64,000 nucleotides of DNA from Bacteroidaceae bacterium (GTDB lineage Bacteria; Bacteroidota; Bacteroidia; Bacteroidales; Bacteroidaceae): contig JAFWBM010000032.1 of assembly GCA_017507105.1 (NCBI GenBank), positions 1 through 64,000 on the forward strand, read 5' to 3'. The notes beneath the pieces were generated by a model. That model saw only the letters and a list, made by a program, of their open reading frames with translations, had not been told where the DNA came from and did no database searches. Below are positions 1-64,000 of this stretch, piece after piece; within the stretch, counting starts at the first letter, position 1; every line of letters begins with the position of its first letter. The position numbers and the translations under genes are program-made.

Positions 1-18
1 CATCGCATTTAAGCAAAT

Positions 19-100
19 GCCCAGATGGCGGAATCGGTAGACGCGCTGGTCTCAAACACCAGTGGGGCAACCCATCCCGGTTCGATCCCGGGTCTGGGTA
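19..100 (+). tRNA. tRNA-Leu (anticodon CAA)
   Basis: Class II cloverleaf. The acceptor arm GCCCAGA (19-25) pairs with TCTGGGT (93-99, first pair G-U). The anticodon stem CTGGT/ACCAG encloses loop CTCAAAC, giving anticodon CAA, which reads Leu codon UUG. A short extra arm (GGG..CCC) and a T-arm with TTCGATC follow. CCA is not encoded. Confidence 0.95.
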
Positions 101-103
101 CTG

Positions 104-146
104 AAACGGAGAAAGTTGAAAAACTCTCTCCGTTTTCTTTTTTTCC
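104..146 (+). terminator. intrinsic terminator of tRNA-Leu
   Basis: A 9-bp stem, AAACGGAGA (104-112) with TCTCCGTTT (127-135), is followed by a T-rich tract. It lies four bases after the tRNA end. Confidence 0.85.
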
Positions 147-269
147 ACAGCGTAACTCATTGGTTTGCTGATATATAAAGTCAAAGACTCAACTGCGAAG
201 CCCAAAGATTGGGCACAAAGATTACCACTAACTACAGAGTATAAAACGAAACATAAATAAAACTTTATT

Positions 270-746
270 ATGAAGAAAATTAAAAATCCCTGGATAGGAC
301 TCACCGACAAAGGCTACAACTGTTTTGCTTGCGCACCCACAAATCCATACGGTTTGAAAATGGAGTTCTACGAAGACGGAGACGATATAGTATCATTCTG
401 GACACCCGACAACAACTATCAAGGATGGTTCAACACCCTACACGGTGGTATCCAGGCAACCATAATGGACGAGAGCGCAGGATGGCTAGTATCGCGCAAG
501 TTTCAAACTTCGGGCATGACAACAAATTTGAATGTAAAATACAAGAAACCCATACCTACCGGGAACGATGTAAAGTTGGAAATACGCGCGCGCGTAAAGG
601 AGACCAAGCGCAACTTCGTATTCATAGAGAGTACAATTGCATACGAAGGCAATATATGCTCAATAGGTGAACTGACCTTCTTCCTTTTTAGCAAAGAGAT
701 TGCAGAGAAAGATTTTATGTTTACAGGATGCGAGCTTGAAGAGTAA
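270..746 (+). CDS. PaaI-family hotdog-fold thioesterase
   Basis: A 158-residue single-domain protein with the layout of the PaaI/YbgC hotdog thioesterases, which hydrolyse acyl-CoA or acyl-ACP thioesters in the cytosol. The signature HGG is at residues 58-60, followed by the helix with D67-E68 where the family places its catalytic acid. No signal peptide is present. The start is the first ATG, preceded by an AT-rich leader without Shine-Dalgarno, as usual in this phylum. It is a single-gene unit, convergent with the polysaccharide operon (24-bp gap). In many Bacteroidales, as I recall, a thioesterase gene sits inside the ilv operon; here ilvN and ilvC are directly adjacent and this gene lies elsewhere. 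The substrate cannot be told from sequence. Confidence 0.85.
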   Translation: MKKIKNPWIGLTDKGYNCFACAPTNPYGLKMEFYEDGDDIVSFWTPDNNYQGWFNTLHGGIQATIMDESAGWLVSRKFQTSGMTTNLNVKYKKPIPTGNDVKLEIRARVKETKRNFVFIESTIAYEGNICSIGELTFFLFSKEIAEKDFMFTGCELEE

Positions 747-770
747 GAACTTGAAGGTTTAAACCACCTG

Positions 771-1955
771 CTAACCTATAAAACCACGAAACCTCTTCAT
801 CTGTTTCGAAAAAGAGAAAGTGTCACGTGCTGCGACAAGACAGTTCGTGACATATTTTTCATACTCATCGTCACTCATCTTTACAAAGCGAGAAATATTG
901 AGTGCAAGAGTCTTATAATCGCCGTAAGGTGCGACCAAACCTATTCCCATCTCTTCTATTATACGAGCTCCCTCACCTTCGCCACTGAAAAGTATAGGTA
1001 TACCATGAGGCAACAAATCAAAAATTTTGGAGGGAACAGCACCACGAATATGTGTCACAAGAGGGATAATGGAGAGATCATATTTCTCGAGTTCCTTACT
1101 AACCTCTTGTTTGGAGAGATAACCATGATAGAAGATATTTTTGTCACCATCTTTTATATATGAAAGTATATCATCCATCTGATTACCACCACCATACAGA
1201 TGCATCTCCACATCAAGAGATTTGAAATCTATGGAGCGGAGTAACGAAAGCATATCTTGCGCCACCCCAAACAACCCGGCATATACAATCTTCAAACGTA
1301 CACCTCTTTTTCTTGGAGACGAGGACTCATGACCGTCAGGTTGCAGATTACGATAAAGGAAACACCTCTTTTCGGGGAACATAGAATTGACATGTTGCAA
1401 TATCTCATCCGACTGTCCCATCACCCCATCTGCATTCCTATATATAAAGCTTTCTACTCTTCCGAGTATTTTATGCATAAGACTACCATTACGCACAAAT
1501 CCAAGCTCCACAGCAGACAATGGCCAAAGATCCGATATATTAAGAATCAGACGCTTTGAATATATCTTCTTAAACATCAGAACAGCTGATGCAGCCACGA
1601 GAATTGGTGGAGTCTGCACTATGATACGGTCGTACGACTTTATTCTGCCCCGTTTGAAAGCGAAGCACCAAAGCAATATAGCAAATGCTACCATTGCAAA
1701 CACTCGTTTCAAAGGATTCTTGGATACTGTTGCATAGGTCCAATAACGATATACATTAATCCCGTCAACAATCTCATTCATTGAGAAACGTGACCTATAT
1801 CCATCAAATATTCGGCCTTTCGGATAGTTGGGAAGAGACGTAAGAATTTCTACTTCGGCACCCAAATCCCTTAATCCTTTAGCCAAATTTGTTATTCGGC
1901 TTGGAGCTGCACCTAATTCCGGCTCATAATAATAAGAGACAATAAGCACCTTCAT
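771..1955 (-). CDS. glycosyltransferase family 4 (WbuB-like)
   Basis: A 394-residue GT-B fold glycosyltransferase resembling WbuB/WcaI enzymes, which add an N-acetylated aminosugar (often FucNAc) to a lipid-linked repeat unit. The N-terminal segment has the family pattern YYYEPELGAAPSR and LTSLPNYPKGR. A hydrophobic stretch around residues 85-105 probably associates with the membrane. The C-terminal nucleotide-sugar domain carries KIFDLLPHGIPILFSGEGEG, the expected E-x7-E region. It is the last gene of the exopolysaccharide locus and follows wecC by 12 bp, so the two are probably co-transcribed from the promoter at 3229-3258. Donor sugar is inferred only. Confidence 0.85.
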   Translation of the reverse strand: MKVLIVSYYYEPELGAAPSRITNLAKGLRDLGAEVEILTSLPNYPKGRIFDGYRSRFSMNEIVDGINVYRYWTYATVSKNPLKRVFAMVAFAILLWCFAFKRGRIKSYDRIIVQTPPILVAASAVLMFKKIYSKRLILNISDLWPLSAVELGFVRNGSLMHKILGRVESFIYRNADGVMGQSDEILQHVNSMFPEKRCFLYRNLQPDGHESSSPRKRGVRLKIVYAGLFGVAQDMLSLLRSIDFKSLDVEMHLYGGGNQMDDILSYIKDGDKNIFYHGYLSKQEVSKELEKYDLSIIPLVTHIRGAVPSKIFDLLPHGIPILFSGEGEGARIIEEMGIGLVAPYGDYKTLALNISRFVKMSDDEYEKYVTNCLVAARDTFSFSKQMKRFRGFIG

Positions 1956-1967
1956 CGCTACACCATT

Positions 1968-3173
1968 TTACTTCCTAAATACACCGCAAAAATCAAGCAC
2001 CAGAACGTCTGAGCGATAATTGAGTTCGGCAAATTCACGGTGGTTAACCAGATAAACCACTATATCTGCCGTTTCGTATGCAGTTTTATAGTTCGTTAAC
2101 TTAAACAGAATATGCTCAACAATATTGGGCTCCACAACCATCACATTTCCATTATTGCACGACTGCAACACACGTGATGTGATAAGTTTGGCAGGAGATT
2201 CACGCAGATCATCAATATTAGGTTTGAATGCGAGACCCATCATTGCTACCTTAGGAGCACGACCGTTGTTGAGTTCAAACTCCAACATCATATTGCGCAC
2301 CTTCTCGGCACACCACTGCGCCTTGTAATTATTTATCTTACGCGCCTCAGATATTATACGAGATTCATTAGGATAAGCAGAGGATATAAAGTATGGATCA
2401 ACAGCTATGCAATGACCGCCGACTCCACATCCGGGCTGCAATATATTTACACGAGGATGCTTATTTGCCAATTCTATAAGTTCCCACACATTTATTCCGG
2501 CCTTGTCGCATATAAGAGACAACTCATTGGCAAATGCAATCTGAACATCGCGAGACGCATTCTCCGTCAGTTTGCACATCTCGGCTGTACGACTGTTTGT
2601 AGAGTGTAGATCGCCCTGAACAAAATAGCGATAAAACTCCTTGGCCTTCTCTGTCGAAGACTTATCTATACCGCCTATCACACGGTCATTATTTATAAGT
2701 TCATGTATAATATTTCCAGGCAGTACACGCTCGGGACAATATGCGATATGCAGTTTCCCTTTCAATTCAGGACGGCGCTTGAAGATAAGTTCAGCCATTT
2801 TCTCGGTAGTACCAACCGGAGAGGTTGACTCTATCACATACAAATCGCCCTCTTTAAGTAAAGGAAGAACCATTTTGGTTGCAGCCTCAACAAACGAGAT
2901 ATCAGGTTCATGATTACCCTTGAAAGGTGTGGGCACTACAATAAAATACGCATCGCACTCTTGTGGCTTTGTATATGCCTTAAAGTTTCCGGATGCTATA
3001 ACTTCTTGTAATAGTTCTTCAAGACCATCCTCTACTATATGTAATTTCCCGGAATTTGTTATATCTACAACACTTGGGTTAACATCGACACCGACAACCT
3101 CCACACCATGTTTTGCGGCTATAATAGCTGTGGGGAGTCCAATGTACCCCAAACCCATGAAACAAGCTTTCAT
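1968..3173 (-). CDS. wecC: UDP-N-acetyl-D-mannosamine dehydrogenase
   Basis: A 401-residue member of the UDP-glucose/GDP-mannose dehydrogenase family; it oxidises UDP-ManNAc to UDP-ManNAcA with two NAD+. The Rossmann motif GLGYIG is at residues 7-12, the middle domain has the family Lys/Asn region (KLTENASRDVQIAFANE), and the catalytic cysteine is C255 in GCGVGGHC. VVPTPFKGNHEPD and PERVLPGN favour WecC over UDP-glucose dehydrogenase. The partner epimerase WecB, needed to make UDP-ManNAc, is not in this window, so it must be elsewhere. A 130-bp gap with its own promoter separates it from the upstream acetyltransferase gene. Confidence 0.9.
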   Translation of the reverse strand: MKACFMGLGYIGLPTAIIAAKHGVEVVGVDVNPSVVDITNSGKLHIVEDGLEELLQEVIASGNFKAYTKPQECDAYFIVVPTPFKGNHEPDISFVEAATKMVLPLLKEGDLYVIESTSPVGTTEKMAELIFKRRPELKGKLHIAYCPERVLPGNIIHELINNDRVIGGIDKSSTEKAKEFYRYFVQGDLHSTNSRTAEMCKLTENASRDVQIAFANELSLICDKAGINVWELIELANKHPRVNILQPGCGVGGHCIAVDPYFISSAYPNESRIISEARKINNYKAQWCAEKVRNMMLEFELNNGRAPKVAMMGLAFKPNIDDLRESPAKLITSRVLQSCNNGNVMVVEPNIVEHILFKLTNYKTAYETADIVVYLVNHREFAELNYRSDVLVLDFCGVFRK

Positions 3174-3221
3174 ACCTTTAACTACAAGTTATATATGTAT
3201 AGGTTTCCTAATCATTCCAAA

Positions 3222-3258
3222 ATAAGTGCAAAAATATCAAATTTATTTCACTCTACAA
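3222..3258 (-). promoter_or_regulatory. promoter for wecC-GT4, inside the polysaccharide locus
   Basis: On the minus strand, TTG (3258-3256) is followed after 19 bp by TATTTTTG (3236-3229), a match to the Bacteroides -33/-7 promoter. The expected start of transcription is near 3222, about 50 bases before the wecC ATG. Confidence 0.6.
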
Positions 3259-3303
3259 CAATTATCGAAGTATTATTTTCAACAACACTTCACGTGAACC
3301 ACA

Positions 3304-3861
3304 TTACACAACATGTTCTATATATCCTTTTGTAGCATCTTCTCTATGAATAACAACTGCAGGATTACCTTTTACTATAGAATGGCTGGGAACATCATCT
3401 GTTACATATGAATTTGGGGCAATCAACACATCGTCTCCTATACATATATTACCTACGACCACAGCATTCGTACCAATCCACACATTATCCCCAACAATAG
3501 GTACTCCTTTTTTCTTCCCTCTATTTGTTTGACCAATTGTCACACCAGTATTAATTGTAACATTCTTTCCTAACACAACCTTAGAATTAAGAATTACACG
3601 CCCAAAATGGCCTATATACAGGCCTGGGCCAATCGTAGCGACGGTTGGTATCTGAATATGCGTTTTTAAGGATAATTGTCTTTTTCTTAATTCCCAAAAC
3701 CAATACAATATTTTACAGAATTTTTTATTACGATAATATTGAGCCATTCTAAAAGCTTTTATGAATCGCAACTCTATTGGAATGAAAAAACTCTTAAATA
3801 GGCCTATTTTTTTATTTCCATAATATCTAAACAAATCCTTTGTATACAAACATTCAGACAT
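3304..3861 (-). CDS. hexapeptide-repeat O-acetyltransferase (serine acetyltransferase-like)
   Basis: A 185-residue left-handed beta-helix acyltransferase. The N-terminal third is basic and aromatic with no clear domain. From about residue 85 the hexapeptide repeats run on (IGHFGRVILNSKVVLGKNVTI), with the CysE/WcaB-like loop GVTIGQTNRGKKKGVPIVGDNVWIG and the closing KGNPA. Such enzymes in polysaccharide loci transfer acetyl from acetyl-CoA to a sugar hydroxyl. It lies 11 bp after the flippase gene in the same operon. It lacks the N-terminal helical domain of true serine acetyltransferases, so a role in cysteine synthesis is unlikely. Confidence 0.8.
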   Translation of the reverse strand: MSECLYTKDLFRYYGNKKIGLFKSFFIPIELRFIKAFRMAQYYRNKKFCKILYWFWELRKRQLSLKTHIQIPTVATIGPGLYIGHFGRVILNSKVVLGKNVTINTGVTIGQTNRGKKKGVPIVGDNVWIGTNAVVVGNICIGDDVLIAPNSYVTDDVPSHSIVKGNPAVVIHREDATKGYIEHVV

Positions 3862-3872
3862 ATCTTATAATC

Positions 3873-5084
3873 TTAAAAACTAAAATTCTTTTTATAATAA
3901 TAGTAGAGAATTCCACAATATACGCATGAACTTAACACAGTTGTCATTAAAGCTCCATCAATATCATATATCCAAATCAAGAAAATAAATCCCAATACTT
4001 TTATTATTCCGCAAATATAGCTACTATTACGAATTGCATAACCTTTACCATGCGAACTCAAAAACGTATTTATCAGATCTCCGATACCATGTACAGAAAA
4101 GCTAACCGCCATCCATAATGCATAGTCAGCAACTGTTGCATATGATACAGGGTAACACCATTGAACGACGTAACGTATAACAACAACAAAGCAGAGACAA
4201 CTAAGAATTGTAATCAGTAATGTACTCCTAAACACCTTTGCTGGTATACATGATTCATGAACAAACTTTTTAAAGTAGGCCACACCTATTATACCTGGCA
4301 AATATGATAATGGAGTAGTAAGAGTCAATGCCAACGTATAATATCCTACATTTATATTATTGTCATTAAAAAGACCAAGTGTAACACCTGCCAGATAATT
4401 TGTCGCAACCATTGCCAACGAGCCACAATAGAGATGAAATCCATAGGAACGATTCTCGGCAGACAAAGCTTGAAAAGCCGGTCTTAATAAATCGAATTTA
4501 GGTTTTGTCGAGAACACTATAGCCAAAAGAATAATACAATATATACCCCATTGTAACAGCAGCACCATAGAGGGTGTTGCAACATAATTCGAATATATAT
4601 AATATGCAATTATAACATAGAGAAATGGAGGAATAACACGAGATAGAGCTAACCGCCCGATAAAATTATCACCCTGCGCTGTAGCACTTATATAACTAAC
4701 CAGCAATGGCTGAAAACAAATCGGAATTGAACATAAAAAAAGAAAAGCCAGAGAATCTTCATGCATTTTTCCCACAACAAAAACAAGCACAGAATCTAAC
4801 AGCACACATACTGTTAGCAAGAGTAACATAGCCCCACGTATCCGCCGACTATACGATTCATCGTCAGAAAGAGCTAACAAACGTCTACCACCATGAAAGT
4901 ATCCCAGAAAAAGTACCCATGAGAGCAATGTTATCATATTCTGCACATAACGAACATCGCCATATTCTGTCTCAGTAAGAAAATTAGTATTCACGATTGA
5001 TGTCACGAACCCCAATAATGAACCAAGCAATGTTGCGATATACAGATATATTACCTGAAAATTCTGTCTCGACAATTTGAGCAT
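3873..5084 (-). CDS. polysaccharide flippase (Wzx-like, MATE/MOP fold)
   Basis: A 403-residue membrane protein made almost wholly of hydrophobic helices (about 12 segments), with short charged loops. The size and pattern match oligosaccharide flippases that move undecaprenyl-pyrophosphate-linked repeat units to the outer leaflet of the inner membrane. The N-terminus (QVIYLYIATLLGSLLGFVTSIVNTNFL, shown in part) is typical of the family. It sits between a glycosyltransferase and an acetyltransferase, with gaps of 1 and 11 bp, in a locus that also has a Wzy and a Wzz. Sequence identity in this family is low, so the call rests on topology and context. Confidence 0.8.
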   Translation of the reverse strand: MLKLSRQNFQVIYLYIATLLGSLLGFVTSIVNTNFLTETEYGDVRYVQNMITLLSWVLFLGYFHGGRRLLALSDDESYSRRIRGAMLLLLTVCVLLDSVLVFVVGKMHEDSLAFLFLCSIPICFQPLLVSYISATAQGDNFIGRLALSRVIPPFLYVIIAYYIYSNYVATPSMVLLLQWGIYCIILLAIVFSTKPKFDLLRPAFQALSAENRSYGFHLYCGSLAMVATNYLAGVTLGLFNDNNINVGYYTLALTLTTPLSYLPGIIGVAYFKKFVHESCIPAKVFRSTLLITILSCLCFVVVIRYVVQWCYPVSYATVADYALWMAVSFSVHGIGDLINTFLSSHGKGYAIRNSSYICGIIKVLGFIFLIWIYDIDGALMTTVLSSCVYCGILYYYYKKNFSF

Positions 5085-5085
5085 A

Positions 5086-6186
5086 CTATACTTTATTCCA
5101 ATTATTTGATAAACATTCCCAAACCGAAGAGATAGAGTAGAGTCTATTTACTCTTCTTACCGAATTATTTGCAAATACCGCCTTAGTCTCCTCATCGTGC
5201 AACAATTTGCAGATGGCATCATAAATAGCATCTACACTTCTTGGCTTTATAATAAGGCCACAATTTCCATTATCAAGCATCTGCGGGATAGCTCCCACAC
5301 CACTCGCTATTATTGGTGTTCCACAAGCCATAGCTTCAAGTATAACATTAGGGAAACCCTCTATATACGATGGGGCTATAAGTATATCTGCAGCAAGTAT
5401 CTCCTTTATAGTTGTTTCGCGCGATAGACCACCTGTAAAAAACAGCCAATTCCCTTGGCGTCTTTTTGCAATCCTGCAAAGTTCCGCCTTAACATTATCC
5501 TCTGCATGACCCACCATACGTAATGAAACATCTTTCATCATGGAACAAGCCTCAACAAGTTCATAGACTCCCTTTATGTCTACAATATGTCCCACGAACA
5601 AAAGCCTATCTTTTACCTTACTTATCTTATCCTTTGATTCCGAGACCACATCACTTACAAATGTCGACAATGGATTCGGGATATACACCGCACGTTCTAT
5701 CCCCCAAGCATGCAAAGCACGTAATGAGTTGTCGTCCATGACAACCGGCATGTCTGTTTCCTTCATCACATAACGCAACAGCTTTGTCTCCCAACTATTA
5801 CTCTTTATAATCTCGGGGATACGTCCACAATGGAAGTGCAATATAGTTTTTAGACCTTTAGACTTTGCATAACGCAAAATAAACCAATCCTTTATAAGAC
5901 CCAGCGATGCTGTTGTACACAAATGCAAGACATCATATGAGTCACCTTTTATTTTACGTTTGACATCACCTATCAAACCGACATACTCAACCACTCCACG
6001 CCACAAACGCACAAGAACATTCACACCACGTACATAGGTTTTCCTATCCAACGGCTGCACAACAAGTTCTATATTCGTGTTAGTTTTTCTGTAATAGGCA
6101 ACAATAGCTTTCGCCCACACAGCTATTCCTCCAATATTACTATTGGATATACCCTCATACGGAGTACAAAAAAGAACCTTCCTCAT
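5086..6186 (-). CDS. glycosyltransferase family 4
   Basis: A 366-residue GT-B glycosyltransferase. The N-terminus (FCTPYEGISNSNIGGIAVWA) has the glycine-rich acceptor loop of GT4. The C-terminal half has LLFVGHIVDIKGVYEL followed by ILIAPSYIEGFPNVILEAMACGTPIIAS, the classic GT4 nucleotide-sugar site with E-x7-E. It is cytosolic and adds one sugar to the growing lipid-linked repeat unit. It is packed between the GT2 gene (5-bp gap) and the flippase (1-bp gap). Donor and linkage cannot be deduced. Confidence 0.88.
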   Translation of the reverse strand: MRKVLFCTPYEGISNSNIGGIAVWAKAIVAYYRKTNTNIELVVQPLDRKTYVRGVNVLVRLWRGVVEYVGLIGDVKRKIKGDSYDVLHLCTTASLGLIKDWFILRYAKSKGLKTILHFHCGRIPEIIKSNSWETKLLRYVMKETDMPVVMDDNSLRALHAWGIERAVYIPNPLSTFVSDVVSESKDKISKVKDRLLFVGHIVDIKGVYELVEACSMMKDVSLRMVGHAEDNVKAELCRIAKRRQGNWLFFTGGLSRETTIKEILAADILIAPSYIEGFPNVILEAMACGTPIIASGVGAIPQMLDNGNCGLIIKPRSVDAIYDAICKLLHDEETKAVFANNSVRRVNRLYSISSVWECLSNNWNKV

Positions 6187-6191
6187 AGAAA

Positions 6192-7172
6192 CTATCTTGC
6201 TGTTATATCAAAATCAAAGTAGCTGTTATCAAACATCAACGAGCGGAACTCCTTTTCATCAAATGTATTCTTTGTCTTTACATCCTTCACAAGTCTTTTC
6301 AACATTCTGAAAGCAATGCTCCACGAACCGGTATAACGTCTAAAATATTTCAGACAAGTCATGCTATTAAGCAACAATATTATATAGAAAACCAAGATAT
6401 TCTCATATAGTCTATTACATATCAATCTGTTATGATAATACATATATATACGACCAGCACCCTTTGTATCATTTGTGTTTTTTTGCGATGCTCCTACCTT
6501 ATGATATATTCGCGAAGCAGGCACACATGCCATACGTACACCATGCTCTCTCATTCGGAGAGAGAACTCGTAATCCTCCTCGCCAAAGAAGAAACCATTA
6601 TACAAAAGTTCTTTCTTCTCATTCAACACAGATGTTTCAAAGAAGAGAGCACACCCCGACACAAAATCAATATTAAAGGGGTCCTTTCCTACAGCCTGCA
6701 AGTTATTCTCGGCATATATATTCCTGCGCGACCCAAATGTAAGTTTTCCACCGCTGAACCATACCTTTTGCTTATCATAATAGTAACATATGCATGGCGA
6801 TAGCACCTTTATATCCCTATTATTGCAGGCATATTCTGTCAATCTTTTAAGAAAATCGGGTTCAACCTCGGTATCATTGTTCAATAACATGCAAAAATCG
6901 GGATTGCGTTGCATAGCAAATGTCACAGCCTTATTGTTACCTATTGCAAAACCATAATTCGCATCCAACTGTAAAAGCTGATAACCCTCTACAACAGGAG
7001 ATACCTCCGACTTTTTCTTTAGCCACTCACTAATCCGTTGCACAGAATCATCTGTTGAGTTGTTATCGGCAATAACCACAAAATGCGATTCCTCTACACG
7101 ACTTAACGATTCGAGACAAGCAATTGTATCATCTGCACCATTCCAATTAACCAATATAATAGCAGTAGTCAT
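6192..7172 (-). CDS. glycosyltransferase family 2 (rhamnosyltransferase-like)
   Basis: A 326-residue GT-A enzyme. Motifs in order: ILVNWNGADDTIACLESL at the N-terminus, VIADNNSTD, DANYGFAIGNN, and LLNNDTEVEP near residues 95-105, where NDTE replaces the DXD metal site as in WbbL-type rhamnosyltransferases. GEEDYEFSLRMREHG supplies the ED catalytic region. A hydrophobic segment (ENILVFYIILLLNSM) near residue 260 suggests membrane contact. It follows the Wzy gene by 11 bp. Confidence 0.88.
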   Translation of the reverse strand: MTTAIILVNWNGADDTIACLESLSRVEESHFVVIADNNSTDDSVQRISEWLKKKSEVSPVVEGYQLLQLDANYGFAIGNNKAVTFAMQRNPDFCMLLNNDTEVEPDFLKRLTEYACNNRDIKVLSPCICYYYDKQKVWFSGGKLTFGSRRNIYAENNLQAVGKDPFNIDFVSGCALFFETSVLNEKKELLYNGFFFGEEDYEFSLRMREHGVRMACVPASRIYHKVGASQKNTNDTKGAGRIYMYYHNRLICNRLYENILVFYIILLLNSMTCLKYFRRYTGSWSIAFRMLKRLVKDVKTKNTFDEKEFRSLMFDNSYFDFDITAR

Positions 7173-7183
7173 TTTTATAATCT

Positions 7184-8368
7184 TTAAAACTCAATAATAA
7201 CATCACGGTAATTCTCAATAAAGCGTTCACGGTGCTCATCTTGTTCAGGGAAAAATACCGAGTGATACGGATGGAATATCGCATAAAACCTTGTATCTGG
7301 ATATGAGCTTGAAACATCTTTCGCATAATAGAAATAGTAGTTGAATGAAAGAACAAAAAGCGAAGAAAGCAAGACTGAGTAACCCATTGAGAACATTGGT
7401 TTTATGTTACTTATTACATAATATATTGTATTTACCGTATATACCAATATAAACGGTATAAAGTAGTTTACCAGTCTGTTTACACCAGTCAGATTCATAG
7501 AAAAGGCATACACGACAACAACACCCAGCACAATAGAAGTAAAATCGAACGGCATCCTTATATCATATCTCTCACGCAAATATATCATACCCAACAATGG
7601 AAGATACTGTATAAAAAGTGACAACATACCCATAATATTGCGTTCATTTTCGAGATACTTCTCGGCAAGCAACATCAGTTGCTCATCGAGTGACAACATC
7701 GACAAGAGCAACATGGGAACATTTACAACCAAGGTAAAGATAAAAATAAGTATAAAGAGAGATAGCTGAATTTTCCACGATGGCTTTTTAAAGAAAAGCA
7801 ACAAAAAAGGAAACAGAAACATCACAAGTGCCGAATAGTGCATCAACAAAGCACATATACACACTGCGTAATATAACAGCCATCTCTTTTGATACATAAA
7901 ATGAAATGACAAGAGCAACATGCATATACATAATGACTCTCGCATCACTTCCATGTTAAAATAGCAATAATACCCTACATAGTAGAACAATATCACCGTA
8001 AAATAGTAATTAGGGCTGTATTTGCGAAAAAAATAAAAGAATACAGGGTTGACTATACATGCATGTATTATCTGAAAAAGAAAAAACTCATCATGAATTG
8101 TTTTTGACACCGCATTGATTATATACCACAATGGATTGAATTTAGCTGTATCAAAATCGAAATATTTGAGTTCATTCAAGGTCGGTATCTCATCGAACAT
8201 GGACATGTACATCAATGTATCGCCACCTACTCTATATCGCAAACCGGCAAGCAAAATAAGTACCACAAGATTAAAGTAGTACCATATTTTCTCGCCTCCG
8301 GTTTTTGCCATCAAATCGTATTTGACAACCGGCACAAGCAACAGTATCAATACGACAAAATATATCAC
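7184..8368 (-). CDS. EpsG-type polysaccharide polymerase (Wzy)
   Basis: A 394-residue integral membrane protein with about ten hydrophobic helices. The opening YFNLVVLILLAGLRYRVGGDTLMY is the EpsG-family hallmark (LRYRVGGDT), found in polymerases that join repeat units at the periplasmic face. It overlaps the Wzz gene by 4 bp, implying translational coupling with the chain-length regulator. Its base composition is poorer in GC than the export genes, a usual sign that the serotype-specific core of a polysaccharide locus is exchanged by recombination. Confidence 0.85.
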   Translation of the reverse strand: MIYFVVLILLLVPVVKYDLMAKTGGEKIWYYFNLVVLILLAGLRYRVGGDTLMYMSMFDEIPTLNELKYFDFDTAKFNPLWYIINAVSKTIHDEFFLFQIIHACIVNPVFFYFFRKYSPNYYFTVILFYYVGYYCYFNMEVMRESLCICMLLLSFHFMYQKRWLLYYAVCICALLMHYSALVMFLFPFLLLFFKKPSWKIQLSLFILIFIFTLVVNVPMLLLSMLSLDEQLMLLAEKYLENERNIMGMLSLFIQYLPLLGMIYLRERYDIRMPFDFTSIVLGVVVVYAFSMNLTGVNRLVNYFIPFILVYTVNTIYYVISNIKPMFSMGYSVLLSSLFVLSFNYYFYYAKDVSSSYPDTRFYAIFHPYHSVFFPEQDEHRERFIENYRDVIIEF

Positions 8369-9474
8369 TTCTTAATGAAACTGAACAATTTATTACATAT
8401 ATTAATAACAGGCTCTTTCAGCAGCACATAACCAACAGCCAACATTCCACCCATAAATGTGTATATGATTATAATCATAAGTTTACGCATAGAGGATGGG
8501 AGTGCCGGAACCGCTGCCGGTTTCAAAGTTGTATAGGCCGGAGTAAATTCCTGCACTTTAGCCTTAGCCAACAACAGTTGCTGTGCCCACTGTGTATATA
8601 GGGTATTCTTAAGAGTCTTATCTGCTTCTAAACGCTCTTTTTCTACAAGTATACGTTCTTGAACCACATTTCGATTACGATCTACAAAGTCGGCATAACG
8701 TTCCTGAGCTATCTCATATTCCTCTTTTGCCTCATTATATAGCTTTTCTATATATTTACAATCGTTTATTGCTTTCTTGGTACGATACTCAGTTATACGC
8801 TCTTGCAAACGACTCATTATTGTATCGGTCATCATTGCAGCAACAAGAGGATCAGAGTCGGTGAACGAAACAGTTATGACATTAGTTTTCTTATCAACAA
8901 AGGTTGTAATTGATTTATTCAGTTTCTCAATCATTCTCATCTGTTCCTCGGAAAGGTTGTATGGATCGAACTTGGAAGGGTCACCACCCTTCTTGGAATC
9001 TGTAAAGAGCCCCTTCACCCATATCATAGCCTTTTGGGGTACTTGTTTTATATACGCAGTCCAAGGTATTTTCTGAAAGTTTTTCTTGTAATAATAGTAT
9101 GTGGTATCCACCTCTCCATCAAGAGTCCTAACCCTTACATCATACAGAGAAGATAGGAAAGGTAAAGACTGTATTATATCGGGATAGAGTAATGGATATA
9201 TAGCATCATCACCGCCCATACTGCCCATATCTATTCCAACGATTGAGGCCAAAGAGCCTAGACCGCCACTCATAAATGAGGAGTTAGACGATTCAGGGGC
9301 CACCATTACCTCTGATGTATACTCTTTGATAGAGGTCAATGCCATTACAAGACCAATGATAACAAAACATATTGTCACCTTCATTATAAACTTCCACTTG
9401 GCAAGCAGTTTACCTGCAAGCAGTAGCAAATCGGCCTCTTTCAGTAACTGTTTCTTAAAACCTTGCTCTTCCAT
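8365..9474 (-). CDS. Wzz-family chain-length determinant
   Basis: A 369-residue inner-membrane protein with the two-helix topology of Wzz/PCP proteins: first helix around residues 28-48, a large periplasmic region with coiled-coil character (residues 210-290, KKAINDCKYIEKLYNEAKEE), the Pro-rich segment AAVPALPSSMRKLM, then the second helix near 333-353. There is no C-terminal tyrosine-kinase domain and no kinase gene nearby, so it is the PCP-1/-2b kind. It sets polymer length with the adjoining Wzy. Confidence 0.88.
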   Translation of the reverse strand: MEEQGFKKQLLKEADLLLLAGKLLAKWKFIMKVTICFVIIGLVMALTSIKEYTSEVMVAPESSNSSFMSGGLGSLASIVGIDMGSMGGDDAIYPLLYPDIIQSLPFLSSLYDVRVRTLDGEVDTTYYYYKKNFQKIPWTAYIKQVPQKAMIWVKGLFTDSKKGGDPSKFDPYNLSEEQMRMIEKLNKSITTFVDKKTNVITVSFTDSDPLVAAMMTDTIMSRLQERITEYRTKKAINDCKYIEKLYNEAKEEYEIAQERYADFVDRNRNVVQERILVEKERLEADKTLKNTLYTQWAQQLLLAKAKVQEFTPAYTTLKPAAVPALPSSMRKLMIIIIYTFMGGMLAVGYVLLKEPVINICNKLFSFIKK

Positions 9475-9516
9475 ACTATTTATTAAATATGAATGAATCT
9501 TTCCAACTATTTGTCA

Positions 9517-9930
9517 TTACCATTTCTCAAAGTAATATACACCATAATCGGTGTGCATCACGAGCTTCTCGTCGTCCAATCTATCAACTGTAAAGACCAC
9601 CGTCTCATCGAATATAAAATATTTCTTCAGGTCATCCATATTACATACACCCTCTTGTCCGGGATATTCATAGAAATGCCCCATTGTAATAATGTCACCA
9701 TTATATGTAAACTCAGCCTTATAATATGTAGGTATACCCTCTTCGTAATATTCGCCAAGCAGAGCCATATGCCTTTGGAATGAATAGGTAATATTGTGTG
9801 GATAGTATTCTTTTCCATCCATCTCCACTAGTTTGAGTTTCCACATGCCATCGAGGTCACCATTTATAAATATTTTCTCACAAGATAGAAACATCAATGG
9901 TAAAATAATATATAGTATTCTCTTTATCAT
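9517..9930 (-). CDS. small lipocalin-like lipoprotein in the polysaccharide operon
   Basis: Starting at the ATG at 9930 the product is 137 residues with a short basic N-terminus, a hydrophobic helix and lipobox LMFLSC, so it is an outer-membrane or periplasmic lipoprotein. An alternative TTG start at 9984 would overlap the Wzi gene and put 18 polar residues before the signal peptide, so I reject it. The mature part (LDGMWKLKLVEMDGKEYYP, then short beta strands) resembles the lipocalin-like DUF families of Bacteroidales, in which a GxW motif opens a beta barrel. It lies between wzi and wzz. I know no defined role. Confidence 0.7.
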   Translation of the reverse strand: MIKRILYIILPLMFLSCEKIFINGDLDGMWKLKLVEMDGKEYYPHNITYSFQRHMALLGEYYEEGIPTYYKAEFTYNGDIITMGHFYEYPGQEGVCNMDDLKKYFIFDETVVFTVDRLDDEKLVMHTDYGVYYFEKW

Positions 9931-9941
9931 ATCTATATCAT

Positions 9942-11549
9942 TTAAAACAGTCCTAATCGAGCCAATGAAAGCATTACTCCCCAATTATCTCCTATATAGT
10001 TACTTTTATCGTATGCCACAGAAAGCGAGAAGAGCCAATTGTTGTTCTTAGGTAAATACATTACATCGGCCAATAAAGAGGTTGTATATTTCTTATCATC
10101 AAAAGGATTATAATACGAGCCCCAGTTTTCGCAATATGTGTACATTAGCCTATACATAAACTCACTATCGGCATCAATTATACCGTTTACACCTACATTG
10201 TGAGCCTTAATACGATTACCTCTAAATTCTAGGGAACCATTAGTGTTATATATAGGAGATACAACAAGTGGATTACCAATGCCCATACCAACATAATGCC
10301 ATCCGGGATATATCGAGTGATTATAATAATTATCCATACCATCCATCTGCTCGTTAAAGTAGGCATTTGGATCGTTATAGCATGCACCACTCTGGTTATA
10401 TGTAGATGTATATTCGTACTGTACATTGGAGATAAATTTAAGATATCCACTTTTATTCTTCAATGATATACCTAACTGTATATCATGCCAAGGATAATAG
10501 ACCAACTCGCGTTTTCCATCTTTATTGGCTTGATACTCAAAAAAGAATAGTTGTGAGAAATCCTCGAACATATGTTCGCCATATAATCTTATATCCACTG
10601 GCGCTGTGTGTAATGTAAATGCAAGATGCCAATTTCCTATCTGGTTTCCGGAAATATTAGCTTGCTCGGTATCAGGAGTTGTCTCATCGCCACTTAAAGG
10701 AATGAAAGCCTTAATGTAATCCCTAAAGCCTCGTGGCATAGAGAGGATTTTACCATGTGCATGCGTATATATATCACCTCCGAACTGTGAATACATCTCC
10801 AATCCTCCCTCAACTGTCAAAGGAAATTTCTTTTCATTTCCGAATTTCAAGAAAAGCGCCTTGCTATGATACATTACATTCTTGGCATACCGCGCAGAAA
10901 GATTTGTTTTTGTAAAATCCTCTTGGAAATCATTATCAAGAAAGAGGCCATAAGCTATATGACCGCGCACTTTAAGCCAAGATTTGGTTCCTGGAACATT
11001 CACATAGTCAGAGACACCGATACGAACCTGTGGGACAGGTTTTGCATTGCCGCTATATACCAGACCACCACTACCCAATTCGGACATCGTTGATAGATAC
11101 TCATACTTCAATGGATTAGCATTGTCTTTCACATCATCTGAACCCAACTTACAGAAATCTCTCATTTCGGCATAATGTTGCTTCGCACCAACACTTAAAG
11201 TAAGCCATTTCCAAGATATATCGGCATTAAGTTGATGCAAATCGACCTCATTCTCTCTATTATACCCAACCATAAGGTCTGCTGTCATAGAATAACGCCA
11301 ATTCTTGCTCTTGCCCAATGCACCATCAATAGTCAATCCATAACGTGCAAATCCATTAGAATTATCTACAGATGACAAACCTTGCCTGTTTGCTGTGAGC
11401 CAGAAAGGGGCATATTTCCCATCAGAGAAAATGGAATTCAACTGCACATAATGCTTGATGTTATTCTCGGCCACAACATTAAATGAGACCAAAAGTGCAA
11501 GCGCTAATAGTTTGAATCGCTGCAAATTAAATTTAAAAAAGAGAACCAT
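9942..11549 (-). CDS. capsule assembly protein Wzi family
   Basis: A 535-residue outer-membrane beta-barrel protein. A signal peptide (LALALLVSFNVVAEN) is followed by the family opening HYVQLNSIFSDGKYAPFWLTANRQGLSS, then repeated amphipathic strands to a C-terminus ending in leucine-phenylalanine. Wzi proteins help anchor or organise capsular polysaccharide at the cell surface, and many Bacteroidales exopolysaccharide loci carry this version. The gene is between the SLBB export gene (41-bp gap) and the small lipoprotein. Its presence argues for a surface-attached rather than purely secreted polymer, which is an inference. Confidence 0.88.
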   Translation of the reverse strand: MVLFFKFNLQRFKLLALALLVSFNVVAENNIKHYVQLNSIFSDGKYAPFWLTANRQGLSSVDNSNGFARYGLTIDGALGKSKNWRYSMTADLMVGYNRENEVDLHQLNADISWKWLTLSVGAKQHYAEMRDFCKLGSDDVKDNANPLKYEYLSTMSELGSGGLVYSGNAKPVPQVRIGVSDYVNVPGTKSWLKVRGHIAYGLFLDNDFQEDFTKTNLSARYAKNVMYHSKALFLKFGNEKKFPLTVEGGLEMYSQFGGDIYTHAHGKILSMPRGFRDYIKAFIPLSGDETTPDTEQANISGNQIGNWHLAFTLHTAPVDIRLYGEHMFEDFSQLFFFEYQANKDGKRELVYYPWHDIQLGISLKNKSGYLKFISNVQYEYTSTYNQSGACYNDPNAYFNEQMDGMDNYYNHSIYPGWHYVGMGIGNPLVVSPIYNTNGSLEFRGNRIKAHNVGVNGIIDADSEFMYRLMYTYCENWGSYYNPFDDKKYTTSLLADVMYLPKNNNWLFSLSVAYDKSNYIGDNWGVMLSLARLGLF

Positions 11550-11590
11550 TGTAACTAAAAGCTATTCTTCAAAAATATTTCACCGAATTA

Positions 11591-14119
11591 TTACTTGGTT
11601 ATGTTTATAAGTGTCACAATCATAGATGCCATTGAAACCGTTGCTGTTGCAATAGACATAACCTCGGCTGTTGAGAGTTTTCTCCTCTCATCTTTTCGAG
11701 GTATTACAATCTCGCATCCGGGCTGAATGGCCTTACTTGAATAACGAGAAATCTTTTGAACACTACCATTCATATAGATGACATATACGCCTTTCTTTCT
11801 TGCCGAATCGGTATAACCTCCGGCATGCTCCACATAGTGTTTTAGTTTCTTTCCCTCTTTCCAATTTATAGAAATTGGATGTCTTACTTCACCGCTTATC
11901 TTAACGGTTGTAGTATATTGCGGAACAGTAAGTATATCACCTTCACGCAACACCACATCATTTTCGCCTTTCGGTTTCTTTATGGCATTCTCCAAATCGA
12001 TTGCAACAGTATAATAATCATTGGTATTCAACTTGGCTTGATATAGAGAGTCCATTACAGAAATGTCTACATTCTTATCAGAGGCAAGCATCTCCTCGTA
12101 ACGCTGAATCTGCTCTGTGTTCACCACTACGTCACGCTGTGCCAGTTCTTCTTCTGTCATCTTGCGTACAAGATATGCACCTTTGGAATATGATGTAAGC
12201 GACAATCCTCCTGCAGCCTTTACCAAATCACTTAAACGATACTCCTTGTTTGTTATGGCATAATCTCCTTCAAAGTTCACTGCACCTTTTATTGTCACAT
12301 TCTGTGTCTCGGCATATACAGGACTACGGCGAACGTATACACCATCAAAGGGCTGAAGGGTAAACGATTCGGAACCATCTACAAGGAAACCGTCTTTCAA
12401 CTCGAAACTAAAAGTTTCGGATGTTTTGTCACCCTCTTCACGTGCCATAGGGTCGTGCACCTGACGGAATACGTCTACCTTTATATGCGAAGCTGCACGT
12501 GTAAGACCTCCGGCCTGCAGGATTACATCTTCTATTGTAGAGTTCGAAGCATATTTATATATTCCGGGGAAACGTACCTCACCACCTATGGTTATGGTCT
12601 GTTCACCTTCCATTTCCGACTTGCTGGGAATAAAGAGTATATCATTATTTTTTAACATCACATCGGGAGCTGTACCATCCAATATACCTGCAACATTCAC
12701 CGATTGTGCCTCAATTGTATTGTCAAAATTTCTATGATGAAGCACTGCGCGATTAAGAAAAGCATCCTCACGTACACCGCCGGCTGCTTCTATTAGCTGA
12801 TATACACTTTTAATAGACTCACCGAACTGATATTGTCCGGGATAGAATACAGCACCGTCTACCTCTACCATATTCGAGAAACGTGATATTATAGAGTCGA
12901 CATATACAGAGTCGCCGTCATATAAATTGAATGATGCTATTTCATTCTTCTTCACAGTATGCAACGAGTACTCGCGTCCGCTCTTGCGCACTACACGCAA
13001 TTGTTCTTTATAGGCATCACCGGCAAAATTACCTGCAAAATCTATAAGTTGAGCCAAAGACTCCCGACTCTTCATCTCATATTTCATTGGTCGTTTCACC
13101 CTACCCTGAACATTGACCACAGCATCGTATGCACCAACACTTATTACATCGTTATCCTGCAATCTGACATCTCCCGATATATCACCTCTAAATATATAGG
13201 CATATACATCTATAGTTGATAACAATTCACCATTACGGTAAACTTTTATCTCACGCAATGTACCTACATCACTTATACCACCTGCCGAATACAAAGCATT
13301 AAATGCTGTAGACAATGCACTAAGAGTATAACTACCAGGTGTTACAACCTCACCGACCACCTGTACCTGAATTGAACGCACCTCGCCAACAGTCAGGTTT
13401 ATCTGCGAACCATCATAGACCTCTCCAAGCACACTCTTTACATACTCATTGGCCTCGGCTACAGAACGTCCTGCAAGACGCAACGGTCCCACACCCTCTG
13501 CTACGATATATCCTTCAGGTGATATCACATCATCTATAACCGTTTGCGAAGCACCCCAAACATCGATTATAACCTGATCGCCCGATCCTAAAATATAACC
13601 CGTCGGAATTGGAATATTCAATGCAGGTTCAAATGTTAACAGCTCGTTATTGAATAAGTTACGACCGAAGACCTCTGTTTCTTTGCTATTCAGTTTATTC
13701 TCGTAATACATAAGAGAATCTATATCAAAGAAACCTATCTCCTCCTGATACAGTTCTGCTTTCTGAGAATCAGTAAGTCCATCCAGCCTTACCTTATCTG
13801 ATTTCACCTTATTACGACTGCTTTTATTATAATCCTCTTTCAAAGAACTATTGTTCTTTCCACGATGACGTGATGTCTTTCCGGTGAGATCTACAGCACC
13901 CGGTTGTTTCTGTTCCGCCTCATATTTGCTTTTAATACGGCGCAAACGCTCTACAGAAACACCTTTTTTCAGCAATTTTGTTGCAATACTTTTTTCATCT
14001 GAGCCCTTCTCTTGCTCTTGTAATACAAAATCAACAATCTGCTCATCTGTCATACTTTGAGAAAAGCCCATAGGCACAAAGACAAAAGAGAGCAGTATTA
14101 TTAGAAATAACTTTTTCAT
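11591..14119 (-). CDS. SLBB-domain polysaccharide export protein (Wza-like)
   Basis: A protein of about 842 residues from the ATG at 14119 (two codons after the first Met), which gives a clean signal peptide KKLFLIILLSFVFVPMGFSQ. Residues 25-70 form a charged helical part (MTDEQIVDFVLQEQEKGSDE). Near residues 165-250 is the polysaccharide export domain (PIPTGYILGSGDQVIIDVWG), followed by five or six SLBB repeats (each with a GEV..PG.Y pattern, e.g. VVGEVVTPGSYTL, GGEVRFPGIYKY, SGEVRHPISI). A hydrophobic C-terminal helix could span the outer membrane. It is much larger than E. coli Wza (about 380 residues), as is usual in Bacteroidota. Confidence 0.9.
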   Translation of the reverse strand: MKKLFLIILLSFVFVPMGFSQSMTDEQIVDFVLQEQEKGSDEKSIATKLLKKGVSVERLRRIKSKYEAEQKQPGAVDLTGKTSRHRGKNNSSLKEDYNKSSRNKVKSDKVRLDGLTDSQKAELYQEEIGFFDIDSLMYYENKLNSKETEVFGRNLFNNELLTFEPALNIPIPTGYILGSGDQVIIDVWGASQTVIDDVISPEGYIVAEGVGPLRLAGRSVAEANEYVKSVLGEVYDGSQINLTVGEVRSIQVQVVGEVVTPGSYTLSALSTAFNALYSAGGISDVGTLREIKVYRNGELLSTIDVYAYIFRGDISGDVRLQDNDVISVGAYDAVVNVQGRVKRPMKYEMKSRESLAQLIDFAGNFAGDAYKEQLRVVRKSGREYSLHTVKKNEIASFNLYDGDSVYVDSIISRFSNMVEVDGAVFYPGQYQFGESIKSVYQLIEAAGGVREDAFLNRAVLHHRNFDNTIEAQSVNVAGILDGTAPDVMLKNNDILFIPSKSEMEGEQTITIGGEVRFPGIYKYASNSTIEDVILQAGGLTRAASHIKVDVFRQVHDPMAREEGDKTSETFSFELKDGFLVDGSESFTLQPFDGVYVRRSPVYAETQNVTIKGAVNFEGDYAITNKEYRLSDLVKAAGGLSLTSYSKGAYLVRKMTEEELAQRDVVVNTEQIQRYEEMLASDKNVDISVMDSLYQAKLNTNDYYTVAIDLENAIKKPKGENDVVLREGDILTVPQYTTTVKISGEVRHPISINWKEGKKLKHYVEHAGGYTDSARKKGVYVIYMNGSVQKISRYSSKAIQPGCEIVIPRKDERRKLSTAEVMSIATATVSMASMIVTLINITK

Positions 14120-14139
14120 ATACACGAATTGGTTATCTA

Positions 14140-14769
14140 TTAGAATTTTTTTCCGTTAACAATAAAAAGTACAGTTGTCACAATAATCTTTAAGTCCAAC
14201 CATAAAGAACGATTCTGAAGATAATCAAGATCCATCTGCAGGCGGACCAACATCTTATCCATTGTATCTGTGTATCCGTTATACAAAGTAGCCATAGATG
14301 TCAAACCAGGACGCATCAGATATATATAATCATAATTGGGATTATGTTCCTTTATTTTGTCAATAAAATATTTTCTCTCAGGGCGAGGACCCACAAATGA
14401 CATATCCCCTTTAAATACATTCCACAACTGTGGTAACTCATCCAAATGATGCTCACGCAGGAATTTTCCTACAGGAGTAAGACGTGAGTCGCCCTTTTGT
14501 GCCAACACCGGAGTATCATTCTCGGAGCCAACCCTCATTGTCCTAAATTTAAGAATGTAGAACGGATTACCTTTATAACCTATTCTCTCCTGTCTAAAAA
14601 TGACAGGCCCGTCACCCTGTCTACGTAGCATTATATAAACAGCCAAAAAGACCGGCGACAATACTATAATTCCAAGTAATGAACAGAATAAATCAAAAAG
14701 TCGCTTAACGATTCGGGATAACAATCCCATTCCGTCCCGAATTTCAAGTTCTATTATGTGTTGTTCCAT
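14140..14769 (-). CDS. initiating sugar-phosphate transferase (WcaJ/WbaP type)
   Basis: A 209-residue monotopic phosphoglycosyl transferase, which moves a sugar-1-phosphate from a nucleotide sugar to undecaprenyl phosphate. After a short N-terminus comes the hydrophobic re-entrant segment (LFCSLLGIIVLSPVFLAVYIML), then RQERIGYKGNPFYILKFRTM with the DE/KFRTM active-site pattern, and GDMSFVGPRPE. It lacks the extra N-terminal helices and CoA-binding-like domain of full WbaP, so it is the minimal catalytic form. It is first in the locus, 14 bp before the SLBB gene (signal peptide start 21 bp), as expected for the enzyme that commits the pathway. Confidence 0.9.
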   Translation of the reverse strand: MEQHIIELEIRDGMGLLSRIVKRLFDLFCSLLGIIVLSPVFLAVYIMLRRQGDGPVIFRQERIGYKGNPFYILKFRTMRVGSENDTPVLAQKGDSRLTPVGKFLREHHLDELPQLWNVFKGDMSFVGPRPERKYFIDKIKEHNPNYDYIYLMRPGLTSMATLYNGYTDTMDKMLVRLQMDLDYLQNRSLWLDLKIIVTTVLFIVNGKKF

Positions 14770-15222
14770 TAACTACAATCTTTGTATATTTAAACTATAA
14801 AACAGCCTGTTTATTGTGTATACAATAAAAAAATATCATATCCCTACAATCGGACACAACAAAACAGGCATCATCCGCAATGCCCTACAAAAGCAAAAGC
14901 GCAAATATACAACTTTTTCACTAATTTAAGAACTTTTCATCTTAAAATACAGTTCCAACCTATCAAAAAACATGTATAACCAATAATCACTCACATGAGG
15001 CATTGATTATACATGCAAATAATAGTTAAAAGCAGGATATTTGTTTTATCCATTTATTGAACAAAAACTTTTTCCACCCTTCATATATACATCCGGAGAT
15101 ATTGAGGCATCAATCTTGCGTCCCCGCAATTCGTATAATATTAAAAAAAGAGTCATGTAATTTATTGTATTGCAAACATAGGGCTAGCTAAAACTTAAAC
15201 CATTTAGCCTACAGAAAGAGAG
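14770..15222. other. intergenic region upstream of the polysaccharide operon
   Basis: About 450 bases with no plausible gene on either strand. It holds a possible -7 element for the polysaccharide operon, TATATTTG on the minus strand (14909-14902) without a convincing -33 element. Below it, in the expected untranslated leader, an 8-bp inverted repeat (GCCTGTTT 14805-14812 with AAACAGGC 14862-14869) encloses an AT-rich loop. It also holds the terminator of the SpoIID unit (14965-15015). In 15016-15222 I see only AT-rich sequence. No UpxY/NusG-like antiterminator gene precedes the operon. Confidence 0.5.
14965..15015 (-). terminator. intrinsic terminator of the SpoIID/GT2-DUF4922 unit
   Basis: An inverted repeat of 14 bp with one mismatch (CATGTATAACCAAT 14971-14984; ATTGATTATACATG 15002-15015) is followed on the minus strand by six T. 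It lies about 210 bases after the stop of the SpoIID-like gene, so the transcript would have a long 3' tail. Confidence 0.65.
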
Positions 15223-16527
15223 CTATCCATAAACAGAATTGACATCCTCTATTACTGCACCCGGATAATAGTGATTCAATATAGCTCTGTAATCATATCC
15301 TTTTTCGCCCATCATAGCAGCACCTATTTGGCAAAGACCAACCCCGTGCCCCCAACCTGCTCCTTTAAGCACAAACAACAGAGAGTTATCTACTCCAACC
15401 TCTTTGTCAACCACAAAAGCAGAACTATACAGATGAGAGGGTGAGAGCCAACGACGTATCTCCAATTCCTTACCCACGACCATAGTACGTTTGCTACCCA
15501 CTACGCGCAATCGCACCAACCGCCCCGATGCAGCGCGTTCGACTGGAACAAGATCCAAAATAGAACCAAAATCAATACCCGAGCGAAGGGCTACAATCTG
15601 CGACAATTCATCTTGAGTATAGGTAATCTTCCAACGATAGAAATCGGTTGTTTCGCAATCGTAGTTATTCATAATCTGTGATAGCACATTCTTATCCGAT
15701 GTATTACATAGCGAAGGAGGAGAGTCTTCTATCCATTGGCGCGCATTATCCTCCAATTTAAGATCGGGAAACGTTACTACATCTTCACAATCACGAAAAG
15801 ACTGCAGATACTCAAAATCAGCATCTTCCCAGCAAGAGGAGAAACGTTCTGTCACACCTCCACAACACTTACTGAATCGTGCGTCACACACCTTACCATT
15901 AAATGTCAACACCTCATTCTCGGTAGAGTGTACAGCCTCTTCCACTTTTTTATTATCCTTTATTGGCACACCTTGATAACGCTGACAATGATCATCGGCA
16001 CAAAGATCAAAAGTGGTATGATTCTCCCTCGCATACCAACGCGAAACCTCATTTTCAGTCTCAAAGCCAAGCCGAGCTGACGTTGTTTCATTCTTACGCA
16101 TCAATTGAGCATATAGCCAACTGCGTGATATAACGGTGTGTGCCTTTAGAAACTCTAAGGAGGCCGATGCCGACATCTCCGAAGATATCACACTCTTCAG
16201 ATAGTTCTCTACCGGCAACACATTGACCGCACGCACCTTCCCATCCTCAACAAACAACAGCAACTCTCCCTCAAACATCTGGTTTTGTTTACGTTCCCAA
16301 TGGAAGTCAACACCTATAACGACATCACATAGTGTAAATCGACAACCTGTTGTCATAGGAACAAAATGCAATCTCTCGCACATTTTCCCTTGCCAAGCCA
16401 AGAGGCCATCGACGCATTTAACAACATTAGCTACGCAATCCACCAAATCACCTCCAAGCCTATACAGTCCCGAAAAACTAAATCTGACCTCATCCGCCAG
16501 CAATACTCCTATTTCTACGTAATTCAT
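15223..16527 (-). CDS. SpoIID/LytB-domain protein without signal peptide
   Basis: A 434-residue SpoIID-type protein. SpoIID is a lytic transglycosylase acting on peptidoglycan glycan strands stripped of peptides. The N-terminal part carries VNVLPVENYLKSVISSEMSASAS, with E117 at the place of the catalytic glutamate, followed by AHTVISRSW. The C-terminus has GAGWGHGVGLCQIGA and LNHYYPGAVI, both typical. No signal peptide or membrane helix is visible at the chosen ATG, nor in the upstream overlap, so it appears cytosolic, unlike Bacillus SpoIID. Its start overlaps the end of the GT2/DUF4922 gene by 4 bp (ATGA), so the two are translated together. Confidence 0.85.
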   Translation of the reverse strand: MNYVEIGVLLADEVRFSFSGLYRLGGDLVDCVANVVKCVDGLLAWQGKMCERLHFVPMTTGCRFTLCDVVIGVDFHWERKQNQMFEGELLLFVEDGKVRAVNVLPVENYLKSVISSEMSASASLEFLKAHTVISRSWLYAQLMRKNETTSARLGFETENEVSRWYARENHTTFDLCADDHCQRYQGVPIKDNKKVEEAVHSTENEVLTFNGKVCDARFSKCCGGVTERFSSCWEDADFEYLQSFRDCEDVVTFPDLKLEDNARQWIEDSPPSLCNTSDKNVLSQIMNNYDCETTDFYRWKITYTQDELSQIVALRSGIDFGSILDLVPVERAASGRLVRLRVVGSKRTMVVGKELEIRRWLSPSHLYSSAFVVDKEVGVDNSLLFVLKGAGWGHGVGLCQIGAAMMGEKGYDYRAILNHYYPGAVIEDVNSVYG

Positions 16528-18926
16528 TTTCGAAGAATTGAAACAATTTTTTCCGCACCCTCGGCATCTATAGCCACCTCTTGTAATATAGCTAGAACCT
16601 CCTCGCTTGAGAGAGTCTCAAAATCCTCTTCAAGCGGAGTCACCACAAGAGAAGCCATATCCAGCATGCCCGGACTTATCATACGCCTATTCTCCTTACT
16701 ATAGTAGCAATCGGGACGATGTTTAGAGCGTGGTACTACCACCGTGACCCAACCCCGCACATCACTGTAGAACGACATAACATTCATACGGGGCTCAGGC
16801 TCATCCTCAACAGTAGTCATAGCACTTGTAAGAGTCGCAAAGAGTGATTCTGCATCTGATATATTAGATGATTCAATAGCAAAAAGAGGCACCAAATAGG
16901 ACTCCACTTTATACAACATAGAGCCATTTCTGGAAAGAAGAGGTTGCATATCTGCGAAATATCTATTCACACTCTGCAACATCGGTACATCCTCAGCATT
17001 TACAGCCTGCAAATGAGCATGATCCGGAGCCGATGCACCACACTTCGCACCATTATAGAATATCGCCATCCCTTTCCATTTCTTGGCAAGAATAAGCATA
17101 TCCCAATAAAGCTGTTTTATAAGCTGAGGAGTATGTCTATCAATAGGCAATGTCAGATGAGGATACAAAATAGGGTAAGGGTTCACCAACACCTCTATAT
17201 CGAAAAGAGCTTTAGCACTCAACTGCTCCTTAGGGCGATTAGAGTCGCACAAGAAGCATGGACGCGTTTCTATCGAAACATCATCGACTTTTGCAGCAGT
17301 CGAGACTACCCTGGCTGGATTATATTGTAACGTTACACCACACTCAAGAGCACGTGTTCTTATCAGTTCCAGTGCCTTTATATTCATGTAAGCCTGCGGC
17401 CAAACACCCAATTGATGCTCAACAAAGCCATGCAACTTCCCCAGCTCCATAACATTTGCAGAATTCATCTTTTTCACACGTGCTTCAAGTTCGGCCGAGC
17501 GCAATGAATCCTTGTAACTATTATGCCTGTTGACCTTCTCATGCGAAAGAGCTGCATCCGAGTTACCACCCCAACGTCTACACAAATATAGCACATCATA
17601 GATACGCCCTATCCTATAGTCACGCGATATCCTCAAGCCTACGGCATAATCCTCTCCATAGCTGACATTTGGAAATCCGATATTACGCACAACCGGAGTA
17701 TAGAAAGCACGAGGTGCTCCCAGGCCGTTTATACGCAATGCATTATTTCTACCATTTTCCTCACTCCATTCACGATGATCAATAACACCCGGAGGAAGAG
17801 TCTCTAAGTCAAAATTACATATTCTATACGACCCGACAAGCATTGCGCACTGCTGTTTATAGAACTCATCCACAATACGTTGCAAGGTATCCGAATCGCT
17901 ATAAAGGTCATCGCTGTCTAGTTGAACAGCAAATCGTCCGCAGAGTTCACTTTCTATTGCATAATTCCAACAGCCTCCTATACCCAAATCATCTCTCTCG
18001 GGTATCAGATGACACACTCTATCATCATCAAAAGATTCAATAATTTCGCCAGTGCCATCAGTCGAGTGGTTATCCACCACCAATATATTAAATTTAAAAT
18101 CTGTTTTCTGCGTAAGCACCGAACGAATAGCATCCGCAATGGTAGTCACACGGTTTAGTACAGGAATGATAACCGAAGCCTCAACAGGAAACGCCCCTGC
18201 CGAAAGGTCTATTTCTGAATATTTATACGGGGGCAGCCATGCATTTATCTCACACAGATGGTGCGTACATACCGCCTCCATCTCAATCTGCACATCTCTT
18301 TGTGCCGGATTTACATAGTCAAATTGCTTTTCCCCACTCTTGCGCACATCCGGTTCTCTTTCACAACACACCGTCAGGGGCAGGTGTTGTAATTGCCCCA
18401 GGCGGCTCATTGCAAGACGCAATTGATAAAAACCGGCAAACTCATATTCTTCAAGGGACATTCCTAAATACTGTTTCAACATAGAGGTGCGCAGCATCAC
18501 TGCCGGTCCGAAATCGAAATCATTTCTTAAGCTGCCACATTGGTAATCAATCGTAGGCGCCTCGCAACATTCACCCGACACCATTTTACTATAATCACAA
18601 TACAGCATAGAGCTATCTCTATTCATCGAGTCACGCATTTTCATAAGTTGTTCACACGATGGCAACTCAATATCTTCCTTTATAACACATACCACATAAT
18701 CGGCAGTGGCACGTTGTGCCATATCACGATACAATCCGCTGCGGCTCAAAGATTCCGCATAGATAATATTCACATTGAAAGGCATATCTACACTATTATC
18801 AAAACCTGATGGCACCCACAATGAAACATTCTTCACATAATTGCATTGTAAAATATCGCGAATAGCATCCACATTTAGAGAGGATGCCGAAACAGGCAAG
18901 AAGAGTTCAATACTATCATTTATCAT
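16524..18926 (-). CDS. fusion of GT2 glycosyltransferase and DUF4922 HIT-like nucleotidyltransferase
   Basis: An 800-residue cytosolic protein of three parts. Residues 1-240 look like a degenerate GT-A domain. Residues about 250-470 are a GT2 catalytic domain: ASVIIPVLNRVTTIADAIRSVL, VVDNHSTDGTG, and AVQLDSDDLYSD with the DSDD metal site. Residues about 490-800 are DUF4922: CFLCDSNRPKEQL (possible zinc or nucleotide loop) and APDHAHLQAV, a variant of the HIT/GalT motif HxHxQ, as in galactose-1-phosphate uridylyltransferases and Ap4A or GDP-galactose phosphorylases. The first gene of a two-gene unit with SpoIID-like protein. A role in handling a nucleotide sugar or in cell-wall sugar recycling is only inferred. 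Confidence 0.8.
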   Translation of the reverse strand: MINDSIELFLPVSASSLNVDAIRDILQCNYVKNVSLWVPSGFDNSVDMPFNVNIIYAESLSRSGLYRDMAQRATADYVVCVIKEDIELPSCEQLMKMRDSMNRDSSMLYCDYSKMVSGECCEAPTIDYQCGSLRNDFDFGPAVMLRTSMLKQYLGMSLEEYEFAGFYQLRLAMSRLGQLQHLPLTVCCEREPDVRKSGEKQFDYVNPAQRDVQIEMEAVCTHHLCEINAWLPPYKYSEIDLSAGAFPVEASVIIPVLNRVTTIADAIRSVLTQKTDFKFNILVVDNHSTDGTGEIIESFDDDRVCHLIPERDDLGIGGCWNYAIESELCGRFAVQLDSDDLYSDSDTLQRIVDEFYKQQCAMLVGSYRICNFDLETLPPGVIDHREWSEENGRNNALRINGLGAPRAFYTPVVRNIGFPNVSYGEDYAVGLRISRDYRIGRIYDVLYLCRRWGGNSDAALSHEKVNRHNSYKDSLRSAELEARVKKMNSANVMELGKLHGFVEHQLGVWPQAYMNIKALELIRTRALECGVTLQYNPARVVSTAAKVDDVSIETRPCFLCDSNRPKEQLSAKALFDIEVLVNPYPILYPHLTLPIDRHTPQLIKQLYWDMLILAKKWKGMAIFYNGAKCGASAPDHAHLQAVNAEDVPMLQSVNRYFADMQPLLSRNGSMLYKVESYLVPLFAIESSNISDAESLFATLTSAMTTVEDEPEPRMNVMSFYSDVRGWVTVVVPRSKHRPDCYYSKENRRMISPGMLDMASLVVTPLEEDFETLSSEEVLAILQEVAIDAEGAEKIVSILRK

Positions 18927-18935
18927 AAAAAAATA

Positions 18936-18973
18936 TTTTCCGCGAATTTAGCAAAAGAAGGGAGTGCTTCCAA
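18936..18973 (-). promoter_or_regulatory. promoter of the GT2/DUF4922-SpoIID unit
   Basis: Minus strand TTG (18973-18971), 20 bp, then TAAATTCG (18950-18943), the TTCG variant of the Bacteroides -7 box. Transcription would begin about 10 bases before the ATG at 18926. Confidence 0.6.
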
Positions 18974-19054
18974 GATTAATCAAGATTAATATTGAAAAAT
19001 ACGCACACGCGTTTTTATTATGTATAAAAAAGATGTATGAACAACTTTTTATAT

Positions 19055-19062
19055 TATCTTTG
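19055..19062 (+). promoter_or_regulatory. -7 element upstream of rlmN
   Basis: TATCTTTG fits TAnnTTTG exactly. The -33 region is not convincing. The element lies downstream of the far-upstream ATG at 19037, which therefore cannot be the start of rlmN from this promoter. Confidence 0.55.
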
Positions 19063-19183
19063 CAACAATATTACCTCATTAAAGCAGCAAGAGAAATATC
19101 CAAGAGTTAATGGATTTAAATCCCGGCTCAATTACATTCTCTTTACGCATTACTCTATAGCAGAAAAAACAACAACATCAAGA

Positions 19184-20218
19184 ATGGAAAACAACAAAAA
19201 GGCACTGCTTGGTATGACACTGTCACAGATAAAAGAGGCTGTGACAAGAATAGGCATGCCCTCTTTTACAGCCAAGCAAATAGCCGACTGGATATATTGC
19301 AAGCGTGTACGCACCATTGGAGAAATGACCAACATATCGCTAAAGAACCGCGAAATACTGGAGAGACATTTCATCACCGGGTTCTCATCACCGATAGAAG
19401 CAATGTGTTCTACAGATGGCACTATAAAATACCTCTATAGGGTAGATAACAATCACTTTGTTGAGGCCGTATATATCCCCGACGGCGAACGTGCCACATT
19501 GTGTGTTTCCTCACAGGTAGGATGCAAAATGAACTGCCTATTCTGCATGACAGGAAAACAGAGGTACACAGCCAACCTTACAGCCAACGAAATTATAAAC
19601 CAGATTTTCGCATTGCCACAGTTCGACACACTAACAAACATTGTATTCATGGGAATGGGCGAGCCTTGTGACAATCTCGACAATCTGTTGCAAAGCATAG
19701 AGATCCTGACAGCCGAATATGCAACAGCATGGAGTCCGCATCGTCTCACTGTGTCATCGGTTGGAGTACGCAAAGGGTTGAAAAGACTACTCGACGGTGG
19801 AGAATATCACATAGCCATAAGCCTCCACCATCCCGACCCCAAGAGCCGCAGCGAACTAATGCCTGCTGAGCGCGGTTATTCTATTACCGAGATTGTTGAA
19901 CTGTTGAAAGAATACGATTTCAGCCACCAGCGCCGCCTTACCTTCGAATATATAGTATTCAAAGGAGTAAACGACAGCCCTACACAAGCACGCAAGCTAC
20001 TTAAATTATTGGATGGGCTCGATTGCCGTATAAACCTTATACGATACCATGCAATACCGGAAGTACCTCTCGAAGGAGTTGACAACGATTCAATGACACG
20101 CCTGCGCGACTACCTTACCGGAAATGGCATATTCACCACAATCCGCGCATCACGAGGTGAAGATATATTTGCCGCATGCGGAATGTTATCAACGGTAAAA
20201 CAGAATCAGAACAATTAA
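19184..20218 (+). CDS. rlmN: 23S rRNA (adenine(2503)-C(2))-methyltransferase / tRNA A37 methyltransferase
   Basis: A 344-residue radical-SAM enzyme that methylates C2 of A2503 in 23S rRNA and A37 in some tRNAs. The cluster cysteines are C114, C118 and C121 in CKMNCLFC, followed by GKQRYTANLTANEI and the SAM-binding GMGEPCDN. The mechanistic cysteine near the C-terminus is in EDIFAACGMLS. I use the ATG at 19184, not 19037: the added 49 residues resemble nothing in the family, and 19037 lies upstream of the -7 box. First gene of an apparent seven-gene operon. Confidence 0.95.
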   Translation: MENNKKALLGMTLSQIKEAVTRIGMPSFTAKQIADWIYCKRVRTIGEMTNISLKNREILERHFITGFSSPIEAMCSTDGTIKYLYRVDNNHFVEAVYIPDGERATLCVSSQVGCKMNCLFCMTGKQRYTANLTANEIINQIFALPQFDTLTNIVFMGMGEPCDNLDNLLQSIEILTAEYATAWSPHRLTVSSVGVRKGLKRLLDGGEYHIAISLHHPDPKSRSELMPAERGYSITEIVELLKEYDFSHQRRLTFEYIVFKGVNDSPTQARKLLKLLDGLDCRINLIRYHAIPEVPLEGVDNDSMTRLRDYLTGNGIFTTIRASRGEDIFAACGMLSTVKQNQNN

Positions 20219-20239
20219 GAACTATTAACTTACAAAAAT

Positions 20240-21301
20240 ATGAAAAAGCTAACAACATTATTATTAATTGCGATACTCTGCTCCTGCAGCAGTGACAGCC
20301 CCACTCTATTCAAACCCGCTTCAAGCGGCTTACCATACGAAGTGTTGGTTGTATGCGACGACGCATTTTGGGAAGCACCGGCCGGACGCGCACTTTTCGA
20401 TGTTCTCGATACCGATGTTCCGGCACTGCCACAATCGGAACGCTCTTTCCGCATTTCCCATACCCGTCCCGAGGGATTTAAACGTCTCCTAAAGACATTC
20501 CGTAATATAATAGTTGTAAATATCGACAAGAACCTCTATACACAGACTAAGTTCAAGTTTACACGTGATGAATATGCGACTCCTCAGGTGATAATGACAA
20601 TCCAATCACCCAATGAACAAGATTTCAAGGAGTATGTATCCAAACACACCCAGACAATCATAGACTTTTTCAACTCGAACGAGATGAACCGCGAGTTGAA
20701 AAATGTTCAGAAACGACATAACGAGCAGTTCCTCGACAGCGTAAAAAGCAAGTTCGATTGCGAGATGTTCATCCCCGATAACATATTGGGATTAAAGAGC
20801 GGCAAGGATTTCCTATGGGCATCAGACATTGCCAACAACAACAGCAGCATAATGAACTTTGTAGTATACAGCTATCCATATACAAGCGTTGAGAATTTTA
20901 CATTGGAGAACTATCTGCACATGCGCGACTCAATCATGAAAGCCAACATACCAGGAGGTAAAGAGGGACAATACATGACTACAGAACACGACTATGTAGA
21001 GATGAAAGAGACTATGTTCAAGGAAAAATACATGCAAGAAGTACGCGGTCTTTGGTCCATGCATAATGATATGATGGGCGGTCCATTCGTCTCACACAGC
21101 ATGGTAGATGAATTAAACAACAAGGTTATAGTTGTCGAAGCATTCTTGTTTGCTCCCAGCCGCAAGAAAGGCGATCTTATGCGCAAGCTCGAGGCGTCAC
21201 TCTTCTCGCTGCGTCTGCCGGCCGACAAAGCCATTGCCAACAGCATCCATATTCCCGAGCTTGTTGTAGAAGAGAGTGACACGACAATCATAGAGAAATA
21301 A
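20240..21301 (+). CDS. DUF4837 family lipoprotein
   Basis: A 353-residue protein with a lipoprotein signal (KKLTTLLLIAILCSCSSD; lipobox AILCSC) and the start of DUF4837, ASSGLPYEVLVVCDDAFWEAPAGRAL, with EGFKRLLKTFRNIIVVNIDKN further on. The family is confined to Bacteroidota and has no assigned function that I know of. It sits 21 bp after rlmN and 19 bp before pdxA; I recall the rlmN-DUF4837-pdxA order from other Bacteroidales genomes. Probably attached to the inner or outer membrane facing the periplasm. Confidence 0.85.
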   Translation: MKKLTTLLLIAILCSCSSDSPTLFKPASSGLPYEVLVVCDDAFWEAPAGRALFDVLDTDVPALPQSERSFRISHTRPEGFKRLLKTFRNIIVVNIDKNLYTQTKFKFTRDEYATPQVIMTIQSPNEQDFKEYVSKHTQTIIDFFNSNEMNRELKNVQKRHNEQFLDSVKSKFDCEMFIPDNILGLKSGKDFLWASDIANNNSSIMNFVVYSYPYTSVENFTLENYLHMRDSIMKANIPGGKEGQYMTTEHDYVEMKETMFKEKYMQEVRGLWSMHNDMMGGPFVSHSMVDELNNKVIVVEAFLFAPSRKKGDLMRKLEASLFSLRLPADKAIANSIHIPELVVEESDTTIIEK

Positions 21302-21320
21302 CAAATACACAATATTCAGA

Positions 21321-22418
21321 ATGAGTGAAAACAGAAAACTTCGCATTGGAATTACCCAAGGCGATATAAACGGTGTTGGATACGAAATCATATTCAAGAC
21401 ATTCGAAAACCCCGAGATGTTTGACATTTGCACCCCAGTTGTATATGGTTCGCCCAAATTAGCCTCATACCATCGCAAGGCTCTTGAAATGGATATTGCA
21501 TATAACGCAGTAGAGAATATAGAGGAGATTGAAGATGGTAAGCTAAACATTATAAACTGCAACAGTGACGATGTGATGATAGAGCTAGGCAATGCCACAA
21601 AAGATGGCGGCAAAGCATCATATGAAGCATTGGAACGTGCAGTAAAAGATTATCAGGAAGGAGTATTTGATATTTTGGTTACAGCCCCAATAAACAAGAA
21701 CAGCATACAGAATGACGAGTTCAATTTCCCAGGACACACCGAATATCTGCAAGAGAGGCTGGGAGATGGGAAAAAGTCTTTAATGATTCTGGGATGTGGC
21801 AACCTACGCTTTGCAATAGCCACATCACACCTTCCGTTGCGTGATGTTCCCTCGGCAATAACCCCCGAATTATTGGAAGAGAAGATTACCATATTTAACA
21901 ACAGCCTTAAAGAGGACTTCAATATAGATGCTCCCAAGATAGCAGTACTATCCCTTAATCCTCACTCAGGCGACAACGGACTGCTAGGACAAGAAGAGAT
22001 AGAGGTAATATCACCTGTAATTGAAAAAATGGGCAGAGAAGGTATATTATGCTACGGGCCGTTTGGAGTTGATGGATTTATGGGCAGTGGAAAATATAAA
22101 GCTTTCGATGGAATATTGGCAATGTACCACGACCAGGGTCTTACCCCCATGAAACTGCTCGCCATGAGTGATGGAATAAATTTTACAGCCGGTCTAAACG
22201 TTGTACGTACATCTCCGGCTCATGGTGTTGCATATGATATAGCAGGGAAAGGATGTGCCAATGAAAATTCATTCCGTCAAGCCATATATGCAGGAATAGA
22301 TATATACCGCAACCGCAAAAACTATCACGAAGCACGCCGACACCCATTACGCAAACTCTATTTCGAGAAACGAGACGACAGCAACCGACTTAACCTTCAG
22401 TTAGAGGACAAAGAGTAA
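21321..22418 (+). CDS. pdxA: 4-hydroxythreonine-4-phosphate dehydrogenase
   Basis: A 365-residue cytosolic enzyme of pyridoxal phosphate synthesis (DXP-dependent route); it oxidises 4-phosphohydroxy-threonine with NAD+. Visible family motifs: IGITQGDINGVGYE at the N-terminus, TAPINKNSI, FPGHTEYL and ATSHLPLRDV (metal histidine), NPHSGDNGLLGQEE, and YHDQGLTPMKLL (metal histidine), then GLNVVRTSPAHGVAYDIAGKG. The length is that of the Bacteroidota form, slightly longer than E. coli PdxA. Eight bases separate it from the nucleotidyltransferase gene. Confidence 0.95.
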   Translation: MSENRKLRIGITQGDINGVGYEIIFKTFENPEMFDICTPVVYGSPKLASYHRKALEMDIAYNAVENIEEIEDGKLNIINCNSDDVMIELGNATKDGGKASYEALERAVKDYQEGVFDILVTAPINKNSIQNDEFNFPGHTEYLQERLGDGKKSLMILGCGNLRFAIATSHLPLRDVPSAITPELLEEKITIFNNSLKEDFNIDAPKIAVLSLNPHSGDNGLLGQEEIEVISPVIEKMGREGILCYGPFGVDGFMGSGKYKAFDGILAMYHDQGLTPMKLLAMSDGINFTAGLNVVRTSPAHGVAYDIAGKGCANENSFRQAIYAGIDIYRNRKNYHEARRHPLRKLYFEKRDDSNRLNLQLEDKE

Positions 22419-22426
22419 GCAGCCAG

Positions 22427-23131
22427 ATGAAATATGGTATAATAGCAGCCGGCGAGGGGTCGAGACTGACACAAGAGGGGGTAAAGATACCAAAGCCTCT
22501 TGTGTCTGTAAAAGGTATGCCGCTAATTGAGCGCCTCATAGGTATTTTTGTCCGTAACAATGCCGAGAGCATAAGCATTATAATAAACAGCCATCAACCA
22601 CAGACAAAAGCCTTCCTGGAAGAGTTACAAAAAAGCCATCCCATAGATATTGTAGTAAAAGACACTCCAAGTTCAATGCACAGCATGTATGCTCTTTCCG
22701 AGCATCTGAAGGGCGGCAAATTCTGTCTTACCACAGTAGATACCATATTCAACGAGGAGGAGTTTAAAATGTATATCGAGGAATTCTCGAAAACAGAGTG
22801 TAATGGAGTTATGGCCGTTACCGATTATATCGACGACGAAAAGCCATTATATGTATCAACCGATGAATCGTTGTACATAACAGGTTTCCACGATTATGCA
22901 CCCGTCAATGCACGTTACATATCAGGCGGCATATACGCTCTCGACGACAGGGCATTGGAAACATTATCCACATGTATAGCTAACGGTTCATCTCGTATGC
23001 GTAATTTCCAACGACAACTCATAGCAGATGGTCTCTCTCTTAAAGCCTATCCATTCGGTAAAATAATAGATGTAGACCACGTTGAAGATATTGAAAAAGC
23101 CGAAGAACTTATCTCACAACAATGGAAATAG
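22427..23131 (+). CDS. sugar/alcohol-phosphate nucleotidyltransferase (phosphocholine cytidylyltransferase-like)
   Basis: A 234-residue NTP-transferase fold. The nucleotide loop is AAGEGSRLTQEG at residues 7-18, followed by KIPKPLVSVKGMPLIERLI with the substrate lysine. TVDTIFNEEEF supplies the central metal aspartate, and IIDVDHVEDIEKAEEL the C-terminal DVD motif. The fold joins a phosphorylated sugar or alcohol to CMP/UMP/GMP. Next to a CDP-alcohol phosphatidyltransferase, CTP is the likely nucleotide, giving a CDP-alcohol (inference). It overlaps the next gene by 10 bp. Confidence 0.8.
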   Translation: MKYGIIAAGEGSRLTQEGVKIPKPLVSVKGMPLIERLIGIFVRNNAESISIIINSHQPQTKAFLEELQKSHPIDIVVKDTPSSMHSMYALSEHLKGGKFCLTTVDTIFNEEEFKMYIEEFSKTECNGVMAVTDYIDDEKPLYVSTDESLYITGFHDYAPVNARYISGGIYALDDRALETLSTCIANGSSRMRNFQRQLIADGLSLKAYPFGKIIDVDHVEDIEKAEELISQQWK

Positions 23132-23949
23132 CAGCTGTATTACGTGAAGAGATATTCTCGCCGCAAATGAAACAAAAGGATTATGCTATACTAAAGAGTA
23201 TAGCCGACAAACTTGTTTCATTGGGACACGATGTCACAGTATATAGAGCCGAAGATCTGCCAACAGATAAACATTTCGATCTCATATACCACATGTCACG
23301 TAGTACAAATGCAATTGCCAAATTATCAGAAATTGAAAAAAATGATACCAAAGTAATCAACAGTACACAATCTGTAAGTAACTGTTCACGCGATAAGTTC
23401 ATCTCCATACTCAACGAAGCAGAAATAAGACAACCCCGATATAATATTATCCCAACAAGCAGTAATGCTCCGACAAACGGATATCCATTATGGTTCAAGA
23501 AGAGCGCAGGATGGTCGTCTCACAAACAGGATATATGTTATATAGCAGACAGGAAGAGCGCTGAAGCTACCCTCGAGTTATACCGCAAACGTGGAATCGA
23601 CAGTATACACAGTTGCAACCATATAGATGGTAATATAATAAAGTTCTACGGAGTATCTGATATATTTTTCCGTTGCTATTACCCCAATCCCGACTCCACA
23701 AAGTTCTCATTGGAGAAGTTCAACAGATGTGACAGCCATTACATATTCAGCATAGAAGAGTTACAAGAGACTGCATTTCGTGCAGCGAAAGCCATTGGAT
23801 TAGAGATATATGGTGGAGACGCCATCATCACAAAAGAAGGTACTATATACATTATAGACATAAATGATTTTCCGAGTTTCTCGGCATATAGGGAAGAGGC
23901 ATCCGAAGCAATTGCCTATCTCATTAATTCCAAAATAAAGAAGAGATGA
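23122..23949 (+). CDS. ATP-grasp-like protein
   Basis: A 275-residue cytosolic protein. The N-terminal half has a Rossmann-like lead (AAVLREEIFSP, DKHFDLIYHMSRSTNAI). The centre has LWFKKSAGWSSHKQDI and HIDGNIIKFYGVSD, matching the ATP-binding part of RimK/ITPK-like ATP-grasp enzymes. The end has AAKAIGLEIYGGDAIITKEGTIYIIDINDFPSFS, where D-x-N-x2-P is the ATP-grasp metal-binding signature. Members ligate a carboxylate to an amine or phosphorylate polyols. Which one applies is open. It overlaps neighbours at both ends (10 and 4 bp). Confidence 0.7.
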   Translation: MEIAAVLREEIFSPQMKQKDYAILKSIADKLVSLGHDVTVYRAEDLPTDKHFDLIYHMSRSTNAIAKLSEIEKNDTKVINSTQSVSNCSRDKFISILNEAEIRQPRYNIIPTSSNAPTNGYPLWFKKSAGWSSHKQDICYIADRKSAEATLELYRKRGIDSIHSCNHIDGNIIKFYGVSDIFFRCYYPNPDSTKFSLEKFNRCDSHYIFSIEELQETAFRAAKAIGLEIYGGDAIITKEGTIYIIDINDFPSFSAYREEASEAIAYLINSKIKKR

Positions 23950-24899
23950 ACGCAGAAGAGAGAAAGATGTATAAAGCATCAATAAAATCATACGATACCG
24001 AAGAGTTTATTGACCTATGGTTTTATCGCCCACTAGGTTTCCATTGCGCGCTGTTTTTCAGAAACAGGGGTATACACCCAAATGCAATCACAATCGCATC
24101 TATACTACTAGGCGCAGCAGCCGGAATATGTTTCGCTCAAGATTGCCTAAGGTGGAACATACTTGGCATCCTGTTGCTCATGTGGGCCAACCTCTATGAC
24201 AGTACAGACGGCCAACTGGCACGCATTACAGGGCAGAAGACAAGATGGGGACGTATCCTTGACGGTTTTGCAGGCGATGTATGGTTCTTCTTTATATATG
24301 CAGCAATAGCCATACGCACCACATTCGAGCCCATCCCCTTTGCACCACAATATGAATGGGGTGTACTAATATGGATTCTATGTTCATTTGCCGGTTTCTG
24401 GGTTCATGGATCACAATGTCAACTTGCCGACTACTATCGTAACATACATCTCTATTTCATAAACGAAGACAACGGTCACGAGTTCGACAATTCAGACACA
24501 CAACGCACGCTATTCAATGAGACACCCTGGAGAGGCAACTTCTTCTGGAAAGTTTTTCTGCATTTCTATGTAGCATATACCCAAAATCAGGAACGCATGT
24601 CACCTAAATTCCAGAAACTTATGAGTCTCATAAAAGAAAGATATGGCACAAATATACCACAAGAGTTGAGAAAGGAATTCCGTATGGGAAGCCTGCCACT
24701 CATGAAATACACCAACATCTTGACATTCAATTCGCGCTTCATAATGCTATGGTTTGCAATGCTCATCGGTCAGTTGTGGATATATCTATTCTTTGAGTTG
24801 GTGATACTCATGGGAATCTTCACCTACATGCGCCACTGCCATGAGAAACTAAGTCAACACATAACAGATAAGATAGAGAGTGGATATGAATACCGTTAA
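23946..24899 (+). CDS. CDP-alcohol phosphatidyltransferase family protein
   Basis: A 317-residue integral membrane enzyme. The complete family motif D-x2-DG-x2-AR-x8-G-x3-D-x3-D is present (from YDSTDGQLAR to LDGFAGD, residues about 79-107), with all catalytic and metal aspartates in place. Hydrophobic helices lie before it (AITIASILLGAAAGICF), just after it and at the C-terminus. A long polar insert (residues 165-255) follows. The family moves a phospho-alcohol from a CDP-linked donor, usually onto or from a lipid. In this cluster the donor may be made by the nucleotidyltransferase two genes upstream. Start overlaps the previous stop (ATGA). Confidence 0.88.
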   Translation: MNAEERKMYKASIKSYDTEEFIDLWFYRPLGFHCALFFRNRGIHPNAITIASILLGAAAGICFAQDCLRWNILGILLLMWANLYDSTDGQLARITGQKTRWGRILDGFAGDVWFFFIYAAIAIRTTFEPIPFAPQYEWGVLIWILCSFAGFWVHGSQCQLADYYRNIHLYFINEDNGHEFDNSDTQRTLFNETPWRGNFFWKVFLHFYVAYTQNQERMSPKFQKLMSLIKERYGTNIPQELRKEFRMGSLPLMKYTNILTFNSRFIMLWFAMLIGQLWIYLFFELVILMGIFTYMRHCHEKLSQHITDKIESGYEYR

Positions 24900-25590
24900 A
24901 GGAATAATTTTCGACTATGGGGGTACCATTGACACCAACGGTGTACATTGGGCCGAGGTCATATGGGAGCAATACAAACTGGCAGGTGTCGATATAGAGA
25001 AACAGCTGTTTAGAGAGGCATATGTACATGGAGAACGCACACTTGCCAAACACCCCATAATAGAGCCTAACGATACATTCCACACATTGCTGATAAAGAA
25101 AATTGCAATACATGCATCCTATTTGAACGACAAGATGAATACAACACAAGAATCGTCCATAGCAGAGGGATGCTACAAGAAGGTCCTTCATACACTAAAA
25201 ACAACACGCAATGTTGTTGAAAGACTATCACAACACTATCCGATGGTGCTTGTCACCAACTTTTATGGCAACATGAATATCGTTTTGAAGGAATTTTCAC
25301 TTGAAGATTTTTTTTCCACGATTATAGAGTCCTCTTTGGTTGGAATACGAAAGCCCGACCCTGCACTATTTGCCTTAGGAACAAATGCACTCAATCTGAA
25401 CCCCGATGAAATATTGGTCGTAGGTGACTCATACAAGAAAGATATCTATCCGGCAAGCACACTCGGATGTCGCACAGCATGGCTGAAAGGGCTCTGTTGG
25501 GAAGAGGAGATACCCGCCCCCAACGCAGAGCCCGATGCCATAATAAAAAGTCTTGAAGAATTACCCTACTTATTACAAGATAACTATTAG
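24886..25590 (+). CDS. HAD-superfamily hydrolase-like protein
   Basis: About 234 residues from the ATG at 24886 (another ATG two codons earlier is possible). Motif I is IIFDYGGTIDTNG: the nucleophile aspartate is present but the usual +2 Asp is Gly. Motif II is MVLVTNFYGN, motif III the lysine in GIRKPDPALF, motif IV VVGDSYKKDIYPA. The last two are intact, so it likely acts on a phosphorylated substrate, but loss of the +2 acid could slow or change the reaction. It overlaps the CDP-alcohol transferase gene and ends the operon, facing the OmpA-like gene across 7 bp. Confidence 0.8.
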   Translation: MNTVKGIIFDYGGTIDTNGVHWAEVIWEQYKLAGVDIEKQLFREAYVHGERTLAKHPIIEPNDTFHTLLIKKIAIHASYLNDKMNTTQESSIAEGCYKKVLHTLKTTRNVVERLSQHYPMVLVTNFYGNMNIVLKEFSLEDFFSTIIESSLVGIRKPDPALFALGTNALNLNPDEILVVGDSYKKDIYPASTLGCRTAWLKGLCWEEEIPAPNAEPDAIIKSLEELPYLLQDNY

Positions 25591-25597
25591 AGAAGAA

Positions 25598-26908
25598 CTA
25601 CTCCATACTTAGACCAAGAATTCCCATATTCCGGCTTGCCTGCATATCCCCAAGCTCGGCAGCACGGCGAAAAGCCTCAGCAGCCGCAGCACGACGATGC
25701 TGACGATGTTCTATTACACCTTTTATATTAAGTGCTCGTGCATCATTATCATAAGGACGCAACCTCTCCCTCAAAGCATCATAATCGGGATGTGGATTAT
25801 TGGATAGTTCTGCAACTACTTTATTTAGTTCATGTGTGCTACTATCCGACAGATTATGATAATAAACCCGAGTACAACAAGCTCCCCGATAATTAACAGC
25901 ATTAGTATCATTACATAAAGCCGTATAATGCTTACCTCCATTATAATTCCTCAACATAGCAATACGTTCTTTGTTACTCTTCAAAGAGAGCAGTTTCTTT
26001 ACCAAAGAATCGCCATCTTCGCCATTATTGGAAAGCCCGGCATATATAATATGCCAATGCTTGCCGCCATCAGCAACTTCAAAAACACTGTCGGGCAGAT
26101 TGGTACGTTGTTGTAAATGGTTACACAAGGCTGCAGCACGTTTATACCCCAATTTTGGTACAATCTCGTCGCGTGCATCGGGCGAGGTAAACCCCACAAT
26201 CTGTATCGACTCAATATTTGAAGCATTATCACTTGCCAAAGAATTCAAAAGAGTCACCAAACTATCTATTGTTGCAGCATTACCATAGTAGTCGGGACTC
26301 AAATGTTGGCTGTTCATTGCGAAGTGTACTGTTTGTGACGGATTCATAGGCAAATGTACACTTCCGCCGTCAAGCACCTCGTATGCTGCCATACCATTTA
26401 TATATGGATTTTCAAGTGACATAAGGTCGGCCAACGAGTGAGCATCCTTGACAGGGTTGCAACTTAAAGCCACAGGCATAGGCAAAACAATCTCAAGGGT
26501 ATCAAAAGCCCCGAAAACACCATCTGGAGTGACATACTCACTATAAGTAACACCAATAAGAGTATCAGAAACCATATCCTCGGGAACTGCGAGCGTAAAG
26601 CTGTTTGTTCCATCCTCCATAAGATCGGGTTTATAGCCATACTTCTTTATATATCTCTTGGCATAACGTCTTCCCTGAAAACGGCGCGCATTATCATTTA
26701 TGCAAGTATCAGGGCAACATATCTGACTTATTAGGATAAGTTCATCATCCTTTGGCATTTTATCTATTCTATAATTCATAGTCACATACCAGCAACTATC
26801 ACTATGTTGCACACTATAACTATCGGGTGACACACCTTGCGAACATACGCTATTGCAGAGCATCAATACTGCTGCAACAAATAACAGACCTCTATTCATA
26901 CACTTCAT
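25598..26908 (-). CDS. DUF3868/OmpA-like outer-membrane-associated protein
   Basis: A protein of 436 residues from the ATG at 26908, which starts a good signal peptide (NRGLLFVAAVLMLCNSVCSQ). The longer open frame reaches into the repeat region and looks non-coding. The N-terminal half resembles DUF3868 (cysteines in ICCPDTCIND). Residues about 235-330 fit an OmpA-like peptidoglycan-binding domain (IESIQIVGFTSPDARDE, GYKRAAALCNHLQQRT). The C-terminus has a tetratricopeptide/Sel1-like helix pair (NIKGVIEHRQHRRAAAAEAFRRAAELGD, in part). A weak -7 box TAGGTTTG (26940-26933) lies in front. Family members often accompany fimbrial genes, but none is nearby. Confidence 0.75.
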   Translation of the reverse strand: MKCMNRGLLFVAAVLMLCNSVCSQGVSPDSYSVQHSDSCWYVTMNYRIDKMPKDDELILISQICCPDTCINDNARRFQGRRYAKRYIKKYGYKPDLMEDGTNSFTLAVPEDMVSDTLIGVTYSEYVTPDGVFGAFDTLEIVLPMPVALSCNPVKDAHSLADLMSLENPYINGMAAYEVLDGGSVHLPMNPSQTVHFAMNSQHLSPDYYGNAATIDSLVTLLNSLASDNASNIESIQIVGFTSPDARDEIVPKLGYKRAAALCNHLQQRTNLPDSVFEVADGGKHWHIIYAGLSNNGEDGDSLVKKLLSLKSNKERIAMLRNYNGGKHYTALCNDTNAVNYRGACCTRVYYHNLSDSSTHELNKVVAELSNNPHPDYDALRERLRPYDNDARALNIKGVIEHRQHRRAAAAEAFRRAAELGDMQASRNMGILGLSME

Positions 26909-27027
26909 TTTTTTTGATTTTATAGATAGAAACAAACCTAAAAAGATTCTGTTCAGAGAGCTTATGGGAACAAATGAAATCCGGTTGCAAAATTCATCTG
27001 CAATTTGCAACAGAAATCTGTTTTTCG

Positions 27028-27204
27028 TATCTTTGAGGTAAACCTCGAACATATACTGCACTCGCTGTAAAAAAATTAAAGCAAGCTTTATTTTTCTTGC
27101 TCGTTTGTGGCTATCTTTGAGGTAAACCTCGAACATATACTGCACTCGCTGTAAAAAAATTAAAGCAAGCTTTATTTTTCTTGCTCGTTTGTGGCTATCT
27201 TTGA
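27028..27204 (+). repeat. 84-bp tandem duplication carrying a -7 promoter element
   Basis: Two identical 84-bp units (27028-27111, 27112-27195) plus the first 9 bases of a third (27196-27204). Each unit begins with TATCTTTG, an exact TAnnTTTG -7 box on the plus strand, and contains the palindrome GAGGT-AA-ACCTC and a hairpin GCAAG/CTTGC. The last box is about 40 bases before the permease ATG at 27244. The identity of the copies argues for recent duplication. Confidence 0.85.
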
Positions 27205-27243
27205 AACGAAATAGGAGTAATACTTATAATAAAACAGTATATA

Positions 27244-28470
27244 ATGATTGAATATATAAAACCACTTCTTGACCTCTTGAACGAAATGTCGCCCTACCTG
27301 CTACTTGGATTTTTTATAGCAGGTATACTGCATGAATTTGTGCCTCAACATATCTACCGGAAACGGCTATCAGACGGAAACTTCCGTTCTGTATTGTTGG
27401 CAGCATTATTCGGAATCCCTTTACCTCTATGCTCATGCGGAGTATTGCCTACTGCAATCTCATTGCGCCGAGAAGGGGTATCTAAAGGTGCCACCACTTC
27501 GTTTCTCATCTCTACTCCACAGACCGGAGTAGACTCTATTATAGCCACAGCCTCAATATTGGGTATCCCATTTGCCATATTACGACCTATCATTGCACTC
27601 ATTACAGCTTTGGTCGGAGGTTGCGCCGTAAACCATATGTGCAAGGATGAAAATAATACGGTATCCGTTGCATCTACAGAGAGCAATACAAAAAAGAGTT
27701 TCATTGCCAAATGTCTGGGAGTAGTACACTATGCTTTCATTGAGATGTTACAGGATATAGGAAAATGGATTATTATAGGACTTGTAATAGCCGGACTTAT
27801 AACTGTTCTTGTGCCAGACGATTTCTTTACATCCTACAGCCAATATCCCATCATAAACATGATTATAGTAATGCTCTTTTCAGCCCCCATGTACCTATGT
27901 GCCACAGGTTCTATACCTATAGCCGCAGCATTGATGCTCAAAGGATTGTCACCGGGAGCAGCATTAGTTCTGCTGATGGCAGGACCGGCAACAAACGCCG
28001 CAGCTATACTATTGATAGACAAAGTCATGGGCAGACGCACATTAGTCATATATTTGGTAACAATTATCCTTGGAGCATTCACTTTCGGGCTTATGATAGA
28101 TTATATGCTACCATCACAATGGTTTGAACATATAACCATGACGCACACCCCGGGTTGCTGCAATAACGAAGGCACAGTATGGTGGAAGACAGCATCAAGC
28201 ATCCTGTTTGCCATCCTCCTTGCCATAGCCATGATAATAAAATATATAAAACCACATAACCATAACAAGACCATGCAACAGACATTCAAAATCAAAGGTA
28301 TGATGTGTAATCATTGCAAAAACAATGTAGAGAAGAATCTTGCAAAAGTTCAGGGAGTTACAGCTGTCAATGTAGACCTTACAGAGGGTATTGCATATAT
28401 AGAAGGAGATTTCGACCCTGCAAAAATAATAGCCACCATAAATGAACTAGGATACGAATATATTGGATAA
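27244..28470 (+). CDS. SO_0444-type Cu/Zn efflux permease with C-terminal HMA domain
   Basis: A 408-residue protein in two parts. Residues 1-335 are an ArsP/DUF318-type permease of about ten helices, with CSCGVLPTAISLRREGVSKGATTSFLISTPQTGVDS (shown in parts: CSCGVLP, STPQTGVDS) and the second-half counterpart SAPMYLCATGSIPIAAALMLKG. Residues about 345-408 are a heavy-metal-associated domain with metal motif MCNHCKNN. Relatives, the SO_0444 family, are annotated as Cu/Zn efflux transporters, and the attached HMA domain would deliver the metal. It is a single-gene unit behind the duplicated promoter elements. Metal specificity is unknown. Confidence 0.85.
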   Translation: MIEYIKPLLDLLNEMSPYLLLGFFIAGILHEFVPQHIYRKRLSDGNFRSVLLAALFGIPLPLCSCGVLPTAISLRREGVSKGATTSFLISTPQTGVDSIIATASILGIPFAILRPIIALITALVGGCAVNHMCKDENNTVSVASTESNTKKSFIAKCLGVVHYAFIEMLQDIGKWIIIGLVIAGLITVLVPDDFFTSYSQYPIINMIIVMLFSAPMYLCATGSIPIAAALMLKGLSPGAALVLLMAGPATNAAAILLIDKVMGRRTLVIYLVTIILGAFTFGLMIDYMLPSQWFEHITMTHTPGCCNNEGTVWWKTASSILFAILLAIAMIIKYIKPHNHNKTMQQTFKIKGMMCNHCKNNVEKNLAKVQGVTAVNVDLTEGIAYIEGDFDPAKIIATINELGYEYIG

Positions 28471-28537
28471 TAACATTATATAACACATTAAAGATGGATT
28501 TTTTTGCACATTTACCCAATATTGCAAAAAATGGTTG

Positions 28538-28545
28538 TATCTTCG
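28538..28545 (+). promoter_or_regulatory. -7 element upstream of ilvA
   Basis: TATCTTCG, the TTCG variant of the -7 box, lies 36 bases before the ilvA ATG. No clear -33 element at the right spacing. Confidence 0.45.
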
Positions 28546-28580
28546 CAAAACTTTATAAAACAATCTAAAATAAGATAAAA

Positions 28581-29783
28581 ATGCTTACACTCGACAAGAT
28601 ATACCATGCATCCTATGTGCTTAAAGATGTAATAAGACGTACCGACCTTATCATCGCACCGCAAATAAATCCTAAAGCCAATATCTATCTTAAGCCCGAG
28701 AATCTTCAGTTGACAGGTTCTTTCAAGGTACGAGGCTCATACTATAAGATATCACAACTATCTCCCGAGGAGAAGGCAAAAGGAGTGATAGCCTGCTCAG
28801 CTGGTAACCACGCACAAGGAGTTGCATTGGCTGCAACTAAAAATGGTATACGCTCAACCATATGCCTTCCCGATTGTGCTCCAATATCAAAGATTGAAGC
28901 TACAAAAAATTATGGAGCCGAGATATGCCTTGTAGAAGGTGTATATGACGACGCCTATCAACGTGCATTGGAAATGCGTGACGAACATGGGTATACTTTC
29001 ATACATCCCTTCGATGATATAGACGTTATAGCAGGACAAGGCACCATAGGCCTGGAGTTGCTCGATCAGATGAAAGATATAGATGCCGTTATTGTGCCCG
29101 TCGGTGGAGGCGGCCTCATTTCAGGTGTTGCATTTGCTATTAAATCGCTTAATCCCAAAATAAAGGTTTATGGCGTACAGTCGGCAGGAGCGCCAAGCAT
29201 GGCAAACTCATTGCACAATAATAAGATAGAGCGCCTCAACAAAGTATCTACAATCGCCGACGGCATTGCCGTTAAAGAGCCCGGAATAAACACATTCGAA
29301 TTATGCAGCAAGTATGTTGATGATATTGTAACTGTAACAGATGATGAGGTCGCAGCTGCAATACTCTCAATGATAGAGCATAAGAAACTCATAGCAGAGG
29401 GTGCCGGTGCTGTATCTGTTGCTGCTGCCATGTTCAACAAAGTGCCGATAGAGGGCAAAAACGTAGTATGCCTTGTCTCGGGTGGCAATATAGACGTGAA
29501 TATTCTAGACAGAGTAATAAAACGTGGCCTACTTACATCGGGCCGTACATGCATGCTCACAGTAGAACTTATAGATAAACCGGGAGAGCTTTTAAATATA
29601 TCACGTATAATAGCCGAGAACGGAGGAAACGTCATTGGAGTGCATCACGAACGTACAAATGCAACAATGGCTATAAACGGCTGTTTCCTGCGCATAAATA
29701 TGGAGACACGCAACTTCGAGCAGATAGAGATTATCAAGAAAGCCCTACACGAATCGGGATACAAAATATGTAACCACATGTAA
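28581..29783 (+). CDS. ilvA: threonine ammonia-lyase (threonine deaminase)
   Basis: A 400-residue PLP enzyme converting threonine to 2-oxobutanoate and ammonia, first step of isoleucine synthesis. The PLP lysine is K49 in GSFKVRGSYYK, the phosphate loop VGGGGLISG near residue 175. A single C-terminal ACT domain (residues about 328-400, MLTVELIDKPGELLNISRII) suggests allosteric control; E. coli IlvA has a longer two-part regulatory region and TdcB none. So this is the short ACT-bearing class. It is not in the ilv operon at 47149-52336 but precedes ridA by 53 bp. Confidence 0.92.
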   Translation: MLTLDKIYHASYVLKDVIRRTDLIIAPQINPKANIYLKPENLQLTGSFKVRGSYYKISQLSPEEKAKGVIACSAGNHAQGVALAATKNGIRSTICLPDCAPISKIEATKNYGAEICLVEGVYDDAYQRALEMRDEHGYTFIHPFDDIDVIAGQGTIGLELLDQMKDIDAVIVPVGGGGLISGVAFAIKSLNPKIKVYGVQSAGAPSMANSLHNNKIERLNKVSTIADGIAVKEPGINTFELCSKYVDDIVTVTDDEVAAAILSMIEHKKLIAEGAGAVSVAAAMFNKVPIEGKNVVCLVSGGNIDVNILDRVIKRGLLTSGRTCMLTVELIDKPGELLNISRIIAENGGNVIGVHHERTNATMAINGCFLRINMETRNFEQIEIIKKALHESGYKICNHM

Positions 29784-29836
29784 GCAACCGTAAAGTATCC
29801 AAGAAACATAGATTAACAAAATTAAATATAATAGTT

Positions 29837-30211
29837 ATGATTAAAAAAGTTTATACAAGCGCGGCTCCCGAGGCAATCGGTCCCTATTCACAAGCAATTA
29901 TCTGTGGCAATATGTTGTTCACATCAGGTCAGATTCCCATCAATCCCGCAACAGGAGATATTGATGCAGAGGATATAGACGGACAGACAACACAGGTAAT
30001 GAAAAACATTGCAGCCGTACTTGCCGAGGCCGGTACATCATTCGATAAAGTTATAAAAACAACATGTTTCCTCAGCGACATGGGCAACTTCGCCGCTTTC
30101 AATGCAATATACGCCGACTATTTCACAAGCAAGCCCGCACGTTCATGCGTAGCAGTAAAGACACTTCCCAAGAATGTACTTGTAGAGGTTGAAGTAATTG
30201 CAGAGATTTAA
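29837..30211 (+). CDS. ridA: RidA-family enamine/imine deaminase
   Basis: A 124-residue RidA/YjgF protein. RidA hydrolyses 2-aminoacrylate and 2-aminocrotonate, the reactive intermediates freed by threonine and serine dehydratases. Family features: KKVYTSAAPEAIGPYSQAI at the start, LFTSGQIPINPATGDI, and the C-terminal KPARSCVAVKTLPKNVLVEVEVIA with the substrate arginine (R in PARS). Its place right after ilvA fits the known job of protecting cells from the product of that enzyme. Confidence 0.95.
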   Translation: MIKKVYTSAAPEAIGPYSQAIICGNMLFTSGQIPINPATGDIDAEDIDGQTTQVMKNIAAVLAEAGTSFDKVIKTTCFLSDMGNFAAFNAIYADYFTSKPARSCVAVKTLPKNVLVEVEVIAEI

Positions 30212-30365
30212 GAAGTTATTATATTACCAACACACTTAAAATTATTAAAAAGGAAACAGAGAGTACCCACGAACAAACAAATGCAAACAAAGGCAAATGC
30301 CTAAAAAATGAGACTAAAAACAAAACATTAACCAAAGCATTCTGTTCGTACTATAAATTTTGATT

Positions 30366-30541
30366 AGAGCTTTTAGCTCTTGTTCTCTTTGCCTTGAATA
30401 CCGCCAAAAATTCAGTACATGAGAACAAGCTGACGAAGGTTCGCACCATAAGGTGCGGACTATTCGTGCATGTCATGTACAAGGTCACTTGGCGGTAACC
30501 TAAGGCGAAGGCAAGCATCGAATAGTCTGCGCCTTTTTTTT
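30366..30541 (+). ncRNA. candidate structured RNA with two exclusive folds, ending in a terminator
   Basis: No open frame spans it. Fold A is five nested helices: TTGCCTT 30389-30395/AAGGCAA 30508-30514; TACCGCCA 30399-30406/TGGCGGTA 30490-30497; GTACATG 30415-30421/CATGTAC 30474-30480; ACGAA 30433-30437/TTCGT 30463-30467; CGCACC 30442-30447/GGTGCG 30452-30457. Fold B pairs 30452-30466 with 30519-30533 over 15 bp (two G-U) right before eight T, an intrinsic terminator that breaks the two inner helices of fold A. A 6-bp hairpin at 30366-30380 opens the region. It ends 9 bases before a lipoprotein pseudogene. It could be a riboswitch/attenuator or a trans-acting small RNA. I recognise no known family. 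Confidence 0.6.
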
Positions 30542-30550
30542 AATAAGAAA

Positions 30551-30918
30551 ATGAAAACAATTAGATTTATCGGAATGGCAATAATGGCCATTATTATGAG
30601 TGTGAACCTTATTTCGTGCAGCAACGACGACTAAGAAGTCATTTTAGACCCCTCCAACGATTACGGTAAAATAACAAAGAACAGTTTTATCACGATTTGC
30701 TTTCCATTGATAAAGAAATGGGAGCAGGAGAGGTGTTAACAGAAAAATATCATTTGTATTGCCAACACGATCTTCTCCTTAGTCCTAGGACTTCTTATTT
30801 TTATAGCTATAGCGACTTTTCTTGGAAGCATCCCATAACAAACAAAGAGTATAATTTTTCTAAAAGCGAGGTTCTTGGTGGTGGAGTATTATATGTAAGA
30901 GCTGTTAGCAACAGATAA
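30551..30918 (+). pseudogene. broken small lipoprotein gene
   Basis: The ATG at 30551 opens a typical Bacteroidales lipoprotein signal (residues 1-27, ending LISCSNDD), but TAA follows at once (30632-30634). The same frame continues beyond (EVILDPSNDYGKITKNSF) to a second stop at 30737. Another frame (30697-30918) gives polar, aromatic sequence ending LGGGVLYVRAVSNR. Together they look like one lipoprotein of about 120 residues with a nonsense change and a frameshift. Alternatively the first 27 codons could be a real tiny peptide. Confidence 0.6.
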
Positions 30919-30978
30919 TACTTTTAAAAAATAATAAAGCAATATTTCGTCTAAAAGTCTAAAATTACTTGTTAATAC

Positions 30979-31016
30979 TTTGCTAATTCAAAAAAAAAGT
31001 CTAATTTTGCAGGCTG
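30979..31016 (+). promoter_or_regulatory. promoter of rpmH
   Basis: TTTG (30979-30982), 19-bp spacer, TAATTTTG (31002-31009): the best Bacteroides-type promoter in the window. Start of transcription expected near 31015, 48 bases before the rpmH ATG. Confidence 0.75.
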
Positions 31017-31062
31017 AAAGCGCATAGAACTTTTTGAGTAAACAATTAAATTATATATAACG

Positions 31063-31227
31063 ATGAAAAGAACATTTCAGCCCTCTAACAGAAAGAGAAA
31101 GAACAAACACGGTTTCCGTGAGAGAATGGCCACAAAGAACGGCCGTCGCGTATTGTCATCTCGTCGCGCAAAAGGACGTAAGAAACTTACAGTATCTGAC
31201 GAGTATGTAGGCAAGAAAAGAAAGTAA
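31063..31227 (+). CDS. rpmH: 50S ribosomal protein L34
   Basis: A 54-residue highly basic protein opening [18 protein letters not shown] and continuing [21 protein letters not shown], which is diagnostic for L34. The last dozen residues ([12 protein letters not shown]) form the longer tail seen in Bacteroidota. It is a single-gene unit with its own promoter and terminator, not next to rnpA-dnaA as in many bacteria. Confidence 0.97.
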
Positions 31228-31239
31228 TTACTTGCAAGA

Positions 31240-31285
31240 GAATATAAAAGGAGCAGCAAAATTTTTTGCTGCTCCTTTTATATTC
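31240..31285. terminator. bidirectional terminator between rpmH and the golvesin/amidase-like gene
   Basis: A perfect 22-bp stem (31240-31261 with 31264-31285) with a 2-base loop, A-rich on one side and T-rich on the other. It can end rpmH on the plus strand and the convergent gene on the minus strand. Confidence 0.85.
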
Positions 31286-31299
31286 TTCTTATAAAGAGA

Positions 31300-34236
31300 T
31301 TATTTCAACAAAAAACGCATCACAGAACCCATAAGCAATGCACGTTGATGCTCATCAACAATAGCCTCGAATGGAAAGCTTGTAGAAATTACACGATAGT
31401 CACCTGCATATGCAACGCCGGCACTCTCCTTACTGCCGTCAAAGACAAAAGATGGAAAAGAGTTAGCACCTACAGGCACCAATATATCACAACGCGGAAC
31501 TGCATAACAATACTCATTTACCGAACGACGTATCTGCATACGCAGATTAGAACCAAAAATCTTATCATCCGAAACATTATACGAAGAACCACCGAAATCG
31601 AATTTAAGAACAGTGCGTATAAAATTCCTATCCACATCATTCTTAGCCATATCGCTAGCTATATGCGCACCACTGACAAATAGACGTCCGCCATGTGAAC
31701 AGTAATCACTAAGAGCCTTTTGCAGAGGAAGTGGAAAGGTTTTATAAGGTCTGTCATATCCCAACAAAGAGCCCTTATTTCCCTGTTTCTCGACACCCAA
31801 TATAAGATCAACCGCATCATAACCATCAAGATGTATAGCGCCATCAATCACAGACTCACTGCTACAAGAAACGAAAGAGTAACCGTTTGCGGCCAAAGCT
31901 CTACCATGCACATAAGGATAATCAAAGCTATTGCCGGCAATCAGTAACGACTCAAAATCGTTACCACTCATACCCAAGCCATTTTCATACCCTATATTAC
32001 TACGTTCAAAATCGAGTTGCCTACCACAATATTCAGGCGTCGCCATATATGACACTCCGGGATCGGTATCCATCTCGAACCCAACCTTAGAGACTGTACT
32101 TACAGCTTCCGGAGCGCTCAAGCGATGAAAACCATTAACAATCATAACACGTCCCTTTTCATCAGAGACCCTGCACGCGGTAAGAATCTCCGAGGATAAA
32201 CTCTCGCCACCTTCGTTCAATGCTGCGACCTTAAAGCTATACTGAACATTTTTTACAAGTTCAACCTCAACGGAGGTTCCATCTATAATACGTCCGTTAT
32301 CAAAGCCTCCACTACCCACACGCGTATAAAGAATATAACAAGTGGGAGATGCTGTAGATTCAAGGATATCTTCTACCGGTTGCCAACTCAGATGAACACT
32401 CTTTTTACCCTCAAATTGTATTGAAAAATCCTTTACAGGCAGCGGTTGTACGACATATCCCTTACCACGCAAGAAAGATAACTGCTTTAGCAAAGCTTTA
32501 TAAACAGCTCTTGCCACAGTAAACTTAAAATCGGGATCGTGGCCGTACAGCATATCTATGAAATTCTGATGCGACAAAGACTCAAAAATCATTGATGGAA
32601 CAACCGGCAACCTCGACTCACTATAACTCTTGTCAATGATACCACGACATGCCCACTCCACACCATAACGTCTGTTTATATCATCCCTTACACTTTCAAG
32701 GACGCTACCTACAATATCTCTCGAAATATAACGCGACAATCCTGTAGCCAAAGTGTCACCAGTATATTCGGTGGTAACAATTCCAAGCGACCCAATCAAT
32801 GTATCTTCTGCAGAATATCCTGCATCCGAATGGAAACCGAACGATAACTCCAAGGGCACGCCTAGCCCGGCTGAGTCGGGATTAAAAACAGAGCCACCGA
32901 CAAGATGGTTCAAAGCATATGAACGGGAATTTATATCATCATTATAATCACGTTCACCTTCGCTTGGCGAATAGACCTCGTATGGGAAACCACTCCATTG
33001 CAATGCATAACGGGCACCTTCGAGATAACGCGGCATACCACTTGTCACAGGTACAGAATCACCTCGTGCCACAACACCCATTCCGCCTCCAAAGCGTACG
33101 GCATCGGCACCTACCACGCCATCTCCCCTGCATGCATTATCCAATATTACCCCTTGCCTTTCACTCATTCCTTGATTAAAGCTGAAAGTACCCAGATATA
33201 CCCAGGTACCGCCACCCATCTGTTGGTTTACTCTGAATTCCGTAACACCTCCGGCATGCAGCACTGTATAATGAGCATCAGAAACAGAATTATCCAATAC
33301 CGGATATGACACATACACAGCATAACGTCCGTCAGCCGGAATAGAGGGGGTCCATCGAGCCATTGCTGTAGAGTTCTCATCATCCCCACTCGAAGGGACA
33401 AGACGCGAAGTACCTTCCATAAAGGGATTCTCGCCATCCACATAATAGCCTTCACGCGACTTGAAGCCGACACCTGCATCACTCCATTCAACCTTCCTGG
33501 CAGACTCTTCGCTATATATAGCCCCTTCATGCTTTGAGTCGTTATCAACCACAACGGAGAGGGGCTGCCAATCTCTCTCACGCGGAGTGTAAACCAAAGC
33601 ACCCGCATTCTCCATCATAGGCAAGAGAAAAGGAACTACTATAGACTGTGTAAAAAGATCTTCTGTTGTACAATAGAGGGCAGGACGTTGCCATTGCCAC
33701 ATCTGCTTCTCATTTGAGAATATCCTGCCATGACTTTGCCATATAGCCAAGTGACGTCCTTGCAGTCCTTTCGTAGGTGTGTACGGACGCGACATATTCC
33801 TTACCCAGGGAGCAGTCTCATAATCCACAGAAGAGAGCATTCTGTTATAATCCAAATCCTTATTCTTACGATAAATATTAGGAATCAAATGTTCGATAGG
33901 CTTTCTATGCGCTATCACCTCTATCTTATATCGCCTATACTGTTTGGGCAATATCTTCCTGATATCCGAGTATATTTTCTGCACCAGTTCCGGAGTAAAT
34001 ATCTGAACAGCAAAGTTAGAATTCGTATATATGGTAATTTTACGCCCACGCTTGTTTACAACCACATTATTACGTTTACGTTCAAGACGACAATTCTTCA
34101 TAGAAAAAGCATCGTTCTTATACTCCATGAAATATTTGTCAAGGGTACGAGTAAGAACTTTGTCGGCAGATTGTGCCGACAAAGTATAAAAACAGAACAA
34201 ACAGGCTACAAGGGCCAATAGTCGTTCTATGCGCAT
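31300..34236 (-). CDS. large secreted amidase/golvesin-domain protein (annotated xanthan lyase in relatives)
   Basis: A 978-residue exported protein with signal peptide (LLALVACLFCFYTLSAQS). Residues about 165-280 contain LAIWQSHGRIFS and the later FESLSHQNFIDMLYGHDPDF (position about 545), resembling N-acetylmuramoyl-L-alanine amidase folds. Residues about 285-395 are a golvesin C-terminal-like domain (ARWTPSIPADGRYAVYVSYP, NQGMSERQGVILDN). Residues about 605-690 are a fibronectin type III domain (KKSVHLSWQPVEDILES). The last 280 residues look like a glutamine-amidotransferase-like fold (GGRLFVSGAHIASDM). Relatives carry the label xanthan lyase, which I doubt. Role probably in the cell envelope. 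Confidence 0.7.
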   Translation of the reverse strand: MRIERLLALVACLFCFYTLSAQSADKVLTRTLDKYFMEYKNDAFSMKNCRLERKRNNVVVNKRGRKITIYTNSNFAVQIFTPELVQKIYSDIRKILPKQYRRYKIEVIAHRKPIEHLIPNIYRKNKDLDYNRMLSSVDYETAPWVRNMSRPYTPTKGLQGRHLAIWQSHGRIFSNEKQMWQWQRPALYCTTEDLFTQSIVVPFLLPMMENAGALVYTPRERDWQPLSVVVDNDSKHEGAIYSEESARKVEWSDAGVGFKSREGYYVDGENPFMEGTSRLVPSSGDDENSTAMARWTPSIPADGRYAVYVSYPVLDNSVSDAHYTVLHAGGVTEFRVNQQMGGGTWVYLGTFSFNQGMSERQGVILDNACRGDGVVGADAVRFGGGMGVVARGDSVPVTSGMPRYLEGARYALQWSGFPYEVYSPSEGERDYNDDINSRSYALNHLVGGSVFNPDSAGLGVPLELSFGFHSDAGYSAEDTLIGSLGIVTTEYTGDTLATGLSRYISRDIVGSVLESVRDDINRRYGVEWACRGIIDKSYSESRLPVVPSMIFESLSHQNFIDMLYGHDPDFKFTVARAVYKALLKQLSFLRGKGYVVQPLPVKDFSIQFEGKKSVHLSWQPVEDILESTASPTCYILYTRVGSGGFDNGRIIDGTSVEVELVKNVQYSFKVAALNEGGESLSSEILTACRVSDEKGRVMIVNGFHRLSAPEAVSTVSKVGFEMDTDPGVSYMATPEYCGRQLDFERSNIGYENGLGMSGNDFESLLIAGNSFDYPYVHGRALAANGYSFVSCSSESVIDGAIHLDGYDAVDLILGVEKQGNKGSLLGYDRPYKTFPLPLQKALSDYCSHGGRLFVSGAHIASDMAKNDVDRNFIRTVLKFDFGGSSYNVSDDKIFGSNLRMQIRRSVNEYCYAVPRCDILVPVGANSFPSFVFDGSKESAGVAYAGDYRVISTSFPFEAIVDEHQRALLMGSVMRFLLK

Positions 34237-34248
34237 ATTAAAAGGCTA

Positions 34249-34524
34249 TTACTTATCCTGTAATTGCTGTATCTGATCCAATATAGCCTTAGCATCCTCA
34301 TTAAATGAGATGCAAAGTGAATCGAAATACTTACGTGCAGGAAGACCGGGCTCGGGATGGTTGGCACGGGCAATATACTCTTTATTCAGAACAAAGATAC
34401 GATTGAATACATCTACCCACTCTGCAGCATCTGCATTTGTATTGTACGAAGCAAAGAATGCTTGTGTTGCCAACTGGTCGGCTATATAGGTTATAACCTT
34501 CTTCAAATTTTTTCTACTTGCCAT
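34249..34524 (-). CDS. small conserved helical protein
   Basis: A 91-residue cytosolic protein with no signal peptide. It is mostly alpha-helical by composition: an N-terminal basic helix (ASRKNLKKVITYIADQLATQ), a central FNRIFVLNKEYIARANHPEPG, and a C-terminal acidic helix (FNEDAKAILDQIQQLQDK). I do not recognise the family, but codon use and placement 12 bp before the amidase-like gene suggest a true gene, transcribed first in that unit. Confidence 0.65.
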   Translation of the reverse strand: MASRKNLKKVITYIADQLATQAFFASYNTNADAAEWVDVFNRIFVLNKEYIARANHPEPGLPARKYFDSLCISFNEDAKAILDQIQQLQDK

Positions 34525-34723
34525 ATTCTTCTAAAGTTTAAATTTACATTGTAAAGATAAGCTATTATTCGCAAACAAACAAGTATTAAACAAATTCGGC
34601 ATAAAAAACAGACAAAATTCACCTATGACGCATAAAAAAGACGTTTATACTTTTTATATTCACAAAAAAAAACGAAATTTGCACATAATGATGAATACTA
34701 TTAACCAGATTAATTATAAATTT

Positions 34724-36370
34724 ATGAAAATTAGCGCATTGCAAAAGGCAAGGGCAGCTTATCAGCCCAAGTTGCCCCAGGCACTTAAAGAGGTAGTGAA
34801 AGTATGCGAGGGAGCAGCAACCGAGTCTGTTGCCGATCAGGAAGCTATCAAGTCAATGTTCCCCAACACCTATGGACTTCCCATTATCACATTCGAGAAA
34901 GGTGGTGAAGTTAAGGAGTACCCCGCAATCAATGTAGGTGTTATCCTATCAGGAGGTCAGGCTCCCGGTGGACACAACGTAATTGCTGGTCTGTTTGACG
35001 GCGTAAAGAAGTTGAACCCCGCAAGTCGTCTCTATGGTTTCCTTATGGGCCCCGGCGGTTTGGTTGACCACAAATATATGGAGATTACTCCCGAGCTTAT
35101 GGACGAGTACCGCAACACAGGTGGTTTCGACATCATAGGTTCCGGCCGTACAAAACTCGAGAAGACCGAGCAGTTCGACAAAGGTCTTGAGATTATCAAG
35201 GAACTTGGCATCAAGGCTCTTGTAATCATCGGTGGTGACGACTCTAACACAAACGCTTGTGTACTTGCCGAGTATTACGCAGCAAAGAACACCGGTGTAC
35301 AGGTTATTGGCTGTCCCAAGACTATTGACGGTGACCTCAAGAACGCATATATCGAGACATCTTTCGGTTTCGATACAGCATGTAAGGTATATTCAGAGGT
35401 TATCGGTAACATACAGCGCGACTGTAACTCTGCACAGAAGTATTGGCACTTCATCAAGTTGATGGGTCGCTCAGCGTCTCACATTGCTCTTGAGTGCGCA
35501 CTTCAGACACAGCCCAACTACTGTATCATCTCCGAGGAGGTAGAGAAGAAAGCTCTCTCACTTGATGATATCGTTACAGCTATTGCTCAGGCTGTTGCTA
35601 ACCGCGCTGCGGCAGGCAACAACTTCGGTACCGTACTTATCCCCGAGGGTCTCATCGAGTTTGTACCCGCAATGAAAGCCCTTATCGCCGAGCTTAACGA
35701 CCTGTTGGCACACAAAGGCGAGGAGTATGCGCAGGTTGCACCCGAGGAGCAGCGTCAGTATATCATCAATCTCTTGTCAAAAGATAATGCAGAGGTATAC
35801 GCAAGCCTTCCCGTAGGTGTTGCACGCCAGCTTACAATGGACCGCGACCCACACGGAAACGTACAGGTGTCACTCATCGAGACAGAGAAACTGTTGTCTG
35901 AGATGGTATCAAACAAACTAGCAGCATGGAAAGCAGAGGGCAAGTATGTAGGCAAGTTCAATCCTCAGCACCACTTCTTCGGCTACGAAGGACGTTGCGC
36001 AGCTCCCTCTAACTATGATGCAGACTACTGTTATGCACTTGGCTACAATGCATCACAGCTTATCGCTGCAGGCAAAACCGGTTACATGTCATCTATCCGC
36101 AACACAACAGCTCCCGCAGCCGAGTGGATTGCAGGTGGTATACCTATCACTATGATGATGAACATGGAGCGTCGCCATGGCGAAATGAAGCCTGTTATCC
36201 AAAAGGCGCTTGTTGACCTTGAGGGTGCACCTTTCAAGACATTTGCTGCCAACAGAGAGAAATGGGCAAATGAAACATGCTATGTATATCCCGGTCCCAT
36301 CCAGTACTTCGGACCCAGCGAGGTTTGCGACCAGACTACCGTTACATTGGCATTGGAGCAGGCTAAGTAA
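34724..36370 (+). CDS. pfp: diphosphate--fructose-6-phosphate 1-phosphotransferase
   Basis: A 548-residue PPi-dependent phosphofructokinase of the long (plant-like, homodimeric) class, which phosphorylates fructose-6-phosphate reversibly in glycolysis. [21 protein letters not shown] binds phosphate. GGDDSNTNA carries Asp where ATP-enzymes have Gly (GGDGS), the mark of PPi use, and [10 protein letters not shown] is the catalytic segment. The ATG at 34724 starts the family's [17 protein letters not shown]; the earlier ATG at 34625 adds 33 unrelated residues. Codon choice is visibly biased toward C-ending codons, as in highly expressed genes. A weak -7 box GAAATTTG is at 34674. Confidence 0.93.
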
Positions 36371-36379
36371 TAGACCCTG

Positions 36380-37234
36380 ATGGCAGAAGCCAATAGAACA
36401 AATAAGAAAGCCGGCGGACGGAAGAAAAAAACTTCCGCCCGCCGATCATTATCGACACATAAGAAGAGAAAGAGGGAACTTCCAGGATGGCTCTACTATA
36501 TATGTGCAGCGATTATATCGTCGTTGTTCATCGCAACGGCCTATTACTTCTTCTTCCGTCCATATTTCTATCGTTTCCGTCCGTGCTATGGCGAACGTCA
36601 TTATGGTATCTGTATGCCGTTAGGACACTCTATATACGGCATTGACATATCACGTCACCAAGGGGATATAAATTGGGGGAAACTAAAAGATGGCAACCCG
36701 GATGAAGAACCTCTACAATTCATCTATATGAAAGCAACAGAGGGAAGCGATTATATAGATAAAAACTTCGATATCAATTTCAAGCAGGCAAAAGCACACG
36801 GATTTATCAGAGGTGCATATCACTATTTCAGCCGCCATTCAAGCGGAAGTCAGCAGGCCGAGCTATTCATAAAGACCGTTAAACTGGAAAAAGGAGACCT
36901 ACCACCTGTTGTTGATGTTGAAGAACGACCTGGCGACAAGAGACGTTTCATACAAGAACTAAAGATTTTTCTGTCTAAAATAGAGAGTCACTATGGCGTA
37001 AAGCCTATAATATACTCATATAAAAAATACAAAGAGCGTTACCTAAGCGATACTTACTTCGATAAGTATCCTATATGGATAGCACACTACTATGTTACAA
37101 AACTCGATGAAAACATCGAATGGCTGATGTGGCAATGTAGCGATAGAGGTAATTTATCAGGTATAGACGAGCATGTCGATATAAACATATTCAATGGAAA
37201 CATTGAACAGTTCAACAGTATACTTATAAAGTAG
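36380..37234 (+). CDS. membrane-anchored GH25 lysozyme
   Basis: A 284-residue protein. A very basic start (residues 1-35, many Lys/Arg) is followed by one membrane helix (YYICAAIISSLFIATAYYFFF, residues about 41-60). Residues 72-284 are a GH25 muramidase domain: YGIDISRHQGDINWGKL with the first catalytic aspartate, FIYMKATEGSDYID, GAYHYFSRHSSG, and PPVVDVEERPGD with the D-x-E pair. It would cut beta-1,4 bonds of peptidoglycan from the outer face of the inner membrane. It begins 9 bp after pfp. Confidence 0.9.
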   Translation: MAEANRTNKKAGGRKKKTSARRSLSTHKKRKRELPGWLYYICAAIISSLFIATAYYFFFRPYFYRFRPCYGERHYGICMPLGHSIYGIDISRHQGDINWGKLKDGNPDEEPLQFIYMKATEGSDYIDKNFDINFKQAKAHGFIRGAYHYFSRHSSGSQQAELFIKTVKLEKGDLPPVVDVEERPGDKRRFIQELKIFLSKIESHYGVKPIIYSYKKYKERYLSDTYFDKYPIWIAHYYVTKLDENIEWLMWQCSDRGNLSGIDEHVDINIFNGNIEQFNSILIK

Positions 37235-37272
37235 ATGTACTACGCAGACGTTAATAGGATTTTTACTACATA

Positions 37273-38355
37273 CTACTGCATAAAATTGGAACTAGCCAAA
37301 GAGTAGTTCCTCCAAGCTGCAAGAAGACGGCTGAAATCATCGGGCAACTCGGAGTCGAAGTACATCATCTCATTTGTAACAGGATGTACAAAGCCAAGCG
37401 TGCGAGCATGAAGTGCCTGACGCGGACATAGCTTAAAACAGTTTCTTACAAATTGGCTGTACTTATTGAACTGCGTACCACGAAGTATCTCATCACCACC
37501 ATAGACATCATCATTAAACAATATATGACCAATATGTTTCATATGAACACGTATCTGATGAGTACGTCCGGTCTCAAGATTACACTCTACCAACGCCACA
37601 TAACACATACGTTCAAGAACATGATAATGTGTGACAGCATGTTTACCCACACTGTCATCGTCCGATACCGTCATCTGTAACCTATTTCTCGGATTACGTG
37701 TTATATTACCCACAACTGTTCCGTTATCCTCTTTGGGTATACCCCATACTAGAGCATTGTATGTGCGCCGGGTGGTCTTATTGAAAAATTGCTGCCCCAA
37801 AAAAGCCTTTGCATGTGCAGTCTTGGCAACGACAAGCAGACCGGAAGTATTTTTATCGATACGATGCACTAAACCCACCTGTGGGTCATTTGCATCAAAA
37901 TCGGGATTATCTTTAAGATGCCATGCTATAGCATTTATCAATGTACCATGACTGTTTCCACAACCGGGATGTACCACAAGACCGGCCGGTTTATTCACAA
38001 CCATTAGAACATCATCCTCGTACACAATATCCAAAGGAATCTCCTCGGGCACAATAGTACTGTCATATTCGGGACGATTCATCGTAATAACAATATCGTC
38101 AAGCGGCTTTACCTTGTAGTTACTCTTAACAACCTTACCATTGACAGAGATAGAACCGGCATCTGCAGCCTGCTGAATCTTGTTACGCGATGTATTTGCC
38201 AGATGATCAATAAGAAATTTATCTATTCGTATAGGCGACTGCCCTTTATCGGCTACCAGATGTATCTCGCGCATCTTGACCTCGCCAACATCGACAAGTT
38301 CGTCAAGCTCAGCCACATCATCCTCATATATATCCAAAAAATCTTCGTCAATCAT
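37273..38355 (-). CDS. RluA-family 23S rRNA pseudouridine synthase (RluD-like)
   Basis: A 360-residue enzyme from the ATG at 38355, one base after the stop of the PASTA gene; the longer frame would overlap that gene. An acidic N-terminus (DEDFLDIYEDDVAELDEL) precedes an S4 RNA-binding domain (RIDKFLIDHLANTSRNKIQ). The catalytic domain has VNKPAGLVVHPG, the active-site aspartate in HRIDKNTSGLLVVAKT, and LETGRTHQIRVHM. RluD/RluA type, which isomerises uridines in large ribosomal RNA. It forms a two-gene unit with the PASTA protein. Confidence 0.92.
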   Translation of the reverse strand: MIDEDFLDIYEDDVAELDELVDVGEVKMREIHLVADKGQSPIRIDKFLIDHLANTSRNKIQQAADAGSISVNGKVVKSNYKVKPLDDIVITMNRPEYDSTIVPEEIPLDIVYEDDVLMVVNKPAGLVVHPGCGNSHGTLINAIAWHLKDNPDFDANDPQVGLVHRIDKNTSGLLVVAKTAHAKAFLGQQFFNKTTRRTYNALVWGIPKEDNGTVVGNITRNPRNRLQMTVSDDDSVGKHAVTHYHVLERMCYVALVECNLETGRTHQIRVHMKHIGHILFNDDVYGGDEILRGTQFNKYSQFVRNCFKLCPRQALHARTLGFVHPVTNEMMYFDSELPDDFSRLLAAWRNYSLASSNFMQ

Positions 38356-38356
38356 A

Positions 38357-38944
38357 TTACTCGAACCAAGAGTCTTCCATAATAGGTTCCTCGTCAATTA
38401 TATCATCCCCACTTCCAATAACCAGTGAGAGCGTAGAGCCATAAGGTACAGATGCACCATTCTCAAGAGTATCCTCATTATGCAATATGGAGTACACCCA
38501 ATCTTTCTCACCTGCAATAGGGACATTCACACCTAGCTTAAAACCGGCAGCACGCAGACGTGCCTGAGCCTCACGCAAAGAGCAATTATCTATTACATCT
38601 GGAATAGTCTGCATAGGCTCATGACCCGAATTCATCACAAGAGCAATCTTGCGTCCGTCCTTCACCTTGGCAGAAGGTAAAGGGCGCTGTTCAAGCACCT
38701 CATCCTCCTCGGCACCTTTTACATATTTATAATCGGCAATCTCGAAATCAAGGCCACAGCTACGCAGGGTCTCGGCAGCATCTTCCAACTGCATTCCGCA
38801 AACATCAGGAACATCTACAGTCTTGCCATGTAGAGTATAGCTGTCGAGCCATGCAAGCACCATAAATGGTACAAGTGCTACAACAACAATCATTGCCAAT
38901 ATGTTAAAAAGGATTATCCTATAACTCTTTTTTTTCGTAGTCAT
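38357..38944 (-). CDS. membrane-anchored PASTA-domain protein
   Basis: A 195-residue protein with a short basic cytosolic start, one membrane helix (ILFNILAMIVVVALVPFMVLA, residues about 10-30) and two extracytoplasmic PASTA domains (residues about 42-110, VDVPDVCGMQLEDAAETLRS; and 113-180, QTIPDVIDNCSLREAQARLRAA). An acidic tail follows. PASTA domains bind peptidoglycan fragments. There is no kinase or transpeptidase domain here, so it is a stand-alone sensor or anchor, as in other Bacteroidota. Coupled with the RluA gene. Confidence 0.88.
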   Translation of the reverse strand: MTTKKKSYRIILFNILAMIVVVALVPFMVLAWLDSYTLHGKTVDVPDVCGMQLEDAAETLRSCGLDFEIADYKYVKGAEEDEVLEQRPLPSAKVKDGRKIALVMNSGHEPMQTIPDVIDNCSLREAQARLRAAGFKLGVNVPIAGEKDWVYSILHNEDTLENGASVPYGSTLSLVIGSGDDIIDEEPIMEDSWFE

Positions 38945-38975
38945 AACAATATTTATTTACCGGACCATAGCCGTA

Positions 38976-39013
38976 TTGAGTGCGAAGGTAGTAAAAAAAA
39001 GTAGAGGATACAA
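38976..39013 (-). promoter_or_regulatory. promoter of the PASTA-RluA unit
   Basis: Minus strand TTG (39013-39011), 20-bp spacer, TACCTTCG (38990-38983). Confidence 0.6.
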
Positions 39014-39094
39014 CGAAGTAGCCCAAATTAGACGATAAAAACAGAGGAAGAGATGAGCAAATATTGAAAATATAATTTTCAAAGTACGTATAGG

Positions 39095-39132
39095 TTGCTT
39101 ACTTGACAGTTTTATTGTATCTTCGCAAAGAC
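39095..39132 (+). promoter_or_regulatory. promoter of the DUF4468 gene
   Basis: TTG (39095-39097), 20-bp spacer, TATCTTCG (39118-39125). Start expected near 39131, about 25 bases before the ATG. Confidence 0.6.
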
Positions 39133-39155
39133 ATTAATAGATTCTTTCACAAAAG

Positions 39156-39746
39156 ATGAACAGACTAATCTCACTTTTAGTTCTAATATTTCTGTTTTCC
39201 ACAGCAGAAGCACAGTTGTTTAAACCAAGGGAAAAGAGGCCTGTACGCAAAGAACATATGGCAGGTGCCGTTTCAATGGAAAACAAGCGCGTGGTGTTCC
39301 GCGATACAATTGCGACATCCGGGTACAATATAGCACAAACAAGGGAGAGGGTCTTGAAATGGTACAATAAGAGATATAACATACCCACTGTCATATCATC
39401 AAAGATTATTACTGACAATGCCAGATGTTTCGAAGCAATAGCCGAAGAGTATATCACATTCAAGAATAAGTTTTTCGTCCTCGACAGAAGCAGAATATAC
39501 TACTACCTGACATTCAACTTCGACGAGAAGAGTTGTGAAGTGATAATTTCACGTATATCATACTGGTACGATGATGAGAGTCCCGATGGAGGAATACGCT
39601 ATAATGCAGAAGAGATAATAACAGATGAACACTCCATAAAGAATGGCCGTCTTAAGAAGGAGCCGGGAAAATTCAGGACCAAGACTATTGACCTTAAGAA
39701 CGAACTATTCAAAGAGATTAAACAAGAAATAACCTCCAAACCTTAA
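39156..39746 (+). CDS. DUF4468 (TBP-like fold) exported protein
   Basis: A 196-residue protein with signal peptide (NRLISLLVLIFLFSTAEAQ). The mature part fits DUF4468: SGYNIAQTRERVLKWYNKRY early, ITDNARCFEAIAEEYITFKN, and YYYLTFNFDEKSCEVIISRISYWYDDE (given in part). The family is Bacteroidota-specific, with no proven function. First gene of a run with a small membrane protein (5-bp gap) and a porin. Confidence 0.8.
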   Translation: MNRLISLLVLIFLFSTAEAQLFKPREKRPVRKEHMAGAVSMENKRVVFRDTIATSGYNIAQTRERVLKWYNKRYNIPTVISSKIITDNARCFEAIAEEYITFKNKFFVLDRSRIYYYLTFNFDEKSCEVIISRISYWYDDESPDGGIRYNAEEIITDEHSIKNGRLKKEPGKFRTKTIDLKNELFKEIKQEITSKP

Positions 39747-39751
39747 AGAAG

Positions 39752-39922
39752 ATGAGAGCTATAGACAAAATAAGATTCATTCTAAACACACTATTCCTTG
39801 TAGGTGTAGTGATAACTATGTTGTTGTATTTTGTAACAGATAACCGCGAACCTTTTTTCTATGCAGGTTTCATAACTCTATCAGTCAAGGTTCTTGAATT
39901 CATCCTGCGTTTCGTATACTGA
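39752..39922 (+). CDS. 56-residue two-helix membrane protein
   Basis: A short reading frame: basic start MRAIDKIRF, hydrophobic helix (LNTLFLVGVVITMLLYFV), a polar turn (TDNREP), and a second helix (FFYAGFITLSVKVLEFILRF). It fits exactly between the DUF4468 stop (5-bp gap) and the porin start (4-bp gap), which supports it as a real gene of the operon. Topology predicts both ends in the cytosol. No family recognised. Confidence 0.7.
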   Translation: MRAIDKIRFILNTLFLVGVVITMLLYFVTDNREPFFYAGFITLSVKVLEFILRFVY

Positions 39923-39926
39923 TTCA

Positions 39927-42134
39927 ATGAAAAAAACTATAATTTACATATTGCTGTTTGCGATAAGCACAGCGCTTTATTCCCAAGCACTGCGTACCGA
40001 TAATGGAAACTCAACCGTAGGTAGCAACAGATTTACTGCCGGATTCGGCAGTGGAGAGGTCTTCAATCCTTTTGCAAAAGACACCACAAAGTCGGAGCAT
40101 ATAATAGCACCTAAGGAGATACATCAATGGCACATAGATGAACTCACTGGCGATGTTATACCTACTGATGCCGATACACTGCCACACCTATACCAGAATT
40201 GGCATCTTACCGAAGGTATGAACGGAGAATACAACTTCCTTGGCAACATGGGTGCTCCACGTCAATCGAGAATATTCTTCAACCGTGAGAGCAATACAAC
40301 ATTTGATTTCCTACAACCATACGACTATTTCATGGTTAGTCCCGGTGAACTTTTCTATACCGACACAAAGTCTCCATATACAAACCTCAGTTACAATGAA
40401 TCGGGTGATAAGGTAACAGGTGACGACCGTGTAAGAGCCTATTTTGCAACAAATGCCGGAAAGAAATTCGGTGCCGGATTCCTTTTTGATTACATATATG
40501 GACGTGGCAGATACGACAATCAATCGACAGCACTTATGAACTTTTCACTATTCTCATATTACCGTAGCGACAAGTACAACTACCACATGTTGGCAAGCCG
40601 CTACCACATGAAAATGGCCGAGAATGGAGGAATAACAGATGATGAATATATTACAAACCCTGAAAAGACTGACGGAGCTAACAGCAATTTCGGGACAACT
40701 GACATACCTGTACATTTTGACCGCACATGGAACAGGAACGAGGTGTACAGAGCATACTTTACCCACAACTACAACTTCGGTTTCTACAAGAAAGTACGTA
40801 AGGGATTAAGCAGCGACAGTCTTGCTATGGAGGTGAGTAGGATAATGGAAGAGTATAGGGATACCACAAGAACCATGACAGAGAGTGACTCTTTATACAT
40901 ATCACAATTATCGGATAGCATAGCAAATATTAACAACAGTGATAGCGAAGAATTGGAGATGCGCTTCATTCCAGTTGCGCGTATTACACATACAGCCGAT
41001 TTTGAATCTAACTGGCACGAATTCATAAGCCATAATTATCCACACAACTATTATGCACACAACTATCTACCCTACGACTCCCTGGACCGTAACGATTATT
41101 GGAGCATAAAGAATACCATAGCACTATCACTACGTGAAGGATTTAACAAATGGGCTATAGCCGACATAATGGCATATGTGTCATACAAATATAGTAGTTA
41201 CAAGATGCCTGATACACTGGCAGCTATGGAAATCAGGAAGATATATAGTGAGCATACTATAACTGTCGGTGGTATCATCGAGAGTAAAAGGAACAGATAT
41301 TTCAAATATAGACTCAGAGGAGAGACAGCAATATCCGGAGATGACTTGGGAGCATTCCTGCTTGAAGGAAAAGGCGAACTCAATCTGAACATGATGAATC
41401 AGAATGTAAGAATAATCGGAGAAGCTCACATAAAAAACAATCGTCCTTCATTCTATTATAGACATTTTCACTCGGAGCACTATTGGTGGGACAGGAGCAA
41501 TTTAGATAAGGAGTTCCGCACCCGTATAGGTGGCTCCATATTATTGGATAAGTGGAAGACGAGGTTAAAAGCAGGAATAGAGAATATAAAGAACTATACC
41601 TACATCAGCAACAATTCGGTACAGCAGTCGGGCAGTACAAACTATTTGAGCAACCTATCTGTAGCACAATCCGGCGAAAACATACAAGTATTGTCGGCAA
41701 CATTAAATCAGGACTTCAAGATGGGCCCCCTGCATTTGGACACAGAGTTCACCTATCAAAACAGCAGCAATAAAGAGGTATTACCCCTGCCTGAATTCAA
41801 CATGTATGCCAACCTCTATTTGAAATTCAAGATTGCGAAAGTGCTTAACACAGAGTTAGGAGGCGACATACGATATTTCAGTTCTTATTACGCACCGGAT
41901 TATTCTGCAGCCTTAGGACAGTTTGTGCAACAGAATCCTAAAGACAAAATTGCAATAGGAGACTATCCGGTTGTGAGTGTATATGCAAACTTCCTATTGA
42001 AAGAGACACGTTTTTATGTAATGTACTACCATATCAACGAAGGAACCGGAAACAGAAATTACTTCCTTGCACCACACTACCCCATGAGCCCCAAAGCCCT
42101 ATGGTTTGGTCTATCATGGAACTTCTATAACTAA
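39927..42134 (+). CDS. putative outer-membrane porin (Porin_10 family)
   Basis: A 735-residue beta-barrel protein from the ATG at 39927, which starts the signal peptide KKTIIYILLFAISTALYSQ; an ATG at 39894 would overlap the small membrane-protein gene. The N-terminal plug-like region (KEIHQWHIDELTGDVIPTD, YQNWHLTEGMNGEYNFLGNMGAP) is typical of the Bacteroidota putative porin family. Alternating aromatic strands run to a C-terminal strand ending in KALWFGLSWNFYN. Passive uptake of unknown solutes is inferred from fold only. Confidence 0.82.
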   Translation: MKKTIIYILLFAISTALYSQALRTDNGNSTVGSNRFTAGFGSGEVFNPFAKDTTKSEHIIAPKEIHQWHIDELTGDVIPTDADTLPHLYQNWHLTEGMNGEYNFLGNMGAPRQSRIFFNRESNTTFDFLQPYDYFMVSPGELFYTDTKSPYTNLSYNESGDKVTGDDRVRAYFATNAGKKFGAGFLFDYIYGRGRYDNQSTALMNFSLFSYYRSDKYNYHMLASRYHMKMAENGGITDDEYITNPEKTDGANSNFGTTDIPVHFDRTWNRNEVYRAYFTHNYNFGFYKKVRKGLSSDSLAMEVSRIMEEYRDTTRTMTESDSLYISQLSDSIANINNSDSEELEMRFIPVARITHTADFESNWHEFISHNYPHNYYAHNYLPYDSLDRNDYWSIKNTIALSLREGFNKWAIADIMAYVSYKYSSYKMPDTLAAMEIRKIYSEHTITVGGIIESKRNRYFKYRLRGETAISGDDLGAFLLEGKGELNLNMMNQNVRIIGEAHIKNNRPSFYYRHFHSEHYWWDRSNLDKEFRTRIGGSILLDKWKTRLKAGIENIKNYTYISNNSVQQSGSTNYLSNLSVAQSGENIQVLSATLNQDFKMGPLHLDTEFTYQNSSNKEVLPLPEFNMYANLYLKFKIAKVLNTELGGDIRYFSSYYAPDYSAALGQFVQQNPKDKIAIGDYPVVSVYANFLLKETRFYVMYYHINEGTGNRNYFLAPHYPMSPKALWFGLSWNFYN

Positions 42135-42143
42135 AAAACAATT

Positions 42144-43124
42144 ATGAACGTAACTATAAAATGGGGATTTATTGGTTGCGGCGAAGCCACTAAAAAAAAG
42201 AGCGGACCTGCATTCGGCCTTGTAAAGGGTTCAGAAGTTGTAGCCGTTATGGGACGCAACAAAGAGAGTACAAAGGAGTATGCGCATCAATTCAATATAC
42301 CCCGTTGGTACACCGACGCACAAGAACTTATAGATGATCCCGACGTAAATGCGGTATATATAGCAACACCACCATCCTCTCATGCCACATATGCTATAAT
42401 GGCTATGAAGTCGGGGAAGCCTGTATATGTAGAAAAACCACTTGCAGCAACATACGAAGATTGCGCACGCATAAACCGTATATCACGTGAAACCGGTGTT
42501 CCCTGTTTTGTTGCCTACTATCGCAGATATTTGCCATATTTCCATAAGGTAAAAGAGCTTATTCCACGCTTAGGACAAGTCTTGAATATTCAGATACGTT
42601 TTGCCGTACCTCCACGTGACCTCGATTATAATCGTGATAACCTTCCTTGGCGTGTACAACCCGACATTGCAGGCGGGGGTTACTTTTACGATTTGGCAGC
42701 ACACCAACTCGATCTGCTTCAAGATATGTTCGGTTGCATACTGGAGGCCGAAGGATATTCATCCAACAGAGGAGGTTTATATAAAGCAGAAGACACTGTG
42801 AGCGCCTGTTTCAAGTTTGAGACGGGCATCCCCGGCTCCGGTTCATGGTGCTTTGTTGCAAATGAACTTGCCAAAGAGGACAAGATCGAAATATTCGGAA
42901 GTAATGGCACACTCAAATTCTCGGTATTTACTTTTGAGCCAATAGAATTCAAAGGATGTAACGGTACAGAGCAATATAAGGTGCCCAACCCTACATACGT
43001 ACAGCTACCACTTATAAAGAATATTGTAGAGCATCTTCAACAGAGTGCAGTATGCACATGTAACAGCATTAGTGCTACCCCCACAAATTGGGTAATGGAC
43101 AAAATTTTAGGTAAGATTTTTTAA
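42144..43124 (+). CDS. Gfo/Idh/MocA-family NAD(P)-dependent oxidoreductase
   Basis: A 326-residue cytosolic enzyme. The Rossmann motif is WGFIGCGEATKKKSGPAF at residues 7-24, followed by PSSHATYAIMAMKSGKPVYVEKPLA with the catalytic lysine in EKP. GGGYFYDLAAHQLDLLQDMFG holds the second substrate-side histidine. Family members oxidise or reduce sugars or inositols; the exact substrate is not visible. It starts 9 bp after the porin gene, so it may belong to that operon. Confidence 0.88.
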   Translation: MNVTIKWGFIGCGEATKKKSGPAFGLVKGSEVVAVMGRNKESTKEYAHQFNIPRWYTDAQELIDDPDVNAVYIATPPSSHATYAIMAMKSGKPVYVEKPLAATYEDCARINRISRETGVPCFVAYYRRYLPYFHKVKELIPRLGQVLNIQIRFAVPPRDLDYNRDNLPWRVQPDIAGGGYFYDLAAHQLDLLQDMFGCILEAEGYSSNRGGLYKAEDTVSACFKFETGIPGSGSWCFVANELAKEDKIEIFGSNGTLKFSVFTFEPIEFKGCNGTEQYKVPNPTYVQLPLIKNIVEHLQQSAVCTCNSISATPTNWVMDKILGKIF

Positions 43125-43162
43125 TAGAACAAACATCCGAGAAACACGTTAAATGATATAGG

Positions 43163-44245
43163 ATGTGCAAATGTGTACACACGCATAAAAGAATCATTAT
43201 ATCTATGGCAATTCTATCCTTTGCCATCATCTCCATATATGCACAAGAGAACAAGAAGTGGTATTTTGAATATCCCGAGAAGATTGTAGGACTTACCCAA
43301 CATAGCATCAGCAAAACCGAGGATTTTATTGACAAATACCTAGACCAGAAAGACTCGCTATATGTAAATCCTAACAAATACAAACTCACACTCATGGCAC
43401 AATATACCAATGGGTATGAGTATTACCGTTTCTCAACTCCAAAAAACAAACAAAACTTTACTCTCTCGCCGGATAATAGTGACAAGTTGGGCATATACAT
43501 AGGATGGAAATGGTTATTTCTGGGATGGGCCTTTGATATAAGCGAGAACAGAGCCGAGAAGGATTGGAATTTAAGTTTCTACACGTCAAAGGTGGGTGTA
43601 GATATATTCTATAGGGCACGAGACAATGGTTTTAATATTACCGGCATAAAGGGTTTCATTGATGCAACCGGCAATGAAATAAAGAATTTCAGCCGCAGAT
43701 TTGATGGTATATCTGTGCAGCAGAAAGGAATAAATGTATACTATATTTTCAACAACAAACGTTTCTCATATCCTGCTGCATACAGCCAGACTACTACACA
43801 ACGTATCAGTTGCGGTTCTTTCATTCTTGGGATAAACTATTCTGAACAATCGTTCAAGATGGATCCATCCTACTTCGACGGTCATCTTCAAAACGCCATC
43901 TCTTCATCCCTGAAGTTCAACAAAGTTAAATATAAAGACTTTTGCATAAACTTCGGATATACCTACAACTGGGTTTTTGCAAAGAATCTTCTAGCAAACA
44001 TCTCACTGACACCTGCAATAGGATATAAAGGGACATCACTGAAATTCGAGAATAGTAAGAATTTCATGAAGAATATAAACTTCGATTTCATTTCCCGTGC
44101 AGCACTGTTATACAACAACTCGCGTTACTTTATAGGACTCTCAATCATATCACACACCTACTCCTATCGCAAGAAAGAACTATCCATAATAAACAGTTTC
44201 GGGACAATAAATCTCTATGCGGGATTTAACCTGTTCAAGAAATAG
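43163..44245 (+). CDS. DUF4421 family protein
   Basis: A 360-residue exported protein. A long basic start (CKCVHTHKRIIIS) leads to signal peptide MAILSFAIISIYAQE; the ATG at the internal MAILSF is another possible start. The body has beta-barrel-like alternating sequence with SKTEDFIDKYLDQKDSLYVNPNKY (in part) and NSDKLGIYIGWKWLFLGWAFDI, which matches DUF4421, a Bacteroidota outer-membrane family without a known role. The C-terminal strand ends NLYAGFNLFKK. Confidence 0.8.
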   Translation: MCKCVHTHKRIIISMAILSFAIISIYAQENKKWYFEYPEKIVGLTQHSISKTEDFIDKYLDQKDSLYVNPNKYKLTLMAQYTNGYEYYRFSTPKNKQNFTLSPDNSDKLGIYIGWKWLFLGWAFDISENRAEKDWNLSFYTSKVGVDIFYRARDNGFNITGIKGFIDATGNEIKNFSRRFDGISVQQKGINVYYIFNNKRFSYPAAYSQTTTQRISCGSFILGINYSEQSFKMDPSYFDGHLQNAISSSLKFNKVKYKDFCINFGYTYNWVFAKNLLANISLTPAIGYKGTSLKFENSKNFMKNINFDFISRAALLYNNSRYFIGLSIISHTYSYRKKELSIINSFGTINLYAGFNLFKK

Positions 44246-44247
44246 GA

Positions 44248-44272
44248 AGGCATACGTTAAAAACGCATGCCT
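44248..44272. terminator. possible shared terminator of convergent genes
   Basis: An 11-bp inverted repeat with one mismatch, AGGCATACGTT and AACGCATGCCT, 3-base loop. It overlaps the last codons of the FadL-like gene. No strong T-run, so weak. Confidence 0.4.
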
Positions 44273-45801
44273 ACACTCATTACAAATTTATTTCGTATCT
44301 CATCAACATCTGTAGCCGGATTCATGTCATTATAGTCTACATCATAATAGGTATAGAAATTACCCTTTTTAATCGATAGCATATATGCTGCATCGAAATA
44401 GAAGGCACCTTTACGATATCCTAAGCCCAATGTTATATTGTTTGTTTCCAATCGGTTCAAGTATTCTGTATTTGTATCCACATTTGAAATCATAAACTTC
44501 GAAGCTCTCTTTTTAAAAGGTGCTGTTATATGATTATAACCACAACGCAAACTCATATTCTTATCAAGCAGGAACTCTGCACCTATCCTAAATGTATGTA
44601 CACCTCTAAGATTACTCTTGAATTCATTTTTCATGCCTATAGACTCCAGACCATTCACCTCTATCTCGGCTGTACTGTTATCTGTATATTCATACTCGGC
44701 ATCTAGTGCTATAGATTTATTTATTAAATATGAAGCTGCGACATTATATCTCCATGGGGTAATAAGGTTGTAATCAAGATAGTAGTTGTCACCAAAAGCA
44801 TCCATACTCTGTGTATCCATAAATAGAGGGGTGCCTTTCTCGTCAGGCAATCCCGAGATTGCAGCAGACATACAGTCGGTAAGGTTATACCAAGTTGGGG
44901 AATGTAGAGCAAATGCCAATTTAAATGATGATTCATACCAAGGGCGCCATACAGCACCTATCTTAAAATCAAAGCCATCGCCATGTGTTTCAAACCAATT
45001 CTGCAACGTATAAATCTCTCCATATGAGTCATCCTCGCCATAATACGAGTACCTGCTATAGTCAACATGGTGGGTAGCAAGAGTAATACCCAAAAAGACT
45101 CTATCATCAATATTGCATGAAAAGTTTATATCAACCTCATCAATGCCACCACTCTCACGCGAGCTATATATCTGACTATGATTATCATCGGGCAAAAGTG
45201 CCAAATCTGTTTTTACCACATCACCATCTTGATATGAAGTCAACAAACCACCATCCGCAGCCAACAGAGCAAGCCATGAATAATTACATGATGTATAATC
45301 GGTATAATGCATATTATCCACATCAAATGCATTGTTTTTGTACAGTTCCTTCATCTGAAACATCTGCGAAAAGCCTAAACTCATTCCTGCCATTGCAAAC
45401 TCGCGCGAAAGATTATTTCTACGCTTATAGTTTATACCGATATTTACAAAATGAAAGATACCCTCGTCCATTTCATTTGCAAAGACCATTCCCACATTAT
45501 CTATAAAGAATGAACTCTTGCTACTCTTGACCTCGTTACCATTGTATTTTGAAGTAACATCAAGAAATGACAAGCCGGCAGAAAGCGAAACATCACCATT
45601 TCTATAGAGGCCTATAGCTGCCGGATTAGTACTCATTACTGAAACATCAGCACCCAATGCGCTCATAGCTCCACCCATTCCTATGAAACGGGCTGTACCT
45701 GCCAAATCGGGTTCGAAGAACCGCGCTACCTCATACGTACTTTGACCACTTACTGCTATTGCAACCGAGCAAAGAATAAAAAGGAGATATTTTCTCATCA
45801 T
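44257..45801 (-). CDS. FadL/OMPP1-like outer-membrane protein
   Basis: A 514-residue beta-barrel protein with signal peptide (KYLLFILCSVAIAVSGQS). The start of the mature part, ARFFEPDLAGTARFIGMGGAMSALGADVSVMSTNPAAIGLYR (in parts), is the FadL/TodX signature with the N-terminal hatch motif (STNPAAIG). The barrel ends in a terminal phenylalanine (KFVMSVGMRF). Relatives in Bacteroidota are often named hemin receptor or transport protein for hydrophobic compounds; the substrate is unknown. Convergent with DUF4421. Confidence 0.85.
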   Translation of the reverse strand: MMRKYLLFILCSVAIAVSGQSTYEVARFFEPDLAGTARFIGMGGAMSALGADVSVMSTNPAAIGLYRNGDVSLSAGLSFLDVTSKYNGNEVKSSKSSFFIDNVGMVFANEMDEGIFHFVNIGINYKRRNNLSREFAMAGMSLGFSQMFQMKELYKNNAFDVDNMHYTDYTSCNYSWLALLAADGGLLTSYQDGDVVKTDLALLPDDNHSQIYSSRESGGIDEVDINFSCNIDDRVFLGITLATHHVDYSRYSYYGEDDSYGEIYTLQNWFETHGDGFDFKIGAVWRPWYESSFKLAFALHSPTWYNLTDCMSAAISGLPDEKGTPLFMDTQSMDAFGDNYYLDYNLITPWRYNVAASYLINKSIALDAEYEYTDNSTAEIEVNGLESIGMKNEFKSNLRGVHTFRIGAEFLLDKNMSLRCGYNHITAPFKKRASKFMISNVDTNTEYLNRLETNNITLGLGYRKGAFYFDAAYMLSIKKGNFYTYYDVDYNDMNPATDVDEIRNKFVMSVGMRF

Positions 45802-45852
45802 AGTAAAATCTAGTTAAACAATAAAACAAAACCAACATCCTATTCACTCATA

Positions 45853-47001
45853 TCATCTTCTTCCACCACGTGAACCACCACCACGTGAACCACCACTCAT
45901 GCCACCACGAGAACCGCCACTGCGTGAACTCCTATCAAATGAACCTGAAGAATTACGTCGCGTTGAAGAACGATCAACATCGGTGTTTCGTGTACTACTG
46001 GGACGATTGTAGGTCTTATCACTATTCTTGCTTTTAATATTGGAATCCGTTGTAGAACGACGCTGTGATCCATTATTTCTATCCGCTGTAGGACGGCGAC
46101 GCTGCGAACTGCTGTTACCATTCACTGCAGGACGACGCTGCGAACTGCTGTTACCACTCACTGCAGGACGACGCTGTGAACTGCTGTTACCACTCACTGC
46201 AGGACGACGCTGCGAACTGCTGTTACCATTCACTGCAGGACGACGCTGCGAACTGCTGTTACCATTCACTGCAGGACGACGCTGCGAACCATTACTCCTA
46301 TCTACAGTAGTAACATTGCCTCTCACCCTTGAATCGCCACGTCCAACAACTCTACCGCTTCTCATATCTGTCATAGGTGGTATCCTGTTATTACGAAAAC
46401 CAGGAGCTCCAGCTACAAAGTGACCATTATGATGCCAATCCCACCAAGGATGATAATGATGATAGTGATGGTGATAATGCCACCAATCATGATATCCAAA
46501 ATGCCAGCTGCTCCATCCGCCACATAATGAAAAATTCCACGACCAATGGGGATAATGCCATGATGAATAGTAGGAAGGATATAAATCCCAGAATATGCCA
46601 TCGTCATATATTACCCAATTACCCGAGCCGCTTGTATATACAACATCCCAATACCAAGGACTGCTGACAATGACTTTACGCGGACTATGGAAACGAACTA
46701 TTCGCGAAGAATATTCATAGTCTGCATCGTCAATTGACTCGGTTACATATTCTTCGGATTCGGACTCATCATCTATCACATCTTCGTTATACTCATAGTC
46801 GCTTGGCAAGGTTACTCGACGGTTATATACATCGACATCCATATTGTTGACATTATCAATATCGGATCTATAGTTATCACTTACCTCCTTGCTACTCTTT
46901 GCAACCTTATCTTTCTTCTTGGGTACAAAGTACATATCATCATACTGCGCATGTGCACCTGTTGATATGATAAATATAAGCACAAGTATCAGCTGTCTCA
47001 T
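45853..47001 (-). CDS. exported His/Trp-rich protein with Ser-Arg repeats
   Basis: A 382-residue protein with signal peptide (RQLILVLIFIISTGAHAQ). Residues about 25-100 are charged and mostly acidic. Residues about 110-200 are extraordinarily rich in Trp, Tyr and His (WWHYHHHYHHYHPWWDWHH). Residues about 235-300 hold a 12-residue repeat (SSSQRRPAVNGN and variants), and the end is Gly-Arg-Ser (RGGMSGGSRGGGSRGGRR). I do not recognise a family. The His cluster suggests metal binding and the basic tail binding to polyanions; both are guesses. Single gene downstream of the ilv terminator. Confidence 0.75.
   Translation of the reverse strand: MRQLILVLIFIISTGAHAQYDDMYFVPKKKDKVAKSSKEVSDNYRSDIDNVNNMDVDVYNRRVTLPSDYEYNEDVIDDESESEEYVTESIDDADYEYSSRIVRFHSPRKVIVSSPWYWDVVYTSGSGNWVIYDDGIFWDLYPSYYSSWHYPHWSWNFSLCGGWSSWHFGYHDWWHYHHHYHHYHPWWDWHHNGHFVAGAPGFRNNRIPPMTDMRSGRVVGRGDSRVRGNVTTVDRSNGSQRRPAVNGNSSSQRRPAVNGNSSSQRRPAVSGNSSSQRRPAVSGNSSSQRRPAVNGNSSSQRRRPTADRNNGSQRRSTTDSNIKSKNSDKTYNRPSSTRNTDVDRSSTRRNSSGSFDRSSRSGGSRGGMSGGSRGGGSRGGRR
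46100..46279. repeat. five tandem 36-bp repeats inside the His/Trp-rich gene
   Basis: Five 36-bp units starting at 46100, 46136, 46172, 46208 and 46244, differing at one to three positions each (for example Asn/Ser exchange in VNGN/VSGN). Degenerate flanking copies extend either side. Unit length keeps the reading frame. Confidence 0.85.
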
Positions 47002-47059
47002 AGTTGTATTAATTATTGTTTATACTTGTTTCCACACTGCTAAGATATACATAATAAGC

Positions 47060-47101
47060 TTTACAAAAATAGAAAATCCCCTACTATTTAGTGGGGATTT
47101 T
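47060..47101 (-). terminator. terminator of the ilv operon
   Basis: AAAATCCCC (47073-47081) and GGGGATTTT (47093-47101) form a 9-bp stem, extended in the loop by ACT/AGT. On the minus strand it is followed by CTATTTTT. It lies 48 bases after the ilvC stop. Confidence 0.75.
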
Positions 47102-47148
47102 CCTATTTTATACTCAAGAGTAGAACTTTAGGTCTCCTTCGGATAATA

Positions 47149-48198
47149 TTATTTCACATCATTTTCGGGACGGAGCTGACGGACAACCTCTGCTGTACGC
47201 CACATCTCGCTCTCGTGAAGGGCCTGCAACTCCTTATTAAGTTTCTCACGATAGTCGGGCTGCGAATTTGAATCTATTGAAATCTGCGCCTCATTACCAC
47301 ATTTTACCGACTCATACAACTTATACATAACAGGCTTTATAGCATCATGGAAAGGAGTCATCCAATCTAGAGCACCACGCTGTGCTGTTGTAGAACAGTT
47401 GGCATACATCCAATCCATACCTTTAGCAGCAAATAGTGGCATAAGAGACTGGGTCAACTCCTCAACAGTCTCGTTGAAAGCCTCAGAGGGGGTATGACCA
47501 TTCTCACGCAACACCTCATACTGTGCCAGCAAAAGTCCCTGTATTGCGCCCATCAATGATCCGCGTTCACCTGTCAAATCCGATACAGCCTCACGTTGGA
47601 ATGTTGTCTCGAACATATATCCTGAACCGATACCTATACCGAACGCAAGAACACGATCCATAGCCTTGCCTGTTGCATCTTGGTATATGGCATATGAAGA
47701 ATTCAAGCCACGACCCTCAAGGAACATTGTACGAAGAGATGTTCCTGAGCCCTTGGGAGCTACCATGATAACATCCACATCTGCAGGAGGAACAATGCCT
47801 GTCCTGTCGTTCCAGTTGATACCGAAACCATGTGAGAAGTATAGAGCTTTGCCTGCTGTCAGATATGGAAGCACCTTAGGCCATACAGCAATCTGAGCTG
47901 CATCAGACAGCAACATACAGATTATTGTACCGCGCTGCGCCGCCTCTTCCAAAGAGAAGAGAGTCTCGCCTGGAACCCATCCATCATTCACCGCTTTGTC
48001 ATAGGTTTTTCCCTCACGTTGTCCAACAATAACATTAAAACCATTATCGCGCAAGTTGCATGCCTGTCCGGGGCCCTGCACACCATATCCCAATACTGCA
48101 ATAGTCTCATTCTTCAAAATCTCACGAGCCTTCTCCAATGAAAACTCCTTGGGAGTAATTACATTCTCTATCACTCCACCAAAATTCATTTCTGCCAT
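47149..48198 (-). CDS. ilvC: ketol-acid reductoisomerase
   Basis: A 349-residue class I enzyme: converts 2-acetolactate and 2-aceto-2-hydroxybutyrate to the dihydroxy acids using NAD(P)H and Mg2+. The dinucleotide motif is GYGVQGPGQACNLRDNG near residue 38; QREGKTYDKA follows where coenzyme preference is set. VAPKGSGTSLRTMFLEGRG and the helical domain (GERGSLMGAIQGLLLAQYEVL, in part) are family features. Last gene of the operon, 56 bp after ilvN. Confidence 0.95.
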   Translation of the reverse strand: MAEMNFGGVIENVITPKEFSLEKAREILKNETIAVLGYGVQGPGQACNLRDNGFNVIVGQREGKTYDKAVNDGWVPGETLFSLEEAAQRGTIICMLLSDAAQIAVWPKVLPYLTAGKALYFSHGFGINWNDRTGIVPPADVDVIMVAPKGSGTSLRTMFLEGRGLNSSYAIYQDATGKAMDRVLAFGIGIGSGYMFETTFQREAVSDLTGERGSLMGAIQGLLLAQYEVLRENGHTPSEAFNETVEELTQSLMPLFAAKGMDWMYANCSTTAQRGALDWMTPFHDAIKPVMYKLYESVKCGNEAQISIDSNSQPDYREKLNKELQALHESEMWRTAEVVRQLRPENDVK

Positions 48199-48254
48199 AA
48201 TGTTTAGAAATTATTTATATTAATTAATCGTAAATTCTCAAGCCATGCAATCTT

Positions 48255-48803
48255 CTATTTCACACGCTTTGCATCCTCATCAAACACATACAGTTGCTCG
48301 CTCAAATGTTCTACCACATCACGGGTAACGGCAATATGTCCCGATTTTACAAATTGTAATACGCACTGCTCGGCTGCAAACTCTTTGTACAGTTTAGTTA
48401 TGGTCTCGGTCTTTCCGGTCTGCTCAACAACCGTATAGGTAGAGTTTATCTCTATCACACGAGCATTATTGTGACGTATAATCTTGGAAATGTGTTTGTT
48501 GGCCAGCAGTTTTGGAGTAGAAATCTTATAAAGCGCAACTTCCTGCACAAATATCTCATCTTCGGTATAATAGCTGGCACGCAATATATCTATTTTCTTC
48601 TCTAGTCTTTTGACAACCTTGTTTATAATCTCTTCATCGCACCACAACGACACTGTATAACGGTGTACATTATCTATAGATGATGATGACACATTAAGTG
48701 TCTCAATATTGAGTTGCCTACGTGTAAATTCAGCTGTAACCTGATTCAGGACACCCGCTAAGTTCTCGGAATAGATGATTACTGTATATAGTTTCTTATC
48801 CAT
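48255..48803 (-). CDS. ilvN: acetolactate synthase regulatory subunit
   Basis: A 182-residue small subunit. The N-terminal ACT domain (TVIIYSENLAGVLNQVTAEFTRRQLNIETLNV, in part) binds valine for feedback control of the catalytic subunit. A second, ferredoxin-like domain follows from about residue 85. Length is close to E. coli IlvH (163) plus a short tail. It follows ilvB by 18 bp. Also called ilvH in some annotations. Confidence 0.92.
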   Translation of the reverse strand: MDKKLYTVIIYSENLAGVLNQVTAEFTRRQLNIETLNVSSSSIDNVHRYTVSLWCDEEIINKVVKRLEKKIDILRASYYTEDEIFVQEVALYKISTPKLLANKHISKIIRHNNARVIEINSTYTVVEQTGKTETITKLYKEFAAEQCVLQFVKSGHIAVTRDVVEHLSEQLYVFDEDAKRVK

Positions 48804-48821
48804 ACTCTTCTTTTCTGAATA

Positions 48822-50513
48822 TTATTCGAAAATCATATAATCGACAGAGGCACCGGGAGGTGTCATTGGCATGACATTATCCTCCTCTTCTACTGCAACA
48901 TGCAGTAGGAAAGCACCATCGGTTTCAAGCATCTCGTTGATTGCGTCGTCCAGCATACTACGTTCCGTAACAAGACGTGAGGGTATTCCGTATGCAGCAG
49001 CTATCATATTGTAATCGGGATTCAGCATCGGTGTACATGAATAACGATGATTAAAGAAGAGTTCTTGCCATTGTCGTACATTACCTAGATAGTTGTTATT
49101 CAAAAGAATAATCTTCACCGGGACTTTCTGCTCCATTATTGTTCCGAACTCTTGTATATTCATCTGCAAACCACCATCACCCATAAAGGCAAATACAGTC
49201 CTCTCCGGCACTGCTATAGCAGCACCTATTGCTGCCGGCAACCCGTATCCCATTGTTCCCAGGCCACCCGAGGTGAGCACGCTATGAGGTTTGGTAAATT
49301 TAAAATAGCGGCATGACATCATCTGGTTCTGACCAACATCCGTAACCAGAATTGCACTATTATCAGTAGCCTCACTAATTCTCCTTGCAACCTCACCCAT
49401 CTTCAATGGTCCGCTCTTGGGATTAAGTGCCTTGTCAATAACTTTCTCGTACTCAATTCGGTCATACTCTGCAAAGCTGTCTATCCACTCCTTATGCGAT
49501 GCTTCATCAAGTAATTCTGTCAACAACGGCAATGTCTCTTTGCAATCACCAATAACGGGAATATCCACCTTTACGCATTTGTCAATCTCGGAACGGTCTA
49601 TGTCAAGATGTATAATCTTTGCCTGCTTGGCATAGGTTGCCAGGTTTCCGGTTACACGGTCGCTAAATCGCATACCTATGGCTATCAATACATCACATTG
49701 ATTTGTATTCACATTACAGCTAAGGTTGCCATGCATTCCAAGCATACCAACTGTTAGCGGATAGTCACTGGGAAGTGCTGACAGTCCCAACAGTGTTCTT
49801 GCTGCCGGTATATTGCCTTTCTCAAGAAAGGCTTTCAGTTCTTCATGAGCCTCACCCAACTCTACTCCCTGCCCTACGAGAGCCAAGGGACGTTTGGCAC
49901 GATTTATCAGTTCTGCTGCACTGCGTACCGCATCCATATTTGGTTTTGGATATGGCACATAACTACGTATGCTCTCAAAATAGGCAGGTTCATATGCAAC
50001 CTCGGCAACCTGCGCATTCTTTGTAAAGTCCAAGACCACCGGACCCGGGCGTCCTGTCTTTGCTATATAAAATGCACGTGCCACAGCCCAGGCAATATCT
50101 TCGGCTCTACGAATCTGGTAACTCCATTTACTTATAGGCTGTGTCACACCTACAAGGTCAATCTCCTGAAAAGCATCTGTGCCCAATACAGCCGATGATA
50201 CCTGACCAGCTATAACCACTATAGGTGTACTATCAAGTATTGCATCACTTATTCCTGTCAAAGTGTTTGTAGCACCCGGACCGCTTGTAACAATGCACAC
50301 GCCTACCTTACCCGAACTGCGTGCATATCCTTGTGCGGCATGTGCAGCACCTTGTTCATGGCGCACCACCACCTGACGAAAATCCTCACGATGGTCAAAC
50401 ATTGCATCGAAAACCGGCATTATCGAACCACCCGGATAGCCGAAGATTGTATCCACGCCCTCGTTCATGAGTGAGCGCATAAGCGCCTCTGCTCCTGTTA
50501 TTATCTCTTTCAT
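48822..50513 (-). CDS. ilvB: acetolactate synthase large subunit
   Basis: A 563-residue thiamine-diphosphate enzyme joining two pyruvates, or pyruvate and 2-oxobutanoate. The activating glutamate is in RHEQGAAHAAQGYARSSG (near residue 53). The FAD-binding middle region has GMLGMHGNLSCNVNTNQCD. The ThDP/Mg motif runs from GDGGLQMNIQEFGT to LLNNNYLGNVRQWQ. Together with ilvN it starts valine, leucine and isoleucine synthesis; the 2-oxobutanoate comes from ilvA at 28581. Confidence 0.95.
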   Translation of the reverse strand: MKEIITGAEALMRSLMNEGVDTIFGYPGGSIMPVFDAMFDHREDFRQVVVRHEQGAAHAAQGYARSSGKVGVCIVTSGPGATNTLTGISDAILDSTPIVVIAGQVSSAVLGTDAFQEIDLVGVTQPISKWSYQIRRAEDIAWAVARAFYIAKTGRPGPVVLDFTKNAQVAEVAYEPAYFESIRSYVPYPKPNMDAVRSAAELINRAKRPLALVGQGVELGEAHEELKAFLEKGNIPAARTLLGLSALPSDYPLTVGMLGMHGNLSCNVNTNQCDVLIAIGMRFSDRVTGNLATYAKQAKIIHLDIDRSEIDKCVKVDIPVIGDCKETLPLLTELLDEASHKEWIDSFAEYDRIEYEKVIDKALNPKSGPLKMGEVARRISEATDNSAILVTDVGQNQMMSCRYFKFTKPHSVLTSGGLGTMGYGLPAAIGAAIAVPERTVFAFMGDGGLQMNIQEFGTIMEQKVPVKIILLNNNYLGNVRQWQELFFNHRYSCTPMLNPDYNMIAAAYGIPSRLVTERSMLDDAINEMLETDGAFLLHVAVEEEDNVMPMTPPGASVDYMIFE

Positions 50514-50533
50514 CGGTTATCTATTTTGTGATA

Positions 50534-52336
50534 CTATTCTATTATCCTTACGCCACCTTTATCGGCAGAACTTACCATGTTGGCATATGCCTTAAGACTC
50601 TTTGATACTACACGGTCACGTGTCAATGGGAACATTTCACGTGCCTCCAGCTCCTCATCGCTAAGTTTTACGTTTATAGTGCGGTTTGGTATATCTATCT
50701 CTATAATGTCACCATCACGCAACTTGCCGATATTACCACCTGCAGCTGCTTCGGGCGATATATGTCCTATACTCAATCCCGATGTACCCCCACTGAAGCG
50801 TCCATCTGTAATGAGTGCACACTCCTTACCTAAATGTCGTGACTTTATATATGATGTAGGATAAAGCATCTCCTGCATTCCGGGACCTCCTTTAGGACCT
50901 TCATATACGATGACAACTACATCGCCTGCCTGCACCTTGCCACCAAGGATTCCATCTACGGCTGCATCTTGTGAATCGAACACTTTGGCTTTTCCTGTAA
51001 ACTTCCATATACTGTCATCAACACCGGCGGTCTTTACAACACAACCATCTTTTGCTATGTTTCCAAATAGGATAGCCAATCCTCCATCTTTTGTATAAGC
51101 ATGCTCAAGAGAGCGTATACATCCATTCTCACGGTCACAATCGAGAGTTTCATACATTTCACTTTGCGCACCCATAACATTGCAGAATTTATTGGCCGGA
51201 GCTGTTCCATATATGCGACGTGCCTCATCCCCAATCTCCTCCTTTGTTATGCAATACTTCTCAATATCCTCGGCCAATGTTGCACCATTTACACGTCGCA
51301 ACGAAGTATTAAGTAAATTACCCTTGGCCAATTCACCCATTATACCTATTATACCACCTGCACGACCACAGTCCTGAACGCTGTACTTGGCTGTATTGGG
51401 AGCCAACTTACACAAGCATGGAACCATGCGGCTAAGACGGTCAATATCGGACATTCTAAAGTCAACCCCTGCTTCCTGTGCAACAGCAAGCAGGTGAAGT
51501 ATTGTATTTGTAGAACCACCCATAGCAATATCAAGTGTCATTGCATTTAGGAAAGCATCTCTTACCGCTATACTGCGTGGCAGCACACTATCATCACCCT
51601 CTTCATAATACTTTATAGCATTGGTCACCACCTGCTTTGCTGCATCTTTTAGCAACTGGATACGGTTACTATGTGTAGCAAGTATGGTACCATTACCGGG
51701 AAGTGACAATCCTATAGCTTCGGTAAGTGAGTTCATGGAGTTTGCAGTAAACATACCCGAACAACATCCGCATCCGGGACAAGAACGTCTCTCTATCTGC
51801 TCCAGTTCTTCGTCTCCTACAGTTGTATCTGCAGCCTTTACCATTGCCGAAATAAGATCAAGGTTCTCGCCATTCCATGTTCCTTTCTCCATAGGACCAC
51901 CCGACACGAATACTGTCGGAATATTCAGACGCATTGAAGCCATCAACATTCCCGGAGTTATCTTATCGCAATTAGAGATACACACTAACGCGTCTACCTT
52001 GTGGGCATTACACATATACTCTACACTATCGGCAATAATATCACGAGAAGGCAGCGAGTACAACATTCCATCATGTCCCATTGCAATACCGTCATCAATG
52101 GCAATGGTATTGAACTCGGCAGCATAACAGCCGAGTTTCTCTATCTCGCGTTTTACAATTTGTCCGGCCTCATGCAGATGTGTATGTCCCGGAACCAATT
52201 GAGTAAAAGAGTTTGCAATACCAATTATAGGCTTTCCAAACATCTCACGTTTCATTCCGTTGGCAATCCATAGGGCACGAGCCCCTGCCATACGACGTCC
52301 CTCGGTACACTGTGCGCTTCTTAGTTTTATCTTCAT
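50534..52336 (-). CDS. ilvD: dihydroxy-acid dehydratase
   Basis: A 600-residue Fe-S enzyme removing water from 2,3-dihydroxy acids to give branched 2-oxo acids. Cluster cysteines are in [10 protein letters not shown] and [18 protein letters not shown]. The C-terminal domain carries [23 protein letters not shown] (in part) with the catalytic serine region. It is first in the operon, with an attenuator 68 bases upstream. Length 600 residues is close to E. coli IlvD (616). Confidence 0.95.
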
Positions 52337-52403
52337 AATCCTTATTCATTATCATGTTCAGAGAGATCACACATAACCTGAACATAAAAAACAATTTTAT
52401 AAT

Positions 52404-52437
52404 AAAAAAACGCCCTCCTCATATTATAGAGAAAGGC
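52404..52437 (-). terminator. attenuator terminator in the ilv leader
   Basis: Minus strand GCCTTTCTC (52437-52429) pairs with GAGGAGGGC (52420-52412) over 9 bp (two G-U), then G and seven T. It lies between the leader peptide and ilvD, so it would stop transcription before the operon. Confidence 0.8.
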
Positions 52438-52458
52438 ACCTAACAGTATAGATATACA

Positions 52459-52491
52459 GCCAATCTCATCCCATTTTAACTGACAGGACGA
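52459..52491 (-). promoter_or_regulatory. ilv attenuator pause hairpin and antiterminator segments
   Basis: Segment 1, TCGTCC (52491-52486), lies in the Val-Val-Leu codons of the leader and can pair with GGATGA (52471-52466). Segment 2, GAGATTGGC (52467-52459), overlaps the leader stop and can pair with the terminator's left arm GCCTTTCTC in 7 of 9 positions. The 1-2 and 2-3 pairings exclude each other, and 2-3 excludes the terminator. Confidence 0.7.
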
Positions 52492-52534
52492 CAATAATAT
52501 TATTAATGACTTGACTGTTGTATTTTAAATGCAT
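52466..52534 (-). CDS. ilv operon leader peptide
   Basis: A 22-codon frame, ATG at 52534 to TGA at 52466, starting about 18 bases after the predicted transcription start. Its second half reads Val-Ile-Asn-Asn-Ile-Ile-Val-Val-Leu-Ser-Val, so 8 of 11 residues are branched-chain. That is the composition expected of an ilv/leu leader whose translation senses charged tRNA-Ile, -Val and -Leu. No Shine-Dalgarno is visible, which is normal here. Confidence 0.75.
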   Translation of the reverse strand: MHLKYNSQVINNIIVVLSVKMG

Positions 52535-52550
52535 AAAATATCTTTTTCTA

Positions 52551-52589
52551 ACTGCTGCGAATTTAATGCTTTTTTCTAAGTAGAGCAAA
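52551..52589 (-). promoter_or_regulatory. promoter of the ilv operon
   Basis: Minus strand TTTG (52589-52586), 20-bp spacer, TAAATTCG (52565-52558). Start of transcription near 52552. The remaining sequence to 52796 is AT-rich without a gene. Confidence 0.65.
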
Positions 52590-52706
52590 AAAAACAAAGA
52601 AAAATTATCAAAAAATCACCAATCATTAAAAAGTGAAAATAAATTTACACCTAAAAAGGTATTTTCAACTACAAAAAGTAGAATAAATAATAGAGCTGCA
52701 AATCTA

Positions 52707-52742
52707 TTTTGCGGACAAAAGCATAAACCTCTGTCCGCAAAA
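52707..52742. other. 11-bp hairpin between the ilv promoter and the DUF4252 gene
   Basis: TTTTGCGGACA (52707-52717) and TGTCCGCAAAA (52732-52742) are perfect inverted repeats with a 14-base loop. It lies 55 bases after the DUF4252 stop, so it may end that transcript, but there is no T-run outside the stem. It could also be a protein-binding site. Confidence 0.4.
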
Positions 52743-52796
52743 CAAAATAATCACATGAAAAGAGCCCCAAAAGGGAAGCATCTTATTTTATATATG

Positions 52797-53294
52797 CTAA
52801 TCGAAATCCAACATTGAATTTAGAATAGAGTTTTCACTCTCTATCTCAACAAAGCCACAAGTATCGTTACCAATAATTATGAAAAGCAGTTTTATATCCT
52901 CACTCCTCTTCATTACATACACCTTGAAGTCGGTTTTATCCTTGCCTATACGAAAGAGACTTTCATAACCATCTGGAATCGCCTTATCTATTTGCTTTTT
53001 AAACGACAACTTCACCTCTTCCTCACATTCGCTAAGGATAAGAGCTCTAGCCTCCTTAATTCCTTTACTATTCAGTTCTGCAACAAGTTCGGCAATGGCA
53101 TCTTCCTTCTTCCCTCCACACTCTGTCTCTACATCAAAGTATCCGGCCCTCTCCAGTTTATCCATCTCCTTCATTGAAGAGATAAATACGGCACCGCTCT
53201 TATCTTTGTATCTATCTCCCAGTTTATTCAATCCATCCGCTTTTGTAATCATTGCCATAGCAACGATAAACAACATTATAAATATTCTTTTCAT
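52797..53294 (-). CDS. DUF4252 family exported protein
   Basis: A 165-residue protein from the ATG at 53294, which opens a signal peptide (KRIFIMLFIVAMAMITKADG); ten extra codons upstream are less likely. The mature part, LGDRYKDKSGAVFISSMKEMDKLERAGYF (in part), then LFRIGKDKTDFKVYVMKRSEDIKLLFIIIGND, fits DUF4252, a Bacteroidota family of unproven role. It is last in the PadR-PspC-PspC unit, 26 bp after the second PspC gene. Confidence 0.78.
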   Translation of the reverse strand: MKRIFIMLFIVAMAMITKADGLNKLGDRYKDKSGAVFISSMKEMDKLERAGYFDVETECGGKKEDAIAELVAELNSKGIKEARALILSECEEEVKLSFKKQIDKAIPDGYESLFRIGKDKTDFKVYVMKRSEDIKLLFIIIGNDTCGFVEIESENSILNSMLDFD

Positions 53295-53320
53295 AGCAGA
53301 AGAGTTAAACAAGCATAACA

Positions 53321-54976
53321 TCACTCATCATTCCCACATGTATCAACGTCAAATATTTCATGCCCATCAGAAAAAAAATTACCTTTATACGAATAATGTT
53401 GTGCAACGGGAGTAACATACACTCCATCTATAGTATCATTACCAAATATGTACATAGCGGGAAGTGCATTTTTTAATATACATATCTTGAAAGGAATCTT
53501 ACCCATCTCCAAAGCATTGGAATAACTTATACTATCGCCTGGATTTATATAACGAACCTCTTTATCTTTAGAGTAAATACTCATGTTACCCACATCACTA
53601 TTATCTACAAGTATTTCACTTGCTATGCTATCCCAAACAAAACAGAGAGCGCCTTCTTTGGCAAAGAATGCTACTTCTATATTCGCAAAAGAGTCATCAT
53701 CACAACCGTTTCCATCACTCACATCGCGAACAGCAGATGGTTCATAGAATCTGAGTATAACCTTATCCTCAAGATTATAGCGTATCATCTGCACTGTAAA
53801 TGGCAAATTACCGTTTCCATCTCCCCACGCAACATATTGATGCGACTCGATAGCCGATACATTCTCTTCAATCAGCTGTTCCCAAAACTTTTCGTCAAAG
53901 AAACGTCTGTCATCAACAATCTCTTCAACAATAGATTCCCATCCACCATTTGCCTCTACCCTATTATGAATATTATAGCATACTATTCCCAATGTTGCTA
54001 ACCAACCCAATACAAATGCAATCTTAACATATCGATTGAGAGGAGAACAGACATTGCACTTCTTCAATATCCAATGTATAAGCGCAAACAGAGGCAGCAG
54101 TAACAGTATCAACACATATACATTTTCAAATAATGCAACCCCAAAGACTGTAACTAACACAAAGAAAAGTATTGCTAAAACAAATAGTAACAAGAGAAAT
54201 GCAAAAAACAATGGAAAAGATATTATTGCCAACATAACAAAGAAGATTATCTTCACAGCGGAAGCAAGACAACCACTGCTCTTAGGATATGTAAGCTCCC
54301 CCAAAGCCAACTCATAATTATCTTTCCATGCAGTCTCGACATCTGCACCGTCATTGAAAGACAACTTGCGCATACGTGTAAGATCTATAATATTACACGC
54401 CTTCGGCAGCACCAACCAAAGGAGAGCATAGGCAAGAATCAGAAAAAGAGAACCTCCAAAAGAGAGACCCAAAAGAAATATAAGCATTACAATGAGACGG
54501 GAAATGCCTATACTCCATCCGTTATATTTTGCCAAGCCCGATATGACGCCACCCAAAAGTTTATCATTTGGGTCACGATACAGTTTGTTTCCAAGTCTCA
54601 TGGCTATACGCCATTGAGAACTTCTGCTATTCTCCGAGCCTTTGTCATATTGTTCTCCTTTTATCCCTGGTCCGGGACAAGCCACTCCTTCTGAATCATT
54701 ATCCTCACTATCGAAAGGAGCATCGGAAAGTTCCAAAGGCAATTCAACTTCGTTCAAGATACTTCTTATAAGTTGTATGGTGACAATCGAATCGCTACCT
54801 ACACGCTCTTGCAACATAGAGGCAATCTTTTTCTCATATTCGCCACCTTTGGTCTCATCCCCTTCACCTCTGTAATATTCGGTAACTTTAGAAATATACC
54901 TTTCTACAAGTTCAAGAGCATCTTCATCAAAACAATAGATGCGACCATTCATATTGATATTTACCGACTTTTTCAT
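53321..54976 (-). CDS. large PspC-domain membrane protein
   Basis: A 551-residue protein from the ATG at 54976, giving the same N-terminus as the neighbour (KKSVNINMNGRIYCFDEDALELVERY). Residues about 1-75 are this shared cytosolic domain. A polar linker follows, then a PspC domain at about 127-190 (KLYRDPNDKLLGGVISGLAKYNGW and a helix pair), more membrane helices (residues about 230-320), and a 210-residue extracytoplasmic C-terminal domain (NRVEANGGWESIVEEIVDD to DTCGNDE). PspC takes part in envelope-stress response in proteobacteria. This gene and the next likely arose by duplication. Confidence 0.82.
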   Translation of the reverse strand: MKKSVNINMNGRIYCFDEDALELVERYISKVTEYYRGEGDETKGGEYEKKIASMLQERVGSDSIVTIQLIRSILNEVELPLELSDAPFDSEDNDSEGVACPGPGIKGEQYDKGSENSRSSQWRIAMRLGNKLYRDPNDKLLGGVISGLAKYNGWSIGISRLIVMLIFLLGLSFGGSLFLILAYALLWLVLPKACNIIDLTRMRKLSFNDGADVETAWKDNYELALGELTYPKSSGCLASAVKIIFFVMLAIISFPLFFAFLLLLFVLAILFFVLVTVFGVALFENVYVLILLLLPLFALIHWILKKCNVCSPLNRYVKIAFVLGWLATLGIVCYNIHNRVEANGGWESIVEEIVDDRRFFDEKFWEQLIEENVSAIESHQYVAWGDGNGNLPFTVQMIRYNLEDKVILRFYEPSAVRDVSDGNGCDDDSFANIEVAFFAKEGALCFVWDSIASEILVDNSDVGNMSIYSKDKEVRYINPGDSISYSNALEMGKIPFKICILKNALPAMYIFGNDTIDGVYVTPVAQHYSYKGNFFSDGHEIFDVDTCGNDE

Positions 54977-55159
54977 ATTACTCTCATTTACAATAACCAA
55001 AATATACCTTATTGCTAAACTCACCCATTATATCCGTTATCAAAAATCAGCACATCATTCTACAGCAAAGGAACAATAACGAAGGAGACTGATTTAAATA
55101 GGGAGATTAGAACGAGCCTTTACATAATAACAGCCATTACATAATAGTTAAACTATTTA

Positions 55160-56113
55160 TCACAAGTTACTTAAAATAACCGGCACCTGCACCAAGGCCA
55201 AAATCCATACAATGAGCAAAAGCCATTTTACTCCACTACCTATATCTTGCCATTTCTTGGATAGCACCAATACTATAGCCACTATTGGAATAGCCAGAAT
55301 AGATATTGTACCTATCCAGCAGAATATAAGTGAGAGATACAACATTCTCGACATTGAAGTATCACAGGCGACTCCGAATACAAAGAGGCTTAAAAACAAT
55401 ACACATCCAAGGATAACCAGGAGGTTTGAAATACCATTATTATCGACCTCTTTGATATTACGCATAATCTTGTCAATAGCAGGCTCTTCATAAGCGAGTT
55501 TCTCGGCAATGTTTTCTGGTGTAGGCTCAACTCCTTTCATTCGCAATTTATCGGTTGTGGTAATAGCCAATGGCAACACAGCCCAAAGAACCAGATACAA
55601 CAGGAATGTCCAGAATGCTGTAATAAAAAAGAGGAAGACTGTTACCACACGTAACAGAGTAACATCAAGGTCAAAGTATGCAGCAAATCCCGAGACCACG
55701 CCACCTAGGAGTTTTCTTTCTCCATCGCGAAAAAGTTTCTTCCCCATTGATGCATGGCTGTTGGTATCTTCACCAGCTCTATCCTCTTCGGTGGTATCTG
55801 ATGCAGAGTTATCAGTTTCTGTTGCACTTGCATTTACACTCTCATTCTCATCAACCATCGACTCGGGCTTTCCCATTCTGGCAATCATCTCATTAACCAA
55901 TGAAAGAGTTACTATTCTGGGCAGACCGTCATTCATTCTGGACTCAAATAACTCACCCATACGTTGCTCAATATCTGCAGCAATCTCTTCGCCACACTCA
56001 TTATTCATGAAACAGGTCCTGACACTGACGAGATAATCGTTCAGTTGTTCATAGGCATCTTCATCTATCTGAAATATCCTACCCCCGAGATTAACATTAA
56101 AAGACTTTTTCAT
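55160..56113 (-). CDS. PspC-domain membrane protein
   Basis: A 317-residue protein. Its N-terminal domain (KKSFNVNLGGRIFQIDEDAYEQLNDYLVSV, in part) matches the larger PspC neighbour. An acidic linker (residues about 95-120) leads to the PspC domain (KKLFRDGERKLLGGVVSGFAAYFDLDVTLLRVV, in part) and further membrane helices; the large extracytoplasmic tail of the neighbour is missing. It follows the PadR gene by 18 bp, a common pairing in Bacteroidota. Confidence 0.88.
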   Translation of the reverse strand: MKKSFNVNLGGRIFQIDEDAYEQLNDYLVSVRTCFMNNECGEEIAADIEQRMGELFESRMNDGLPRIVTLSLVNEMIARMGKPESMVDENESVNASATETDNSASDTTEEDRAGEDTNSHASMGKKLFRDGERKLLGGVVSGFAAYFDLDVTLLRVVTVFLFFITAFWTFLLYLVLWAVLPLAITTTDKLRMKGVEPTPENIAEKLAYEEPAIDKIMRNIKEVDNNGISNLLVILGCVLFLSLFVFGVACDTSMSRMLYLSLIFCWIGTISILAIPIVAIVLVLSKKWQDIGSGVKWLLLIVWILALVQVPVILSNL

Positions 56114-56131
56114 ATATTGTTTTATTTATTA

Positions 56132-56464
56132 TCAAACCTCAAGATTCTTTATTCCCGCAATTGTCCCCGACAGTTGCACCCAACTATCCTCAAGGGCTGC
56201 AAGAAGCTGCATTCCCTCATCCGTGAGCCTATAATATTTACGTGGTGGACCAGCCGGACTCTCTTGCCATTCATAATCGAGCACACCCTCTTTTTTCAGC
56301 CTCGATAACAACGGATACAGTGTCCCCTCGACAACTATTAGATTGGCACGTTCCAATTCATCTATAATATCCGAACTATAACAAGGCTTTTTGGCTAGTA
56401 GCAACATTATGCAATACTCAAGCATGCCCTTACGCATCTGCGATTTCACATTCTCAACATACAT
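56132..56464 (-). CDS. PadR-family transcriptional regulator
   Basis: A winged-helix regulator of 110 residues from the ATG at 56464 (an ATG at 56500 would add 12 basic residues). Motifs: KGMLEYCIMLLLAKKPCYSSDIIDEL, VVEGTLYPLLSRLKKEGVLDYEW, and the wing SPAGPPRKYYRLTDEG. PadR proteins repress their own operon and are released by a ligand. It is first in the unit with the two PspC proteins and DUF4252, which it most likely controls. Confidence 0.9.
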   Translation of the reverse strand: MYVENVKSQMRKGMLEYCIMLLLAKKPCYSSDIIDELERANLIVVEGTLYPLLSRLKKEGVLDYEWQESPAGPPRKYYRLTDEGMQLLAALEDSWVQLSGTIAGIKNLEV

Positions 56465-56557
56465 AATACACTGTTTATAACTTTTAGTCCTCTTTTTCAA
56501 ATAATAATAAGAAAAACTACTATATGCTTATAGATAAAAGCAAGAAGACAAATCAAA

Positions 56558-56595
56558 TGTACGACAAATATACATGTACGCATAGTACCTTGCAA
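56558..56595 (-). promoter_or_regulatory. promoter of the PadR-PspC unit
   Basis: Minus strand TTG (56595-56593), 20-bp spacer, TATATTTG (56572-56565). A second -7-like box, TACATTTG, is at 56561-56554. PadR might bind here. Confidence 0.6.
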
Positions 56596-56733
56596 TACAT
56601 AGTAAGCGATTTAACATTTATTTAACACAATACAAAAGATTTAAGAGATAAGATCAAATAGCAAAGCTTACGAACATATACTAAAAACAATTGTTATAAG
56701 AAAAGATATTCAAACATTATAAAAACTTCTTAT

Positions 56734-58188
56734 ATGTCAAGTAAAATCAACAATTCCGTAAAACTGGGAGTCATGACATTGGCAATCATGAATGTAACCG
56801 CAGTTGTTTCGTTACGCGGCCTGCCTGCCGAGGCCGAGTATGGACAAAGTTCAGCTTTCTATTATCTGTTTGCTGCCATCGTATTTCTTATTCCCACATC
56901 TTTTGTCGCAGCAGAATTGGCCGCGATGTTCCAAGACAAGCAGGGAGGAGTATTCCGTTGGGTAGGAGAAGCTTTTGGCAAGAAGATAGGTTTTCTTGCC
57001 ATATGGTTACAATGGGTAGAGAGTACAATATGGTATCCAACAGTGCTTACATTCGGTGCAGTATCACTTGCTTTCATAGGTGCAGACAGCGCTAAAGATA
57101 TGGCATTGGCGTCTAACAAGATTTACACACTCATCGTGGTACTTGCAATATATTGGACAGCCACTTTTATCTCGCTGAAAGGTCTCGGGTGGGTAAGTAA
57201 GGTAGCGCGCATAGGAGGTCTAGTAGGTACTATTATCCCGGCAGCCCTCCTTATTGTGCTTGCCATTATCTACCTTGTTTCGGGTGGGAAACCACAAATG
57301 GACTTCGGTGGAAGTTTCTTTCCCGACATCGCCAAGTTCGACAATCTGGTACTTGCATCAGGAATTTTCCTTTTCTATGCAGGAATGGAGATGACCGGTA
57401 TTCACGTAAAGGACATGGATAATCCCTCGAAAAACTATCCGAAAGCAGTATTCATAGGTGCAATGATGACCGTTCTTATTTTTATACTTGGCACATTTGC
57501 TCTAGGAATCATAATTCCTCAAAAGGATATTAATCTCACACAGAGTCTATTGGTGGGTTTCGATAATTATTTTGCCTACATACACGCATCTTGGTTCTCA
57601 CCAATCATTGCCATTGCATTAGCTTTCGGGGTATTAGCAGGAGTACTCACATGGGTATCCGGTCCCTCAAAAGGTATATTCGCAGTAGGAAAAGCCGGTT
57701 ATCTTCCCCCTTTCATGCAACGCACAAACAAGATTGGCGTACAGAAGAACATTCTACTCATTCAGGGTGGCCTTGTAACACTCCTAAGTTTACTATTTGT
57801 TGTAATGCCATCTGTACAGAGTTTCTACCAGATTCTTTCGCAACTTACCGTTCTCTTATATTTAATAATGTACCTGCTGATGTTTGCTGCAGCCATATAT
57901 CTGCGATACAGCATGAAAGAGTATAAACGTCCTTTCCGAATAGGCAGCAACGGCAATATTACGATGTGGATAGTCTCCGGCGTCGGTTTCCTTGGTAGTC
58001 TACTCGCGTTTATTCTCAGTTTTATTCCCCCTGCACAGATTTCGGTGGGTAGCAATACAGTATGGTATATGGTACTTATTATAGGCTGTATTATTGTAGT
58101 AGGTGCACCTTTTATAATATATGCTATGAGGAAGCCTCACTGGGAGGATAAGAATTCTAAGTTCGAGCCATTCCATTGGGAAGAGTAA
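56734..58188 (+). CDS. APC-family amino-acid permease/antiporter (GadC-like)
   Basis: A 484-residue membrane protein with 12 hydrophobic helices. It opens VKLGVMTLAIMNVTAVVSLRGLPAEAEYG, close to the glutamate/GABA antiporter group, and has the APC signature GGVFRWVGEAFGKKIGFLAIWLQWVE (in part) and FYAGMEMTGIHVKDMDNPSKNYPKA. The C-terminus is short and lacks a clear GadC-like plug. No decarboxylase or glutaminase gene is adjacent, so the substrate stays open. A strong hairpin terminator follows. Confidence 0.87.
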   Translation: MSSKINNSVKLGVMTLAIMNVTAVVSLRGLPAEAEYGQSSAFYYLFAAIVFLIPTSFVAAELAAMFQDKQGGVFRWVGEAFGKKIGFLAIWLQWVESTIWYPTVLTFGAVSLAFIGADSAKDMALASNKIYTLIVVLAIYWTATFISLKGLGWVSKVARIGGLVGTIIPAALLIVLAIIYLVSGGKPQMDFGGSFFPDIAKFDNLVLASGIFLFYAGMEMTGIHVKDMDNPSKNYPKAVFIGAMMTVLIFILGTFALGIIIPQKDINLTQSLLVGFDNYFAYIHASWFSPIIAIALAFGVLAGVLTWVSGPSKGIFAVGKAGYLPPFMQRTNKIGVQKNILLIQGGLVTLLSLLFVVMPSVQSFYQILSQLTVLLYLIMYLLMFAAAIYLRYSMKEYKRPFRIGSNGNITMWIVSGVGFLGSLLAFILSFIPPAQISVGSNTVWYMVLIIGCIIVVGAPFIIYAMRKPHWEDKNSKFEPFHWEE

Positions 58189-58210
58189 AGAGACTTTTAA
58201 AAAGCGAGTC

Positions 58211-58256
58211 TTAACATAAGCAACACAGTGATGTTGCTTATGTTAATATTATTTTC
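58211..58256 (+). terminator. terminator of the amino-acid permease gene
   Basis: A perfect 15-bp stem (58211-58225 with 58232-58246), 6-base loop CAGTGA, followed by a T-rich stretch. Confidence 0.8.
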
Positions 58257-58363
58257 TACTTTCGCATTAGGAATATATTAAATATCATTCCAAAATAAGT
58301 TATATCCTTTATGCTCTACAAATAGAGAGCCATAAAGTAGAACAAATATAATATCTGATAATT

Positions 58364-60556
58364 ATGAAGAACACTTTTTTCATATTGCTTATTACTGTTT
58401 TCACTTTCTCATGTACAGGAAGCAAGACCGACTATGCCAAGCTTGTAAACCCGTTTATTGGAACAGACTATACCGGTAACGTCTATCCGGGTGCACAAGC
58501 ACCATTTGGAATGGTACAGCTGAGTCCTGATAACGGACTGCCGGGATGGGACCGTATAGCCGGCTACTACTACCCCGACAGCACAATAGCAGGATTCAGT
58601 CACACACACCTCTCAGGAACAGGTGCAGGCGACCTGTACGACATAAGTTTCATGCCCGTAAGGGAACCTCTGCACGAAGCAGAGGCACCTTTAGGCGTTC
58701 ACTCATTGTTCACACACAGCAATGAAGAGGCCCATGCCGGATACTACCGTGTATATCTCACCGACTATGATATAGATGTAGAACTCACAGCTACTGAACG
58801 ATGCGGTATACAACGTTACACATACCCCGAAAAAAGCGCTATAGTATTGCTTAATTTGGGTAAAGCAATGAATTGGGACACTACGACAGATACCCATATA
58901 AGATTTATAGACAATTACACCATAGAGGGATACCGTTTCTCTGATGGATGGGCAAGGAACCAGAAGATATATTTTCGCACACGATTCTCGCATCCTTTCA
59001 CAACGACAAGGATAGATTCCATACAGCTATCCCCAAACGATAAAAGCAGCAATATACCATCGGTAATTGAATTCCGTTTCACCCTTGACGACAATAAACA
59101 ACTTATTGTAGCTACAGCTATATCGGGAACCGGAATGGAGGGAGCAGCATTAAATCTCAAGAAAGAGGCGCCACACAATAGTTTCGACACTTACTGCGAA
59201 GAGGTAAACAAGAAATGGAACAGTATGCTCGGACGCATAAAAGTAAAGGGAGGCTCACGAGACCAACAGATATGTTTCTACACTGCACTGTACCGCACAA
59301 TGATTGCACCAACACTCTTTTGCGATGCAGATGGCAAATACATGGGTGCAGACGGCAACATACATACAGCAAAGGGATGGCTTAATTTCTCAACCTTCTC
59401 GTTATGGGACACCTTCCGCGCAGCACATCCATTGTTCACATACACTGTTCCCGAGCATGTAGACGACATGATAAACTCATTCATAGCACACTACGAACAG
59501 CACAAGCGACTACCGGTATGGAACATGTGGGGAAGTGAGACTGACATGATGATAGGCTACCATGCCGTTCCTGTGATTGTCGATGCCTATCTGAAAGGAT
59601 TTAAGGGCTTTGATGCTGAAAAAGCATTGAACGCATGTATTGCCAGTGCGAACTGTGATGAATACAGAGGAATCGGATTTTACAAAAATAAAGGCTACGT
59701 GCCATATGATGTAGCAGATTCATACAATGACGACAATTGGGCCCTATCACGAACATTAGAATATGCTTTCGACGACTACTGTATCGCACTAATGGCACAA
59801 AAGATGGGCAAAGAGGAGATTGCAAATGAGTTTTTCGGTCGTGCCGACAATTGGCGCAACGTATACAATCCAAATACAGGATTCATGCAGCCACGTAACA
59901 GCAAAGGAGAATTCCAAGAGAAGTTCAATCCCGATGAATACACTCAGCACATCTGCGAGAGCAATGCATGGCACTATATGTGGAGCGTTCAACATAATAT
60001 CGACTCACTTATAGCGCTATTAGGCAAGGAACATTTTACCCAGAAGCTTGACAGCATGTTCACATACACCCCTAACGACAAAAGCGGATTACCGATATTC
60101 AGCACCGGAATGATAGGACAATATGCACATGGAAATGAACCCAGCCATCACGTCATATATCTTTTCAATAAGATCGGCGAACCGTATAAGACAGAGAAAT
60201 ATGCAGCACAGGTTATGCATGAACTATACCGTAACACCCCTGATGGACTATGCGGCAACGAAGACTGCGGACAAATGTCGGCATGGTACATAATGTCAGC
60301 AATGGGTTTCTATCCTGTAAAACCTGTAGGCGGAGAGTATGAACTTGGAACGCCCCTATTTCCACATATAGAGATGTATCTGGGAAACGGTAAGACTTTT
60401 ACAATAAAAGCACCTAAAGTAAACAGAGAAAACATCTACGTAAAGCAACGTCTTCTTAATGGCAAGATACACCCCACTACCACCATTACACATAAAGATA
60501 TAATGGATGGTGGTACTATTGAGATAGAGATGAGTGCTACACCTGAAAATATATAG
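58364..60556 (+). CDS. GH92 alpha-mannosidase (lipoprotein)
   Basis: A 730-residue exo-acting, calcium-dependent alpha-mannosidase. The signal has lipobox FTFSC, so it is a lipoprotein, perhaps surface-exposed. The mature start VNPFIGTDYTGNVYPGAQAPFGMVQLSPDN (in part) and AGFSHTHLSGTGAGDLYDISFMP are GH92 hallmarks. The catalytic (alpha/alpha)6 domain holds WDTFRAAHPL, PVWNMWGSETDMMIGYHAVPV and GLCGNEDCGQMSAWYIMSAMGFYPV. No SusC/SusD pair or sulfatase is nearby, so it is a lone GH92 outside a recognisable polysaccharide utilisation locus. Confidence 0.93.
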   Translation: MKNTFFILLITVFTFSCTGSKTDYAKLVNPFIGTDYTGNVYPGAQAPFGMVQLSPDNGLPGWDRIAGYYYPDSTIAGFSHTHLSGTGAGDLYDISFMPVREPLHEAEAPLGVHSLFTHSNEEAHAGYYRVYLTDYDIDVELTATERCGIQRYTYPEKSAIVLLNLGKAMNWDTTTDTHIRFIDNYTIEGYRFSDGWARNQKIYFRTRFSHPFTTTRIDSIQLSPNDKSSNIPSVIEFRFTLDDNKQLIVATAISGTGMEGAALNLKKEAPHNSFDTYCEEVNKKWNSMLGRIKVKGGSRDQQICFYTALYRTMIAPTLFCDADGKYMGADGNIHTAKGWLNFSTFSLWDTFRAAHPLFTYTVPEHVDDMINSFIAHYEQHKRLPVWNMWGSETDMMIGYHAVPVIVDAYLKGFKGFDAEKALNACIASANCDEYRGIGFYKNKGYVPYDVADSYNDDNWALSRTLEYAFDDYCIALMAQKMGKEEIANEFFGRADNWRNVYNPNTGFMQPRNSKGEFQEKFNPDEYTQHICESNAWHYMWSVQHNIDSLIALLGKEHFTQKLDSMFTYTPNDKSGLPIFSTGMIGQYAHGNEPSHHVIYLFNKIGEPYKTEKYAAQVMHELYRNTPDGLCGNEDCGQMSAWYIMSAMGFYPVKPVGGEYELGTPLFPHIEMYLGNGKTFTIKAPKVNRENIYVKQRLLNGKIHPTTTITHKDIMDGGTIEIEMSATPENI

Positions 60557-60558
60557 AC

Positions 60559-62580
60559 CTACACTGCCTTATCTGTGGTAAATCCACTCGGGTAAACCAG
60601 CAACACGCTTGTCTCTTGATAATCGCGCTGTAATTGTGTAAACAGATGGTCGTGCGATGGTCTGAATGATATAGAGCCTTTACGAGCACTTACAATAACA
60701 AGCAGATGATCTTTTTTAATTATGCTTGCAAGACGTTTCAGTTCATTACCACCATCAGTAGGGAAATAGCTGGCATCAACCTTGGCAAACTTTGATACAT
60801 GTTTCTCAATAAGCCCCATTGTCTGGGGGTGTCCATGATAGCTGACCTTGCACCCAAGACCGGAAGCCATATAAGCAGTCTCCTCGACCCAATTCTCGAA
60901 ACCGGCCTCAAACTCAGCCTTCGCCGGGAATGTTATATGTATTCTCCTTATCGTATTCAAAGGAATCAAAAGTCGAGCCATCACTATCTGACAACTGAGC
61001 CCATTCAACAGTTCGGGCAGTACACCGCCCAAAAAAGTATCATTCGTTGTCTCTTTTTGATGGAATCCCACAATAAGTTCCTTATAATCATTCTCCTTAA
61101 TCTCGTGGATAATGCCATAGGCAAGGTTAGTGGTAAGTCTTAATTTTGTAAGCAACGGAATATTCACCGATGCAGCAATCTTAGCTGCACCCTCCAATAC
61201 TTTTGCTGCATTACCTTTAAGTTTCTCATCATCGTCAAGTACGACTGTAACAGCCGATAGTGGTATGGTAGAGTTCTCTTTTCTTGTCAGCAGTGCAAGA
61301 TCCATCAATTTGTCCACCATATTAGGATTGGCAAGTGCCAGCAGAGTCTTTTTGGAGGTATTAAGAGGTTTATCTGCAACCGTTCCCGATACAGTAATGT
61401 TGCGCGAAGCCCTATCAGTCGTAATAGAACTTACAGTACATGTAACCAGAATAAGAAGGATTGTACCGTTCAGCACATCATCATTCAACAGACGTGTACC
61501 ATCAGGCATAATGATACCATATCCGACAAGAGCAGCCGCAAGAGTGGCTGCAGCTTGTGAGCTACTCAATCCAAACATCAACTTTTGCTCATCACTATTC
61601 ATACGGAATGCTTTGGCTGTCAACCATGAAGCAATCCATTTACCCGACAATGCTGTTGCAACCATTGCCAACATCACCAATAAGGCACCACCACCGGTAA
61701 AAAGCACCTTAACATTTATAATCATACCTACTCCTATAAGGAAGTACGGTATAAAGATTGCATTGCCGATAAAATCGATACGGCGCATAAGCGGTGACGA
61801 ATGTGGTATGAGCCTATTGAGTACCAAACCCGTAATAAAGGCGCCGAGGATACCCTCCATGCCTACAAGTTCCATCATTCCCGCCCCCAGGAACAACAAT
61901 GCCATAACAAAAATATATTGTATAGTACCATCGTTGTAGCGACGGAAGAAGTAACGTGCTATGCGGGGGAAGAAGAATACAATAACAGCAGTAAGCAATA
62001 TCAGTTTTACCAACAACAGAACAAAAAACCATCCATCGGCCTCACCACTGAAGAGTCCTCCAACCACAGCAAGAACAAACAACGTAAGTGTATCAGTTAT
62101 AACCGTACCACCAACAACAAAATTTACACACTTCAATCGCGGAAGTCCGTATCGGGCCACGATAGGATAGGAGATAAGAGTGTACGAAGCATACATACTA
62201 GCCAGCAGTACAGATGTAATCACTCCGAAATCGAGCAACACCATATTGGTAAACATACCCAATGATACAGGTATAAAGAAAGCGAGCAACCCCAACGTCA
62301 AAGCACCTCCTTTGTACTCCTTCATCTCTTGCATGTTTATCTCCAGTGCAGCAAGAAACATTATATAATAGAGCCCAACCTTCCCAAAAAGTTCGAAACT
62401 ATCGTCACGCTCAAGGATATTAAAACCATTAGGGCCAACAAGCAGACCCGCCAATATCATACCAATGATATGCGGCAAACGCAGTCTCTGAAACAGCAAC
62501 GGTGCAAATAGTATTATACATAGCACCCAAAAGAATATCCATGTAGGATCAGTAATGGGAAAGATCGAGTTCCAATTCAT
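60559..62580 (-). CDS. cation:proton antiporter (CPA2 family) with C-terminal stress-protein-like domain
   Basis: A 673-residue protein. Residues about 1-390 form 12-13 membrane helices of the CPA2 group (LRLPHIIGMILAGLLVGPNGFNIL; GLYYIMFLAALEINM; GILGAFITGLVLNRLIPHSSPLMRRI). Residues about 415-673 are cytosolic and resemble two universal-stress-protein-like halves. It exchanges Na+ or K+ for protons across the inner membrane. It lacks the TrkA-N domain of KefB/KefC. It converges with GH92, only 2 bp apart. Confidence 0.85.
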   Translation of the reverse strand: MNWNSIFPITDPTWIFFWVLCIILFAPLLFQRLRLPHIIGMILAGLLVGPNGFNILERDDSFELFGKVGLYYIMFLAALEINMQEMKEYKGGALTLGLLAFFIPVSLGMFTNMVLLDFGVITSVLLASMYASYTLISYPIVARYGLPRLKCVNFVVGGTVITDTLTLFVLAVVGGLFSGEADGWFFVLLLVKLILLTAVIVFFFPRIARYFFRRYNDGTIQYIFVMALLFLGAGMMELVGMEGILGAFITGLVLNRLIPHSSPLMRRIDFIGNAIFIPYFLIGVGMIINVKVLFTGGGALLVMLAMVATALSGKWIASWLTAKAFRMNSDEQKLMFGLSSSQAAATLAAALVGYGIIMPDGTRLLNDDVLNGTILLILVTCTVSSITTDRASRNITVSGTVADKPLNTSKKTLLALANPNMVDKLMDLALLTRKENSTIPLSAVTVVLDDDEKLKGNAAKVLEGAAKIAASVNIPLLTKLRLTTNLAYGIIHEIKENDYKELIVGFHQKETTNDTFLGGVLPELLNGLSCQIVMARLLIPLNTIRRIHITFPAKAEFEAGFENWVEETAYMASGLGCKVSYHGHPQTMGLIEKHVSKFAKVDASYFPTDGGNELKRLASIIKKDHLLVIVSARKGSISFRPSHDHLFTQLQRDYQETSVLLVYPSGFTTDKAV

Positions 62581-62637
62581 TCAAATCAACATCTCTATTT
62601 TAAACAAACTTCAAATAATATATTTTCAGTTCAACAA

Positions 62638-63924
62638 TTACCAAGAATAAGATAATCCCAATGCAAAATACTCCTTGAACTGCCAATAGCCATAAGATTG
62701 GCTGTATAGTCCGCGAGAGCTATCATCAAACCTTCCGTGCATAAACAACGTAGTATCAAGATATTTGTTTATCTTCATTTTTATAGTATTCTCCCAGTTA
62801 AAGTATGCACGTGCATAGTTGGTGTAGAACTCCAGTCTTGTATTCAATGTCACATTCTTAAATATGGTAGCATTGAAAGTAGGCTGTATCTGGGTACCGA
62901 AGTCCTCTTTATGATGACGTCCATCCCTTATTCCGTAACGCGATGCCAATTCTGCAAAACGCACGAATTTATAGTTATACGAAGACAACGGGGCAACATA
63001 TACCGACAGGTCCCAATTCTCACCTTCTCGTTTATAATCAAAACCTATTGAGAAGTTGGCATCGAACGGTGCCATGAAATGCGATACAAAGTCGGGAGAG
63101 TTTGTCGGATAACTAGGCATAGACTGTGTCTGCAATGTCATTTTTGCCGATAGATTGACATTATTCATAATCTTATATCCAAACTTGGACTCAAGACGTA
63201 ACATGTCATTATTGGTCTGGTAACTATGCAAAGTATCGCCCGAAACAGTTATGAAACCCAATTTTGCCTCAAATGTATTTTCGAATGAAATCTTCTTTTT
63301 ATCGTTATAGTTCAGCGACAATTTGAGACCGGCAATAAGAGTACGGTTGTTCTCACCGCCTTGTGCCCAGTTCCCGGATATATAGTTCTGTGTAAAGTTT
63401 AAAGAAAAACTACCCTTTGTGCGCCAGTAATTGGGTTTCACATCGTCAACCTCCAGCCCCATATCTACATTTTTAGGAAGTTCCAACGGATTTGTCGCTT
63501 TCAATGTAATCTCAGGAGCAGCCTGTGTCGACTCGAAATCACTTGTCACCAACTCGTCACGTACTACAGCTTCAGATGTTGTGACAAGTGACGGATAATC
63601 TTTATATATATCCAAAAGAATTTTGTCTATTACCTTAGCCCTGCTATCATCTAAAGCCAATTCACCCTCTTCAAGTTGACTTTGGTCATCACTATCCAAA
63701 AGCACCGCATCCTTTATTGTAGACTCGTAAAGCAGTGTCGGTGAGAACAATTTATAAAAAACCGGATCATTTAACTGTTCACTGTCGGCATTAGAGATAT
63801 CAAACTGCGCCACAAGCGAATCGAGTGACGATACAAAATAACTCTTCACATCCTGAGCATTAGCGATGCTGTGCAAGAAGAAAAAAGAGATTGAAATTGC
63901 AAAAAGTAGGGTTTTTCTTTTCAT
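62638..63924 (-). CDS. DUF3078 family outer-membrane protein
   Basis: A 428-residue protein with signal peptide (KTLLFAISISFFFLHSIANAQ). The first 160 mature residues are polar and unusual for the family. From about residue 170, NYWRTKGSFSLNFTQNYISGNWAQGGENNRTLIAGL (in part) is the DUF3078 opening (WxxGG..N), followed by barrel-like strands ending LGLSYSW. Bacteroidota-specific, function unknown. A -7 box TATCTTCG lies at 63949-63942 on the minus strand, 18 bases before the ATG. Confidence 0.85.
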   Translation of the reverse strand: MKRKTLLFAISISFFFLHSIANAQDVKSYFVSSLDSLVAQFDISNADSEQLNDPVFYKLFSPTLLYESTIKDAVLLDSDDQSQLEEGELALDDSRAKVIDKILLDIYKDYPSLVTTSEAVVRDELVTSDFESTQAAPEITLKATNPLELPKNVDMGLEVDDVKPNYWRTKGSFSLNFTQNYISGNWAQGGENNRTLIAGLKLSLNYNDKKKISFENTFEAKLGFITVSGDTLHSYQTNNDMLRLESKFGYKIMNNVNLSAKMTLQTQSMPSYPTNSPDFVSHFMAPFDANFSIGFDYKREGENWDLSVYVAPLSSYNYKFVRFAELASRYGIRDGRHHKEDFGTQIQPTFNATIFKNVTLNTRLEFYTNYARAYFNWENTIKMKINKYLDTTLFMHGRFDDSSRGLYSQSYGYWQFKEYFALGLSYSW

Positions 63925-63941
63925 AGTAATACAATTTTTCG

Positions 63942-63949
63942 CGAAGATA
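63942..63949 (-). promoter_or_regulatory. -7 element upstream of the DUF3078 gene
   Basis: TATCTTCG on the minus strand. No TTG at proper distance, only TTT. After this the window ends with 50 bases in which I see nothing else. Confidence 0.45.
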
Positions 63950-64000
63950 CTATTTTTTTGGTAAAAACATAAACAGGCACCATTATAAATAATTCTCGCG

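Follow-up and report, generated by a model that had tools for sequence, protein, structure and literature searches.

The window analysed here, a whole stretch of 64,000 nucleotides belonging to a genome of 2.1 Mb from the order Bacteroidales, as the first-pass annotation states, and probably from the family Bacteroidaceae, carries on its minus strand four genes for the synthesis of branched-chain amino acids, ilvD, ilvB, ilvN and ilvC. Each of them passed the NCBIfam equivalog cut-off, on which the gene names are based, in agreement with the operon ilvD-ilvB-ilvN-ilvC that the first-pass annotation had named. The leader ahead of the operon is filled with codons for Ile, Val and Leu, which the operon itself makes. 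The genes and the parts of the upstream element are as follows:

50534-52336, minus strand: ilvD, dihydroxy-acid dehydratase (TIGR00110, 773 bits, over cut-off)
48822-50513, minus strand: ilvB, acetolactate synthase large subunit (TIGR00118, 680 bits, over cut-off)
48255-48803, minus strand: ilvN, acetolactate synthase small subunit (TIGR00119, 85 bits, over cut-off)
47149-48198, minus strand: ilvC, ketol-acid reductoisomerase (TIGR00465, 316 bits, over cut-off)
52558-52588, minus strand: promoter of the sigma-ABfr type, TTG at 52588-52586, a 20-nt spacer and TAAATTCG at 52565-52558
52466-52534, minus strand: leader peptide ORF MHLKYNSQVINNIIVVLSVKMG with its stop codon, 22 codons, Ile, Leu or Val at 9 of 22 residues, found at the same position in relatives
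52511-52518, minus strand: segment 0, ACAGTCAA (codons 6-8), in the minimum-energy fold the outer 5' arm of the anti-antiterminator, partner 52463-52456
52485-52491, minus strand: segment 1, TCGTCCT, located within the codons for Val-Val-Leu and forming the inner 5' arm of the anti-antiterminator, partner 52472-52466
52456-52468, minus strand: segment 2 (S2), antiterminator 5' arm GAGATTGGC at 52467-52459, with 2' reaching 52456
52429-52437, minus strand: segment 3 (S3), GCCTTTCTC, antiterminator 3' arm and terminator 5' arm
52404-52420, minus strand: segment 4 (S4), GAGGAGGGC at 52420-52412, then G, then seven T at 52410-52404, terminator 3' arm and U tract

Read 5' to 3' on the minus strand, the promoter is followed by the leader ORF, S2, S3, S4, the T tract and finally ilvD at 52336, so that an intrinsic terminator sits between the leader and the first gene. 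The promoter has one mismatch to the TAnnTTTG -7/TTTG -33 consensus (as quoted in PMC7366714), and the leader ATG lies 24 nt past the -7 box. S2 overlaps the leader stop codon (TGA, 52468-52466) and pairs with S3 in an antiterminator (52467-52459 with 52437-52429) that contains two central U-U mismatches; S2 and S4 are near-copies, in which GAGAAAGG occurs twice. The coordinates given by the first-pass annotation are correct to the base on this strand, and its promoter, its 22-codon leader with Ile, Val and Leu codons, its antiterminator and its seven-T terminator (arms 52437-52429 and 52420-52412) are all found as described. The pause hairpin that it had drawn, TCGTCC (52491-52486) with GGATGA (52471-52466), is also present, but six pairs are too short, as one more U-G pair belongs to it, and the helix turns out to be the inner part of a longer anti-antiterminator, to which an outer helix from earlier leader codons is here added: the fold of the free window RNA also pairs 52518-52511 with 52463-52456.

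Taken by itself, the window RNA starting at 52552 is much more stable than shuffled RNA (fold z = -3.6; none of 200 shuffles matched it), a leader ORF with equal Ile/Leu/Val content was obtained in 57 of 5000 shuffles, and three terminator-like sites were counted within 2 kb around the element (0.9 expected). The antiterminator duplex alone is borderline (p ~0.08), and it becomes convincing because relatives were compared. Two other ORFs of the region may be mentioned, one of 175 aa (52797-53324) upstream of the ilv promoter, without an NCBIfam match, and one at 45853-47001, whose C-terminal part carries tandem Ser-Ser-Gln-Arg-Arg-Pro-Ala-Val repeats.

The comparison took in the regions upstream of ilvD in the genus (43 congeners) and in some 95 further genomes of the order Bacteroidales. 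A terminator was found in 112 of these regions, 68 of which also hold a leader ORF by a strict criterion (at least 45% Ile/Leu/Val and at least 8 such residues), against 2.6 expected from shuffles; raising the threshold to 50% and 9 residues left 55 leaders against 0.8 expected. A lax criterion gave 91 leader calls, some of which are spurious (G033, G143), with 19 of 112 expected by chance in AT-rich DNA. The counts are lower bounds, because the terminator finder chose the wrong hairpin in some genomes (e.g., G321, G002b, G332), which were thus missed or mis-scored. Upstream of the leader, the phylum-type promoter motif TTG-N17-22-TAnnTT[TC]G occurs within 85 nt in 67 of the 91 cases (0.6 expected). 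Ile, Leu and Val make up 55% of the 1831 leader residues, and apart from this content the peptides vary freely, as may be seen in the recurrent but widely different leaders MKQLVNNIVKVLLVVVCE, MTNCFLHILLVIDILLVGQNK, MKNLLNIVLVVVVVISEMK and MMLNSIHILILIVVIIIVMQR. Cultured carriers include Phocaeicola faecalis, Odoribacter laneus and Bacteroides graminisolvens DSM 19988, the last with the leader MITSTSINLSLLDIISVVVVPSRA, closed by a stop codon, plus a terminator (L155). The same scan found the element absent from the ilvD homologues of Desulfobulbaceae and Spirochaetes.

The arms of the hairpins change together. The cores of S2, S3 and S4 occur in 53 different combinations in 78 genomes, and compensatory pairs are found in both 2:3 and 3:4 across many families, single columns running through A-U, U-A, C-G and G-C (for example, A-U 34, U-A 11, C-G 3 and G-C 2 in one column). 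Representative arm pairs are ATCGGTATG with ATGCCGATT (G046), GAACTTTCCGGG with CCCGGAAA (G144) and AGCCCTCC with GGAGGGCT (G054). Since these cores had been picked for their complementarity, an unbiased comparison of own and foreign S2 regions was added, in which the own S2 region beats 95% of the S2 regions of other families in 15 of 34 genomes with divergent S3 (1.7 expected). The compensatory changes and the own-versus-foreign test both indicate that the antiterminator shares the arm S3 with the terminator.

The leader codons themselves are part of this pairing. A synonymous-codon test of the inner helix 1:2 over 78 genomes gave a mean mid-p of 0.264, whereas each of the two controls, a reversed target and S3 as target, gave 0.515; complementarity between the leader codons and S2 goes further than the encoded peptide demands. 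In the outer helix, early leader codons (often TTA CAT ATT, Leu-His-Ile) pair with a stretch just 3' of S2 (often TATGTA), most clearly in G271 (ATTATCGTGAAC with GTTTACGATAAT). Own leaders surpass foreign ones in this 0:2' pairing with p = 3e-7 over 30 families, and in the synonymous test the mean was 0.278, compared with 0.472 when the target was reversed. His is present in codons 2-12 of 38 of the 78 leaders, and the pattern [LIV]H[ILV] in 28 of 78; this recurrent, non-regulatory His is probably due to the RNA pairing of the outer helix. Across the order the regulatory codons form one arm of the anti-antiterminator, a result carried by the set of genomes and not by the window alone, where the outer helix joins 52518-52511 to 52463-52456 and the synonymous tests are not significant (p 0.12 for 1:2 and 0.64 for 0:2').

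Comparison with relatives strongly supports an attenuation mechanism of the classic ilv type, as the first-pass annotation had suggested, and the element very probably serves the ilvDBNC operon as a ribosome-mediated transcription attenuator (probability about 0.92, as judged from sequence). A structured leader with a terminator ahead of biosynthetic genes would also suit a metabolite-binding riboswitch or a T-box that works the terminator while the ORF is incidental, but an Rfam search of the window and of 11 relatives, which took in leaderless congeners, gave no family at the gathering score. What is conserved, moreover, is the Ile/Leu/Val coding content and the complementarity of the arms, the stop codon is locked to S2, and the arm sequences drift between families while their complementarity stays, unlike a ligand pocket. 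A T-box or another Rfam cis-regulatory RNA was thus rejected for want of a covariance-model match and for this drift, and riboswitch-type control is regarded as very unlikely.

Somewhat less improbable, though still poorly compatible with the data, is a terminator that is constitutive or serves an sRNA, the leader ORF being a chance product of AT-rich DNA or a small protein with a job of its own. The chance frequency of lax Ile/Leu/Val-rich ORFs (19 of 112) and the congeners that have the terminator but no leader speak in its favor; the excess of leaders at the stricter criterion (68 against 2.6), the free variation of the peptides beyond their Ile/Leu/Val content and a codon choice that serves RNA pairing speak against it. 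The least probable alternative is that translation of the leader governs Rho access or the translation of ilvD, and not intrinsic termination, given the strong stem and U tract that lie ahead of ilvD and coevolve with S2.

Ribosome-mediated attenuation would link translation of the leader, termination and a response to starvation as follows. In the free leader RNA, the folding suggests that the leader codons fold onto S2 (inner 1:2, outer 0:2'), leaving S3 to pair with S4, and transcription would stop. When Ile-, Val- and Leu-tRNA are all charged, the ribosome would reach the stop codon at S2 and cover S2, and S3-S4 would terminate transcription. When one charged tRNA is short, the ribosome would stall in the Ile/Val/Leu codons and break both 0:2' and 1:2; the S2 so freed would capture S3, and the polymerase would read on into ilvD. 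Order-wide, S2 starts mostly at -4 to +7 nt from the leader stop codon, and this offset distribution, together with the constrained folding described below, places the stop codon where a terminating ribosome would mask S2.

The scheme was modelled by constrained folding of the RNA up to just before S4, with an assumed ribosome footprint masked from -15 to +13 of the A site, equilibrium folding being a rough guide to what is a kinetic process. Averaged over 78 genomes, the probability of S2:S3 pairing is 0.36 without a ribosome, 0.01 with a ribosome on the stop codon and about 0.58-0.74 with a ribosome on the Ile/Leu/Val codons (0.58 for a single ribosome, 0.70 with trailing ribosomes masking the upstream RNA). 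The free RNA clearly sequesters S2 in 42 of the 78 genomes and does not clearly do so in about half. For the window the corresponding values are 0.00 without a ribosome and 0.49 for a single ribosome at Ile13; at Val15, Val16 and Leu17 the probability drops to 0.02 or less, because segment 0 is free to re-pair with S2, so the model works for this RNA only if the ribosome stalls at Ile13 or if others trail behind it, the mean in the latter case being 0.61. These folding results suggest that termination is the default without translation and that stalling would open the operon, most effectively when ribosomes queue or when the stall is at the Ile pair.

Conservation of the leader frame and of the hairpin arms in relatives had been proposed as a check of the mechanism. 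Both are kept order-wide, with compensatory changes, but the leader is lost in one part of the genus: on the ilvD tree, about 17 members of a congeneric subclade of 21 rows are without a recognisable leader, most of them with the terminator retained, while G005, G029 and G035 of the same subclade keep the leader, and leader presence and absence needs several changes on this tree. Four of these leaderless members, G003 (L027), G033 (L028), G011 (L029) and G022 (L030), keep the terminator, and the leader is replaced by a common hairpin that lies some 110 nt ahead of ilvD and consists of GTTCGG..CCGAAAC enclosing an inner stem. This hairpin has no Rfam match in the four genomes; it was considered as a new element and set aside, consensus folding having given only two compensatory pairs, which is too few. 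Further leaderless congeners of the same subclade are G030 (L021), G004 (L026), G019 (L020), G025 (L015), G023 (L019) and G021 (L022). As side observations, G004 and G025 have, close to where the transcript presumably starts, a stretch resembling GAAAGG or GAGAAA that could pair with the 5' arm of the terminator with no ORF involved, and the upstream neighbour differs in the leaderless subclade, where by eye it is the end of a putative BtuC/FecCD-like permease.

Ribosome-mediated attenuation is a textbook mechanism, and E. coli ilvGMEDA and ilvBN are governed by leader-peptide attenuators. The Bacteroidales element resembles them in its Ile/Leu/Val-rich leader peptide ahead of a branched-chain biosynthetic operon, in the mutually exclusive antiterminator and terminator and in the regulatory codons within the anti-antiterminator arm; it differs from them in a shorter leader (~15-32 codons), a phylum-type promoter, an S2 that starts at the leader stop codon and the near-identity of S2 and S4. 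Candidates in Bacteroidetes/Chlorobi are reportedly contained in the comparative genomics of amino-acid attenuators by Vitreschak et al. of 2004, which was outside the coverage of our literature search; within that coverage no paper on a Bacteroidales ilv leader was found. Closest to the present case, transcriptomics of Flavobacterium psychrophilum gave strong clues to leader-peptide attenuation upstream of amino-acid operons (PMC9723704), that is, the same proposed mechanism at amino-acid biosynthesis operons in the same phylum; that organism belongs to another class, the main text of the report does not name ilv, and its relevant passages give no comparative test. Leader-peptide-like sORFs in long 5' UTRs are known in B. 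thetaiotaomicron (PMC7366714), and leader-peptide control of branched-chain operons has been described in other phyla, for ilvBNC of Corynebacterium (PMC11857589) and ilv of Staphylococcus (PMC5794164).

The mechanism is thus well known elsewhere and reported in the phylum, and the Bacteroidales element widens its range and adds no new kind. Only the outer helix and the leader losses may be new. It seems doubtful that the ilv attenuators of Bacteroidales form an architectural variant of their own. Such a variant would have an anti-antiterminator of two storeys, the early leader codons, held as Leu-His-Ile by the needs of RNA pairing, clamping the bases just 3' of S2 and the Ile/Val/Leu codons clamping S2 itself, and one congeneric subclade would have swapped the leader peptide for peptide-free RNA control by a conserved hairpin before the same terminator. 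Bacteroidales are a dominant gut order, and to our knowledge the regulation of their amino-acid synthesis has been little studied. A conserved leader-peptide attenuator in at least 30 families would imply ribosome-coupled termination in Bacteroidales as in enterobacteria, and such termination is testable in the phylum because it requires close coupling of transcription and translation. The element also adds small ORFs that are missing from annotation and, in a single genus, a series of natural losses.

Other amino-acid operons, examined through family searches, are preceded by leaders of this type in relatives, with a terminator-like hairpin behind each leader: for his, MKRTVLHHHHHHYNGQ, MIYTTTHHHHSPDE and, in the congener G008, MKIMRTHHRHHHIPFIK (hisG loci L229, L228 and L231); for trp, MRTILVNTYWWWHSVQLTRS (trpE, L248); and for leu, MNQMFIHILLSGIIILLSRVSGSGCCA (leuA, L239), all ending at a stop codon. 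Attenuation therefore looks general in the order Bacteroidales. Anthranilate synthase component I (PF04715), present in G194 and G137, was not found in the whole but incomplete assemblies of the congeners G000, G008 and G009, so tryptophan auxotrophy is only a possibility for these three. The window's own genome has a weak hisG leader, MNQQIHSRFHLDHS with its stop codon (L230:1214-1258, by eye), which contains only three His, and this attenuator may thus be decaying.
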